NCBI RefSeq assembly: GCF_035046485.1
Contig: NC_085137.1
Coordinates: 312,491,164-312,555,163, forward strand
Reading direction: 5' to 3'
From: Aedes albopictus
Taxonomy: Eukaryota > Arthropoda > Insecta > Diptera > Culicidae
DNA: 64,000 bases
This document shows positions 1-64,000 of the stretch, piece after piece; within the stretch, counting starts at the first letter, position 1, and each line of letters starts with the position of its first letter. The notes under the pieces were generated by a model. That model ran no database searches and was not told the DNA's origin. It was given only the letters and a program-made list of their open reading frames with translations. The position numbers were made by a program, and so were the translations under genes.

Positions 1-91
1 AGCTTCATTTCCAATGCGAAAATAATTGATTTCCCTGGAATCTTGACAATAATTAATGATTTATAGTTCATTTCTTCGGCAGAGTTGTTTA
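1..91. other. Short flank, nothing recognised
   Basis: AT-rich sequence before the Helitron 5' end. I see no ORF, repeat or RNA gene in it. Its last base is an A, as expected of an A|T Helitron target. Confidence 0.4.
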
Positions 92-102
92 TCAATACAT
101 AC

Positions 103-215
103 AAAAGTCAATGTATGTATGATTGTATGTTTATATGCTTGTAGGTATGTTATATGTTTGTATGTTTGTCTATTTGTATGTTGATATGTATGTACGTATG
201 TATATATGTATCAAT
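103..215 (+). repeat. TATG/TGTA microsatellite
   Basis: Imperfect TATG, TTTG and TATA tetranucleotides directly inside the Helitron 5' end. The right-hand Helitron has the complementary CATA-rich stretch in the same place (60.51-60.57 kb), so the microsatellite belongs to the element. Confidence 0.75.
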
Positions 216-239
216 GTACCGGCATAACTCTGGAATGCG

Positions 240-1173
240 TCAAGAAATTTCAATCAAATTTGGCATATACATTCCTTAGGATGTGAAGGTGGTAGTAGGG
301 GTATTGGAATTCAAGATGGCGGCTTAGGTTCCAAGATGGCGGTCAAAACTCCAGAATATATGCTTTTTAACGGCAATGCTGCTTCGGATACTATGCAATA
401 TGGGCATCTATCGATCGGGCTTCATAAGTAGAACTTAAAAATGAGTACCCGACGCCATTTTGAAATCCAATATGGCGAACCATATCCAAGATGGCGACCA
501 TGGAATGGTAGTTTGATATGTAATACCTTGCAATATGGGTATCTATCGATCGGGCTTGATGAGTAGAAGTCAAAAATCGATATTTAACGCCATTTTTAAA
601 TCCAAGATGGCGGACCATAATCCAATATGGCGGTCACGGAATGAGAGTTTTAGCTATGATACTATGCAATATGGGTATCTATCGATCGGGCTTCATTAGT
701 AGAACTCAAAAATGAATATCCGACGGCATTTTGAAATACAAGATGGCGGATCATATCCAAGATGGCAGCCACGGAATGGTAGATTCAGCTATGATACCAT
801 GCAATATGGGTATCTATCGATCGGGCTTCATGAGTAGAAGTCAAAAATCGATATTTAACATAATTTTAAATCCAAGATGGCGGACCATATTCAAGATGGC
901 GGCCACGGAAAGAGAGTTTGAGCAATGATGCCATGCAATATGAGTATTTATCGATCGGGCTTCATTGGTAGAACTCTAAAATAAATATCCGATGCCATTT
1001 TGAAATCCAAGATGTCTGACCATATCCAAGGTATCTATCGATCGGGCTTCATGAGTAGAAGTCAAAAATCGATATTTGACCCTGTTTTTATATCAAAGAT
1101 GGCAACCATGGAATGGTAGTTTGAGCTATGATACCATGCAATATGGGTATCTATCGATCAGACTTGATGAGTA
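240..1173 (+). repeat. 137-bp satellite, forward orientation (about 6 units)
   Basis: The landmark CTATCGATCGGGCTTSATGA recurs about every 135-137 bp (near 541, 677 and 812). Each unit holds AAGATGGCGG boxes and the ATGCAATATGGGTATC motif. These units differ from one another more than those at 53.4-60.4 kb. They are the reverse complement of that array. Short ORFs here are accidental, since 137 is not a multiple of 3. Confidence 0.85.
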
Positions 1174-1500
1174 TGGTAGAGTAGTGGGTAGGGTAAACGG
1201 TGGAGAAGGCGGTATGGTAGAGGGTTTGGGTGTAGGATACAGTAGAGGGAGTGGAGTAGAAAGTTAGGGTAGAGGATAGGGTAGACGGTAGGGAAGTGGG
1301 TAGGATAGAGAGTTGGGTTGAGGGTGCGAAAAGGTTAGGGTAGAGAGTAGGGTAGACGATACGATTAAACACAATATAGACAAGAGGGTACGGTAAAGGA
1401 TAATGCAGTGGTTATGGTAGAATATAGGGTAGAGGGTATGGCAGATGGTAGGGTTTAAGGTTATAATAGAGGGTTAAAGGGCTAGAGAGTGGAATGAAGA
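1174..1500 (+). repeat. GGGTAG-rich degenerate purine array
   Basis: Irregular repetition of GGGTAG, GGGTAGAG and AGAGGGT on the plus strand with hardly any cytosine. The period is irregular (6-12 bp). It begins exactly where the satellite ends. The strand asymmetry is strong, but the words are not a telomeric repeat. Confidence 0.7.
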
Positions 1501-1509
1501 ATTGAGATG

Positions 1510-2335
1510 AGATTAGATGAGTTGAGGTTTTTTTTTCGAGATACCTTCAAGAATTCTTTCCAGGATTTCTTCAGGTGTTCCTTTCGAGAATCTTCCCAGG
1601 TTTATTCCAAGGATTCCTTCAGATATTGCTTCCGAGATTGCTGTGATTCTTTTAGTTATTCTTTTCTGCATTCGTTCTGGGATTTGTGCTGGAATTGTTT
1701 CAGAGATTCCTTCCCGGATTCCTGCTGTGACTCTTTAAGGAATTCCTCCCGAAAGAAAAATATGAAAAAATATAGATTTCTTCCGAGATTTTTTTCAGGC
1801 AATCCTAGATCATAGAGACATCTTCTATGGGTCTTACAGTAATACCTGCTCAGCTTCTGACCGGCAGGACCAGAAGTCATCAGGAATCATGATCATCTTT
1901 CTAAGAATTCCATCAGGTATTCTTTACAGGATTCCTTCACGAAAAATTTCGGAGTTTAATGCCAGAATTTCTTTAGAAAATCCTGAAAGGATTCTTTCAG
2001 AAATTTTAACCACCGTTCTTTCATGGAATAACTTCACAGATTCATTTTAGCATTTTAGTATATTTTCAAAGTGTTCTGGCGAAACATATTCAGAGAATCC
2101 TAATGGAATTCTTACTATGAGCCGGGATCCTTGCTAGGAATTTATACAGCAATTCCTCCCGGGATTTCTCCTGTGATTATTTCAGGGATTCCTATCAAGC
2201 TTTCAGCTGAGATTCCCTCAGAATTCTACCAGATATGCCTCTCAGGATTCCTTCAGTAAATTCTTCTCGGGATTCCTTCAGAGATTTCTACCGGGAATGT
2301 TCTTCCCCCCAGCGTTATGTTTTTCAGACTTTTGT
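1510..2335. repeat. Degenerate GATTCCTTCAGG minisatellite
   Basis: Pyrimidine-biased words such as GATTCCTTCAGG, GGATTTCTTC and AATTCCTCCCG recur at roughly 12 or 24 bp with heavy drift. The 102-residue plus-strand ORF and the 74-residue minus-strand ORF here only translate this repeat (runs of FRDSF/SF). The same class recurs at 30.17-31.14 kb, followed there by a related AT-rich flank. Confidence 0.75.
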
Positions 2336-2810
2336 ACGTAATTCTAAATTGCAAATACGTTTGGTTATGCTACACATAGTGAGCACTCTTTATTTGATTT
2401 GTTACAAAAAAATAAATTTGAGGAATGTTGAACACTGCAGTCGAAACTACATGAAATTACAAGAACCATACATTGCATACATTTAGGCGTTTATCGGGTT
2501 ATATTTTTGCCCCAATTTAAAAGTTCTTTTTCTATTCTTTTTGAGTGGTTATCATCTCTCTCGCTTGTTTAGAGCTGTATTGTATCTATACGGATCAAAA
2601 TATAACGATAGTGTAGAAGTTGTGCTGAAATAGAGCTCGAAAAAATTATCAGATATTGAAGACCTACAATGAAGAATTTTTTTGGAACTACACCATAGAC
2701 TTCCATTTTTTTCGTCAAATCATGTTTATTTTATTGGAACTTGACCTTTGATAACAAATTTATTTGAAGATTGGAATTGTGAGACACCTTGGGCGTTAAC
2801 GGGTTAAACG
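2336..2810. other. AT-rich flank of the TTCC repeat, no gene
   Basis: No coding or RNA feature. The words GATCAAAATATAACGATAGT at about 2594 recur as GATCAGAATATAACGATAGT at about 31285, also downstream of a TTCC-type repeat. That suggests the minisatellite and this flank form one larger repeat family. Confidence 0.5.
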
Positions 2811-3158
2811 TGCATTATAACGACATCGTCTCGACAGCAAACAAGCAACTTGGTTTTGTTGTTACGATGAGCCAAGGATTCAGAGACCCACTGTGCTTGA
2901 AGTCATTGTACTGCAGTGTGCTCTGGTACGTTCCATTCTAGAATTTGCTGTGGTATGGTGTCCATTTCACATAAGCTGGATAACTCGAATTGAATCCGTG
3001 CAGAAGAAATTCGTGCGATATGCTCTGAGAAATCTTCCCTGGTGTGATCCGGAAAACCTGTCGTTTATTGGGGATCGATACTCTGGAGGACCGGCGTTAT
3101 GCGTCGCAAGCCACTTTTGTTGCAAAATTGCTCAAAGGTGGAATCGATTCGCATAACA
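2811..3158 (+). pseudogene. LINE reverse-transcriptase C-terminal fragment
   Basis: The translation contains a block typical of the RT tail of Jockey/I/R1-type LINEs: KQLGFV near 2850, then SILEFAVVWCPFH, RIESVQKKFVRYAL and NLPWCDPENL, then DRRYASQATFVAKLL in another frame. At least two frame changes are needed to read through, so it is dead. About 110 residues remain, with no catalytic domain or endonuclease. The fragment stops at 3158, where a CAGTGTTTCCCAAACT end begins. What is seen is the conserved ending; the exact clade is inference. Confidence 0.7.
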
Positions 3159-3300
3159 CAGTGTTTCCCAAACTTTTAGGAGGTATCGCCCCCTTGGAGC
3201 TGAAGAAAAACATTTTCGCCCCCCTACGTTTTATAAGTAAAATGCTGAAAATATACTTTATTCAAAACCCAGCATTTTAAGATACTGTGGTACTTCATGT
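3159..3300 (+). mobile_element. hAT-like terminus (one end only)
   Basis: CAGTGTTTCCCAAACTTTT resembles the CAGNGTTTCCCAAACT ends of many hAT transposons and breaks into the LINE fragment. I could not find the complementary right end in the next kilobase, so the other boundary is unknown. Confidence 0.4.
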
Positions 3301-3835
3301 ATCCCGCTCTCATTTTGATTTCTTTGAATTATAAACGCATTGATTTTTCACAAATAATATTATTTTAGCTTCATTAATCAGGTTTGACTGGTTCAGCTCA
3401 GCTCCAGAAATAGTAATCCAAATTCAGAATGATCGAAGATTGGAGATCAATTATCAAAACTCAGTGATTGAGAATTCAGAAATAGTCTGACCCAAATTGA
3501 AAAGCCAACTATCGACTGAGGATTCTGGAAACCTGCTACGATTCTCCTAGAAACCTGGGACGAGAAATCCGAAAGCTTGGAAGACGTATTAAATATCGAA
3601 ACGTCGGATGAAGGAGAATGTCTGATCATTTGATAGCAATTGCGACTGCCAAGCCGAAAATCGTCCCAGAATTTCCTTGGTTTTAATTAAATTGTCGATT
3701 AAGCAGTCCTGACTAGGTTGTGACGCTAAATTTCTGGAAAGTTTTCAAATTGACACTAAGTAATAATCAAAGTTTTGAATTCCTCCGGAAATATTTTCTA
3801 ACACTAAGTGGCAAATAAAATCAAACAAGACAAGA
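3301..3835. other. AT-rich stretch, nothing recognised
   Basis: No ORF of note, no tRNA-like boxes and no clear repeat. It may be the interior of the hAT-like element or old intergenic DNA. Confidence 0.3.
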
Positions 3836-3837
3836 GT

Positions 3838-4015
3838 ATGACGCGATGGTGAAAACACGTGACTTTCAGTCCGTGAACTTGGGGTCGAATTCCGCTCCCA
3901 ACAATCTAAAAGAGGTGAGTGCTCCTTACAAAGCGAAAATAAAGCCGTGGGTCTCAGGAGAAGCTAGCTTCGGGCTAAATTTCTTTCGTAGAGATAAAAG
4001 GATTAGAGTAGCCTT
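3838..4015 (+). mobile_element. Old tRNA-headed SINE copy
   Basis: Aligns by eye to the better copy at 4161-4337: GATGGTGAAAACACGTGACT (A-box region), GGGGTCGAATTCC (B box), then GCGAAAATAAAGCCGTGGGT, AGCTAGCTTCGGGCTAAA and a GATAAAAGG tail. The many substitutions suggest an older insertion of the same family. Confidence 0.65.
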
Positions 4016-4160
4016 TATGATTTTCGATGAGTGTCGTGAATCTCATCACAGACAGTACGGAAGTTTCCTCGCCAGTTGTCAAGAGATGCGTCTGAAATTT
4101 CAGGTTTTTATTAAAATTTTATTAACACCTCTTAATTTGAAATTAGAAAAAAAAACTTGT

Positions 4161-4337
4161 GGAGCGGACCTGGTGTGATGGTTAAAACACTTGACTATCA
4201 CGCCGGGGACCTGGGATCGAATCCCACTCCCGACAAACTCGCAAAATTTGAGTTCTTCCTTCGGAAGGGAAGTAAAGCGTGGGTCCCGAGATGAACTAGC
4301 CTAGGGCTAAAAATCTCGTTAATACAGATAAAAAAAC
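4161..4337 (+). mobile_element. tRNA-derived SINE (family S1)
   Basis: Pol III promoter layout: A box TGGTGTGATGG at about 4171 and B box GGATCGAATCC at about 4211, then a conserved body (AAGCGTGGGTCCCGAGATGA, CTAGCCTAGGGCTAAA) and an A-rich GATAAAAAAA tail. A reverse copy lies at 40.01-40.19 kb. It is not a functional tRNA: no clover-leaf closes beyond the T arm. The layout resembles mosquito SINEs such as Feilai, but I do not assign it firmly. Confidence 0.8.
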
Positions 4338-5191
4338 CCCAGATTAATCAACCTAGTGGTGATAGCGCCTTTCTCGTCGAATATGTACTCTAAGACATTT
4401 CCGTCGCCATAAGTCGAAGTATTCCTGAATCCTGAAAAAAACTCTAGAATGGAACAAATATCATTTTCTTCTTTTGTCACAGTGCTCGTTCGTCAATGAG
4501 GGGGTGGAGTTGATAAATAATAAATGTATTTGATGAAAAAAATACTCAAACAATTAAGCAAAACCGCTTAATTCATCGGGTTTGGTAGGAAATTATCTGG
4601 AGGACTCTTCACCTTAAAATTTAAAAATTTATTGGTTTATTCATTTGTGGCCTTCCTCAAAATATTGAATTCCGACCCAAAATTTCCAAGGGGGGACCCC
4701 TCTTGACTTAAGAGAAAATCGAAATTTGTGTCAGCCTTGTTCAGAAAAGTAAGAACCTTATCAAAGCCATAATCGATTTTGGAATCTTATTGATGGCTCA
4801 TATTCCTATGTTATATATTATGTTCAATGTATAAGCAGAGCTGAATAATATTAATCCTCTCAGTTAACTGCTTGACCACCTTCACTAGCACTGGATGTCG
4901 AACATTATCAAGACATTTCAGTATTTTTTTTCTGCACAGTTTAGCCTTTACTTTATTATCACTGGTTATACTGCCGTTCTACGCATGATTATCCCATGTT
5001 ATATGGGATTCCCATATAACATGGGACAATTGGGCGTGGAGCGGCAGTATAAGATTCATGTAAAATTTGACAAAAAAAAAAGTCCAAGCAAGTAAAATTT
5101 CCCATATTAAACCCATTTAAATTTCAACCGTATTACAGAGCGCGATGGCTCAACCAGTTGCATCAAAATTGTGCGCAGAAATTTAAGTCGC
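4338..5191 (-). mobile_element. Partial culicine CTTTCTCGT repeat, reverse copy
   Basis: ACCTAGTGGTGATAGCGCCT followed by TTCTCGTCG is the reverse complement of the right end of the 7.8-10.9 kb element. Further words match in reverse order, including CATTTCCGTCG, TCCTGAATCC and, at about 5110-5190, ACAGAGCGCGA and TTGTGCGCAGAAATTTAA. The tandem 155-bp units are absent, so this is a deleted or solo-end copy. A 77-bp palindrome sits inside it. Confidence 0.65.
4971..5047. mobile_element. 77-bp palindromic mini-MITE with TA duplication
   Basis: Ends CTGCCGTTC and its complement are flanked by TA on both sides. The centre is a near-perfect hairpin, CCCATGTTATATGGGA followed by its mirror. It has the structure of a minimal Tc1/mariner-type MITE. 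Confidence 0.6.
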
Positions 5192-5202
5192 AAAAGGGGA
5201 TT

Positions 5203-6060
5203 TTTTTTATTCTTAGCAACTTAACCTATTTTACAGCTCTTTTGTCCACTAGGCACTACGTGAGCGATTCCAATTGGCGGCTGCACTTACACTTGTACAG
5301 TGCCTAAATGTACTCTATTATATTCAGGGATGGGAACACTCACTTGCAAAGAGTTACACTCACTTGCTATTTTCTCAGCTCAGAAGCGTGCAATCAAGAA
5401 ACGATGTATGGACGACTTTTGTGTTTTGGTTTTGTCTAAAACTTTGCCGAATATAGTAAGGGTCGCCCACGCATACCAAAGTCGTGACAGAGCTGTGAAA
5501 GCGACTCTCCACGAGGTGAGTGTAATTTATATTCACGTCGTGGAGAGTTGCCTTCGCAGCTCCCTCACGACTTCGGTATGCGTGTGCGACTCCTACTCTA
5601 TTCGGCAAACTTATAGACAAAACCATAAGGCAAAAGTCGTCCATACATCGTTTCTTGATTGCACGCATCTGAGCTCAGAAAATAGCAAGTGAGTATAACT
5701 CTTTGCAAGTGAGTGTTCCCATTCTTGATTATATTCTTATTCAACTATATCGAACTGGTTTGCCTTTGTGCTGCTTTCACTTTTCTTCCCTGTCCTTGGT
5801 AGAATGATGAGCACGATGATGAAATGATGTATGGTTGTTGTTCCTTTTCCAGTCCGATTGGGGGTCGTCCATTATGGGTTGCATTTAGCCGATATCCAAT
5901 TATCCGGGTCCGTTTGAGCTATGAGAGCTCAGAAGAGGGTCAAGTGCCAGCCGCTCTCGGGGGGAAGAGCAACTGACGAAGTGCCGGGAATAGGATCGAA
6001 CCCATGACCATCCGCTTATGAAGCGAACGTGTAGCCACTGCGCCACGGGCCCCGGCAATC
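5203..6060 (-). mobile_element. tRNA-headed SINE (family S2), split by a foldback element
   Basis: Read on the minus strand it starts GGGGCCCGTGGCGCAGTGGC (A-box region) and continues to GGGTTCGATCC (B box). After a body of about 300 bp it ends in a poly(A) tail (T-run at 5203-5208). The 11-bp TSD AAAAGGGGATT flanks it at 5192-5202 and 6061-6071, so this is a full-length retroposition. A 402-bp foldback element at 5326-5727 interrupts it; removing that leaves about 450 bp. A second copy lies at 26.40-26.83 kb and shows the uninterrupted order. Confidence 0.85.
5326..5727. mobile_element. 402-bp foldback (fully palindromic) element, 9-bp TSD
   Basis: The arms run almost to the centre. GGGAACACTCACTTGCAAAG at the left is mirrored by CTTTGCAAGTGAGTGTTCCC at the right, and likewise ACGATGTATGGACGAC and its complement. 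The TSD ATTATATTC flanks it at 5317-5325 and 5728-5736. The related SINE near 26.5 kb gives the empty site. The long ORFs on both strands (130 and 97 residues) only reflect the palindrome. A transcript could fold into a long hairpin of about 190 bp. Confidence 0.85.
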
Positions 6061-6071
6061 AAAAGGGGATT

Positions 6072-6475
6072 GATGCTATAAAATTAAAATTTTCCCATAC
6101 AACGTTGATCCATCCTACTGTATAATTCGTCCCCTTAATGCTAGAACTAGGTAACTCGAAAATCATAGTTTCGAGAAAAACGACTTTGAAAATTTGACAA
6201 TTTTTCATGCAGTTGTTCCAAAGGTATGGAGCCTTGAAAATGATTATTTTTCGCATGTATTGCTTATTCAGCTTCTACTCTTTCTGCTACAGGAAAAGTT
6301 TTGAACTATTTTGGTTTAAACTTTTGATAAAAACAATAAATAGTTAAAAAATTGTCGAGTTACCTATTTATAGCACTCAAAATGCAACATAAATAATGGA
6401 GGAGATGTACTGAGATACCTAGTTCTTACCACTATTGATATCATACTTTTCAATTTTCTTGTTACAGTATGCAAA
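6072..6475. other. AT-rich stretch, nothing recognised
   Basis: No coding or structural feature. The 65-residue minus-strand ORF at 6059-6256 has no recognisable motif and starts in the SINE boundary. Confidence 0.35.
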
Positions 6476-6848
6476 TTTAAGCCATTGCCTATGTTTAGGC
6501 GTTATTCGTGGTTTAGAGAATTTTAATCCTAAAATAACTTAAAAAGTATATAATTTGTAAGAATTTGGACAACATATTCGAAATCAGTAACCCCGAATTT
6601 AGTAAGTAAGGGTATTTTCAACACAAATGAACATTGATCACTGACATGATCAATGTTACCCCAAATCAACAAAATCAAAAATTAGATTTAAAAACCTATT
6701 TAAACATGTTTTAAAGTTTTACAATACTTTTTCGAGTAGCTTAACACATAATCAGAGGACCAGTACTTGTTTCATGTAACGTTTGCTTTAACAAGAGAAT
6801 TATTCAAGAAAGATCGAAAATTCTGATCAATGTTACCCCGGATTATGG
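6476..6848 (-). mobile_element. TA-MITE 'X', truncated minus-strand copy
   Basis: The right end CCCCGGATTATGG followed by TA matches the terminus of the full 782-bp copy at 47165-47946. Internal words match too: GATCAATGTTACCCC, CAGAGGACCAGTACTTG, TAAGAATTTGGACAACATAT. The left end stops mid-element near TTAAGCCATTGCCTATG, so about half is present. Confidence 0.8.
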
Positions 6849-7021
6849 TATATTTATTAGTTCATAGCCATCGCTAGAACAGAAATGAATTGAAAAAGCC
6901 GATTCCCTTCCTTCCACCTTTCATAGCACAGTGTCAATGTACATATCATATAACGCCTACGAATAATGCAATCAAGCGAACTATGTCGCAATATCTTCAG
7001 AATAATAAATACACTAATATA

Positions 7022-7196
7022 CAAGGGGAATGACATATCCTTTTCTAACCGGAATATTCTCATTTATCCGTTTCTAACCGTCGCTAACCGCATCTAACTT
7101 CTGCTCACTTAGTAGCTCGCTTAGCAACGGTTAGCTACGGTTAGAAACGGATAAATGCGGATATTCCGGTTAGAAAAAGATATGTCATTCCCCTTG
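7022..7196. mobile_element. 175-bp hAT-type MITE with 8-bp TSD
   Basis: Terminal inverted repeat CAAGGGGAATGACATATC. Direct repeats CTAATATA lie at 7014-7021 and 7197-7204. The interior is a clustered palindrome of CTAACCGTNGCTAACCG words. The 8-bp duplication points to a hAT transposase acting in trans. Confidence 0.85.
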
Positions 7197-7204
7197 CTAA
7201 TATA

Positions 7205-7560
7205 TCACCTTACACGCCTGGCAACCACGCACCTATGTTGCCAACCATACGCTACCAGCACTCCTACATCCGCATGAATTTGTGCAGACGCAAAGGTATA
7301 TTCGATCTAATGTGGATACAAATGATTGCAATCATCACTACCTTCCCCTTCCCCACATCGACTTGAAACTTGACGTGGCAGGCGCCATTGTCGCCTAAAA
7401 ATAGAAGAACATGATCAACACTCACACACCGAAGATGCTCGCTTAGTCCCCGGCAGATATCTCATTGGTTCTTTGTGTGAGTGTAGCCGGTCTGGCGATT
7501 CTGGAGTTAGCATCCACGGGCGGTCAATCAAGCTGAAGCTCAAGCTATTACGGATCGGAT
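7205..7560 (+). mobile_element. LINE-type 3' tail fragment (family T)
   Basis: Shares words with other copies near 9.7-10.1, 29.9-30.15 and 40.4-41.05 kb: CTACCTTCCCCTTCCCCAC, GACGTGGCAGGCGCCATTGT, CTCATTGGTTCTTTGTGTGA, CGGGCGGTCAATCAAGC. It ends in AAGCTGAAGCTCAAGC, the GCTCAA-type tail. No coding sequence. Confidence 0.55.
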
Positions 7561-7795
7561 TTATTTATGAAAAGTTCAAACTTTTATGATAAAATTTCAT
7601 TGCAATTGTTAGTATAATTGCTCGAGATTCTAATATTTATGGAAAATTACTATGGTTGTTTAGTGTTATCTAAAATATGATTTTTTGCTAAAGAATGTTT
7701 TTATTTATGCATGGTGTCTTTGTAAGGTAATATAAAAGTTCAACAAACTAACTTACCGGAGTCGCGCGAACAGAATTAACATGCCAAATGTTAAA
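7561..7795. other. AT-rich spacer, nothing recognised
   Basis: No ORF or repeat identified between the LINE tail and the start of the GCCTTTCTCGT repeat. Confidence 0.35.
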
Positions 7796-7928
7796 TATAT
7801 TTTTGCCTTTCTCGTACACTAAGTGTACTGGAAAGGCTATATGTTCACTCCAAAAATGACTTTTTGATAGAAGGCCCGGAGGGTCAAGTCACATATACCA
7901 ATCAACTCAGCTCGACGAATTGAGGTGA

Positions 7929-7992
7929 TGTCTGTGTGTGTGTATGTATGTGTGTGTGTGTGTGTATGTGTGTGTGTGAGTATGTGTGTGTA
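7929..7992 (+). repeat. TG/TATG microsatellite
   Basis: GTGTGTGTGTATGTATGTGT-type simple repeat inside the culicine repeat. Confidence 0.9.
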
Positions 7993-9175
7993 CAAAAAAA
8001 ACTCACATCACTTTTTGGCAGTAAACCTCAACCGATTTTAATGACCGACGGTTCATTCGACGCGGAATCTGGTCTCATTGTTTCCTATTAAAAATGGTTC
8101 GAATCGGTTCAGCCGTTCCGGAGTTATGGCCATTTAGGTGTTCCGGGACGGTACCCCAGGAAGGGGCCAGATATGAAAATGTTACAAAACCATGCATGCG
8201 ACACATCAGACCGCGGCTTTTTCGATAACCTGGCGGACGGTAAGCAGGAAAATAGTATCAGGCTATATCTGAACCGGTAGTGTTCCGGAATCGGTTCCGG
8301 ATGTCCCGCCGGAAATGGCAAATTATAAAAGTGAGCCAAATCTATGCGACACATCAAATAGCAGCTTTTTCGATAACCTGATGAACAGTGAGTAGGAAAA
8401 TAGCCTTTGATCAAGCAGAGACTACCGGTTGTGTTCCAGAACCGGTTCCGGGTGCCTCGAGGGAAGTGGCCAAATATAAAATTGAACCAAACCCATGCAT
8501 GCGAAACATTAAATCGCGGCTCTTTGGATAACCTGATGAACGGTTAGCAATAAAATGAATTCAGACTATATTTAGGAAAACCAGTAGTATTCCGGAATCG
8601 GTTCCGTGTGTCCCGCTGGAAGTGGTTAAATGTAGATGGGAACCAAACCCATGCGTGCGACACATTAAATAGCAGCTTTTTCGATAACCTGAAGAATAAT
8701 AAGCATGAGAATAGCCCTAGATCACAGCACAGACTACCGGTAGTGTTCCGAAACCAGTTCCGGGTGCCACGCCGGAAATGGCCAAATATAAAAGTGAACC
8801 AAACCTTAGACCAAACCCATGCACGCGACACATCAAATAATGGATTTTTGGATAACTTAGTGAACGGTAAGCAGGAAAATAGCCTTAGATCACAGCGAGA
8901 CTACCGATAGTGCTTTGGAATCGGTTCCGGATGTCCCTCCGGAAGCGGTCAAATATAAAAGTGAACCAAACCCATGCATGCGACACATCAAATCGCGGCT
9001 CTTTAGATAACCTGATGAACGGATAGCAAGAAAATGGTTTCAGACCATATTTGGTACAACCAGCATTATTCCGGAACCGGTTCCGGTTGTCCCGCTGGAA
9101 GTGATCAGATGCATATGAGAGCCAACCCCATGTGTGCGACACATTAAATCGCGGCTATTTTGATAACCTGATGAA

Positions 9176-10118
9176 TGGGTCAGTCGGTTTTCTCGGTAGA
9201 GCCATGCAAGCGCGAGTGTGGAATGCGGAATCAGATTAGCTTGAGAATTTTCGAATGGCTGACAATTTTCAGGTAAGAGTGATGGAAGTGCGAGTGAAAA
9301 ATCCGGGATCAGAATCGCGCTACAATATTCGTTGGTCAGTCGGTTTTCTCGATAGGGCGATGGAAGTGCGAGTGAAAAATCCGGGATCAGAATCGCGCTA
9401 CAATATTCGTTGGTCAGTCGGTTTCCACGGTAGGGCGATGGAAGTGCGAGTGAAAAATCCGGGTTCAGAATCGCACTACAATATTCGTTGGTCAGTCGGT
9501 TTTCTCGGTAGAGCCATGCAAGCGCGAGTGTGGAATGCGGAATAAGATTAGCTTGAGAATTTTCGAATGGCAGACAATTTTCAGGTAAGAGTGATGGGGG
9601 TGCGAGTGAAAAATCCGGGATCAGAATCGCGCTACAATAATCGTAGATCAGTCGGTTTCCACGGTAGGGCGATGGAAACGCGAGCACGAAATCCGGGATC
9701 AGTGGTCATCGTGATCAAATAAATCATAATCGTGATGAAGACCGCGACGTGTATTTCCATATAACTAGTGGATCATATCACCTAACAGAGGTGGCTCCTA
9801 GATCCACACCTTACCCTATCCTACTAACCACCATTCCTTCCCGTGACAACTGTGGGGATGCTGTGGATTCCACGGTTTCTAGTAGCAACGGTTGTCGAAC
9901 TAACATTCCTTCCCTTTCCTGATGACCGTAAGGACGTGGCCAGCGCCGTTATTGACTTTAAATAGCTGAACTCTCGAATTGTGCACATTGAGAATGGTTA
10001 GCTAGTCCCAAGCTTTCACATTCATTGGCTCTCTGTGCAACTTCGATTGTTCTGGTCAATCACGGAGTAGCAACTACGATGTGTACGGTTATCTTTGCTT
10101 TGCTTTTGCTTTGCTTTG
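9176..10118 (+). mobile_element. Short retroelement: 78-bp minisatellite head, LINE-like tail, (GCTTT)n end
   Basis: The insertion is delimited by a 21-bp TSD starting CTATTTTGATAACC at 9155-9175 and 10119-10139; neighbouring units lack this variant. The head (about 9176-9700) is a tandem 78-bp repeat. The tail (about 9715-10085) shares CTAACATTCCTTCCC, AAGGACGTGGCCAGCGCCGT, TTGAGAATGG and CGATTGTTCTGGTCAATCAC with the minus-strand copy at 40389-41052. The 3' end is TTTGCTTTGCTTTTGCTTTG. The structure implies LINE-machinery retroposition of a 943-bp non-coding RNA. Confidence 0.75.
9178..9700 (+). repeat. 78-bp minisatellite (26-codon period)
   Basis: The unit starts GTCAGTCGGTTTTCTCG and includes GTGCGAGTGAAAAATCCGGG and CAATATTCGTTG. 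It recurs at about 9178, 9336, 9414, 9492 and 9650, with a longer variant containing GATTAGCTTGAGAATTTTCG. Because 78 is a multiple of 3, both strands stay open: 215 residues on minus (9040-9687) and 96 on plus (9255-9545), each a 26-residue repeat. I treat these as artefacts of periodicity. Confidence 0.85.
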
Positions 10119-10870
10119 CTATTTTGATAACCTGATGAACGGTTTACAGGAACACAGCCTTTGATCACATCAGAGACTAACGTAGTGTTGCTGAACCAGT
10201 TCACATCAAACCACGGCTTTTTCGATAACCTGATGAACGGTTTACAAGAAAATAGTCTCAGATCACATTAGAGACTACCGGTAGTGTTCCAGAACCCGTT
10301 TTGTATGTTCCGCCAGAATGACCAAAATGGAAAATTAATCAAATCCATGCATGTACATCAATTTTCGGCTTTTCAGAAAACCTGTTGAACAGTTAGCAAG
10401 AAACTAGTCTCAGACCATAAGTATTTAAAACAATAGGTACAGTCTTGGAACGGGTTCCAGGTATCTCATAGGAAGTGGTGAAAACAGCGATAAATATGTG
10501 TAAGAGAACAAAATCTTTACAAAACTGAAGCAGGCTCATCAAATCCCACCTTTCTTCAAATTCGTGTTTTAATCGCATCAACCTCGAAAAAAATTTCAAT
10601 CCCCTCTAAAATTACTGCGCAAAAGTTTGATCCGACTGGTTGCTCCTCGCGCTCTGTGATATGGTTTAAATTTGAATTGGATTCAGTATAAAAAATTTGG
10701 AAATATGTGCCATCAATAAGTTTCCCAACGATGATGGCTTGAATAAAATCCTTGCTTTTATCAATAAAGTATTCACTGGATTCAGGATGCTTACGTCGAC
10801 GGAAAGATCATGAGTACATACGACGAGAAAGGCACTATCACCACTAGGTGGATTAATCCGGGTTTTTTTT

Positions 10871-11690
10871 ATTATTCCTGTTCGGGTCTATCACTGCGAC
10901 CAGTTTTTAGATCTATTGTGACATTACTTGTATCTTTAATGTAGTGCATGTCGCATTACTCAATTGCCACTGAAGGGCAATGAAGTATCGATTTTGATAC
11001 AGTTTTTGTTTTGCTTTCTTAGAAATTCATTTCTTATAGAAAATAAAACAAGAGCACTAATAATTGGTCATGCATCGGAAACCTAGCATCACCCTTGTTT
11101 ACCGTTAAATTCTCCCCTGTAAGAAGACCCGGGTTTTAACATTAGCAGCAATACCATTCCAATAATGGAACATGTGTTCAGTAATAAGGATTCTAGTATG
11201 CTCTTTGCGTACTAGCACTTTCCAGTCTTCGAAGAGTTAGTATATACATGGATCCCTAACCCAATTAGATTTCCTTTGCATTGAGTGTAGCCTCAGATGG
11301 TGAGGTTTTTAACTATTTGCAAAGTAAAGTTGGTAAACTTAGTTTTATTCAAAGACTGGAAGTCATCACAACACCAGTAGCAAGGACTAAATGCTATAAT
11401 GCCTTTAATTACCAGAACACATATTCCAAAATTGAAAAATAGGACGACACTAGATTTCGATTTGGTAGATCTTTCACCGCAACGCAACCCAAAAAGGCGA
11501 TCTACCCACGCTACGGGCTCCGTTAAAAGTCGAGTATATTTTAAACCCCCTCAACCATTCATCCCTCAGCACAGGTCGCCTGACACCTTGGATTGGGGTT
11601 GCCTGTTTGGTGGACTTTTACCCCCGGAACAGGTGGTCCGTAGTGCTATTCTAAGCCGGCAGCTACACGGGCAACTTTAAATATATTGAT
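10871..11690. other. Mixed intergenic sequence, no gene
   Basis: Mostly AT-rich and unremarkable. At about 11565-11675 a GC-richer block (GGTCGCCTGACACC, TTACCCCCGGAACAGGTGG, GGCAGCTACACGGGCAA) looks like a TE 3' fragment, but I cannot place it. The 93-residue plus-strand ORF at 11399-11680 is read through that block and has no recognisable domain. Confidence 0.35.
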
Positions 11691-12787
11691 GACCACATAA
11701 TTTATTTTGCGTGTGATACCTAATGTAAGAAAGGCGCCATGGCTTGTTTGCATGGTCTGTGTTATCACTAGGTATTATATTATTATCATCATTAGGCTTG
11801 AGTCGGTAATCCAAAGATTTGGAATCGAACACTGCAGTCGTCTAGCACACAACACAAGCAGTGTTTTCCAGATAGCAAAACTGCCCTGTTAAGATCCACT
11901 TGCCCTGGAACACTTTATATCCGCGGATATTCAAAATAAAAGATCCTGCAGTATATCCGGTGAAATTGTCGCGTTGTGTCATAATCTTATCTAGATACGC
12001 TTAGTACTTGCCGTTCTCTCACAATTTTGAGGGGCGTCCCCGCTAATGAGAGCAGCTCATTCAGGTTCATCACGAGAACGAGACATTGTGTTATCACGCA
12101 GCGTATCACATGACAATGAATAAACAATTTATTAATAGGATAGTACCCCTAGCATATTGTTTTAAAGATAGCGATACAAATCCTTCCCCCGCATAATCCA
12201 ATTGCATCAAGTTGAGATAACGCCATCACCACCACTTCCTGTCCCTAGGGGAAATCCCATGCAACAATCGGTTGCGAAATCACATGTTTGCCACTCGTCA
12301 AGACAATACGCCGCGTCGCATCGTCGTCGGAGGTGTTTGACAATTTAAGCCCGGCAACGCAAAGTTCACTCACAGACTCGCCAGGCTAGGCCAGTCTCGA
12401 AGCAGGGGCACGTTTATCTCCGCTATCAGTAGTGCAAAGTTTGCAATTCGGCCGGAAGGGGGTGGAGCACTGAGCACACCTCCAGCCGGGAGACCACTCG
12501 AGTGGATTCACGTGGGCAGAACGTGCTGAACACGCGATCAGATTTTGAACCATTCGGAGATGGAAGTTGTTTTTGTTGTCCGAGTACGCCGGTGTGATAA
12601 ATATGTCACGGGATTTGATTAGGGCGCGCATGCGGGGAAGTAATCTTATCGCGCAACTTATGGTGCGAGGCAGTGGCGGCGTGATTTTGTCGAGTGAAAT
12701 TTCGAGATAAATATAGTCCATAAAATGAGACCATCGGCGTTGAAAAGGCTTTGCTGCGTAAGATAAACAGGCTTTTGTGGCGCAGCT
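11691..12787. other. Low-copy-looking island
   Basis: No repeat partner elsewhere in the window, higher GC than its surroundings and many CG dinucleotides between about 12290 and 12680. A 111-residue minus-strand ORF (12386-12721) has no motif I recognise. It could be intronic or regulatory DNA of a host gene; I see no splice-bounded exon that I trust. Confidence 0.4.
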
Positions 12788-12844
12788 ATGATATTGCTTC
12801 TCAATCTAGTTATTCTGTATTTTCTGTATTTTACATTTAATAGC

Positions 12845-13100
12845 CTAAATTACGTATGTCTCAAGGACACACTCGAACAGGGAACAGCAGCTTTCATTGT
12901 GCTGGGCGATATGCAGCAGAGGCGCGTAATTAATTGGTGCCCAATCGATGAAATACTGTGTACTTTGAGGATCAAGGGCCGATTCTTCAACATTAGAATA
13001 ATTAACATGCACAGCCTGCACTCAAGGTTTTTGATTCCGAAGAGAATCTGTAATACCAATACGGGACATAAATTGGTAATTCTGGAAAGCTTCAGAGAAA
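12845..13100 (+). pseudogene. LINE endonuclease fragment (RTE-like)
   Basis: The plus-strand translation contains FIVLGDMQQRRVINWCPIDE and LRIKGRFFNIRIINMHSLHS. These match the middle of an apurinic-type LINE endonuclease, where the RGRFFN..IINVHSP block precedes the GDFNA motif. Only about 70 residues remain; there is neither a start nor catalytic D/H. A 925-bp MITE at 13105 ends it. The lineage is inferred from the RTE-like copies at 34-35 and 50-52 kb. Confidence 0.6.
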
Positions 13101-13104
13101 GCTA

Positions 13105-14029
13105 CAGGGGATGGCCAAAATGTTTGGGATAGGCAACTTTTTTTCCTCTCACAAAAAAGTTCAACAAGCTATAACTTTTCATAGAGTGCATCAAAAAATC
13201 TCAAATTTTGACTGTTTGTCAACCTATTATGTGTGCATCATTGGTACAAATTTGGGCTCGATTGATTAATATTTCGCAAAGTTAGAACCGTTCGCGTAAA
13301 ACACTATTTTTCAAACAACTCATTTTTGAGGTGTCATATCTCGGAAACCAGTAAACCGAATTGAATGAAATTTTGAACGTACACTAACAATATGCAAATG
13401 CTTCACAAACGATTAAAACATAGGTACTTTTTAAACGTTGAAAAAAGTTATCATGGATTGACATTTTTTGGATTTTTCTCAAAAAAATGTAATTTTTTTT
13501 ACATCAATGTCAATAAATTTTAGTGTTGATATCCAAAGATTTTTCACTTCTGTTCTCAAGTTATCTCCAATCAGATATATTAGAGCCTATTTAGATTGAA
13601 GGAAGAACGCATTTAGTAATTTTTGTGTGGTATTGTAAATTTGACTTATTTTTCTCTATATGGGTAATAACTTCAATCCGGTATAACTTAATTCGCCGTG
13701 AGAAAACATTAAATTTTATAACGTCGTATTAAGTATCAATATATTGTTGATAAACGTTAAAAAAATCATTCAATTCGGTTCACTGGTTTCCGAGATATGA
13801 CAGTTCAAAAATTAGTTGTCTAAATAATAGTGTTTTACCTGATCGGTTCTAACTTCGCGAAAAATTAATCAATCAAGCCCAAATTTATACCAATGATGTA
13901 CATATAATAGGTTGACAAACAGTCAAAATTTGAGATTTTTTGATGCACTCTATAAAAAGATACAGCATGTTAAATTTTTTGTGAGAGAAAAAAAAAGTTG
14001 CCTATCCCAAACATTTTGGCCATCCCCTG
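13105..14029. mobile_element. 925-bp palindromic TA-MITE
   Basis: TIR CAGGGGATGGCCAAAATGTT with TA on each side (13103-13104 and 14030-14031). The arms are inverted copies for at least 270 bp: TATCTCGGAAACCAGT at about 13337 against ACTGGTTTCCGAGATA at about 13781, and CAACCTATTATGTGTGCATC against GATGTACATATAATAGGTTG. No transposase ORF. Structure and duplication fit Tc1/mariner. Confidence 0.85.
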
Positions 14030-14099
14030 TAGTGGTGGTAGAAAAATATGGCGTGGTAACAGTCAGAAAATTTCAAGAATGAACTAATGAATTCGTGAG

Positions 14100-15845
14100 A
14101 TGTCGGGTAAAGATTCCTTCAGAGATTCCTTTGCTTTTCTGAAGACTAGGAATGCCTTCACAGTTTTAAGAATATGTAAGAAAGTTTTCATTGGTAGAAT
14201 CTTTCAAATGTTACTTCAAAAGTTTCTTTATGCTTAAGGAGTTCTAGGAAAATTCTAGAAAATTAGAAGTTCCACCAGGAGTTGCTAATGAATTCTTCCA
14301 TACTTTCACTGGGAATATTCCCAGGAGTTCCTTGGAAATTCCTCCAGAAGTTCATCGGGGATTTCTCCAGAAATTCCTTGGAAATTCATCCAGGAGTTCC
14401 ATGGGGAATCCTCAAGGAGTTTCTCGGAAATTTCTCCAGGAATTCCTTGGGAATTTCTCCAGGAGTTCCTCGGCAATTTCTTCAGCAGTTCCTTGAAAAT
14501 TCCTCCAGCAGCTCATCGGAAAATCGTGCAGGAGTTTCTTGAGAATTTTTCCGGAAGTTTATCTAGAATTTTTGCAGGAATACCTAGTATTCCTTAGAGA
14601 GCTTCACGGGAATTCCTCAAGGAGCTTCTCCGACATTCCTACAAGATATCCTCGGGAGTAGCTTAGAAAGGTCCATGGGAATAGCTCCCTGAGCTCCTCG
14701 GTAATTTCTTCAGGGTTTCCATGGCATTTATTCCAGGAGTTTCCTGAGAAATGCTTCCAAGAGTTGCCAAGGAATTTCTGCAGAAATTTCTTGGGAATTT
14801 ATTAAGGACTTCTTCTATAGAATTTTTTTTTCAGAAGTTTCTGCAGGAGTTCTTAGGAAATTCCTGCAGGAGCTCCATTGGAATTCCGCAAGGAGTTTCT
14901 TCAGGAGGTCTTGGGGTTAGTTCCCGCAGATCCTTGCCTTTTTTTCGGAAGTCTCCTAGGCATTCCTCCAGAACTTCCTCGAAAATTTCTCCATGAGTTC
15001 CCAGGAAAGTTCTCCACGAGCTCCCCGCGAATTTCTACAGAAGTACCTTGGGAATTTCTTCAGAAGGTCTTCGAGAATTCTTCCAGCAGTTCTACCAGAG
15101 GTTCCTCGGAAATTGTTCCACGACCTTGCTCCATAACTTCGCGAATTCCTGCAGGAGTTGCTCGTCAATTTTCCTAGGAGATCCCGGTAGTTTTTAAAGG
15201 ACTTCACAGGAAATTCATTCAGAATGGATAATAAATAATTCTGCAGGAGTTTCCCGGGAATTCATCAAGCAGTTTCTCAGGAGTTCCTCAAAGAATTCCA
15301 TGCGAATTCTTCAAGGTGTTCCTCAGAAATTTCTCCATGAGTTCCTCGGGAATACCCCAAGAAGTTCCACGAGAATTCCTTCCGCAAGAGCTCCTCGGGT
15401 ATTTGTCCAGGAGTTTCACGGGAATACCTTTAGGAATTCTTCTGAAATTCCTCGAAAAAATCTCCAAGACTTCCTTGGAAGCTCTCTAGGAGTTCTTCTG
15501 GCAATGTTCCTAGGAGATCCCTAGCAACTTTTCCAGATGTTCCTAAAAAATTGTTTTATAATTTCCTCCGGAATTCCTCTTTAAGATTTCCCTAGGATGT
15601 TCTCTGGGAGTTTCTCAAAGAGTTCCTTGGGAATACCTCCAGGAATTCCTCGGTCGTTCCTTCAGGAGTTCTCCTGGATTTCTTCAAGGAATGCTTGGGA
15701 AGTTCTCTACGAGTTATTTGGGAGATACTGCAGAAGTTCTACATGAATTCATTCAGAAGCTCCACGGGAATATCTCCAGAAGTTCCAAAAATATTCTTCC
15801 AAAACTCTTGGATGAATTTCTAAGCAATCTCCGAGAAACTCCTGG
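14100..15845 (+). repeat. 24-bp minisatellite, 'CTCCAGGAGTTCC' orientation
   Basis: Words such as GGGAATTTCTCCAGGAGTTC recur about every 24 bp with drift. Because 24 is a multiple of 3, all frames produce 8-residue repeats (for example SRNSLGIS, QEFLGNF), giving several 60-120 residue ORFs that are not genes. Same general family as the arrays at 1.5 and 30.2 kb but more regular. Confidence 0.8.
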
Positions 15846-17060
15846 TGAAATTCCAGAGAAATTTCCAATGACCTACAGGAGGGATTCCTGAGGAACTCCT
15901 GGAGGAATTTCCGAGGAGTTCTTGGAAGAATTCCCGAGAAACTCCAGGATGAATTTCCGAGGAACTGTTAAAGGAATCACCGGTGACTTCCTGGAGGAAT
16001 CCTCGGAGAACTCCTGGGGAGATCCTTTGGAGACACCTGCCGGGGAGCTCCTGGAGATATTCTCAGAGTATTTTCGGAGTAATTTATGGGGAATTCATGA
16101 AGTGATTTCCGGGGAACTCTTGGAGAATTTCCCGGGGAACTACTACAGAAATTCTCAGGGAACTTTTGGAGAAATTCCTGAAGGAATCCTGGAGCAATTC
16201 GCGGGGAACTCCTGGAAGAATTTCCAGGGAACTTCAAGAGGAATTCCTGGGGAACTCCTGAAGGGATTCACTGGGAATTTTTAGGATGAACTTCCAGGAA
16301 ACTTTTTCGGAAATTCCTGGGGAACTCTCGGAGGTGTTCTCGGAGAATGCGTGAAGGAATTTCTGGGGATCTCATGAAGTAATTTCCGGAGAACTCCTAG
16401 AAAAATTCCGAGGAAACGACTACAGGAATTGCCAAGGAACTCTTCGAGGAATTCTTGGAGGATTTTGCCCTAGAGAAATGCCCGGGGAACTCCTAGTGGA
16501 ATTCCTGCAAAATCCCAGGGAACTCCTAGAGGTATTCCCGGACAATTCTTGGAGGAATTACTGGGGAACTCTTAGAGAAATTTCCGGGGAACTCAAGAAA
16601 GGAATTCTCAGGACATTCCTGGAGGAGTTCTCGAGAAACTCCTGGAGGAAGTCCCGGAGAACTCTGGAGGATTTTTTTTTGTGAGAAACTTGTGCAAATA
16701 TTTTTTGGGGAACTGCTGGATGAGTTTTCGGGCATTATTACCAAAGGATTTTTTGGGGAAATCTTGAACTTCTAAAAGAAATTCCGTGGAAATCCTAGAG
16801 AGAATTTTAAGACCATGTATGAAGGAATTACTGTAGAGAAATTCCTTGAAAAATCCTGGAGGGGTTTGACCAAAAATGCTGGAGGAATTCTTGGGAAATT
16901 TATAATCCCGTTATTTTCTTGGAACTTTTCCTGGAGGTTTTTTCCGGAGGCTCCTGTAGGAATTTCCTCGGAAATCCTAGAGGAACTTTCGTGGAACTTC
17001 GTGGGAAGAATCTCAAAGGGAACTGTTGTAAAAATCCTTAAAGAAACGTTTTGAGGAGTT
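15846..17060 (-). repeat. 24-bp minisatellite, inverted orientation
   Basis: From about 15846 the same repeat reads GGAACTCCTGGAGGAATTTC, the reverse complement of the preceding array. The two arms (1.75 and 1.2 kb) face each other and could pair imperfectly. ORFs of up to 120 residues here are repeat translations. Confidence 0.8.
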
Positions 17061-17471
17061 CCTGAAGGATCTACTAAAAGCATAACAAAAAAACTGGGGC
17101 ATTCCCAGAAGAAACTATTTAAGGGATTCCACAAGGATGAATCCCCCAAGAAACTCCTGTAGGAATTGCCAATTTTATTATTCTTCACATCCTTCTTATA
17201 GAACGATTTCTGTTGAAATTCCAAAAAATCTAAAAATTGGAAATGCCACTTTGAAGCAAAATTGATCAGCCTACAACAACGCATCGGTAATAATGGCAAA
17301 TTGGCTTCTCCACTTAATTTTGTAAATCTTAACCCAAGGAATGTGTCAAAACTCTGACAACTACCGAATTCGACTATTAAAAATAAAAATTTCAATTTAA
17401 ATTTGTCCCTTAAATTCCTAAAAGTAGGCAACGACCTTCAAAGTAAGCGACTCTACCACAACAAATGACTA
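17061..17471. other. AT-rich flank of the LTR element
   Basis: A few more degenerate GGATTCC words to about 17170, then AT-rich DNA without features. The bases just before the LTR read AATGACTA. Confidence 0.4.
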
Positions 17472-19567
17472 TGAAACGAACACACGAGTGTTGTTTCATA
17501 GACATCCCTACAATGTAAATAATGTCGTGCCTTTAAATAGGCAATCGGTATATTGAGTGCTCGAATCAGGGTTTCAATAGAAAATCGCGTAAGAGAAGAA
17601 GTTATTAAGAATTATTAAGTTGATCAATTGCAAGAAAATTTATGCTGTTGGAATGATTTCAAGAAAATTAAGAAAACGGAAATAAAAGAAAACCAAGAAA
17701 ATTGGAGGTCTGGAGTCTGGGATATGAACTATATTAGTTCTTTCCCAATCAGACTGCCGAAGAAGAAAGTTATTAAAATTGAGGGGCCCAGAATCAAAGG
17801 GGTGTAAGTGACAATTTTGTCGATTTTGAGCTGAGTATCTCATAAAATTCTTCAGATTTCAAGCTTTCAGGAACTTTTTTAAGATTGTTCCTACGATGAT
17901 TGGAAAAATCACAAAAAATCAGAGAAAATTGGGTTGATTTTGAAACTCCATACATTTTGTATGGGAAGAAAAATTGGTCAAAAACTTTAAACCTCGTTTA
18001 CTCGAAAGTGGGTTTTTGTCACTTACACCCCTTTGCTTCTAACCGCCTCAATTGTGAATTTTATGAAGTGATTGAAGCCTATTTAAAGTGAGCAAGTAAA
18101 GTTATATTACAAGAAAAAAAAAATCATTGCAATAATTTATTTAATTTAATTAAAGCTATTTGCAGAAATAAGTTGAGTTTTCGCACAAAAAAAACAAAAT
18201 CGTGAGTGGAGTGATATCAAAGATTTGATCCAGTAAGCACATGTGTTAGATAAATTAGTATCAAATGTAAAAGATTGTTACAAATATTTTCTGTAGGGAA
18301 GCGTGAGTGGATATTTAACAAGCTAATTTTGAAGAAAGAAAAGGAGCCAAAAAGTGAGAAGCAATAACGTGAGGTAAACTGTGCGAATGTATAGGTGTTT
18401 TTTGGTGCTAATACAATTTATTCCACAGTCACCGCAGTGACCGCGTGGAGCATTGGGGTTGAGGAGTGGCTTCGTTCGGTGGAACGCCGAGCCACAGAGC
18501 GTAATTGGCACAACAAGCTGCTCGCCAAAACCATCGGCATCGTGCGATCGGACTAGGGCGATCCCCTGGAGGTTCTCCTCGTCTCGTGGCTGCGTGCCGC
18601 TAGGAGTGCCCCCAGAGTGCGTGGTCAACGGTTTTAAGGATTCGGCCTCGCGAAACCACACCGCTACCCGTGGTTGCCTGCGAACGCGAGTAGTCTGACT
18701 GGGGAAAGAAACCCACAGCCAGCGAGATCCGCCCCCACACTCACGTCCCGGGTATAGAAGATCCATGGAATTTAGTCCGATCGCCTCCAACTCCCACCCC
18801 ACGTTCGTGTAAGTACCACGCCACGGTTGATGGTATTAATGCTCTCCAGACTGGGCCGTCTGAGCTATTAGCGTCGTGTTTTGCATCGAACATCGAGGCG
18901 ACGCCTGGTACCGAGCCCTCGGTGCACTCGGTCGGCGACCATCCGACTCCATCACCAACGACTGAGAACGCCTGGCTTAGCTCGACTAACAGCCGGCCGT
19001 CGGTCACCGCACGAAGATCGGCGTCGCTGCCGGCCGGTACACCATCGGTAGGCTGGTCGATCAGGTAACTCACCCGGCAGAGAATGTAAGTACCTGACAT
19101 TTTTATCGGAGCATGAGCACCCAAACACCAATACCTAGAGCGAGAATGAGTGATCAGTAGGGACATTTTGTATTTTGTAATGTATTGCTAGAGAATAAGC
19201 TTGAACTCACACACAAACTATTTGAAGAGCCACTCCAACAAGTGACGTCACTATTTAGGATTTTATAATTTGAACTTGAAAACTAAAACGGATCCGTTCA
19301 GAATCTAATAGGAACTTTTGTTTTAATCAATAAAACCACAACTTAGGAATGTAAATAGCTTTCAATATAAATAGTTTTTTTTTAAATAAATTGCCACAAA
19401 AGCAATTAAAATTGTTCTTTAAATCGGATTCAATAAACTTTGGCTATGAATGTTCAACAATTATTTGGACTAAACAAGAACTATTAGACTTTTTTAAACC
19501 ATTAGAATTTGGGATATTTACCTGCTTTAGGGAGAGAGTTCTTTGGGAAAGTGTTTGGCTCCTTACA
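17472..19567 (+). repeat. 5' LTR of a Ty3/Gypsy element (1.83 kb plus a 269-bp MITE)
   Basis: Starts TGAAACGAACACACGAGTG and ends CTCCTTACA directly before a primer-binding site. The same sequence returns at 23434. By eye the two LTRs differ at only about half a dozen substitutions and small A-run indels over 1.8 kb. The LTR has an AT-rich outer part and a GC-rich block (about 18425-19080). Two GTAAGTACC donor-like sites lie at 18809 and 19086. Antisense ORFs of 159 and 141 residues lie in the GC-rich block and look incidental. Confidence 0.85.
17781..18049. mobile_element. 269-bp MITE inside the 5' LTR (AATT duplication)
   Basis: Absent from the 3' LTR, where TTAAAATTGTGAATTTTAT is continuous. 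Ends GAGGGGCCCAGAATCAAAGG and, inverted, CCTTTGCTTCTAACCGCCTC. Near-terminal words GGGGTGTAAGTGACA and TGTCACTTACACCCC are exact complements. AATT is duplicated at 17777-17780 and 18050-18053. Confidence 0.85.
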
Positions 19568-19568
19568 T

Positions 19569-19586
19569 TGGCGCCCAACTTTCTAA
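19569..19586 (+). promoter_or_regulatory. Primer-binding site
   Basis: TGGCGCCCAAC follows the LTR terminus by one base. This is the usual position and sequence class for tRNA priming of reverse transcription in Gypsy-type elements. Confidence 0.75.
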
Positions 19587-20021
19587 AAAACTTCAACCCA
19601 CTGGAATACGAGTTTGCAATTGATCGATTTAAATTTGTTTCGGATTTAGTTACAGTAATGGTTTTGAATTAGAGTTAGAAAAGACATTGATTCGAGCACT
19701 TAAGTTTAATGACACGAATGCCACAATAATGGTAAAGTGTCGTTAATAAATAGTAATAAAACTTAAGTTTAGGAAATTGGATTATGAATTTGTTTTTTCT
19801 CATTTCTAGAGTTAAATAGTCGGATATAAGTAAATGGTGAAGGGTTAAACAGAAATAATTAATTTCATTTTATATTTTTACAATCGATTATTATTATTAT
19901 TACTATACATACTTTTTCTTTTTATAACTATTCTCATTACACTGCATATCATCCTCATTGCTTCTTAGATGCAACAACGTGGTACTGATTTTCCTATAAC
20001 ACATAAAGATAATAAGTAAAA
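19587..20021 (+). other. Leader between PBS and gag
   Basis: AT-rich untranslated leader. The 93-residue ORF at 19391-19672 crosses the LTR end and PBS and is not a gene. Confidence 0.5.
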
Positions 20022-20693
20022 ATGGCAAAATCTATCAATACAAGCATTATCAATGCTTTTGATTTGAGCGAGGAAGAATTACATTATGAATTGAAAATAC
20101 GAAACATGCTGAGAACAGAATCGGAACTTCACAAACGAGAAAGACTTAGGAATGCATTTAAAAACGAAAACCAAGCACCAAGTGAAGTGATACCAGACAC
20201 CTTTTTTGTAGATGAATGGCCACTTGTGCGGAGAAAATTGGACGAAATTGAAATGGGACTAAAATCAGACATTCACGTTAGGTGGATTTCGCAATTGAGG
20301 CATTGGAAAGAACGTATGTACAGGTCTCATGTAGTTGATTTAGCGCAAGAAGAACAGAAGCAGATGGTAATCAGGACTATTGATAGATTGATGAAAATTT
20401 ACAAAAACACAGCGAAAAGGTTAATGAATTTGAGCGATCTTGAAGAAGACAGTGTTGAAATTCCACTGGATTCGGAATCGAAACGAAACCCGCAGAAAGA
20501 ATTTAAACCGCAAGACCAACTGCAGTTTAATGAGCAGGTTAGATTCCATAGCAGTATGGCCAACCAGCCCAGGATTCTTGAAAATTACCACTCGGATAAT
20601 GATAGGGGTAAAACTATTGGAAATTACTTCAAAAATTTACCAAATATTGAACAGCTCAAAATAAATGAGCAACCAAAAGCAGGAGATAAGTAG
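20022..20693 (+). pseudogene. Ty3/Gypsy gag N-terminal part (223 aa), truncated
   Basis: Starts at ATG in the context AAAAATGGCAAAA. The opening (residues 1-50: INAFDLSEEELHYELKIRN) resembles a helical motif common at the N-terminus of insect Gypsy Gag. Charged, K/E-rich helical segments follow, including LRHWKERMYRS near residue 90. No CCHC knuckle is present, and the frame ends at 20693 where RNase H sequence begins in another frame. The rest of gag, protease and nearly all of RT are missing, so a deletion of perhaps 2-3 kb joins gag to pol. Gag would form the capsid; this copy cannot. Confidence 0.65.
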
Positions 20694-20694
20694 G

Positions 20695-22014
20695 TGGGCT
20701 TTGAAACTTCAACAGTTCGATTTTAGTATCGAATACAGAAAAGGGCGGGATAATATAACCGCTGATTGTTTATCAAGGTCACTCAACACCATTTCAACCA
20801 AATGGGAGGACTTGGAATATGGTGCCCTTATGAAAAAAATTAAAGAAAATCCAACTACATTTAAAGACTTTAAAGTAGTCGATGAAAAAATCTTTAAATA
20901 CGCCAAAAATGATTCTAAAATAGCGGACGCTAGATTTGACTGGAAAATTGTACCGACATTAGAGCAAAGATTGAAACTTATTAAAAATATCCATGATGAA
21001 GCACATCTAGGCTTCTAAAAAACTTTAAGTAAAATAAAAGAGAAGTATGTTTGGCCCTTAATGTACACTGAAATTAAAAAGTACTGCAATTCGTGCATCA
21101 CATGCAAAACATCAAAATCAGATAACATTAATCATGTTCCCCCTATGGGAAAACAAAAACTGGCTACACAACCTTGGCAAGTTTTAGCAATAGATTATGT
21201 TGGCCCATTCCCAAGGGCGAAAAAGACTGGAAACACGTGTCTTCTAGTTATTACGGATATTTTTACTAAGTTTGTTATTATACAACCTTTGAAGGAAGCA
21301 AAAACCAAACAATTAGTGTTATTTCTTGAAAATATGGTTTTTCTATTATTTGGAGTACCGGAGGTGGTTTTATCTGACAATGGTGCTCAATTTACCTCCA
21401 AAGAGTTCAAAAATCTATTAGAAAAGTATGGTGTTAGTCAATGGCTAACTCCAGTGTACTTTCCTCAAGTAAACAACGCAGAAAGAACTAACCGAGTCAT
21501 AACATCTGCGATTAGAGCTCTGATTAAAAAAGAACAGAACCACTGGGATGAAAATATTTACAAAATTGCTAATGCAATAAATAATGCTGAACATGCATCG
21601 AGTGGATTTTCGCCTTACTTTGTTAATTTTGGTAGAAACCAGATAAGTTCGGGAGAAGAGTACCAAAATCTTAGGGATATAAATAGAGACGTGACTCCAA
21701 CAGAAAAAGAGCATTCAGAAGAAATGGGCAAAATTTATGAAAATGTTAGAACAAATTTGAAGGTCGCGTATGGCAAATATGCAAGGTATTATAACCTTAG
21801 AGCGGGAAAAACGTTTGAATATAAAGAAGGTGAGAGGGTTTTAAAAAAGAACCACTTTTTATCGGACAAATCCAAAGCTTTTAATGCTAAATTAGCTCCA
21901 AAGTTCTCCGAGGCAATAGTTGTTAGAAGAGTGGGAGAAGTTTGCTATATTTTACAAGACTTAAATGGAAAATCTTTAGGCCTGTACCACGTATCTCAAT
22001 TGAAAAAGATTTAA
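20695..22014 (+). pseudogene. Ty3/Gypsy RNase H tail and integrase
   Basis: Begins inside the RNase H end (ISRWALKLQQFDFSIEYRKG, then NITADCLSRS). The integrase follows: a zinc-binding H-x3-H at about 20994 and C-x2-C at about 21090, then the DDE core with D in AIDYVGPFPR, D in LSDNGAQFTS and E in NNAERTNR (34 residues between the last two by my count). The C-terminal strand-rich region ends LYHVSQLKKI. One TAA at 21016-21018 interrupts the frame between the two zinc ligand pairs; from 21061 the frame is open for 317 residues. Family assignment is secure; the copy is inactive because RT is gone. Confidence 0.85.
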
Positions 22015-23433
22015 ACAAGTTTGTGTGACAAGCTATGTACAAAAACTAAGCAACCAAAAAAAAAAAAAATGAGTTGACACAAAAGCACGATAAATCGGAA
22101 AACTATGAATATATTGCAATGAAAATGAGAATATTATGAATTTTATTTCAATTATAATCTTAATAATAGGAAAATAAACAAATTAATAAGAAAAAGAAAA
22201 AAAACGGAATATAAGTGAATGAACAAAAGCTATGTAAATAAACAAGGTTGGAAGTATGGAACGGAAAACGCAAAAAAACGCAAGATCGGTAAAAAAAAAT
22301 AGGAAAAGCAAAGGCATATAACAAATAATAAAACTGGATAACAAGCAAGAGCCTTATTGAGTTGTAAAATAAATACAAAAATGGTGAGAAATTTCACAAT
22401 CAGCAGGATTAAAACTGATACTTACCAAAAACCACAAAGCATACATGCCTAAGGAACCATATTTTGCATAAAATTGGTCTTCCTGAAGGTTTCGTGCAAA
22501 AAAATAAATAGATTTCTTGTAAATATGTATATATGAAATGATAGTATATAACAATGGCCAAAACTTTTACTCTTTCAAGAAAAAGACAACAAAAGTTTAA
22601 AGAAGATGTTCTCGGATGGCTCAGTTGGGATTCAAATGAATCTGGAAACCGCAACCATCCAATATAGTTACCCAGTAAGCTAATTTCATTTCAATTATAG
22701 GAACACGAATAGTTTTATATGGCCAAAAGTAGTAAAATAGGTAAAAATGATAGATAAAACTTACGTTTTTGGTGAAGCCGTTGTAGCATCCTATCATCAT
22801 CATTGCCAGTTAGCACAGAAACAATAGCCCGGTTTTCATATTCAGTAGATACATGCAATAGACAGCAAGTAGAAATACTCGCATTGACATACCTATACCG
22901 ACAATAGCGCTCAAATTTGGATAGATAAAATAACCCAGGAACTCAAAAGTAATAGCAATTAGCCCGAGTAAATGTGCATGTGAGTAAGGAGATATTCGGT
23001 GGTTGAATTGTTTGTTTTGGTTTCCATATTATGATATGGTATATGGATTGGGATATGAAGGTACATTTTGTTCAATACCAATACGGTTACACGTCAATCG
23101 GTTTCGTTTTTGAGTTATTGAAATATGTGCTGATTAGTTTTGATTCGTTTTCCAGTTGATGTGCTGGAGTATATAATGAGACAATAGATATATCCAATAG
23201 GTATATTGGTATAGTGGAAGAATAGATCAGTTAGTGTCGGATAGGTGATCCTGAAAGCACGGATCTCGGGTTCGGTCAGATTTACGTCCGGTAATAATTT
23301 CTCGGTTTCGCGTTCGATTAAGTTAATGATTGTAGTGTAATTCAGGATAAGCATAAAAGTGAAAAAGCATGAAGCATGTTTGATAAGGTAAAAAAAAATG
23401 TTACACATTTTTTTTGGGATATGTGGGGGATGA
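22015..23433. other. Internal region between integrase and 3' LTR, with antisense hydrophobic ORFs
   Basis: No plus-strand envelope ORF. On the minus strand several hydrophobic reading frames lie in series: 110 residues at 23115-23447, an open stretch of about 75 residues around 22805-23020, 60 residues at 22621-22803, 81 residues at 22409-22654. Good splice-donor motifs GTAAGT end two of them (minus strand, 22759-22764 and 22421-22425). The last 18 bases (GATATGTGGGGGATGA) form a purine-rich polypurine tract before the LTR. I do not recognise the antisense products. Confidence 0.5.
23416..23433 (+). promoter_or_regulatory. Polypurine tract
   Basis: GGGATATGTGGGGGATGA lies immediately before the 3' LTR start (TGAAACG). 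It is the expected primer site for plus-strand synthesis. Confidence 0.6.
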
Positions 23434-24392
23434 TGAAACGAACACACGAGTGTTGTTTCATAGACATCCCTACAATGTAAATAATGTCGTGCCTTTAAAT
23501 AGGCAATCGGTATATTGAGTGCTCGAATCAGGGTTTCAATAGAAAATCGCGTAAGAGAAGAAGTTATTAAGAATTATTAAGTTGATCAATTGCAAGAAAA
23601 TTTATGCTGTTGGAATGATTTCAAGAAAATTAAGAAAACGGAAATAAAAGAAAACCAAGAAAATTGGAGGTCTGGAGTCTGGGATATGAACTATATTAGT
23701 TCTTTCCCAATCAGACTGCCGAAGAAGAAAGTTATTAAAATTGTGAATTTTATAAAGTGATTGAAGCCTATTTAAAGTGAGCAAGTAAAGTTATATTACA
23801 AGAAAAAAAATCATTGCAATAATTTATTTAATTTAATTAAAGCTATTTGCAGAAATAAGTTGAGTTTTCGCACAAAAAAAAACAAAATCGTGAGTGGAGT
23901 GATATCAAAGATTTGATCCAGTAAGCACATGTGTTAGATAAATTAGTATCAAATGTAAAAGATTGTTACAAATATTTTCTGTAGGGAAAAAGCGTGAGTG
24001 GATATTTAACAAGCTAATTTTGAAGAAAGAAAAGGAGCCAAAAAGTGAGAAGCAATAACGTGAGGTAAACTGTGCGAATGTATAGGTGTTTTTTGGTGCT
24101 AATACAATTTATTCCACAGTCACCGCAGTGACCGCGTGGAGCATTGGGGTTGAGGAGTGGCTTCGTTCGGTGGAACGCCGAGCCACAGAGCGTAATTGGC
24201 ACAACAAGCTGCTCGCCAAAACCATCGGCATCGTGCGATCGGACTAGGGCGATCCCCTGGAGGTTCTCCTCGTCTCGTGGCTGCGTGCCGCTAGGAGTGC
24301 CCCCAGAGTGCGTGGTCAACGGTTTTAAGGATTCGGCCTCGCGAAACCACACCGCTACCCGTGGTTGCCTGCGAACGCGAGTAGTCTGACTG

Positions 24393-24846
24393 CCCGACTA
24401 GAAAATTATATCAAGTTTATATCATATTGTGTTATGATGTTATAATATTGTTCTATAACTTATTTTGTTATAAACTAGATGCAGGATGATGTTAAAATAA
24501 CTAAAATTGTAACAAAAAGTATACTAGTCAAATCAAGATTATAACCTATTTTGTTATGAACAGATCAAAATTATAACAAAATGTGATATGAATTTTAGCC
24601 TCAGGAATACTAGTTTCTATCAAGATATGATACAACTTTGTTAGATCATTGTCCAAATGTCAAAGAATCAAAACTAAATTATATTACAATGAGTTATCAT
24701 ACAGCATTTCTAACATAATGTGATATAATTGAGTTATGGTATTTCAAAAACACCAAGGATGTTGAACATAATTATATCACAATTAGTTATAAATATCATG
24801 GTTTGTTTTAATTATGTTATATTCTTGTTAGGATTTTCTAGTTGGG
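24393..24846. mobile_element. 454-bp MITE inside the 3' LTR
   Basis: The 5' LTR reads GTCTGACTGGGGAAAG continuously; here the sequence is split after GTCTGACTG. Ends CCCGACTAGAAAATTATATC and GTTAGGATTTTCTAGTTGGG are imperfect inverses. The interior is a set of TTATAAC / GTTATAA words. The duplication is short (TG, 2 bp, or 3 bp) and its class is uncertain. Confidence 0.8.
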
Positions 24847-25457
24847 TGGGGCAAGAAACCCACAGCCAGCGAGATCCGCCCCCACACTCACGTCCCGGGT
24901 ATAGAAGATCCATGGAATTTAGTCCGATCGCCTCCAACTCCCACCCCACGTTCGTGTAAGTACCACGCCACGGTTGATGGTATTAATGCTCTCCAGACTG
25001 GGCCGTCTGAGCTATTAGCGTCGTGTTTTGCATCGAACATCGAGGCGACGCCTGGTACCGAGCCCTCGGTGCACTCGGTCGGCGACCTTCCGACTCCATC
25101 ACCAACGACTGAGAACGCCTGGCTTAGCTCGACTAACAGCCGGCCGTCGGTCACCGCACGAAGATCGGCGTCGCTGCCGGCCGCTACACCATCGGTAGGC
25201 TGGTCGATCAGGTAACTCACCCGGCAGAGAATGTAAGTACCTGACATTTTTATCGGAGCATGAGCACCCAAACACCAATACCTAGAGAGAGAATGAGTGA
25301 TCAGTAGGGACATTTTGTATTTTGTAATGTATTGCTAGAGAATAAGCTTGAACTCACACACAAACTATTTGAAGAGCCACTCCAACAAGTGACGTCACTA
25401 TTTAGGATTTTATAATTTGAACTTGAAAACTAAAACGGATCCGTTCAGAATCTAATA

Positions 25458-25959
25458 GGGTAAAAGCTCCCTTAGTGGAGGTAGTACCAATAGTGGTGGT
25501 AGTGCCAATTTAGCACTATTTCGAACAAAAAGCTTGCAAATGACATTTTTAATAGATGCATCATAACTAATTAATAACATTAATTCAGTTTTGTATTCGG
25601 GATTTGTCGAAAAACCTATTTTAAACAATTATTTTGCTTAAATTTTTTGCTCCTTTGCACCTATAGTGGTGGTAGTGTTCCTATAGTGGTGGGTCCCATA
25701 AGAATTCAATGGGATGCGCCACTATAGGAACCAATGTTAAATTTTACCTCCATAATAGGAACCGTGTACCTATAGTTGGTGCAAGTGATTTTTTAGCAAA
25801 AACTGAAATAAACAATGGTTTTTACATTTTTCCTAGCAAATTTAAGTGAAAAACTACCGATTAACGTTTTCAGACTTTTTATTTTGTGGTATTATCAATT
25901 TTATTCAATTATTTTCCTACAAGGAGCTACTAATAGCACCACTATTGGTACATTTACCC
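25458..25959. mobile_element. 502-bp TA-MITE 'GGGTAA', copy 1
   Basis: The 5' LTR supplies the empty site CTAATAGGAAC. Ends GGGTAAAAGC and CATTTACCC are flanked by duplicated TA. The subterminal words TAGTGGTGGTAGTG and CACTATTGG recur about 8 times in both orientations. Shares ends and design with the MITE at 51249-51738. Confidence 0.85.
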
Positions 25960-26217
25960 TAGGAACTTTTGTTTTAATCAATAAAACCACAACTTAGGAA
26001 TGTAAATAGCTTTCAATATAAATAGTTTTTTTTAAATAAATTGCCACAAAAGCAATTAAAATTGTTCTTTAAATCGGATTCAATAAACTTTGGCTATGAA
26101 TGTTCAACAATTATTTGGACTAAACAAGAACTATTAGACTTTTTTAAACCATTAGAATTTGGGATATTTACCTGCTTTGGGGAGAGAGTTCTTTGGGAAA
26201 GCGTTGGGGAGTTTATG

Positions 26218-26399
26218 GTGGTGGATTCTAGGAAGTGTTGGGAAAATTTGGCTAGCAGGGCAAGACCGATCTTGAGTTCTGGCAGGCGACTTGCGTCGTC
26301 TGGCGCTTAAGCCAGAACTTAGAGGCCCTTCCAGGATCCTCCTTACAACTATTTCATCGAAACAAAGAAGCTTTTTAAACTTATTAACTTTAAACAGTG
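26218..26399. other. Short unassigned segment
   Basis: Contains a small hairpin (TTCTGGCAGGCG...GCGCTTAAGCCAGAA). No gene or repeat assigned. Confidence 0.3.
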
Positions 26400-26826
26400 G
26401 TCAGAGTCGATCGTTTTTATTCTTAACCACTTAACTACTGTACCCACTACGTGAGCGATTCCAATTGACAGCTGCAGTTATATTTCTACAGCGCCTAAAT
26501 GTATGCTATTCTAATTGAACTAAATCCAACTGGTTGCCCATGTGCTGCTTTTACGGTCCATGGTAGAAGGTCATAAGCACGATGATGTTGATGTGCGGGC
26601 TCATGATCCTTTTCCAGTCCGATTGGGGGTTCATTATGAGTTGCCGATCGCCGATATTCAATTATCCAAATCCGTTAGAGCTATTAGCTCATAAGTGGCT
26701 TAGTGTCGGTCGCTCTCGAGTAGAAAAGCAGCAGACGAAAAATTGCAAGTGCCGGGGCTGGGATCGAACCTATGACCATCCACTTATGAAGTGAACGTGT
26801 GACCACTGCGCCACGGGCCCCGGCCA
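26400..26826 (-). mobile_element. tRNA-headed SINE (family S2), uninterrupted copy
   Basis: Minus strand: head CCGGGGCCCGTGGCGCAGTG, B box GGTTCGATCC, body with AATCGGACTGGAAAAGGAT, ending in an A-run (plus-strand T-run at about 26417). It parallels the interrupted copy at 5203-6060 block by block and serves as the empty site for the foldback element there. TSD not clear. Confidence 0.8.
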
Positions 26827-26894
26827 GAGATAGCCACGATAGATCTTAACGTCGATAATGTCGAAAAAATCTTCGAAATGGTCTTTCAGGGAGA

Positions 26895-27185
26895 AGATGA
26901 GGGTCCCTGCAGCCACAGCTGTAAAAGCGTGACGGGTTCGATTCGCTATCGGTCCATGAACTTTTCTTAAAGGAAGTTTCCTAGACGCCCTAGGACATCG
27001 AGTATCTTCGTGATATACACATGCAAAATGGTCATTGGCGAAACCTGTCAGTTAATAACTGTGAAAATGCTCATAGAAAGCTGGCTGTGAAGCAGGCTTT
27101 GTCCTAGTGAGGATGTTATATAAATGGTCATATTCTTGGAGGCAGCGAAATCGATTGTAACACCAAAAAGAAGAAAAGATGTTAT
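26895..27185 (+). mobile_element. tRNA-headed SINE (family S3, Feilai-like), diverged
   Basis: B box GGGTTCGATTC near 26937, then AAAGGAAGTTTCCTAGACGC, GAGTATCTTCGTGATATACA, TGCAAAATGGTCATTGGC, CTCATAGAAAGCTGGCTGTG and GAAGCAGGCTTTGTCCTAGT, with a GAAGAAAAG tail. I recognise this body as a very common Aedes SINE; naming it Feilai is from memory and tentative. Confidence 0.7.
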
Positions 27186-28883
27186 CACGGTGTCAAAATT
27201 CCGATTATTATCGAACATTCATGTACCTCGGATTTTTCTTCGAAAATGATTAGTATTTGGGCGATATATTTATAATCGGAAAACTAGAAAATATTTCATC
27301 GGCGAAAATTTTTCCTTACATTTTGTATGGGACGTTTTTTGGGTTAAAATAGTAATTATTGATTTATAGTATGAAAAATAGCTAAAAACTCAGGCAACTA
27401 AAATTTTCCCCGAAAGAATATTTTAAAATTTTGCATTTATACATTATAGCCGAAATACTAAAATTCACCACTCTCAATTGAGACGCTTCTCAGATCTGAT
27501 ATATATCGATATCGATCATCAGTTTGCCGCTACCGTTGCGTTGCGTTGGTTGCTATGTTGCGTTAAAAATCATTTGCGTTTGCCTTCTCTCTAACCTCTA
27601 TGTGATAGCCATGGACCACCCTGATCGCCCGCAAGTCACGAACAAGATTGCTGGCTGCCTCCAATTGATGGTGATGGGTAATAATCACATGGAAAACACA
27701 GCAACAAGGATCTGTTTTTGCGGCGCGAGGCAGCAACACAAGAAGTCGAAAACATTGCACCACAACCGATCGCTGACCGACTCCCATTGCGTCTGTTTAC
27801 CTCTACTTTTTCATGTGGGCCTGAATTATGAATGAACTTTTCGACGACCACTTGGTTGTGATTCTGTACCTCGTCGATGTTCTAGACACAGACACAATCG
27901 ATAAGGAGGCGTTTCAAACCAATGATGTATCGATTCGATGTGGTGCAGCCAATAATGAGTGAGTCTCGATTAGACCGGGAAACCAGGTATTAGACGACGG
28001 CGTACGGCGACGTGCGTGTGGTCCCTTCCTGAATGACGATCAATATTAATTTGCGGTAATGATGGTCAATCAGGAGAATGGCCTATTGTCGCATTCCAAG
28101 AATTTGTGCGGGCATCTGTTCGGGGATTTCTTATCAGGTGCAATAAAAAGATGAGAAAAATAGCAATTGAATATTCACTGATTACAATGGTTTTGAAGTC
28201 TACGACAGGAGCCGGTCTCACTCAATTGCAAGCAACCACCAGCTGAGCTTCTTGGAAGACGATAATTGCGCAAGTAACTATTAGCACTATATTTCGGCTT
28301 TTTGGGCACGAAAGGCGAATAGTAGTGCCAAGTGGTTACTTGGGTACTGTCTAATTCTTCTAAGTTGAGACTACAAATTATAAGTCGATGAATTGGAAGT
28401 ATGCACAGCAAAGCTTCTATCTCATGCTTCCACGGTTAAGATGATTACAAAGGTCGCCGATCAAGAGGTAGGGTGGTTCAGGCAACATGTATATTAGGCC
28501 TGTTCATCTTTCCAAAAATGTTCTCTGATTTTCACAAATCCACTCCTGTATTCTTATGAAATTTCACTTCTGTTTCACTTTCTGACGGGTCCCATGCTGC
28601 AGCATTATTGTCCTCATTGCGTTCTTCTCCTTCAAAATACATTCAAATTCGTTCAAACGACTTCGTTCAAGGTACATGACGGCGCTTTCGACTGTTTCCT
28701 TTATAGTAGCTTTGACTGTACTTCAGCAGTCCTCTAGAGAGCATACATCGAGCTTATTCTCGTTCGACAACGCTTCCTCGAGTTTTTGCGCGTATGCTAA
28801 GGCGATATTCAGTCGCTGTAGAGTAGCAGTCGCCGGTACCGTTCATTGTTGATGAGTTATGGGCTCAGTTTCACCATTACACA
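27186..28883. other. Low-copy-looking island A
   Basis: No partner elsewhere in the window. Two ORFs near 27.5-27.85 kb (103 residues plus, 74 minus) have no recognisable domain and overlap antiparallel. GC rises around 27500-28030. Could be intron or enhancer DNA; nothing firmer. Confidence 0.35.
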
Positions 28884-28985
28884 TAGGGTATCGTGCCACT
28901 TGGGTGGTGGCTTCTACATTCGTCTGTTTTCTACTATAACTCAGTCAATTTTGAACCAATTGACTTGAAATGTTGAAATTCCCTA
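28884..28985 (+). mobile_element. MITE left end ('GGGTATCGYGCCACTTGGG')
   Basis: GGGTATCGTGCCACTTGGG, GTGGTGGCTTCTACATTCGT and CTATAACTCAGTCAATTTTG match the MITE at 41758-41968 for about 90 bp. No complementary right end was found, so this is a solo end. Confidence 0.65.
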
Positions 28986-29715
28986 GGATTGGTATTTATT
29001 GTGATAGTTTGCAGTTAAAATATTTAAGTTGGGGAGTAAAGGGTGAAAGTGACAAAAAGCTTTTCAATAATTTCCCATTCCACACAAAATATATGAAACT
29101 TCAAAACCACGCAAATCACGATTACTTGTTTGTTCGGGTTTTCATTCTTGAAACGACTTAATCTATGATGGAGCACGTCCGCCCGGCCAACACGACGACG
29201 ACGCACCGGTCGGCGATAAAGGAAATTTATTTTCGAACGTAAATTGTCCGTTTAAGAGCGCGCGTCGGTCGTGTTGCCACTCATCTTGCACCACGGCCAC
29301 GAGATAGGGCAACATTGTTGCAAGTGTGCTGTATGCACAACAGATGGGTGTTACAGTTTTACAATGCTTTACGACCGACCCGCGTGCCACTGCATTGATA
29401 GCCAATGAACCTTTGGCACAAACCCGTAAAATCAAACAGACAAATAAAAACAAACTACTGATGTATTGTTTTGTTTGCATCTGGCTGGTGCAGTTCGCGC
29501 TTGCACATTCATAGAGGGTACCGATTCTTATGTTTCCTGTTGTTATACAATGTAAAAGCAACTGCTACTGAAGTACTGATAGGATGTGAAATTATTTGGG
29601 AAGAGAGACCCATATTAGGCATTTCCATACATATATAACTCAGTCAATTTTACACCACTCGGCTGAATTTTTGTACACGGTGAGATACATGTATGTCGCC
29701 AGGATTCTTCTATAG
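28986..29715. other. Low-copy-looking island B
   Basis: CG-rich between about 29165 and 29400. A 132-residue minus-strand ORF (29163-29561) overlaps a 62-residue plus ORF; neither shows a known motif. At about 29630 a second CTCAGTCAATTTTACACCA word suggests a MITE remnant. Confidence 0.35.
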
Positions 29716-29825
29716 ACGGTCTTGGTGGTCTAGCGGCTACCACTTCTGATGCGTATGTAGATGGGCCTGGGTTTAATCTCTGGCCCGCCCTTTTTCTTCT
29801 ATGCAACTTGCTATGCAACCAAGTG
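29716..29825 (+). mobile_element. tRNA-headed SINE head
   Basis: A box TGGTCTAGCGG and a weak B box GGGTTTAATCTC, followed by GGCCCGCCCTTTTT. About 110 bp; could equally be a decayed tRNA pseudogene. No 3' body recognised. Confidence 0.5.
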
Positions 29826-29869
29826 AACTGTGCCGCTTAACCTTAATAGTAATGAACACACAATCACAT

Positions 29870-30150
29870 TAAAACACTTTAAGTAACCTTCATCCATGGA
29901 TCGCATCACTGACCAAAGGTGACTTCCAGATCTTCCATCCTACCCCTCTAACAAACGCCCTATTCGTGCTGGTTGTGGAGACTCAGAATGTCTTCGATCT
30001 TTATTAAAGATTCTTTAGTAGTAGAAACCATGATCATAAATATATTAGATGCTAAAATTGTACTTTGCGGATAAGTGGAGTGTTCCAGCCCTTACAATGG
30101 ATATAAGTGTAATTGTTACCAGGTCAGATCAATCACGGAGAAGCAACTAA
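29870..30150 (+). mobile_element. LINE-type 3' tail fragment (family T)
   Basis: ACTGACCAAAGGTGACTTCC, CATCCTACCCCTCTAAC and CAGATCAATCACGGAGAAGC parallel the tail block of the element at 9.7-10.1 kb. Non-coding and diverged. Confidence 0.5.
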
Positions 30151-30164
30151 CAAGTAAAGAACGC

Positions 30165-31140
30165 CGTGAGGATTCTTCTAGAGATGTCTGCAAAGTTCCG
30201 AGAATTCTCGCGGGATTGCTTCAGGAACTCTTGCAGGAATACCTCTCAAGATTTCTATGGACGTTTCTCGCGAGATTCCTTCAAGGATTTTTGTAAAGAT
30301 TCATTCTAGGATTCATCCAGGGATACATACAGAGATTCCTAAAGGAATTTATGGCTTGCTACAGGAATTTCTCCAGGATTCTTCCAAGTATTCCTCCTAG
30401 AAATTTTCAAGTATTAATTCCCTCAAAGATTTATCCCGCGATCCTTTGAGGGACTCTTACAGGGATTTCTTCATTGATTCTTTCTTTCCTAAAAGAAAAA
30501 AAAAAAATGCCTGGATTATTTCTGGGACTTCGCCCAATACTGCTTCAGTGATGTCTCCTGGGATTCTGTTAGGGATTCCGTCCCTAAATTGCTCCATTCC
30601 TTCATCGATTCTTCTCTGGTTTCTTTAGGGGTTATCTTGGGATTCATCCAGGTTTTCTTGTGGGTTTCCATTAGGTGTTCATCTCGGAAGTTCTTCCTAC
30701 CTTCAAGATTCATTCAGGAATGCATCCTGGATTTTTTTCAAGAATTCTCCCCAGAATTCCTTCTGGAATTTCCATTCCGTGATTCCTCCCAAGATTACTC
30801 CCGGGATTCATCGTGGGATTCCTTCGTCGACTTTTCCCGAGTTTCCTTTAGTAATTGCCATGGAATTCCTCCGATGATTCCTTGAGGTATGAGGTATTTG
30901 AGCCAGTGATTATTTGTTGATTCCACTAATTCATCCCGGACTTTTGTGAGCTACTCATGAAATTAATCCAGTGATTCCTCTCATAATTATATCAGGAATA
31001 TCTTGAAGGTTTCCATTAGAGATTCATTGCGACATTCTTCCTTCCTCCAGAATTCCTTCAAGTATGCTTCTTGCGATTTTGTCAGGAATTCCTCCTGGAT
31101 TCTTTCAAAGACTGTTCCCAGGATACACTTCAGAATTTAC
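30165..31140. repeat. Degenerate GATTCCTTCAGG minisatellite, second array
   Basis: Same word class as the array at 1.5-2.3 kb (GGGATTCCTTC, AGGAATTTCTCC). ORFs of 60-98 residues here are repeat translations. A poly(A) run at 30497 interrupts it. Confidence 0.75.
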
Positions 31141-31370
31141 AAATAGTGTAAAATATTGTATTTTATTTTATAGATCATCAGCTTGTAAGATAAACATGTC
31201 TGTTGTTAACCTTGATATCATCTGATAGTCCTTTTTTAAATTTTTAGTCGTTATTTTTTTTAACATGTTTTGAATCTATGAAGATCAGAATATAACGATA
31301 GTATAGAATTTGTGTGAAGACAACTGTTTTTGTTTTTGAAATACACCATTCATTCATAGATTTAGTATTA
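31141..31370. other. AT-rich flank shared with 2.5-2.7 kb
   Basis: No gene. Shares GATCAGAATATAACGATAGT with the flank of the first TTCC array, supporting a common larger repeat. Confidence 0.45.
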
Positions 31371-31696
31371 CAGTACTTTTTCGATTATATCACGAATAAA
31401 AAAAATAATCGCGTGATATACTGGAGCGCGATAAAATTGAAACAATTTTTTTGCGAGTGTTTTTATTACTCAAAATACACCTAAATACAGAAAAGCAAAT
31501 ATAAATCGAACGAAACATCAAACCTTGCAATGGAAATTGAAAATTTTAGGCAGCATTTTGAAAAATAAATTTAGCCAACCGTCAATAAAGATCAAGAATT
31601 GTTTTTGTATTAACGTGTATTTTAACTTAAATGCTAATTCTACACTTAAAGATCAAGAAGTTATCCTAGACTGTATTTATGCTGCATTGTAGAGCA

Positions 31697-31804
31697 GTTT
31701 GAAGATATCCCCTCAATGCCTCAAGTCACTAGTGAAGACGAAATGGATCCACATGAAATGGAAAGCATGAAGTCTGAAATGGCACTCAATAGTTTGCTCG
31801 AGTG
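31697..31804 (+). pseudogene. Possible C-terminal end of the pogo-like transposase
   Basis: An open stretch reads VEQFEDIPSMPQVTSEDEMD and ends ...MALNSLLE at TGA (31802-31804). It is acidic and methionine-rich, about 36 residues, starting after a break. Position near the left end implies plus-strand orientation only if the body is lost; no DDE residues are visible. The assignment rests on location and acidity and is weak. Confidence 0.3.
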
Positions 31805-31886
31805 AACATGCAATGAGTAGCATTTTCACTCTTGAGTATTATTTAAGTTATGACATCCAAGCTGTCGGTATTTGCATGGTAGCAAT

Positions 31887-32590
31887 TGGCCCACACTTAT
31901 ATGAAAAACAAAAATTTCGAAAAATACCAAGTCTTACCTCCTAAATCAGTTGTTTTTGACTCCCAGAAGCTACGTTTAAAATTTGAGCAAAATCGATTGA
32001 GCCTATGGAGGCGCTCAAAACGTTTGAAGTTTGTATGGGAAAACTTGGCCAAATGTATGCAGAAATTTTAAGTTTTCGAATTGTGTCGCTGTAAGTGTTC
32101 AATAATCAAACCCTTTGGTATTATTGTAGGTGATCGCGAAGTGATCCGACGGCTGTGAAAAAAGTTATACCCTAGGCAAAGTGAGGCAAAGTATTGAGAT
32201 TTCATTATTGATATTTCCTTTACATGTACATTGGAAAAACAATAAAGTTTTTCCTCACTTTACCTAGGGTATAACTTTTTTCACAGACGTTGGATCACTT
32301 TGCGGTCTTCGACAAAGTTGTTTGGTATATAGTCACCTATAATAATACCAAAGGGTTTGATTATTGAACACTTACTGCGCTACCTAGCGGCGAAATTCGA
32401 AAACTTAAAATTTCTTCATACATTTGGCCAAGTTTTCCCATACAAACTTCAAGTGTCTTAAGCGCCCCCTTAGGCTTAATTGATTTTGCTCAAATTTTGA
32501 ACGTAGCTTCTGGGAGTCCAAAACAACTGATTTAGGAGGTAAGATTTGGCATTTTTCGAAATTTTTGTTTTTTCATATAAGTGTGGGCCA
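31887..32590. mobile_element. 704-bp palindromic element
   Basis: TGGCCCACACTTATATGA and its complement TCATATAAGTGTGGGCCA form the ends. Arms pair over about 330 bp: TTTGGTATTATTGTAGGTGA against TCACCTATAATAATACCAAA; AGTTATACCCTAGGCAAAGT against CTTTACCTAGGGTATAACTT. The 61-residue ORF inside is incidental. No TSD could be read. Confidence 0.8.
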
Positions 32591-33117
32591 CCTTATTGAT
32601 CATTGATCATTTCTTAACAGTTGTTTTAGTGATTTTAATGGTCTTTTGTGATAAACAATTGCGAACACAATTCCATTTTAAGCTTGAATTTTGACATTTT
32701 GTCAAATTAACTTTGATTGAAATTAGTTAAAATTGCAGTTTTACACAGCTTAACAAACGAAAAACGGTAAATATTTGAGATGCGGTAGAATGCGATTCTA
32801 GATAATCGAGTTCAGTACCCGGTCTGTAATTCCTTATCACCTTTGTCACTGAAACCATTTAGGGTAGAAGCATCAGCTTTGGCCATAATCCAGATTGAAA
32901 TCTTTCATATTGGCATATTGGTAATTAAAGTTAATTTGTATTTTTTTTTTTGAATGGTTTCCCTTAGATTGGCCAGAACAGATGCCCGAACCCTTCTAAT
33001 GTGCAAAAGTAGCATATCTATGACAATTCATATGTCCAATTTAATGTGGATTATGTACTTGAAAATATTTCTATCAATTATCATAGCGTGATTAAATCGA
33101 AAAAAAATACCGTGCTA

Positions 33118-33488
33118 CACGCTCAGAAAACCGTTCTGATAAACGTGAACAAACAAACGCAAATATGAGAACAAGCAAATGTACACCGTGAACTGGAACT
33201 AGTTCTAGCTGTCAATATGGGCGTTCTAGAAAACGTGAAATCTAGTTCACGGTGTACATTTCTTATTGTTGTTATCGTTGCTATGGTCCACTGCACGAAT
33301 TTATTCTAGCCTGCTTACTCTCACGCGAAATTTGACGTTTGAGCGGTGTCGGCACCGCTCAAACGTCAAATTTCGCGTGAGAGTAAGCAGGCCAGCATAA
33401 ATTCTTGCAGTGGACCATGCATAGTTCCCGTTCGTTCCCGTTGCCGTGATTGGGAGTTCACGTATATCGGAACGGTTTTATTTGCGTG
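33118..33488. mobile_element. 371-bp TA-MITE holding a second hairpin element
   Basis: TA (33116-33117 and 33489-33490) flanks ends CACGCTCAGAAAACCGTTCT and, inverted, CACGCAAATAAAACCGTTCC. Inside, TGTACACCGTGAACT pairs with AGTTCACGGTGTACA (33181-33260). A 134-bp hairpin is inserted at 33284. Confidence 0.7.
33284..33417. mobile_element. 134-bp near-perfect hairpin element
   Basis: TGGTCCACTGCACGAATTTA pairs with the right end; the inner stem CTCACGCGAAATTTGACG continues to a 4-bp loop (TCGG) at about 33349. About 65 bp per arm with few mismatches, so it is young or under gene conversion. Confidence 0.8.
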
Positions 33489-33554
33489 TAGAATCGAGAG
33501 TGATATAATGGAGCGTGATTAAATAGAACCGTGACAAAATCGAAAAACCCTGTA

Positions 33555-33985
33555 CGCCATTATTACAATAGAACTGAATCAACAATTCCTCGCCCCAACA
33601 CTCGGTTCGTGGCTGCAGTCCTCCATGCTCGGCGGCGCCCCATTTATATCAGATCGTTCTGCGCCTGGTCAGTCCACCTTGCACGCCGCCATCCAGGTTT
33701 TGCGAACACCAGCTTTGCATGTCTGTTGTCTGGAATTCTTGCAACATGTCCTGACAAGGTTCGGCGTAAAGTGCAGAGAGCTCATCCTTCGCTGCCACAC
33801 ACCATTTCCCTGCACACGTCTAGCAATAATACAGATGCCATCCGCAAAACAGACGAATTGGCCGGATTTCATGAAAATCGTGCTCCGGCTGTTGAACCCC
33901 GCTCGTTGCATAACACCTACCAAGATGTTGTTGTATAGCAGGCATGAAAGTTCATCATTTTGTCGGTGTCCCCGGTGAGATTCGA
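33555..33985 (-). pseudogene. RTE-like LINE 'A' fragment with internal deletion
   Basis: Minus-strand translation contains QRAGFNSRSTIFMKSGQFVC and FADGICIIARR (FADD active-site box changed to FADG), joined directly to VQGNGVWQRRMSSL from the C-terminal region. Comparison with the copy at 50.6-52.4 kb shows about 250 residues missing between the two parts. Frames shift several times. It lies tail-against-head to a plus-strand fragment of the same family beginning near 34040. Inactive. Confidence 0.75.
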
Positions 33986-34039
33986 ACTAACTAGACTTCT
34001 ATGCAATTCATTACACTTGCTTCTTTGCTTTGGAGGAGA

Positions 34040-35560
34040 AGAACACAGCGCGGGCGGTAATGCTGCAGTAAGGGACCCGACAGCACGTGGGGCGTTACAA
34101 ACAGAAGCGGAAACAGCAGACCCGTCTCTTTCGGGAAAAAAGGCGCCGATTGGAAGAAGCGGAGTGTGAAGAAATAAAACTGCTGTGCCGTTCCCAAGAA
34201 ACATGGAAGTTTTATCAGAAGCTCAGCGCATCCCGCAACGGATTCGCATCAGCGCATCCCGCAACGGATTCGTGCCATCAGCCGAAATATGCAGGAATAA
34301 GAACGGAAGGCTCTTGACGGACGGACGTGAGGTGATCGAAAGGTGAAAGCAGTATTGCGAGCAGTACCTGAATGACGTGGAGAACGTAGGCACGGGTGAC
34401 CACGGCAACGGAGGAGACGACGACGCCAGTGCAACGGAGGACGGAAATGAACCAACTCTCACGCTGAAGGGAAGGATGCCATTCATCAGTTCAAAACCAA
34501 CAAAGCAGCTGGTAAGGATAGTATCGTAGCCAGTGCTGAAAATGTCATTCCGACATATCCAATTTCAACCACCTACAGCTCATCATATAAACGGAACATG
34601 ACAATATGGTATATGAAAAACTTCGAAGGCAATCCTTGACATTTGATTCGAAATAGAGCTGTTTTTTCGTGACTTTCTTGTAGAACTACTCTAGCCACAC
34701 AAGTTTTTCGAATACCATATTCACAGGTTCAACTTCTAAAATGAGCTGTAGGAGCTGTTGTAGCTGTTAGATATGTCGAAATGACATTTTCAGCACTGAT
34801 CGCAACTGAACTAAAGATGGGCCCAGAACAGTTGCCCACCTGTCTGTACCGGTTGATAGTCAGGATCTGGGAAACCGAACAGCTACCTGAGTGGAAGGAA
34901 GGGGTAATCTGCTCCATTCACAAGAAAGGCGACCATTTGGAATGTGAGAATTTCAGAGCGATCACTATTTTGAATGCTGCCTACAAAGTGCTATCCCAGA
35001 TTATTTTCCGTCGTCTGTCACCTAAAACGAATGAGTTCGTGGGAAATTATCAAGCAGGCTTCATCGACGGCCGGTCGACAACGGACCAGATTTTCACGGT
35101 ACGGCAAATCCTCCAGAAATGCCGTGAGTACTAGGTCCCAACGCATCACCTGGTCATCGACTTCGAAGCGGCATACGACAGTATCGACCGCGCAGAGCTA
35201 TGGAGAACCATGGACTAGAGCGGCATTCCTGGGTAGCTGACTAGACTGATTAAAGCAACGATGGACGGTGTGCAAAACTGCGTAAGGGTTTCGGGTGAAC
35301 TATCCAGTTCATTCGAATCTCGCCGGGAACTGCGACAAGGTGACGGACCCTCATGCCTACTCATCAACATCGCTCTGGAAGGTGTGATGCGACGAGCAGG
35401 GCTCAACAGCCGGGGAACGATTTTCACAAAATCTGGACATTTTGTGTGCTTGGCGGACGACATGGACATTATCACCCGCCTGAAACGCGAAGCAGCAAAT
35501 GTCGGACTGGTGGTGAATGCCTCAAAAACAAAGTACATGCTGGTTGGCGGAATCGCCACC
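34040..35560 (+). pseudogene. RTE-like LINE 'A', linker and RT domain
   Basis: Segments in order: linker RLFREKRRRLEEAECEEIKL (about 34125); DAIHQFKTNKAAGKDSIVA (about 34470) split by a 268-bp MITE; RT fingers LPEWKEGVICSIHKKGDHLE and FRAITILNAAYKVL; NYQAGFIDGRSTTDQIFTVR; VIDFEAAYDSIDRAELWR; LRQGDGPSCLLINIALEGV; FVCLADDMDIITR (catalytic box ADD retained). In-frame stops at about 35132 and 35216, a 25-bp tandem duplication at 34228-34272 (GCGCATCCCGCAACGG twice) and a deletion after the ADD box make it dead. The endonuclease is missing. Clade RTE is my inference from the C-terminal style of the 50-52 kb copy. Confidence 0.85.
34531..34798. mobile_element. 268-bp hAT-type MITE in LINE A
   Basis: TIR CAGTGCTGAAAATGTCATT at both ends. 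8-bp duplications ATCGTAGC (34523-34530) and ATCGCAAC (34799-34806) differ at two sites after decay. The homologous uninterrupted sequence ATCGCAGCTGAACTC at 50469 is the empty site. Confidence 0.85.
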
Positions 35561-35850
35561 CCTACGCCTACCTCCCGCGGTAAATGCCTGGTTGCGAGCA
35601 TCCATAGAAGAGATCGGTTGACCAGTCCCGTAGGATCTTCAGAGTAGGTGAACAGGGAAGTGGGGGTTTACTTTTGCAAACCCGAGGGTCTGCTCTCCAC
35701 GAGGAGCGGCTCACAACATCGCTTGTTCCCCATGCCACCCCATGAGTAACATCCGAGTGCCAGTGAAGGACTCTAAATTTAATTGTGCACCATGATCCTC
35801 CGAACAGTTAAGTCCAGGTTGGAGTCCGTTTCTACAAGCCAATCCAGTCG
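35561..35850. other. Unassigned segment between LINE fragments
   Basis: GC-balanced, contains CTCTCCACGAGGAGCGGCTC hairpin-like words and no clear ORF. Possibly untranslated LINE sequence. Confidence 0.3.
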
Positions 35851-36665
35851 TAAAAATATTTGCGACGGAAAGTCAGCGCGTTTTTGATCCGTGCACCTAT
35901 GTCGATCTTGGAGCCCCCATCGGCCGCCATTTGGCTACCAAGATATTGAAGCTTTCAACATTCTCCACTGTTTGCCCTGCTACCGTAAAACTGGAAGGGT
36001 TGACCGTGTTTACATCCAACGATTTGGTCTTGTTGACGTTGATGGTAAGACCTGCCGCTGAGGAGCGACTGGCAAGATCATCGAGCTTGCTCTGCATATC
36101 AGAGCACCGTTGAGCTAGGATAGCAACGTCATCAACCAGTTCGAAGTCATTTTGGTGCTCCATGGTAATGGGTTGCCACAGCAATCGACGATTTGATTCA
36201 CGGTCAATCGTACCTACCAGGATCTCGTCGATTACGATGAGGAACAGTAGCAGTGATAGTATAATCCTTGCTTCACTCCAGCAACGACCTGGATGGGATC
36301 GGACAAGACACCGTTGTGCAGTACTTGCACGAAAATGCTCTGTACTGTGCTTCAATGAGGCCGATGATTTTCTCAGTGACACCCGCCTGAGGGCTTCCTA
36401 CATGTTTCCGTGATTGAGACAGTCGAAAACTTTTTCGTAATCAATGAACACCAGGTAGAGAGACTCTTGGAACTCATTGATTTCCTCAAGGATAATACGG
36501 AGGGTGACAATATGGTCCACACAGGATCGTCCGGCACGGAATCCTGCTTGCTGCCGTTGGAGAGTTGCGTCAATCTTCTCCTGTATCCGGTTAAGGATCA
36601 CTTTGCAGAGGACTTTGAGAACGATACACAGTAACATGATGCCCCGCCAATTATCGCATACAGTC
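35851..36665 (-). pseudogene. RTE-like LINE 'B', RT fragment
   Basis: Minus strand: LCIVLKVLCKVILNRIQEKI, QQAGFRAGRSCVDHIVTLRI, LVFIDYEKVFDCLNHGNM, then (frame change) FLIVIDEILVGTIDRESNRR, NDFELVDDVAILAQR (catalytic box VDD instead of ADD), INVNKTKSLDVNTVNPSSF and AKWRPMGAPRST. About 250 residues of RT with at least two frameshifts. The endonuclease and C-terminus are absent. A longer copy of the same family runs from 42.29 down to 37.63 kb. Confidence 0.85.
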
Positions 36666-37625
36666 AGGTAATCCTTTTTGGGTACCTACCATTACTAAGA
36701 CGCCTTGTAATATTCAGAAAATATAGAAAGCCTGTCAATAGTTTTTGATCTGTTGAGCAACTTTATAAATTCAATCAAGTGCAAACTCAACGGTGACCGA
36801 AACACCACAAAGAGCAAAAGATGTCATGCAGAAAAAAGTACCAGAAAAATATCCCAATTATTCGATAATCGGTCATCCTCGATCAGTCGGTGGCGCGCGC
36901 ACTGACCGACCACCTGTTATATGGATTGTCATATTATCGCTGATTGCGACCCTGAATGCAGCGAAACTCACGTATCATCACACGCCATTGGGTGATAATC
37001 GCCCTCGACTCGGCCCATCCAGCAATAATGTGTGCCGCCAGCCACCAGTCCACAGTCCCGATAACGAGAACGAGAGCACGGGTCCTAAACGTGATGAAAA
37101 CCGTCGGCCGCCGTTGGTGGAACGTGAGATTTGCGTAGTTGAAACGAACGATTGAGGCTAATTTATCATCATCGCGACCAACCCGACCCGACCGACACAC
37201 AATGATGAAAGCTCCAGAATCGCGTGTCATAAAAATAACCCGAGTCGGGGCGTGCCACGATGGCGCGGGGGTGTGATATTGACTCTGTTGGTGGGTTCGG
37301 TAGGTGGCTACACACTCTGGGTTTCCCTAATCGGACAATTGGCGCGGCGCGTGATTCGTCACTCAAGGTGGGTCGCACATATTTTTCGGGTGCGAAGAGA
37401 GCGCTGTGCGATAAGAACTAGTTCGCGGCAGACCGATCGGGATCGGATTTTGTTTGGCGACAAAAGGAGAGCATTGCACAATTGTCCATATGATAAGATG
37501 TATACATTGACGTCAGGGAAGAAATTGATGCATGACAAGAAGCTTAAAATGAGGCAAACAAAAACCAACTTCTTCTTCTTGGTCCAGCGTTTTGACTTCG
37601 ACGATCATTACCTTAGTATTTAGAC
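36666..37625. other. Low-copy-looking island C
   Basis: No partner in the window. GC- and CG-rich from about 36880 to 37460. ORFs of 120 residues (36793-37155, first codon GTG) and 123 residues (37252-37623) lack recognisable domains; the first has one possible hydrophobic helix (VIWIVILSLIATLN). Could be part of a host gene region, but no exon structure is convincing. Confidence 0.35.
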
Positions 37626-38546
37626 TGTTGACTACTTCTAGTCCTGAGCACCCATGGTGGTACAGAAAGCCTTTTAGTGAAAGACCTCCATCTAGGGCGA
37701 TTGTCCAATGTCCATGGCCTTGACAGGTCAAATTTCTGTCGTATCCCTTAGTTACTTCTTAAGTCTGCACTGCTTCTGGACCAGCCTCGATTATTTCAGT
37801 CCTGATCACCCACGGTGATGCAGAGGGCCGAATTGAAAGATCTCCTTATTGGGCGATTGCAGGCCATCGCATCGCCTTGACCTGTAGCCAGGTCAAATTT
37901 CGTTGTTAAAGCTGCGCCGCCATGAGCCTTTGGGTATGCCTCTGCTGCGATGTCCTGCTGGGTTCCAATCTAACGTTTGCATGCAAATTTCGTTTCTGCC
38001 CCTACGTAGAGTGTAATCGACAGACCTCCATTATCGCTCCCGAATTTCTGTTGCTATCAGCTTTTGATGACGTCGATGTTGGAGATCCAATTGTGAGGGT
38101 GCCATGCACGAATAATACACCGCATGCATTGATGAAGACCTGCAGCCGTTGAGTGTTCCCCACTGATACAAACGGAGTTTCACTGGCGTACAGCAGCACA
38201 TATTTCACGTTCGAATGGAAAATTTGGATTTTGCTGCGTTGACTATTCTGGTTTGTTTAAATTCGCAAAAGCAGCCCTCGCCTTCTAGATCCTTGCCACT
38301 ATGTAGATCTTGGTGCCACCATCGGCCGTCGTTTGGCTATCAAGATATTGAAAGCTTTCAACATTCTCTACTGCTTGCCCAGCTACCGTGCAGATGAAAG
38401 AGTAGACCGTGTTTACATTCAACGATTTGGTCATGTTGACGTCGATGGTGAGACCTGAGTGATTGGCAAGATCATCGAGCTTGCTCTGCATATCAGAGCG
38501 CCGTTGAGCTAGGAGAGCAATGTCATCAGCCAGTTCAAAATCAGTT

Positions 38547-39291
38547 AGGTTCCATTACCCCGAATTCCATTAACCCGAATGGTCAATTACCCCGAATGAT
38601 CCATTACCCCGAATGACCCATTACCCCGAATGATTTATCCGCAAGCCTATCTGGAGACCTGATCTGCGTAACTTACGGTGCTCGAAGTTGATGGCCATAT
38701 TTTCAATAAAGATTTTCCTTCTTTGCGCATATGTTGTTCTTTCTAGCAATACTACTGAAGAACTTTTTGGCATTCCAACTGCTAATGTGATCATCAGATA
38801 TGTATCCTTCTTTCAAACATAGGCTATTCTTTCTAGTTATTCTTTCAAGGAATTTTTTAGCGTTTCAACTGGTGATACTTCTATCAGAGATGTTTCCTTC
38901 TTTTAATTATAGGCTTTTCTTTCAAGGTGTACTGTCATATAGAATAGTGACATGACCACTAGTTAATTATTCTTATTATTCATTATTATTCTTCGATCAT
39001 ATGATCGGAAACCAATAGTTCAATAATGATATTTTCCTTCTTGTGGTTTTTCGTAATTCTTTGGTGTTCCAGGATTTGAATATACCCTCTTCTAAGTAAT
39101 TAAGTTCTCTAATAGGCAGAATGAAATATTATCAACCAAGCTAGTTCATTCCGGGGCTAACGGCATGGCTTTCCTTCATTTCAGCAAATAGAAAATAATT
39201 ATCGAGAAAAAATATTCGGGGTAATGGGACGTTCGGGGTAATGAAATTCGGAGTAATGTCATTCGGGGTAATGGAATTCGGGGAAATGTCA
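38547..39291. mobile_element. 745-bp word-repeat MITE 'CATTACCCCGAAT'
   Basis: Five direct copies of CATTACCCCGAAT-type words at the left end (38551-38640) are mirrored by five ATTCGGGGTAATG words at the right (39214-39285). The interior is AT-rich and non-coding. It sits in LINE B where RT sequence is also missing, so exact ends and TSD are uncertain by several bases. Confidence 0.75.
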
Positions 39292-39659
39292 TAGAGTCTC
39301 GATGAGGCCAATGATTTTCTCAGGGAAACCCTTGCGCCTGAGGGCTCTCCACATGTTTCCATGATTGAGACGGTCGAAAACTTTTTCGTAATCAATGAAC
39401 ACCAGGTAGAGAGACTCTTGGAAGTCATGGATTTGCTCCAGGATGATACGGAGCGTGACAAAATAGTCCACACACGGTCGTTCGGCACGGAATCCTGCTT
39501 GCTGCCGTCGGAGAGTTGCGTCAATCTTCTTCTGTATCCGGTTAAGGATCACTTTGCAGAGGACTTTGAGAACGATACACAGTAACATGATGCCCCGTCA
39601 ATTTATTGCATGCAGTCTGGTCACTCTTTTTAGGTACCCTTACTAAGACGCCCCTCATC

Positions 39660-40009
39660 CTGTCGCGGTTTTCCATATGTTGCTAAATAATAGTGCTTGA
39701 TTTCTTGGGTTTTCGACTTGCAGTCTGAAAAAAATTGCGTTGACTGATTTCAGATCATCGCCGACGTTTCGGTCCAGGTATGGGACCTTCCTCAGGGCCT
39801 AAAATTTATTGATAATTGGCACAAACATATTCCATACAATTTTTAACAAAACATTTAACAAAATTTACAACTCATTCGATACAAACACCCAAATCAGTCG
39901 ACATTCGTAGCTAAATAATAGTTTCAGCAGTTGTGCAGATACTACGGGGCTCTATTTGAATTCATGCTACGGATACCTGTTTCTATCTTCTGCAATGATG
40001 AACTTTTTT
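39660..40009 (-). mobile_element. Possible Penelope-like element end with hammerhead-like core
   Basis: The minus strand at 39797-39762 reads CCTGAGGAAGGTCC, a short loop, then GGACCGAAACGTCG. GGTCC and GGACC can pair as stem II between a CTGAGGA box and a GAAAC box, the order seen in hammerhead ribozymes of Penelope-like elements (consensus CTGATGA ... GAAA). The box deviates from consensus, no RT is present, and GCTAAATAATAGT is repeated on both sides (about 39682 and 39900), perhaps a duplication. Confidence 0.4.
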
Positions 40010-40192
40010 TTATCTGTATTAACGAGATTTTTAGCCTTAGGCTAGTTCATCTCGGGACCCACGCTTTACTTCATTTCCGAAGGAAGAACTCACATTTTAT
40101 GAGTTTGTCGGGAGTGGGATTCGATCCCAGGTCCTCAGCGTGATAGTCAAGTGTTCTAACCATCACACCAGGTCCGATCCACCATGATGAAC
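40010..40192 (-). mobile_element. tRNA-derived SINE (family S1), minus copy
   Basis: Reverse complement of 4161-4337: head GGATCGGACCTGGTGTGATG, B box GGATCGAATCCC, body GAAGTAAAGCGTGGGTCCCG, tail near 40010 (plus TTTTTTTATCTG). Few differences from the 4.16-kb copy. Confidence 0.8.
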
Positions 40193-40388
40193 TTTGGTGT
40201 TGCACGGGTAATGGGTTAAACCCTTGGCGGATCATGCTGAGCTGTTGATGATGTGGCCGACACTTGAAAAAGGTGTCCAAAGTGCTCGAACCAGCGTTTC
40301 TGGTCAGCCGGGTTGGTCAATAGCTATTCATCTTAGTCCCGCTAAGGTGACGTGAAGCTTTGTAAAGGAGACGGATGTCACCGGTATT

Positions 40389-41052
40389 GAGTTTGAGCTT
40401 GAGCTTAGATGACCGCACAATTGGGTTTTTAAATTTAGAAAAATGTTTTGATTTTTTGATTTCATACGAAAGAGCATCTTTTTCTGAACCACTTTGTTTT
40501 TTTTTCAGATTTTTAGAACTTTATTTTGATACCTAAAATCAATATCAAAGATATTTTTCGAAATCACCTTTTGACAGCTGGGCAACTGCTTGACAGCTCC
40601 GCCCAGTACAAAATGCGACGAGGGGTGATTCGACAAATCGCTCCCATACAAACTTCAAATTGATTTTTAAATAGGTTCCCGGGCACCAAAAATCATGAAA
40701 ATTTGGGTTTCGGCTCAGTTTTGCATGCAGATTCAGAATATGGGATTATCTCAACACCGCTAAAGAAGCCAATTAGTAGTTACTATACTCCGTGATTGAC
40801 CAAAGCAATCGAAATGGCCCAAAGAACCAATGGCTAGGACTAGCTCACCATTCTCAATGTACACTGTTCGGAAGCTGTAAATTTTAGTAAGGTCAATAAC
40901 GGAGCCGGCCACGTCCTTGCGATCATCGAGGATGGGAAGGAATGTTAGTAAGACAAACGATGTTATAAAGACCGCGTTTTCGCGCAAGACTATAGCGAAC
41001 GCGATCGATTATGCTGCGATACTCACTCCTTACTCCACTCCAATACTCTAGA
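40389..41052 (-). mobile_element. Short retroelement of family T, inserted in LINE B
   Basis: Flanked by 22-bp direct repeats of LINE B sequence starting GGAGACGGATGTC (40367-40388 and 41053-41074; one difference). Minus-strand order: ACTAACATTCCTTCCCATCC, AAGGACGTGGCCGGCTCCGT, CATTGAGAATGGTGAGCTAG, TTGGTCAATCACGGAGT, ending CTCAAGCTCAAACTC. No coding domain. It shares the tail but not the 78-bp minisatellite head of 9176-10118. Confidence 0.75.
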
Positions 41053-41757
41053 GGAGACGGATGTCGCCGGTATTAGCGGCTTTTTCGCCTTCGTCGACTA
41101 GGGAGTCCGCAAACGCTTTTTGTCCCGCCTACATGAGCGCTTCACTTCTTTCTCGAGAGCCGAATAGAGCTGTCGGGCTACTACTGTGGCTCCTCGTGTT
41201 TTCGCTCGCTCTATCACGGCTTTGGCGTTCCTTCGCTCCTCTATCTTCCTCCAGGTATCATCTGTGATCCACTGATTTCTCCGGGTGCGTAGCTAACCCT
41301 AATTATTCTCGCCGGTGGTGATGAAGGCGTTCTTGATGGCGCTCCATTGATCTTCTACGCTTCCACCTTCTGAAATATTCGCAGCACGGTTCTCTAGCTC
41401 CTCGACGAAGGACCTTTTCACCGCGTCTTCCAGTCGGCGTGTGTTGAACCGGCGGGTACAGATGTAGTCGATTTCGTTTTCCGTGACGCCATCACGGGAA
41501 ACCCATGTCACTTCGTACACTAATCGTTGGGGAAGGAACAATCCCCCCATCACCATGTCATTTTTGCCACAAAACTCTGCAAAGCTCTTCGTTCTCGCTC
41601 ATTTCTCTGACATCATGCCGTCCCATAATGTGCTCATAGTCCGAGTTGTCGGAACCAACCTTCGCGTTGAAGTCGCTCATGAGGATTTTGATAGGTAATC
41701 ACCTTTCTGAATCTTGTCCACGAGAGCATTCAGTTGACTGTAAAAGTTCTCTTTGTC

Positions 41758-41968
41758 GGGAATCGCGCTACTTGGGCGGTGGCTTTTATATTCGTCTGTT
41801 TCCCACTATAACTCAGTCAAATTTGAACCAATTGACACAACTTTTGGAATGTGGTGAGATAGGTATAGTATCTACCCGTGTACAACATTTCATGTCAATT
41901 TGTTCAAAATTGACTGAGTGAAAGTGGAAAACAGACGAATATAGAAGCCACCGGCCAAGTGGCTAAGT
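41758..41968. mobile_element. About 210-bp palindromic MITE in the LINE B endonuclease
   Basis: Left GGGAATCGCGCTACTTGGG and right, inverted, GGGTATCGCGCCACTTAGCC; ATTCGTCTGTTTCCCACT pairs with AGTGGAAAACAGACGAAT. It separates the YAPTDAAEL block from the following NFYSQLN-like block. Partner solo end at 28884. TSD not resolved. Confidence 0.75.
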
Positions 41969-42339
41969 GGCGCGATACCCTCTTGCAATTCGGCTGCATC
42001 GGTTGGCGCGTAACATTGGATCATGGTAAGGTTCCGCACCCGTGTTCTGAATCTGGCTACAATTACCCTCTCATTAATAGGTTCATGAGCGCAGCGTGAG
42101 CGTGAGCGCTGAGCAGGTGACCCGACGCCAATCTGTGTTCTCCAAAGTTCGGCCAACGGACTTCGCTCAGTCCTAGTATCTCAAGCTTCATACGGCTTGT
42201 CTCATTGGCTAGTTGTGCCAGTTTAACTTGCTGGGCTAGGGTTAATGCATTCCAAGTTCCAATTCTTGTCCGTTGTTTCGCGCTAAAAGTCGTTGCCGTT
42301 GAATCAGTTCGTTATCCTTCAATTTCGGTTCCAGAAAAG

Positions 42340-42451
42340 GTTTTTTTGGGGTTCGGAAAACGTAGGTTGTTGGCCTAAGCTCGCGCAGTAAACGGCGAGC
42401 GAGGTTTTTTGATAGTGTTGTACTTTGTACAACAGCGCGCGTCCTGAAAGG
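42340..42451 (-). mobile_element. Half of a TTAA-type MITE
   Basis: GAGCGAGGTTTTTTGATAGT, GTTGTACTTTGTACAACAGC and GCGCGCGTCCTGAAAGG before TTAA match, in reverse, the 116-bp element at 52396. The left part diverges, so the boundary is approximate. Confidence 0.55.
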
Positions 42452-42455
42452 TTAA

Positions 42456-42570
42456 CCCGGGAACGGTCGCATCGTGTACTGAGTACACGCACCATGAAAA
42501 ATACACGCATGTGGTACACAGCGTGAGCGTGACGTCGTTGCAGGTAGTTAAAGACGCGACTGCTCGAGGG
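42456..42570. mobile_element. 115-bp TTAA-flanked MITE
   Basis: TTAA at 42452-42455 and 42571-42574 flanks CCCGGGAACGGTCGC and, inverted, CCCTCGAGCAGTCGCG. Inner GTGTACTGAGTACAC is a hairpin. TTAA duplication plus CCC start suggests piggyBac-type mobilisation (inference). Confidence 0.55.
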
Positions 42571-42574
42571 TTAA

Positions 42575-43878
42575 TAGAGGACTCGATGTCGATGCTCAAG
42601 CCAATCAACTTGAATTTAGATAAATTAAATGCAGTTAAGAATATTTGAAATGTTGGTACCCGATTGTTATTAAATTTAGTGAATTATGGCACAAAGTCCC
42701 CAAAATAGGTTCCCCTGCCCAAATGGTCTCAAACCATAATTAACCCCACCGTCCATAATGGTGAGATGATAGAAAACATAAAACACAAGCCACCAGTTAG
42801 TAGCGGCACGGCGGCGAGGCGGTTTGTTTCATCCTAATCGCATTTCACCGCCCGCATCTCTCGGATGAAAATCACCGAAAACTCAGCCACACCTTCGTTA
42901 TGAGTAGATGATACCTACGTACGATTATGCCGAGGAGGAGATCTACCAAACACGCGCCCGCTCACTCTTCGCGGGCGGCAGTGGCCACTAATTACCGGCG
43001 GCCGTGACCAATTGGCGGTTCCTGTGATCATGATCCGTCGTCGTCGTCGTCGTTGGCTTGCCAGGTCGACCATCGCGTCGCTTGTTGGTCGGTTTGGTGA
43101 GCTGCGGCGATCAAGGTGAAGGTCATTTTATGGTTGTCTTATTTTGATGGTCTGCCTCGAATCGAATGCTTGATCCCGCCGGTGAGGTATCATGTATAGG
43201 TACAAAGCGTGCCGCCGGCCGGCCGGGCTGCCATCGATAATCTGTCAAAAGTGGCGTTTGAGATCACCCGTCATCACCGGACCACACCGGGCGGAGGAGT
43301 GTACGATTCGATTCGATTGGTTCTGGTGGGCTGGGCTGTGGAGGAGGCACCGATCCGTTAAGGTCGGTAATTTTCGCCAAAATGTGATTGCTTAATTATT
43401 TGTGGTTTTGTGATGGCAGCTGCTAAGAGAATGCAATCTTGAGATAATCGACATCAGGGTGTGATTCTTACCTGAGGAGAAGGAGTGGATCCAACTTCGC
43501 TGTAGGTAAATTTATTGAAATTAGTTGCAATTTTGGTGGTCATTGATGAGGTGACTTATATTTATTTCAGTTTTAATGTGTATTTTGCTTCATTCGCTCA
43601 GCCAGAACTGATCAGAACTCGCTGGGGGTCCCTCTCTCTACATGGACTGGACTCGGAAATGCACCTCAGCAAAAACTCAAACGAATGCGGAATGATGCTG
43701 TCGTCGTTGATGATGATGGTAGATGCTGACAGCGACTCAGGGCTGGTAATGGACAAACAGCGAAACAGCAGTTTATTAAAAATTAAGTTATAACTATTAC
43801 TACACTTACTACAATTCATCTATATCTATACTGACGCTACGGTGTGGCCAGCCCAATGCAGCCTTTTGTTTTATTCTC
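42575..43878. other. Low-copy-looking island D
   Basis: CG-rich between about 42790 and 43380, with a GTCGTCGTCGTCGTCG triplet run at 43037. ORFs of 67-92 residues show no domain. Looks like host non-coding DNA (intron, enhancer or UTR). Confidence 0.4.
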
Positions 43879-45610
43879 TTAGCAATTTTGGGAAAATCTG
43901 CATAACAGATCTAAAAACTGGTTGATTTTCAGCTGCACCAGAAGGTTGCTGACAGCAGGGTCTCCACCTGCCCCGACCCTTGCCGGGGACCTCTTTCCAA
44001 CCGCGGGCTCGGATCCAACCCAATAGACCGACGCCACGACAGCACCGCTACCGGGACTTTCTCTCCGCGGCCACTTAATCGCTGTAAGGGTCGATCTCGA
44101 CCGCAGGGCACCGGTATGACCTACGAAGCCAACTCCGAACCCCTGGATCACCTCTTGTACTGCATCTGGACTAGCCATTCTCCGAGTCCACGCGCCACCT
44201 CCTTTGTAGCTCCCAAACGATATGGGACGCCGTTGAAACGGCGTTCTAGCCAAACTCATCCCTACACATCCTCTGGACCAAGTTGTCCGGATTTGTGTCC
44301 CCCCGTATGTGGCAAGCATGCGGTCACGCATTGTGCGAAAACGCGGGCACACGAACAAAACGTGTTCCGCCGTTTCCTCTAAACCATTGCACATTGGGCA
44401 TTCGGGAGAATCCGCATGCCCGAAACGGTGTAGATACTGTCGGAAGCAACCATGACCTGTAAGGACCTGTGTCAGGTGGAATGTAACTTCCCAATGGCTC
44501 CTATTAATCCAACTATCTACCCTCGGTATAAACCTATGGATCCACCTTCCTTTGGTGGAACTGTCCCACGTGCGCTGCCATTTGACCATAGAGGCCATCC
44601 TGGCAGTCCTGCGTATGCCTCTTGTGCCGCTCATTTCGAAGCACTCCATGTCCTCACTGATAAGAATTCTGATAGGCACCATACCAGTAATGACGCAGAG
44701 AGCGTCGTGTGACACGGTACGGTACGCGCTCGCAACCCTCAGGCACATAAGCCTGTAAGTACTTTCCAGCTTCCCTCGGTAGCATTCAGTACTTAGCGCG
44801 GTGCCCCAGGTCGGGCCGCCATATCTAAGTATGGACGTAGCAACACTAGCCAGAAGCTTGCGCTTACTGGCGTACACCGCAGAGCTATTGGACATCATCC
44901 GGGACAGTGCCGCAATAGCTGTGGAGGCTCTTTTACAGGCATAATCTACGTGGCTACCGAAGGTAAGCTTATCGTCGATCATCACGCCCAAGTGTTTGAC
45001 GGAGCGCTTTGACAGGATAGTGCACTCTCCTACACTGATCTCCGTCTGCTGCTCCGACTTCCGGTTGTTAACAACCGTCACTCTGTCTTGTGGTGAGCCA
45101 GATCCAGTTTCCTGGATCGCATCCACGCCTCCACAACCTTGATCGAGTGGACGGTAGTCAACTTCACCTCCTCGATCGTTTCACCGTAGATTTCGAGCGT
45201 AGTGTCGTCGGCAAATCCGACAATCTCCACTCCCACTGGGTACTCTAACCTCAACACCTCGTCGTACATGACATTCCATAACACCGGACCCAGGATGGAA
45301 CCTTGCGGGACTCCTGAGGTTATGTGAAAGCATTTTCGACCCACCTCCGTGTCGTAGACTAGTACACGATTTTGAAAGTAACTTCCGAGAATCTTGTACA
45401 GGTACTCCGGTATCCCCAGACGCAAGAGCGCATCGGCAATAGCAGACCAGCTGGCGCTATTAAACGCATTCCTTACATCCAGAGTCACTACCGCGCAAAA
45501 GCGAATTCCCCTCCTCTTAGGCTCGAGTGCTTTCTCGGCGGTTTTTGTAACCGACAAGATAGCGTCTACGGTGGACCTCCCCTTCCGGAAGCCGTACTCA
45601 TCCCCGATAG
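43879..45610 (-). pseudogene. R1-clade LINE, RT and C-terminal zinc domain
   Basis: Minus strand from about 45600: GFRKGRSTVDAIL-type start, AVVTLDVRNAFNSASWSAIA (catalytic D), SGVPQGSILGPVLWNVMYDE, VEIVGFADDTTLEIYGETIE (FADD catalytic box), LDLAHHKTE; a single-base shift near 45090; then the thumb region VKHLGVMIDDKLTFGSHVDY. The C-terminal gag-like zinc motif ECPMCNGLEETAEHVLFVCP (C-x2-C-x8-H-x4-C) lies near 44390. The layout and GHGCFRQYLHRFG block are typical of R1-clade pol. The N-terminal endonuclease is missing. One frameshift separates two otherwise long ORFs (159 and 415 residues), so it is comparatively young. Confidence 0.9.
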
Positions 45611-45616
45611 ACAGTC

Positions 45617-46128
45617 ATGCGTCACCCCATATGTAGCTCAAAAACGAAGTGGGTGATAGCCGTTGAAATGGTATTACAGCTAAACTCGTCTTTACACTTC
45701 ATCTGGACAAGATTGTCCTGAGTAGTGTCCTCCCCGCATGTGGCAAACATGCGGTTACACATTGTGCAAACGCATCATCTCAAAGTGTTTGACGGAGCGC
45801 TTCGAAGTGGTAGTGCAAACGCCTACCTGGCTTGCTACAGTTTTGTAGTAAGCCTATTCCAGTTTCCTTGATCTCATCCCCGCCTCCACAACCTCGATCG
45901 AATAGGGAGTAGTCAATTCCATTTTTTCGATCGATTCAGCGCAGACTTCCAGCGTAATGTTGTCAGAGAAGCCGACGATCTCCACACCCACCGGGAACTT
46001 TAAGTTCATCACCTCGTCGTCAACACCGGGCCCAGGATAGAACTTTGCGAGACTCCTGAGGTTATGTGAAATTACTTCCTACCCACCTCCGTGTCGTGAA
46101 CCAGTACTCGATTCTGCAAGTAACTTTC
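45617..46128 (-). pseudogene. Second R1-clade copy, 3' part
   Basis: Parallels the first copy: TGTGGCAAACATGCGGTTAC corresponds to TGTGGCAAGCATGCGGTCAC at 44311. Then, after an internal deletion at about 45785, AAGTGTTTGACGGAGCGCTT corresponds to 44993, followed by ATCTCCACACCCACCGGGAA and CACCTCCGTGTCGTGAACCA. More diverged than copy one. The sequence continues at 49405 after a 3.3-kb insertion. Confidence 0.8.
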
Positions 46129-46517
46129 AATTGGTGTATTTAGTGCTGACCTAAGAACAATCACGACATTCACGAAATGGTATTAAGGTACCGTAATCCG
46201 GGGTAACATTGATCAGAATTTTCGATCTTTCTTGAATAATTCTCTTGTTAAAGCAAATGTTACATGTTTTATATTTTTAAAACAAGTACTGGCCCTCTGA
46301 CTATGTGTTAAACTACTCGGAAAAGTATTGTAAAACTTTTAAACATGTTTAAATAGACTTTTTAATCTTATTTTTGATTTTGTTGATTTGGGGTAACATT
46401 GATCATGTCAGTGATCAATGCTCGTTTGGGTTGAAAATACTCTTATTAACTAAATTCGGGGTCGCTGATTTCGAATATTTTGTCCAAATTCTTACAAATT
46501 ATGTACTTTTTGAGTTA

Positions 46518-48873
46518 TCATATATATAAAAGCCCAGAGTTGTCTGTCCTTCCGTCACGCTTTGAAATGTTTCATTGAAATGTTTCACCATAATTGTATC
46601 GCTTTAAAAAAAATAAAAAGAACTTTTTTGGAATGATCTGGAACATCAATATTCTGAAAATTCCAAGAACTTTCTGGAAGCTACTGAAAGCTTCAGAAGA
46701 AAAGAAGGTTCTGGAATTTTCCGGAGTATTGAATTTCTTAAACATTCGAGACCTTCTAGAAGTTTCTGGACGCTCCAGAAAGAGATGCAATAATATGAAA
46801 CATCTTCTTTTTCTTGGACGTTATGTCTTGGAACAAAACATGCTTCTCAGCCTGGGCTAATTTTGTGGAAATTACTGAAAGTTTCAGAAAAAAAAAAGAA
46901 GAACGTTCTGGAATGTTCTGAATTATTAAACTACTTTAATTTTCGAGAACTTTCCGGTAGTCTCTGGAAGTTCTCTTACCCTAGCATCTCTAACCCTCAG
47001 CATAATTTTGCTTAATACCCACGAGTTTATTGCTCGGCTGTATTTGCTACGAACATTAATTCACGGTGACTGAAAAGAAATGAAAAATTCGCAGTTCCTG
47101 GGAAGCTTCTAGAAGTTTCTTACCATTTCAGAGATTACAACCCTATAACAGTTAATGGTGTGTACCGTAATCCGGGGTAACATTGATCAGAATTTTCGAT
47201 CTTTCTTGAATAATCCTCTTGTTAAAGCAAATGTTACAAGTTTTATATTTTTAAAAGAAGTACTGGCCCTCTGAGTTTGTGTTAAGCTACTTGAAAAAGT
47301 ATTGTAAAACTTTAAAACATGTTTAAAAGGGTTTTTAAATCTAATTTTTGATTGTATTGATTTGGGGTAACATTGATCATGTCAGTGATCAATGTTCATT
47401 TGTGTTGAAAATACCCTTACTTACTAAATTCGGGGTCGCTGATTACGAATATGTTGTCTAAATTCTTACAAATAATGTACTTTTTAAGTTATTTAAGGAT
47501 TAAAATCCTCTAAACCACGAATAACGCCTAAAGGTAGGCAATGGCTTAAGGAATTGATTGTCGACTTTTAATAAATCGTAAATTTTACTGAAAAATAGCA
47601 TTTTCATATAAGTTTCGTTTATTAAATCCAACTCTAGGATATCATATTGAAGTAATACAGTGATTTCGAACCTCATATTATATTTAGTATTCACGCCAAG
47701 CATGAATGTTTGACAGTGTATCTCATTGCGTTACGAAACAGTTATGGAAAAAATCGATTTAATTCAATGTTTATGAAATTCAATTTTCATAAATTGCATG
47801 TCATTTAATAGCTGAATGATAGCAGATTACGATATACCATTCGATAGCAGAAGCTGATTCAATGTAAAATGCTTGTTTGAACATTTCATGAGGTGGGTCA
47901 AGCCGATCAATGTTACCCCGTTGATCAATGATACCCCGGATTACGGTACTTGGAAGTATGCCTTCTGGCGTTTTTCATTTCTGAATACATACATGATAGT
48001 ATACCTTCTGGCGCTTCTGATGAGTCCATTGCTGAGTGAAATATTTCGCATATTTACAATGGCTTCTGAGGAAACTTCTGGAAATTGTTATTCCAGAATG
48101 CTCAAGAATCTCCTTGAGGGATGACCATTTTCTAAATCTAAATTAAGGAGGTCAAAAACGGCATATGAATCCAGGTGTTGTCTATCTGTCCTCCCGTCAC
48201 GCTTAGCAAAGTTTGACTGAGATATTTTACGTATATTTCAGTGAGGCCAGCATGATATGATCTGATTGTTCGAGGTTGAAGTCGAATCGAAGTCGAAGTT
48301 CGAATTGAATTCGTAGAAGCTCCTTTTCTATCAGAACATCAATGTAATTCGAGAGGTTCCTGTTTCAAATATGAAGACATTTTTCTAACTTTCCTGGGTA
48401 AAAAGGAAGAAGCAGAAGAGAAGAACAATATTCTAGAACGAGAAGAAGATAAAGATACGCATGTTTTTGGAATATTCTAAAACATTCTCTGATGCAGGAA
48501 ATGCTAAAAATGTTCGTGAATTTTCGACAAATAATGGAATATTTAGAACCATTATGTTTCTAATTCTAAAAAATAGGCACATTCCTGTGAGAATCAGGAG
48601 AGAAATCGAAGATTCATGAACATTCTCGAACATTCTTCGTAGGAATGGATTCGAACAAAAAGAGTTACTCAGAATTGCTCAGAGTTGCTCCGGATTTCAC
48701 AGTGTCTTGCCCCCAGCGAAGAGATTGAGTAGTAGGAAATTCTAGAACACTTCAGAGGAATGTATATAGTTTATAAATAAAGTTGTAGATAAGCAAAAAA
48801 AAAAAAACATTTTAAGCCATCGTCATAATTCTTGGGATCGTGAAAACGTGGCTAGCCACGTCGGGTCAGCTAG
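46518..48873 (+). mobile_element. Non-autonomous Helitron (1.57 kb without its own insertion)
   Basis: Starts TCATATATATAAAAGCCC after A; ends with the perfect palindrome ACGTGGCTAGCCACGT (48846-48861), CGGGTCAG and CTAG, before T. The uninterrupted site AGTTATTTAAGGATTAAAAT in the inner X copy (47487) confirms A|T insertion without duplication. GTTGTCTGTCCTTCCGTCAC near the 5' end recurs as GTTGTCTATCTGTCCTCCCG at 48178, an internal duplication. ORFs inside are short and featureless; no Rep/helicase. Confidence 0.85.
47165..47946 (+). mobile_element. TA-MITE 'X', inner complete copy (782 bp)
   Basis: CCGTAATCCGGGGTAACATT at the left, its inverse at the right, TA at 47163-47164 and 47947-47948. 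It lies inside the Helitron that itself lies inside another X copy. Words GGGGTAACATTGATCA and TGATCAATGTTACCCC occur at both ends and about 200 bp inward. No transposase. TA duplication implies Tc1/mariner-type mobilisation. Confidence 0.9.
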
Positions 48874-49404
48874 TTTTAAGATTAAAATCCTCCAAACCGC
48901 GAATAACGCCTAAAGGTAGGCAATGGCTTAATGATTTGAAGGCCTACTTTTAATAAATCGTATATTTTACTGAAAAAGAGCATTTTTATAAAAGTATCGT
49001 TTATTAAATCCAACTCTAGGATATCATGTTGAAGTAAAACAGTGATTTCGAACCTCATATTGTATCTAGTATTCATGATATGCATGAATGTTTGACCACG
49101 TATCTCACTGCGTTACGAAACACAATTATGGAAAAATCGATTTATTTCAATGTTTATGAAATTAAATTTTCAAGAATTACATATCATTTAATAGCTAAAT
49201 AATAGCAGATTACGATATACCATTCGATAGCAGAAATAGATTCAATGTAAAATGCTTGTTTGAACATTTCATGAGGTCCGTCAAGCCGATCAATGTTACC
49301 CCGCTGATCAATGATACCCCGTTTTACGGTATTTTTTTTTTATTTTTTGACGATTTTAAGAATCATAAGTGTCGTGTATTGTTTCGCGTCTCGTTTCGTA
49401 AATG

Positions 49405-49962
49405 TCTGCAAGTAACTTCCGAGAATCTTGTACAGGTACCCGGATATCCCCAGCCGCAGTAGCGCATCGGCAAAAGCCACCCAACTGGCGCTATTGAACG
49501 CATTCCTTACATCCAGGGTTACTACTGCACAGTAGTGAATCCCCCTCTTCTTACATTGGAGCGCTAACTTGACTGTTTTTGTTTTTCGAACAGGATAGCG
49601 TCTACGGCCGATCTCCCCGTTCGAAAGCCGAACTGTTTGCTCGAGAGAACTTTAACACCCTCGAGAACCTTCCCGCCGTGTCGATCAAGCATATTGGTCT
49701 ATATTCCAACGGGTCTCCTGGTGGTTTCCCCCGGGTGGTTGCGGGAGCCTCGCAATTGCTACTTCTAAGTCCAAGTTCAGAACTCCGTCCAGGCCTGGGG
49801 CCTTACTTACGCTAAGGGCCTTTGCTATCCTCTTAAGTTTCTCATTGGTGTCCCTCGCATCATCGCCAGCCTCAGTCCCTGGCTGTCCTACGAAAGGAGG
49901 CCAAGGGTTAGGATTGGAGATTGCTCTGTGGGAGCCATTACACCTTGCCTTGGCCATCACTA
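49405..49962 (-). pseudogene. Second R1-clade copy, 5' part
   Basis: Minus strand translation includes AISNPNPWPPFVGQPG, TNEKLKRIAKALSVSKAPGL and DGVLNLDLEVAIARLPQP, the start of R1-type RT (KAPGxDG box); closer to the break the RT palm text parallels 45400-45600. Joins 45617-46128 when the nested insertion is removed. The frame is broken; no endonuclease. Confidence 0.8.
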
Positions 49963-50310
49963 TCCTGTAGCCGTCACCTTACCAAAAACCTGCGCTATCG
50001 TTAGTCACGAGTCACGATTCGTGACACTTAGGTGACAAGTGTGCTACCTGGGCGGAGTTGCGCTATTTTCATCGCACTGACGGGGCTGTCACTTTGGGTA
50101 TAGCCGACGTGATACAGCACTTCCTATTTTTGCCGCTGAATGCCAGAACAGTTACTGTTTGAGCCGCACCTCAGTAGTGAACAAACGCTCTGGACCTATC
50201 ATCTCAGCCTCGGTGAAGTCATGTCAAGGGCTGCACTACCGTGTAACCAATTTCAAAGTTATTGCTATTCAGATTTATTGTTTTTAAATTTAGGAAGTAC
50301 AAGCTTAAGC
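49963..50310. other. Unassigned spacer
   Basis: Contains CACGAGTCACGATTCGTGAC, a short palindromic cluster, and no gene. Confidence 0.3.
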
Positions 50311-52374
50311 AACGGCGTGGAGAATGTAGGCACGGGAGCCCACGGCAACGGAGAAAACGACGACGCCAGTGCAGCGAAGGACGGAAATGAACCAACTCCC
50401 ACGCTGAGGGAAGTTATAGATGCCATTCACCAGCTCAAAACCAACAATAAGCAGCTGGTAAGGATGGTATCGCAGCTGAACTCATCAAGCTGGGCCCAGA
50501 AAAGTTGGCCACCTGTCTGCATCGGCTGATAGTCAGGATCTGGGAAACCGAACAGCTACCGGAGGAGTGGATGGAAGGAAGGGGTGATCTGCCCCATTCA
50601 CAAGAAAGGCGACCATTTGGAATGTGAGAACTTCAGGGCGATCACTATTTTGAATGCCGCCTACAAAGTGCTATCCCAGATCATCTTCCGTCGTCTGTCA
50701 CCTAAAACAAATGAGTTCGTGGGAAGTTATCAAGCTGGCTTCATCGACGGCCGGTCGACAACGAACCAGATCTTTACCGTACGGCAAATCCTACAGAAAT
50801 GCCGTGAATACCAGGTCCCAACGCATCACCTGTTCATCGACTTCAAAGCGGCATACGATAGTATCGACCGCGCAGAGCTATGGAGAATCATGGACGAAAA
50901 CGACTTTCCTGGGAAGCTGACTAGACTGATTAAAGCAACGATGGACGGTGTGCAAAACTGGGTAAGGGTTTCGGGTAAACAATCCAGTTCATTCAAATCT
51001 CGCCGGGGACTGCGACAAGGTGATGGACTCTCATGCCTACTCTTCAACATCGCTCTGGAAGGTGTGGTGCGACGAGCCGGGCTTAACAGTCGAGGAACAA
51101 TTTTCACAAAATCCGGTCAATTTGTGTGCTTTGCGGACGACATGGATATTATTGCCAGAACATTTGGAACGGTGACAGAACTGTACACCCGCCTGAAACG
51201 CGAAGCAGCAAAGGTCGGACTGGTGGTGAATGCCTCAAAAACAAAGTAGGGTAAGTGTTACAATTATGGTTATAGTACCAATCATTCGCCATAGTTGATT
51301 TTCACCCTTTAACGGCGTAAACCAGCAAGAAAAAAATTGTGAACAACAGATCACGTTCACAAAAGATGGTTGCACTCATTTAAATTCCACATTTTGCTCA
51401 AATTATAGTAGAAATAAATCATTTTCCTTAAAATTTCGGCTTCCTTGCACCCTTTTTCGCCATAGTGTACCAGTTATGGCTAATCCCATAAGGAATGCAT
51501 GCAAATAGTGCGAAAAGGAACCGAAGTTAAAAAACGTAACCATAATTGGTACAGGGTTCCTATCATTGGCACACGCTGTAATAAATACTTAAAGCAGTTT
51601 TGGCTCCGATTCTATATTTTTCCTGTAAAGTGTAGAAACTTAGCTATCTTTTAACATATTGATGACATTCGTAGATCTTCTCGCTATTTTTGTACAAATA
51701 GTTTTCCTTAGATAGTGCCATAATTGGTACATCCACCCTACATGCTGGTAGGCGGAACCGAACACGACCGGATCCGTCTGGGTAGTAATGTTACGATAGA
51801 CGGGGATACTTTCGAGGTGGTGGAGGAATTCGTCTATCTCGGATCCTCACTGACGGCTGACAACAACGTGAGCCGTGAAATTCGGAGGCGCATCATCAGT
51901 GGAAGTCGGGCCTACTACGGGCTCCAGAAGAAACTGCGGTCGCAAAAGATTCACCCACGCACCAAATGCACCATGTATAAAACGCTAATAAGACCGGTGC
52001 TTCTCTACGGGTACGAGACATGCACCATGCTCGAGGAGGACCTGCAAGCACTCTGAGTTTTCGAGCGTCGCGTACTAAGGACATTCTTCGGCGATGTGCA
52101 GGAGAACGGTGTGTGGCGGAGAAGGATGAATCACGAGCTCGCTGCACTTTACGGCGAACCCAGCATCCAGAAGGTGGCCAAAGCCGGAACGATACGGTGG
52201 GCAGGGCATGTTGCAAGTATGCCGGATAACAACCCTGCAAAGCTGGTGTTTGCAACTGATCCGGTTGGCACAAGAAGGCGTGGAGCGCAGAGAGCACGAT
52301 GGGCGGACCAGGTGGAGCGTGATCTGGCGAGCATTGGGCGCGACCGAGGATGGAGAGTGATGTTGAACAAATAA
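50311..52374 (+). pseudogene. RTE-like LINE 'A', best copy (RT and C-terminus)
   Basis: Order: linker with HGNGENDDASAAKDGNEPTP; frame changes near 50450-50580; RT fingers ICPIHKKGDHLECENFRAIT; SYQAGFIDGRSTTNQIFTVR; HLFIDFKAAYDSIDRAELWR (catalytic D); LRQGDGLSCLLFNIALEGVV; QFVCFADDMDIIARTFGTVT (intact ADD box); VVNASKTK; [MITE 51249-51738]; YMLVGGTEHDRIRLG; EFVYLGSSLTADNNVSREIR; TMYKTLIRPVLLYGYETCTM; stop TGA at about 52054; ENGVWRRRMNHELAALYGEP; TIRWAGHVASMPDNNPAKLV to stop TAA at 52372-52374. RT itself is open for 221 residues (50584-51249). The endonuclease is absent (5' truncated). RTE-type naming is from the C-terminal GVWRRRMN and RWAGHVxRM blocks. Confidence 0.88.
51249..51738. mobile_element. 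490-bp TA-MITE 'GGGTAA', copy 2, in LINE A
   Basis: GGGTAAGTGTTACAATTATG and, inverted, GGGTGGATGTACCAATTATG are flanked by TA (51247-51248, 51739-51740). The other LINE A copy gives the empty site AACAAAGTACATGCTGGT at 35528. Words CCATAATTGGTAC and CCATAGTGTACCAG recur. A central CCCATAAGGAATGCATG corresponds to CCCATAAGAATTCAATG in copy 1. Confidence 0.87.
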
Positions 52375-52395
52375 ATGTAATGTATGTAAGCTTAA

Positions 52396-52511
52396 CCCTT
52401 CAGCGCGCGCGCTGTTGTAAAAAGTACAACACTACCAAAAAAACCTCGCTCTTCGTATACAGCGCAAGCGCGGTGCAGTTTCGGTTGCTTGATGGCGCGC
52501 GTCCTGGAAGG
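52396..52511. mobile_element. 116-bp TTAA-flanked MITE
   Basis: TTAA at 52392-52395 and 52512-52515; ends CCCTTCAGCGCGCGCG and, inverted, CCTTCCAGGACGCGCGCC. GTTGTAAAAAGTACAAC is an inner hairpin. Related to 42340-42451. Confidence 0.6.
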
Positions 52512-52559
52512 TTAAGCAATCTTTATAAGAAACTAGCTGAATGACCCGGCTTTGCTCGG

Positions 52560-53394
52560 GTTTGTTTATTAAGGAAGATTGAAGCAAATGCGAAGTCCAT
52601 CATAGCCGAAGACTATGCTGAAGATGAAGAGATTCCAGGTGACATAAAAGCCATATGAAAATACTGTCAAAAAGCTAGAGTTCCGAAGCATACTTAGTTT
52701 ACTAAACTATAAATCAAATGATACATTTGTACGGCATAGCTTGGCATTGTATTGACCGCACAACATACAAATTTATAGAATGAAAATCAAAAAAGCCATT
52801 CAATTAAAAACAGTAGCTGTGTTCAAAAGAAAAAGACTAAGCTGAAGAGAGAAGATCAAGTTCAATACCATAACTTGAATTTTATTTTCGTTTCTGCCAA
52901 CATGGCCACATAGTATTTGCTAAATTTATTAGTTTCATAGCTCATGATTCTTCATGTTTTGCTTTGACAACAAACAGTTCAAAATAAATTAAAGCTAAAT
53001 CATGTGCTCTCACCATTTTTCAACGGCACTTTGAAAAAGTGTTAAGTTTTTATACATCTCAGGTTCCATAGACAAATGTTACAAAGACATGGACGTTTCA
53101 AATAAGTTTTCGTTGCGTGCTCAGTGACCCATCAATTTCTTAATCTGTAGAAATATGTTTGCGTTACAACATGTAAACGCTTGCTGTCCGACTCGTTTAC
53201 GCTCGTCGGACTTTAAAAAGGGATAACACCTCTGTTCGCATTCTACCGGGCAAATGCTTGGATATGCTGTTCGCCTAGAAGTGAATCGACGCAAACACGG
53301 CGCATCGGACTTTCGGAACATCGGCGGCTTTCTGCCGCCGATGTTCCTCAGTCCTCCATACAGTTACAACGCAAAAATTTTCCAGAGGTTGTTA
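52560..53394 (-). other. Helitron 3' segment outside the satellite
   Basis: AT-rich, with a palindromic CATCGGCGGCTTTCTGCCGCCGATG at 53319-53343 in two pieces of CATCGGCGGC and complement. No coding domain recognised. Confidence 0.5.
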
Positions 53395-56300
53395 TATATT
53401 TTATGGTAAACGAATGATTTACGGTCCGCTATCTTGGTTTTCAAAATGACGTTCGATATCGATTTAAGATACCCATATTGCATGGTAAAATTGCTTAAAT
53501 CACCATTCCACGGCCTCCATCTTGGATTATGGTCCACCATCTTGGGTTTATAGTCCAGCACCTTGGATTCAAAAATAACGTCAAATATCGATTTGTGATT
53601 TCTACTCATCAAACCCGATCGATAGATATCCATATTGCATGGTATCATAGCTCATGACCGCCATCTTAGATTTACAGTCCGCCATCTTGGATTTCAAAAT
53701 GGCGTAAATATCGATTTTAACTTCTACTTATCAAGCCCGATCGATGAATACCCATATTGCATGATATTAAAGTGTAAATCATCATTCCATGGCCGCCATC
53801 TTGGATTTATTGTCCGCCATCTTGGATTTATAGTCCACCATCTTGGATTTAAAAATGCCGGCAAATATCGATTTTTGACTTCTACTCATCAAGCCCGATC
53901 CATAGATATCCATATTGCATGGTATCATAGCTCATGCCCGCCATCTTGGATTAGGGCCCGCCATCCTGGATTAGGGTCCGGCGTCTTGGATTAGGGTCCA
54001 CCATCTTTGATTTCAAAATGGCGTCATACATCGATTTTAACTTCTATTTATCAAGCCCGATCAATAGATGCTCATAATGCATAGTGTCATGGCTCAAATC
54101 ACCATTCCATGGTCGCCATCTTGGATTATGGCGCGCCATCTTGAATTATAGTCCAACATTTTGAATTCTAAAATAACGTCGGATATTGATTTTTGACTTC
54201 TACTCATCAAGCCCGATCGATAGATACCCATATTGCATGATATCATAGCTTAATCCACCATTCCATGACCGCCATGTTGGGTTTATAGTCTGCCATCTTG
54301 GATTCCAAAATGGCGTCGGGTATTGAGTTTTGACTTCTACTCATCAAGCAAAAATCGATAATACCCATTTTGCATGGTATCATAGCTTAACCCTCCATTT
54401 CATGGCCGCCATCTTAGATTATTATCAGCCATCTTGGATTCAAAATGCCGTCTAGTATCTAAGTTTGACTTCTATTCATCAAGCCCGGTCGATAGGTATT
54501 CATATTGCATGGAATCATAGCTCAAACCAGCATTGCATCTGGTTTACAGTCCGCCATATTGGATCCCAAAATGCAATCGGATATTGTTTTTTTACTTCTA
54601 CTCATCAAGCTCGATCGATAGATACCCATATTGCATGGTATCATAGCTCAAACCATCATTCTATGGCTGCCATATTGGATTTATAGTTTGCCATCTTGAA
54701 TTCCACAAAAGCGTTAGGTATGTATTGATTTTTGACTTCTACTCATCAAGCCCGATCGACGCCATTTTGGAATCCAAGATGGCGGACTATAAATCCAAGG
54801 TAACGGCCATGGAATAGTGAATTGAGTTATGATACCATGCAATATGGGTGCATGGTATCATAACTCAATTCACCATTCCATGGCCGTTATCTTGGATTTA
54901 TAGTCCGCCATCTTGGATTCCTAAATGGCGTCGGGTATTGATTTTTTACTTCTACTAATCAAGCCCGATTGATAGATACCCATATTACATGGTATCATAG
55001 CTCAATCCACCATTTCATGGCCGCCATCTTGGATTTATAGTCCGCCATCTTGGATTCTAAAATGGCGTCGTATATTGATTTTTGACTTCTACTCATCAAG
55101 CCCGATCGATAGATATCCATATTGCATGGTACCATAGCTCAATTCACCATTCCATGGCCGCCATCTTGGATTTATAGTCCACCATCTTGGATTCCTAAAT
55201 GGCGTCGGGTATTGATATTTTACTTCTACTCATCAAGCCCAATCGATAGATACCTGTATTGCATGGTATCATAGCTCAATCCACCATTCCATGGCCGCCA
55301 TCTTGGATTTATAGTCCGCCATCTTGGATTCCAAAATGGCGTTGTATATTGATTTTTTACTTCTACTCGTCAAGCCCGATCGATAGATACCCATATTGCA
55401 TGGTATCATAGCTCAAACCACCATTTCATGGCCGCCATCTTGGATTTATAGTCCGCCATCTTGGATTCTAAAATGGCGTCGTATATTGATTTTTGACTTC
55501 TACTCATCAAGCCCGATCGATAGATATCCATATTGCATGGTACCATAGCTCAATTCACCATTCCATGGCCGCCATCTTGGATTTATAGTCCACCATCTTG
55601 GATTCCTAAATGGCGTCGGGTATTGATATTTTACTTCTACTCATCAAGCCCAATCGATAGATACCTGTATTGCATGGTATCATAGCTCAATCCACCATTC
55701 CATGGCCGCCATCTTGGATTTATAGTCCGCCATCTTGGATTCCAAAATGGCGTTGTATATTGATTTTTTACTTCTACTCGTCAAGCCCGATCGATAGATA
55801 TCCATATTGCATGGTACCATAGCTCAATTCACCATTCCATGGCCGCCATCTTGGATTTATAGTCCACCATCTTGGATTCCTAAATGGCGTCGGGTATTGA
55901 TATTTTACTTCTACTCATCAAGCCCAACCGATAGATACCTGTATTGCATGGTATCATAGCTCAATCCACCATTCCATGGCCGCCATCTTGGATTTATAGT
56001 CCGCCATCTTGGATTCCAAAATGGCGTCGTATATTGATTTTTGACTTCTACTCATCAAGCTCGATCGATAGATACCCATTTTGCATGGTATCATAGCTCA
56101 ATTCACCATTCCATGGCCGCCATCTTGGATTTATAGTCCGCCATCTTGTATTCCAAAATGGCGTCGGGTCATGATTTTTGACTTTTACTCATCAAGCCCA
56201 ATCGATAGATACCCATCCTGCATGGTATCATAGCTCAAACCACCATTCCATAGCCGCCATCTTGGATTTGTAGTCCGCCATCTTGGATTCCAAAATGGCG

Positions 56301-59300
56301 TCGTATATTGATTTTGGCTTCTACTCGTCAAGCCCGATCGATAGATACCTATATTGCATGGTATCTAGCTCAATCCATCATTTCATGGCCGCCATCTTGG
56401 ATTCTAAAATGGCGTCGGATATTGATTTTTGACTTCTACTCATCAAGCCCGATCGATAGATATCCATATTGCATGGTACCATAGCTCAATTCACCATTCC
56501 ATGGCCGCCATCTTGGATTAGTAGTCCGCCATCTTGGATTCCAAAATGGCGTCGGGTATGGATTTTTGACTTCTACTCATCAAGCCCGATCGGTAGATAC
56601 CCATCTTGCATGGTATCATAGCTCAAGCCACCATTCCATAGCCGCCATCTCGGATTTGTAGTCCGCCATCTTGGATTCCAAAATGGCGTCGTATATTGAT
56701 TTTTGACTTCTACTCGTCAAGCCCGATCGATAGATACCCATATTGCATGGTATCATAGCCCAAACCACCATTCCATGGCCGCCATCTTTGATTCATAGTC
56801 CGCCATCTTGGATTCCAAAATGGCGTCGTATATTGATTTTTGACTTCTACTCATCAAGCCCGATCGATAGATACCCATCTTGCATGGTATCACAGCTCAA
56901 TTCACCATTCCATGGCCACCATCTTGGATTTATAGTCCGCCATCTTGTATTCCAAAATGGCGTCGAGTATTGATTTTTGACTTTTACTCATCAAGCCCAA
57001 TCGATAGATACCCATCCTGCATGGTATAGCTCAAACCACCATTCCATGGCCGCCATCTTGTAATTATAGTCCGCCATCTTGGATTCCAAAATGGCGTCGT
57101 ATATTGATTTTTGACTTCTACTCGTCAAGCCCGATCGATAGATACCCATATTGCATGGTATCATAGCTCAAACCACCATTCCATGGCCGCCATCTTGGAT
57201 TTATAGTCCGCCATCTTCGATTCCAAAATGGCGTCGGGTATGGATTTTTGACTTCTACTCATCAAGCCCGATCGATAGATATCCATCTTGCATGGTATCA
57301 TAGCTCAAACCACCATTCCACAGCCGCCATCTTGGATTTGTAGTCCGCCATCTTGGATTCCAAAATGGCGTCGTATATTGATTTTTGACTTCTACTCATC
57401 AAGCCCGATCGATAGATACCCATATTGCATGGTATCTAGCTCAATCCACCATTTCATGGCCGCCATCTTGGATTTATAGTCCGCCATCTTGGATTCTAAA
57501 ATGGCATCGGATATTGATTTTTGACTTCTACTCATCAAGCCCGATCGATAGATACCCATCTTGCATGGTATCACAGCTCAATTCACCATTCCATGGCCAC
57601 CATCTTGGATTTATAGTCCGCCATCTTGTATTCCAAAATGGCGTCGAGTATTGATTTTTGACTTTTACTCATCAAGCCCGATCGATAGATACCCATCCTG
57701 CATGGTATCATAGCTCAAACCACCATTCCATGGCCGCCATCTTGGATTTATAGTCCGCCATCTTGGATTCCAAAATGGCGTCGAATATTGATTTTTGACT
57801 TCTACTCATCAAGCCCGATCGATAGATACCCATCTTGCATGGTATCATAGCTCAAACCACCATTCCATAGCCGCCATCTTGGATTTGTAGTCCGCCATCT
57901 TGGTTTCCAAAATGGCGTCGTATATTGATTTTTGACTTCTGCTCGTCAAGCCCGATCGATAGATACCCATATTGCATGGTATCATAGCTCAAACCACCAT
58001 TCCATGGCCGCCATCTTGGATTTATAGTCCGCCATCTTGGATTCCAAAATGACGTCGTATATTGATTTTTGACTTCTACTCGTCAAGCCCGATCGATAGA
58101 TACCCATATTGCATGGTATCATAACTCAAACCACCATTCCATGGCTGCTATCTTGGATTTATAGTCCGCCATCTTGGATTCTTAAATGGCGTCGGATATT
58201 GATTTTTGACTTCTACTCATCAAGCCCGATCGATAGATATCCATATTGCATGGTATCATAGCTCAATTCACCATTCCATGGCCACCATCTTGGATTTATA
58301 GTCCGCCATCTTGTATTCCAAAATGGCGTCGAGTATTGATTTTTGACTTTTACTCATCAAGCCCGATCGATAGATACCCATCCTGCATGGTATCATAGCT
58401 CAAACCACCATTCCATGGCCGCCATCTTGGATTTATAGTCCGCCATCTTGGATTCCAAAATGGCGTCGAATATTGATTTTTGACTTCTACTCATCAAGCC
58501 CGATCGATAGATACCCATCTTGCATGGTATCATAGCTCAAACCACCATTCCATAGCCGCCATCTTGGATTTGTAGTCCGCCATCTTGGTTTCCAAAATGG
58601 CGTCGTATATTGATTTTTGACTTCTGCTCGTCAAGCCCGATCGATAGATACCCATATTGCATGGTATCATAGCTCAAACCACCATTCCATGGCCGCCATC
58701 TTGGATTTATAGTCCGCCATCTTGGATTCCAAAATGACGTCGTATATTGATTTTTGACTTCTACTCGCCAAGCCCGATCGATAGATACCCATATTGCATG
58801 GTATCATAACTCAAACCACCATTCCATGGCTGCTATCTTGGATTTATAGTCCGCCATCTTGGATTCTTAAATGGCGTCGGATATTGATTTTTGACTTCTA
58901 CTCATCAAGCCCGATCGATAGATATCCATATTGCATGGTATCATAGCTCAATTCACCATTCCATGGCCGCCATCTTGGATTTATAGTCCGCCATCTTGGA
59001 TTCCAAAATGACGTCGTATATTGATTTTTGACTTCTACTCGTCAAGCCCGATCGATAGATACCCATATTGCATGGTATCATAACTCAAACCACCATTCCA
59101 TGGCTGCTATCTTGGATTTATAGTCCGCCATCTTGGATTCTTAAATGGCGTCGGATATTGATTTTTGACTTCTACTCATCAAGCCCGATCGATAGATACC
59201 CATATTGCATGGTATCATAGCTCAATTCACCATTCCATGGCCGCCATCTTGGATTTATAGTCCGCCATCTTGGATTCCAAAATGGCGTCGGGTATTGATT

Positions 59301-60445
59301 TTTGACTTCTACTCATCAAGCCCGATCGATAGATACCCATCTTGCATGGTATCATAGCTCAAACTACCATTCCATGGCGGCCATCTTGGATTTATAGTCC
59401 GCCATCTTGGATTCCAAAATGGCGTCGGATATTGATTTTTGACTTCTACTCATCAAGCCCGATCGATAAATACCCATATTGCATGGTACCATAGCTCAGT
59501 CCACCATTCCATGGCCGCCATCTTGGATTTATAGTCCGCCATCTTGGATTCCAAAATGGCGTCGTATATTGATTTTTTACTTTTTCTCATCAAGCCCGAT
59601 CGATAGATACCCATCTTGCATGGTATCATAGCTCAATCCAACATTCCATGGCCGCCATCTTGGATTTATAGTCCGCCATCTTGGGTTCCAAAATGGCGAC
59701 GGATATTGATTTTTGACTTCTACTCATCCAGCCCGATTGATAGATACCCATATTGCATATTATCATAGCTCAATTCACCTTTCCATGGCCGCCATCTTGG
59801 ATTTATAGTCCGCCATTATGGATTCCAAAAAGGCGTCGGGTATTGATTTTTGACTTCTACTCATCAAGCCCGATCGATAGATACCCATCTTGCATGGTAT
59901 CATAGCTCAAACTACCATTCCATGGCGGCCATCTTGGATTTATTGTCCGCCATTTTGGATTCCAAAATGGCGTCGTATATTGATTTTTGACTTCTACTCG
60001 TCAAGCTCGATCGATAGATTGCATGGTATCATAGCTCAATTCACCATTCTATGGCCGCCATCTTGAATTCATAGTTCGCCATCTTGGATTCCAAAATGGC
60101 GTCGGATATTGATTTTTGATTTCTACTCATCAAGCCCGATCGATTGATGCCCATATTGCATGGTATTAAAGCTCAATTCACCATTCCATGGCCGTCATCT
60201 TGCATTATGGTCCGCCATCTTGGATTATAGTCCGCCATCTTAGATTATGGTCCACCATCTTGGATTCCAAAATGGCGTCGAATATCAATTTTTGACTTCT
60301 TCTCATCAACCCCAATCGATAGATACCCACAATGCATAGTATCCGTAAAAGATTTACCGTTAAATAGCATTCATTCTGACGTTTTGGCCGCCATCTTGGA
60401 ACCCGAGCCGCCATCTTGAATTCCAATACCCTTATAACCACCCCC
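53395..60445 (-). repeat. 137-bp satellite, about 51 units
   Basis: One unit: CGATCGATAGATACCCATAT, GCATGGTATCATAGCTCAA, CACCATTCCATGG, then CCGCCATCTTGGATTTATAGT, a second CCGCCATCTTGGATT, AAAATGGCGTCG, ATTGATTTTTGACTTCTACT and CATCAAGCC. Counted length 137 bp. Higher-order copies: a 685-bp (5-unit) block repeats at about 57560 and 58245; a unit with ATATCCATATTGCATGGTAC recurs at +411 and +274 bp near 55.1-55.8 kb. Units at the edges (53.4-54.9, 60.0-60.4 kb) are most diverged, as in arrays homogenised from the middle. Around 54770-54850 a short inverted piece breaks the order. No CRISPR features. Confidence 0.92.
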
Positions 60446-60587
60446 TTAATCTAACAAATGTGTATACCAAATTTGGTTGAAATTGGATGAGGCATTCCAG
60501 AGTTATGCTGGAACATACATACATACATACAAACAAATAAACATACAAACATACAAACATACATACATTGACTTTTATATATATAGA

Positions 60588-61224
60588 TTATATAAAAAAA
60601 ATACATGGCTGTTTAAGAATAGTGTCAAGAGTCAGTAAACTGTGGCACGCTACCAACCCTGCATTCGCTGTATCGATGACCTTATACCTTTCACTCAACC
60701 AGCCCAAGCAAGCCAGATAGACTCATCCCTTTCGAATGATCACAGTTGGACCACGCCAATTTGTTGCAGATCGTATCGTTGATAAGATCCGGAGACAGGA
60801 TTTATTTCAAGATAAATATTCAACAACCCACGACGACGACGCAGATCCGCTACCACACCGTCGTCGTCACCGAGCTGTGTGTGGTGTGGGAATCTTGACT
60901 TCCTTCGCAATTTGCGTTCACATTCGCAAAAAAAAAACACTACTTATGCAAATGACCACGTGGCTCTCTCTTCCCTGGGGTGGTGGGCACTGAGGATGAT
61001 CTCGATGGCCTCCGTGAAACTGTACGGCTCGCCACAGCAACATTGCGAGGCCAATTTCTGTGTTTGCGTTGGTCGATTGAGCCATGTTTGGAGAGAGCAT
61101 TGCCAATAATTATTCATGCCTTCGCAAACAGAGAACCAGTGCACTGACTGTGGCGGACGACGTGTGACACAAGCAGTTATTGCTGCAGACGGCGACCTCC
61201 GGGGGACCGAGCTAGGGCGACTGA
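60588..61224. other. Low-copy-looking island E
   Basis: No repeat partner in the window. ACGACGACGCAG and CGTCGTCGTCACCG triplet runs near 60830-60870. Antiparallel ORFs of 60-85 residues without motifs. Could be a 5' UTR or upstream region of the ORF that follows. Confidence 0.4.
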
Positions 61225-61281
61225 AAAGACGTGTGCCACCTATGTAACACCGACTGCGTAAAATCTGGAAACCCTACCAGG

Positions 61282-61725
61282 ATGTCCCTTGGGCAGCCTT
61301 CAGCTTGGCATCCCAAGGAGACGAATGAAAGCCAACAAAAGAAGCCAGACGTGTGCCTTATGAAAGGAGCCTTCCAGCAGAGCCGGCACATGTGCAGTGG
61401 GCACCCGTCAAGTTCTACCGAGTTGCAGTCACGGTGGTCAGCCAGCAGTGAAATTATTAATGGAAACGGAGATCCTTTGGCCGAACGAAGGCATTTTCTT
61501 CTCACACTCTCCGCTGCTGGACTTGCCTTTTCGGTGCTTTCAATCGTCCTTCTGTATGCAGTTCTTTTGTTTCATCTGCCGGAGGAACACAGCCGAAACT
61601 CGGTAAATTCAGACATTTTCACAGATCTGTCGACCCTCCGCCGAGATGATTTTTGTTTTGTTCTTTCGGACGTCCCGCTTCACTCATCGTCAGTCCGAAG
61701 ACTAGCGAAGTCTAAATTACAATAA
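61282..61725 (+). CDS. Hypothetical protein with one membrane segment (possible host exon)
   Basis: The open frame runs from a stop just before 61225 to TAA at 61723-61725; the first ATG is at 61282 in the context ACCAGGATGTC, giving 147 residues. The N-terminal half is polar and Q/S-rich, then NGNGDPLAERRHF leads into a strong hydrophobic helix (LLTLSAAGLAFSVLSIVLLY, about residues 78-100) followed by HLPEEHSRNS. A charged RR before the helix and no signal peptide would suit a type II membrane protein with the N-terminus in the cytosol. A possible splice donor, CG|GTAAAT at about 61602, lies just after the helix, so the true exon may end there. The sequence has no repeat partner in the window. 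I do not recognise the family; it may still be chance. Confidence 0.35.
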   Translation: MSLGQPSAWHPKETNESQQKKPDVCLMKGAFQQSRHMCSGHPSSSTELQSRWSASSEIINGNGDPLAERRHFLLTLSAAGLAFSVLSIVLLYAVLLFHLPEEHSRNSVNSDIFTDLSTLRRDDFCFVLSDVPLHSSSVRRLAKSKLQ

Positions 61726-62077
61726 TGAAACAATCAATGCGCAACAGGTAGTCCCCAGGTTGACGGCACATTATTTGAGGTTTCGCTTGGTTGGAAATTA
61801 ACAGAAATGTGCATCGACCGACGAAGAGCGTGGTCATCCTATGGGGCAAGAATTTTCGACGCATTTCAGTTTCGGTTAGTTTGAATGCAACGATGCATCG
61901 TTTCGTTGTTTTATCCCTGCAGTAGTGTATTGCCTTGCAGGTAATTCTTCCAGCTGTGATAATGAACGAAAACTAGCGCCACACACGAACCTTTGTTAAT
62001 GCAAAACATGAACTGACTTTGATAAAAAGATTCTTAACGTAAAAAATTGGCCAATAGGGAGCAACAAGTTCACGCTA
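61726..62077. other. Intergenic stretch, nothing recognised
   Basis: No ORF or repeat with support. Confidence 0.35.
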
Positions 62078-62247
62078 AGAGGCCGTCCATTCAATACGTA
62101 CGGATTTATGGGGGAGTTTGGAGGGGGGATTTGATTAATCCTACGTTCCATACAAATATATTTGAGTTTTCATGCGAAAATCTTCCAAGAGGGGGGAGGT
62201 GTCAAAAAATCATGAAAATTCCCTTCCGTTATAAATAGACTGCCCCT
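62078..62247. mobile_element. 170-bp MITE
   Basis: Left AGAGGCCGTCCATTCAATAC and right, inverted, AGGGGCAGTCTATTTATAAC. Interior GGGGGAGTTTGGAGGGGGG and CAAGAGGGGGGAGGTGTC are G-rich. TSD unclear. Confidence 0.6.
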
Positions 62248-62876
62248 AAAACCGCTCAGCATTAAAATGTGTTGAAACCAAGGTTAAAACAGTTACCTAC
62301 CAACGCACAAAGTCAGCACTTGCAAGCACAAAATCGTTAAATTTGCAATAATTCTTACACAGCAATCTGGCTTGGTTAAGCTATGACCTTCGTGTATAAG
62401 AAATATAGACACTTCACGTCCAGAAGAGTGTAAGAGTCGGTTTGGCGAATGTGCAACTGTTACACTTTTTTGTGTTATTAGTAGGACTTCCACAACTACT
62501 TTAGAACTTACTTTAGAAATCAATCAAGGGCTTACTACCCCTACAAAACAAAACACCTTTCATTTACCTTGCAAAGAGTAACCTATACTCTTATACTAAA
62601 AACTGTTATAGCTATGTTATTCTAATAAATGCTATGAGAACATAATAATAACAAGGAGGTATTTGAGCAGAGTATGAGAGTAGTGCTACCACTAAGGTAC
62701 GCGTGGTATTCGATACCCATGCAAGATCTCCTCCGACCTGTTGCTCAATAACGATACACTGCTCGTCGGCAAGTCCTAGTTACTACTCTAGTTACTACTG
62801 TGCAGCAAAAACCTGGATTCCTTCTTCATGCGCTTCCTATTTCACGTTCCCTCGTTTCTGACGTGTAGAAAAAGTA
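62248..62876. other. Intergenic stretch, nothing recognised
   Basis: AT-rich; contains a short inverted pair TACGCGTGGTATTCGATACCC near 62700. The 76-residue minus ORF has no motif. Confidence 0.35.
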
Positions 62877-63835
62877 CACTCATTGCACAATTATGGGTCA
62901 CTCAAGGAACAACCATTTCATAATATGAATCGTTTTTCATACAAAAATAACACTTCCATTATTTTTATTTTATATTCTCATCGTTGAAACTCCTCTTTAT
63001 TGTTTGAAATAAAAATCTGCTTGTAAAATTCACTTTAGGCGGTGAAAATTACTAAAATGTTGGTGAATAATGAAAACCACAATAATGGGTCAAAATTGGC
63101 TGTGTAACAATTATGGGTCAATTTGTTGCCTATTATGGGTCACTTAAGAGAAATCGGCTCAAAAATAATGTTTTGTCTATTTTTTCAATGAATGATCACT
63201 TATTCTCGATAGATCAACTATAGTAGAATCTAAAACTGGTCTCAAACCTCTTAACGAAGCGTGTTTTCACGATTTGGAATCAATTTTTCAAAATTGGGTC
63301 AAAATCTCCAACACAACCACCGATAAAAGCCTAAAAGTATGCAATGCCCATGTACGCAGAACTGTCAATATTATGCTGCACAAAAAGTGACCCATAATTG
63401 TGTGATTTTCGGTGTTCCTTGGCACAATAATGAGTCACTTAAATTTTGCCAGAAATAAGCTTTAATTGGCAGCAGTCACATGAATTTCTACACTTAGAAC
63501 GTTAATTATACCTTTGTTCTGGTGACGATACCATTTCGCACATGAAAATCACTGAAGCTCGCTTTTACAGAGCTTACGAAAGCAGCGCACGCACTGTCCG
63601 ATATTCACAATCGAAGCGTTACTTTGACAGCTAGTTTTGCGCCGAACAAAAAATATTGAAAATATGTATGTTTTGATGTATAAGCCCGTGTGCGATACGT
63701 ATAGTGACACAAAACAAATCAACTTATGTGCGAAAAATAAGTATAGCTAACAAAAGCTTGCAATTAATTAGTATTTATCTATTAAAGTGGAAAGTGACTA
63801 ATAATTGTGTGTGACCCATAATTGTGCAACGAGTG
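62877..63835. mobile_element. 959-bp word-repeat MITE 'ACAATTATGGGTCA'
   Basis: Terminal inverted repeats CACTCATTGCACAATTATGG and CACTCGTTGCACAATTATGG (inverted). The word ACAATTATGGGTCA or its complement occurs at least seven times: near 62887, 63082, 63106, 63137, 63389, 63421 and 63808. No coding domain. A TA precedes the left end; the right flank has mutated or differs. Confidence 0.78.
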
Positions 63836-64000
63836 CCGCAAAACCCTACATTATTTTCCTGATGATCAGCGATTCTTCCGAGTGCTGTTTTGCCGGCGTG
63901 CATAGGATCCTATCGATACCTACGAATTACTGATATAAAAAATAAACATCTGGTCGTCAGTGTGTACATCTAAAAAATCCACTACAAAGAGTTTTCCAGA
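63836..64000. other. Window end, nothing recognised
   Basis: AT-rich sequence without ORF or repeat support. Confidence 0.3.

What the first reader, a model, noticed from the sequence alone, without database searches (positions are those of the whole stretch)
52533..60587. A Helitron that carries a 7-kb satellite array
The outer 5' and 3' signatures (TC start, hairpin, CTAG, A|T site) enclose about 51 copies of a 137-bp unit. About 87 percent of the element is one satellite. Short tandem repeats inside Helitrons are known, but an array this long inside clean termini suggests either satellite birth inside a Helitron by rolling-circle or unequal exchange, or a Helitron as vehicle for spreading satellite DNA. 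A second copy at 92-1173 has the same 5' architecture with older units, so the association is heritable and not a chance insertion.
Basis: partly seen in the sequence, partly recalled or inferred. Interest (0 to 1): 0.85.

Follow-up and report, generated by a model that had tools for sequence, protein, structure and literature searches.

The report
Helitron family carrying whole satellite arrays
A family of jumping genes in this genome consists largely of a long tandem DNA repeat, and near-identical copies at unrelated sites show that a whole 5.5-kb repeat array can be copied to a new place in one piece.

Summary
Confirmed and extended. Window 60587 to 52533 (minus strand) is an 8,055-bp non-autonomous Helitron: A|TC start, 3' hairpin, CTAG|T end, about 87% of it an array of about 51 units of 137 bp. 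It belongs to a family. Twenty loci picked by 3'-domain similarity all carry unit arrays and a same-strand 5' domain; arrays between located ends hold roughly 15 to 50 units, and one short copy with about 6 was read later. Three 6,686-bp relatives with a 5.5-kb array differ by 0 or 1 base in unrelated flanks; a fourth matches at both ends and in length. Two empty-site tests indicate clean A|T insertion. So the array travels as part of the Helitron. Over longer times its interior is reshuffled, with edges better kept in one clade. A candidate autonomous partner shares the 3' end. The principle (satellite-like repeats inside Helitrons/Helentrons, feeding satellites) is published for Drosophila and oyster, with up to 89 monomers in element-associated arrays. 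What stands out is the long arrays in canonical Helitrons and the direct evidence that a whole array moved. Whether the satellite also exists without Helitron ends is untested: that genome search did not complete.

The parts
60558..60587 (-). Helitron 5' terminus (TC..., host A before it on the element strand)
   Evidence: identical first 18 bases in 16 of 19 copies with both ends located; A|TC in 17 of 19
60513..60568 (-). TGTATGTT-type microsatellite behind the 5' terminus
60353..60513 (-). conserved 5' domain, 91-99% between copies except L039 (80-85%); grades into degenerate units
53416..60400 (-). tandem array, about 51 units of 137 bp with two CCAAGATGGCGG modules per unit; interior units 92.7-98.5% to the consensus, those on the element's 3' side 81-92%, the outermost 5' piece about 80%
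52533..53388 (-). 3' domain without unit array; 95-99% within the window's clade, 85-90% to the other clades
52544..52561 (-). 3' hairpin ACCCGAGCAAAGCCGGGT, 11 bases before the end of the element
52533..52536 (-). CTAG 3' terminus, followed by host T
   Evidence: CTAG|T in 22 of 22 rows
92..1173 (+). older, 3'-truncated relative: 5' terminus, 5' domain and about 6 units

Best explanation
This is one copy of a non-autonomous Helitron family whose body is a 137-bp satellite array. SHOWN: canonical ends, clean insertion between A and T at the two sites tested, 106 places with the 3' end in the genome (two of them on candidate autonomous elements), and a 6,686-bp copy with a 5.5-kb array present intact at several unrelated sites. 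INFERRED: copying is by rolling-circle transposition with Rep/Hel supplied in trans, perhaps by a related autonomous Helitron that shares the 3' end. INFERRED from comparison of arrays: between jumps the interior turns over by unequal exchange, slippage or gene conversion (unit-sized length changes, scrambled order), while units near the edges keep their place better. The array is inherited cargo, older than the subfamilies, and each jump of a long copy seeds a multi-kilobase array at a new locus.
For: L035 and L036 are identical over 6,686 bp and L034 differs by 1 base. A fourth copy has no mismatch in its first 486 and last 101 bp and the same implied length; its middle was not read. Flanks of these copies and of the L037/L038 pair share no cross-copy match at E<1e-4 (5' flanks 115-2,500 bases, 3' flanks 70-136 bases) and only 9-17 of 40 (5') or 12-20 of 40 (3') bases next to the ends. 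Clean insertion: the joined flanks of L034 match 40 of 40 scored places (1,489 first-look candidates) from base 1 or 2 to base 130-144, across the junction after base 110, at 94-98%; joined flanks of the fourth copy read open across the junction and align there without gap to an integrase of known structure (E 2.4e-5; Pfam rve E 2.3e-6 but 28.2 bits, under the 32.6 cut-off). CTAG|T in 22 of 22 and A|TC in 17 of 19. Pairing 29 of 40 against 2 and 1. Turnover: L037 and L038 differ by 1 base and one 157-bp unit; in six copies of one clade edge units are conserved by position (0.97, 0.96, 0.92 at the 3' edge; random interior pairs 0.76). Units track subfamily: Mantel rho 0.50 with the 3' domain, 0 of 5000 permutations reach it; nearest unit outside the own copy lies in the own group for 88% and 94%. 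Candidate partner: two of the 3' ends lie 4.8-4.9 kb past the start of Helitron_like_N matches on the same strand; one has a 3' domain 71% identical to ours over 575 bp.
Against: The 5' end of the candidate partner was not found in the 8 kb read, and its helicase part was not read. Between the window copy and L026, about 98% alike in unique parts, unit order is barely above shuffles (chain 0.44, shuffled maximum 0.43), and 6 of the 14 pairs tested do not exceed their shuffled maximum, so intact inheritance is clear only in very recent copies. In the window's clade the 3' edge is not conserved by position (0.62-0.85 over eight positions, random 0.82). Not all copies are long: L051 holds only about 6 units, and further paired ends lie only 1.9-2.9 kb apart (not read). 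The four near-identical copies lie within about 48 kb on one contig. The matched piece past the L034 junction is only 20-34 AT-rich bases. Array lengths rest on one assembly.
Confidence: 0.92

Rival explanations
1. Chance enclosure: the ends belong to separate elements, or a Helitron end landed beside an existing satellite array.
For: The window's older copy has only a 5' end. L024, L025 and L032 have interrupted or incompletely read arrays with distant 5' domains.
Against: 20 of 20 fetched loci carry the array and a same-strand 5' domain; pairing 29 of 40 against 2 and 1; near-identical complete copies at unrelated sites.
Confidence: 0.02
2. The near-identical copies are segmental duplications or assembly artefacts rather than transposition.
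For: Four copies sit within about 48 kb on contig C3 in alternating orientation, and L037/L038 are 34 kb apart.
Against: Flanks share no more than chance right up to the terminal bases, and two sites give continuous empty-site matches. Duplication or misassembly would not be expected to stop at the Helitron termini.
Confidence: 0.04
3. The array is built anew at each insertion by aberrant rolling-circle replication and is not carried as a block.
For: Published models propose partial rolling-circle rounds that multiply Helitron segments (PMC12628747, passages). Unit numbers differ widely between copies, from about 6 to about 50.
Against: The same 5.5-kb array with the same unit order in different sites; edge units conserved by position in one clade; units track subfamily.
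Confidence: 0.06
4. The element captured a pre-existing free satellite rather than giving birth to it.
For: Helitrons are reported to capture host sequence including tandem repeats (PMC12628747 and PMC8268682, passages). A free form was not excluded, since the unit search did not complete.
Against: The 5' domain and both array edges grade into degenerate units. Copies of all three clades have the array.
Confidence: 0.25

Closest known systems
Helentron non-autonomous elements and Helitron-associated satellites of the oyster Crassostrea gigas (Cg_HINE; CgiSat01)
   Same: Conserved ends, microsatellite, then a central array of mostly 140-180-bp monomers, dispersed over the genome (passages of PMC7492417 and PMC8268682). 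CgiSat01 reaches 89 monomers in element-associated form.
   Different: Those arrays mostly hold up to 5 monomers (longest 29.3 in PMC7492417), and 'element-associated' in PMC8268682 includes arrays with a box on one side only. Here the ends are canonical Helitron (A|TC...CTAG|T), the 19 copies with both ends placed hold roughly 15-50 units, and near-identical copies show an array moving whole.
DINE-TR1 of Drosophila (Dias et al. 2015, seen only through PMC9957191 passages)
   Same: About 150-bp central tandem repeats inside a non-autonomous Helentron; expansion into satellite arrays, e.g. dmgsat-7 up to about 82.6 kb.
   Different: There the long arrays are described as satellites derived from the element. 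Here long arrays are still inside complete mobile copies.
Helitron tandem arrays of plants (Xiong et al. 2016, seen only through PMC12628747 passages)
   Same: Helitron replication linked to tandem arrays.
   Different: There truncated Helitrons are repeated, many arrays having several 5' ends and one 3' end. Here an internal 137-bp unit is repeated between one 5' and one 3' end.

Membership tests
Helitron (canonical, non-autonomous) | 5' TC | tested here: met
   A|TC in 17 of 19 copies with both ends located; L029 and L042, and the later-read L051, are degenerate at the start
Helitron (canonical, non-autonomous) | 3' CTRR with a hairpin shortly upstream | tested here: met
   CTAG in 22 of 22 rows; hairpin plus CTAG in 106 places with up to 2 mismatches, reversed control 0; hairpin energy itself not unusual. 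Definition from PMC6544945 passages
Helitron (canonical, non-autonomous) | insertion between A and T without target duplication or loss | tested here: met
   (termini); empty sites for 2 copies
Helitron (canonical, non-autonomous) | no terminal inverted repeats | not tested
   ends were read by eye only
Helitron (canonical, non-autonomous) | autonomous relative with Rep and helicase sharing the ends | tested here: inconclusive
   Rep domain (PF14214, E 1.6e-58) with the same 3' end and a 71% 3' domain; helicase part not read, 5' end not found
Helentron / HINE (DINE-1 type) | other target (T|T) and 3' end without CTRR (recalled) | tested here: not met
   CTAG|T in 22 of 22 rows
tapiR satellite of culicine mosquitoes | contains tapiR1 or tapiR2 sequence | tested here: not met
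   best match in the whole window has 11 of 30 and 8 of 29 mismatches (sequences from PMC9781653 passages)
classical satellite DNA | long free arrays outside mobile elements | tested here: inconclusive
   only loci anchored on Helitron ends were seen; the unit search did not complete

The most novel reading that the evidence does not exclude
The array is a working part of the element rather than a passenger. A Helitron lineage may have kept arrays through the split of three clades because the array helps the element, for example by binding host proteins through its dense AAGATGGCGG modules (71 in the element, 0 in 54.7 kb of the rest of the window). It would then also be the main source of this satellite in the genome, so that long arrays spread by transposition instead of being an obstacle to it.
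Probability: 0.12. Interest if true: 0.78.

Novelty: new member of a known kind. Interest (0 to 1): 0.5.

Why it matters
Satellites are known to lie inside Helitrons, but in the passages seen here movement of arrays is inferred mainly from dispersal. Here one genome holds near-identical complete copies with 5.5-kb arrays in unrelated sites, with empty-site evidence for two. That makes two things measurable: how array length and order change per jump and over time, and whether long arrays limit mobility. PMC7492417 (passages) reports a model in which repeat number and mobility are inversely related; the long copies here, three of them read in full, are a counterexample worth testing.

Tried and rejected
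tapiR satellite lead: the CCATCTTGGAT-rich unit suggested the mosquito piRNA satellite; rejected, because tapiR1 and tapiR2 do not match. Scans of viral contigs for the unit core and the 3' end: 0 hits each. Rfam: nothing at gathering scores in the window or L046. End-swapping between subfamilies through the array: against the window's clade, 5' domains are 91-98% alike (L039 83-84%) where 3' domains are 85-90%, and L045 looked chimeric at first; the pairwise tables, unit neighbours and tree did not require swapping, so it is not claimed. Selection on the AAGATGGCGG module: motif positions are hardly more conserved than the rest (0.906 against 0.885, and 0.898 against 0.882). Gain or loss of the 157-bp unit in L038/L037: not polarised; the extra unit is 2 mismatches from units 290 and 1,051 bp away and not an exact copy.

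Rows dropped and sampling: the 20 fetched loci are not a random sample but 20 of the 23 best 3'-domain rows other than the window's; three rows (C3:227886162, later read at its ends only; C584; C2:258019367) were not fetched. Three 3'-domain rows (second pieces or weak) were dropped before the pairing, to which 16 of the 40 rows were added; one search used the 100 listed of 106 ends. L035, L036 and L038 were left out and the Mantel test as near-duplicates; L025 and L032 were left out of that test (no 5' domain in the fetched stretch, few units). L038 shows 0 units because its array was merged with that of a neighbouring element; it has 41 rows, 44.8 unit lengths. Unit numbers are array bases divided by 137 (19.7-52.2 in 18 copies) and are too high where foreign sequence lies inside, as in L028; the stricter gives 15.1-50.1 in 19 copies.
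Full report
What is there. The window lies in a 1.34-Gb assembly with three giant contigs of 338, 519 and 450 Mb. At 60587-52533 on the minus strand there is an 8,055-bp element: A|TCTATATATATAAAAGTC..., a TGTATGTT-type microsatellite, a conserved 5' domain, an array of about 51 units of 137 bp, an 0.86-kb 3' domain, a hairpin, and ...TTCAGCTAG|T. The array makes up 84-87%. Interior units are 92.7-98.5% to the consensus, those on the element's 3' side 81-92%, and the outermost 5' piece about 80%. The unit contains two CCAAGATGGCGG modules, usually 20-21 bp apart across the unit boundary, and module spacing varies between copies.

It is a family. The 168-bp 3' end scored 40 places in the genome, three of them 100% identical on three contigs, the window's included. 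The last 29 bases, with up to 2 mismatches, occur 106 times; the reversed control occurs 0 times. I fetched 20 of the 23 best 3'-domain rows other than the window's own. All 20 carry unit arrays (only 7.5 units at 73% seen in L032 and 9.4 in L025). All 20 have a same-strand 5' domain: 17 within the fetched 10 kb, and those of L024, L025 and L032 12 to 16 kb away. With the window and L045, 22 rows were compared: both ends could be placed in 19, CTAG|T holds in 22 of 22, A|TC in 17 of 19, and flanks of up to 150 bp of different copies do not match at E<1e-6. Array content in the 19 is 15.1 to 50.1 unit lengths by BLAST coverage, 55-84% of the element, except 34% and 38% in two copies with long insertions (C3 copy, L040). 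Copies with short arrays exist: L051, 1.9 kb, has both domains, a decayed 5' terminus and about 6 units, and other paired ends lie 1.9-2.9 kb apart (not read). Starting from the 40 scored 5' domains (1,102 first-look candidates), 29 have a same-strand 3' end within 15 kb among the 100 listed, against 2 with the end upstream and 1 on the wrong strand.

The array moves whole. L034, L035 and L036 are 6,686-bp copies with a 5.5-kb array (40 unit lengths, 34.5 by the stricter count); L035 and L036 are identical and L034 has one difference. A fourth copy, within about 48 kb of the others, has the same implied length and no mismatch in its first 486 and last 101 bases; its middle was not read. The flanks of the four do not match each other; within one copy, L036, the 3' flank resembles a stretch 220-315 bp upstream of its 5' end (91.6% over 95 bp), a local repeat of the host DNA. 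Two empty-site tests agree. The L034 flanks, joined, match 40 of 40 scored genome places in one piece across the junction at 94-98% identity, ending 20-34 bases past it. The fourth copy's flanks, joined, stay in frame and align across the junction without a gap to an integrase (E 2.4e-5, Pfam rve E 2.3e-6 but under the family's cut-off). This is Helitron insertion without duplication or loss, and the array came along.

How the array changes. L037 and L038, in different flanks 34 kb apart, differ by one base in 7,139 and by one 157-bp unit; gain or loss is not decided. Over longer times order is lost: the window copy and L026, about 98% alike outside the array, have unit orders barely above shuffled ones (0.44 against a shuffled maximum of 0.43); 6 of the 14 pairs tested do not exceed their shuffled maximum, while the window with L024 or L025 does. 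In six compared copies of one clade, edge units keep their position (0.97, 0.96, 0.92 at the 3' edge; 0.86-0.95 for the first six at the 5' edge; random interior pairs 0.76). In the window's clade this holds in part at the 5' edge (0.81-0.93, random 0.82) and not at the 3' edge (0.62-0.85). Kept edges with a restless interior are what unequal exchange predicts. Units track lineage: the nearest unit outside the own copy falls in the own group for 88% (window's clade) and 94% (ten other copies), and unit similarity follows 3'-domain similarity in 17 copies (Mantel 0.50, 0 of 5000; for 5' domains 0.37, 48 of 5000; 5' with 3' domains 0.27, 175 of 5000). A tree of 19 3' domains plus the candidate partner shows three groups, each with 100/99 support or better, and arrays in copies of all three, so the array is probably older than the groups.

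What drives it. No open frame longer than 122 codons lies wholly in the element. Of 93 Helitron Rep matches in the genome, two of the strongest begin 4.8-4.9 kb upstream of 3' ends that fit the pattern exactly; the other four of the six strongest have no listed 3' end within 12 kb. For one of the two, the 3' domain is 71% identical to ours over 575 bp, and its open frame holds Helitron_like_N and, unexpectedly, 13 STPR stretches. Its 5' end was not found in the 8 kb read and the helicase was not read, so it is a candidate partner only.

Known or new. Central tandem repeats in Helitrons and Helentrons, and satellites arising from them, are published: oyster (PMC7492417, PMC8268682), Drosophila DINE-TR1 (PMC9957191), and a 2025 review (PMC12628747); I saw passages of each. 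The oyster work lists up to 89 monomers in element-associated arrays, counting arrays with one end only. So 51 units is not a record and the kind is known. In the listings of four library searches no title or abstract start described a mosquito Helitron with such arrays, and the passages seen of PMC7728395 did not either; subscription papers and Repbase were not searched. The additions here are a canonical Helitron family with mostly long arrays in the copies read, and direct evidence that a whole array moved.

Limits.

Noticed in passing
G000:C3:227880365-227928444 (L034, L035, L036, L049, L050): Four near-identical copies (one read only at its ends) within about 48 kb in alternating orientation, flanks unrelated: a local burst or local insertion preference.
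   Followed up: partly
L046 (C1:220291926 on): The open frame of the candidate autonomous Helitron has 13 STPR repeat stretches, the best at residues 330-402, besides the Rep domain at 1029-1209.
   Followed up: no
L048, positions 120-1530: A 1.4-kb AATTAA hexanucleotide array upstream of the candidate autonomous Helitron.
   Followed up: no
L026 3' flank; L030 3' flank: The element abuts a Helitron-like 5' end: by eye a different family in L026, a copy of the same family in L030.
   Followed up: no
L037 and L038 arrays: Higher-order repeat of about 761 bp made of several units.
   Followed up: partly
window 53416-60400: 71 copies of AAGATGGCGG in the element against 0 in 54.7 kb of the rest of the window, the older copy left out; resembles the YY1/Pho binding motif (recalled).
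   Followed up: partly
window 8185-9175 and 9178-9702: Two further tandem arrays side by side, units about 156 and 78 bp.
   Followed up: no
window 14310-16671: 23-bp minisatellite blocks in both orientations.
   Followed up: no
window 18323-19187 and 24014-25334: Near-identical open frames about 6 kb apart on both sides of a retroelement integrase frame.
   Followed up: no
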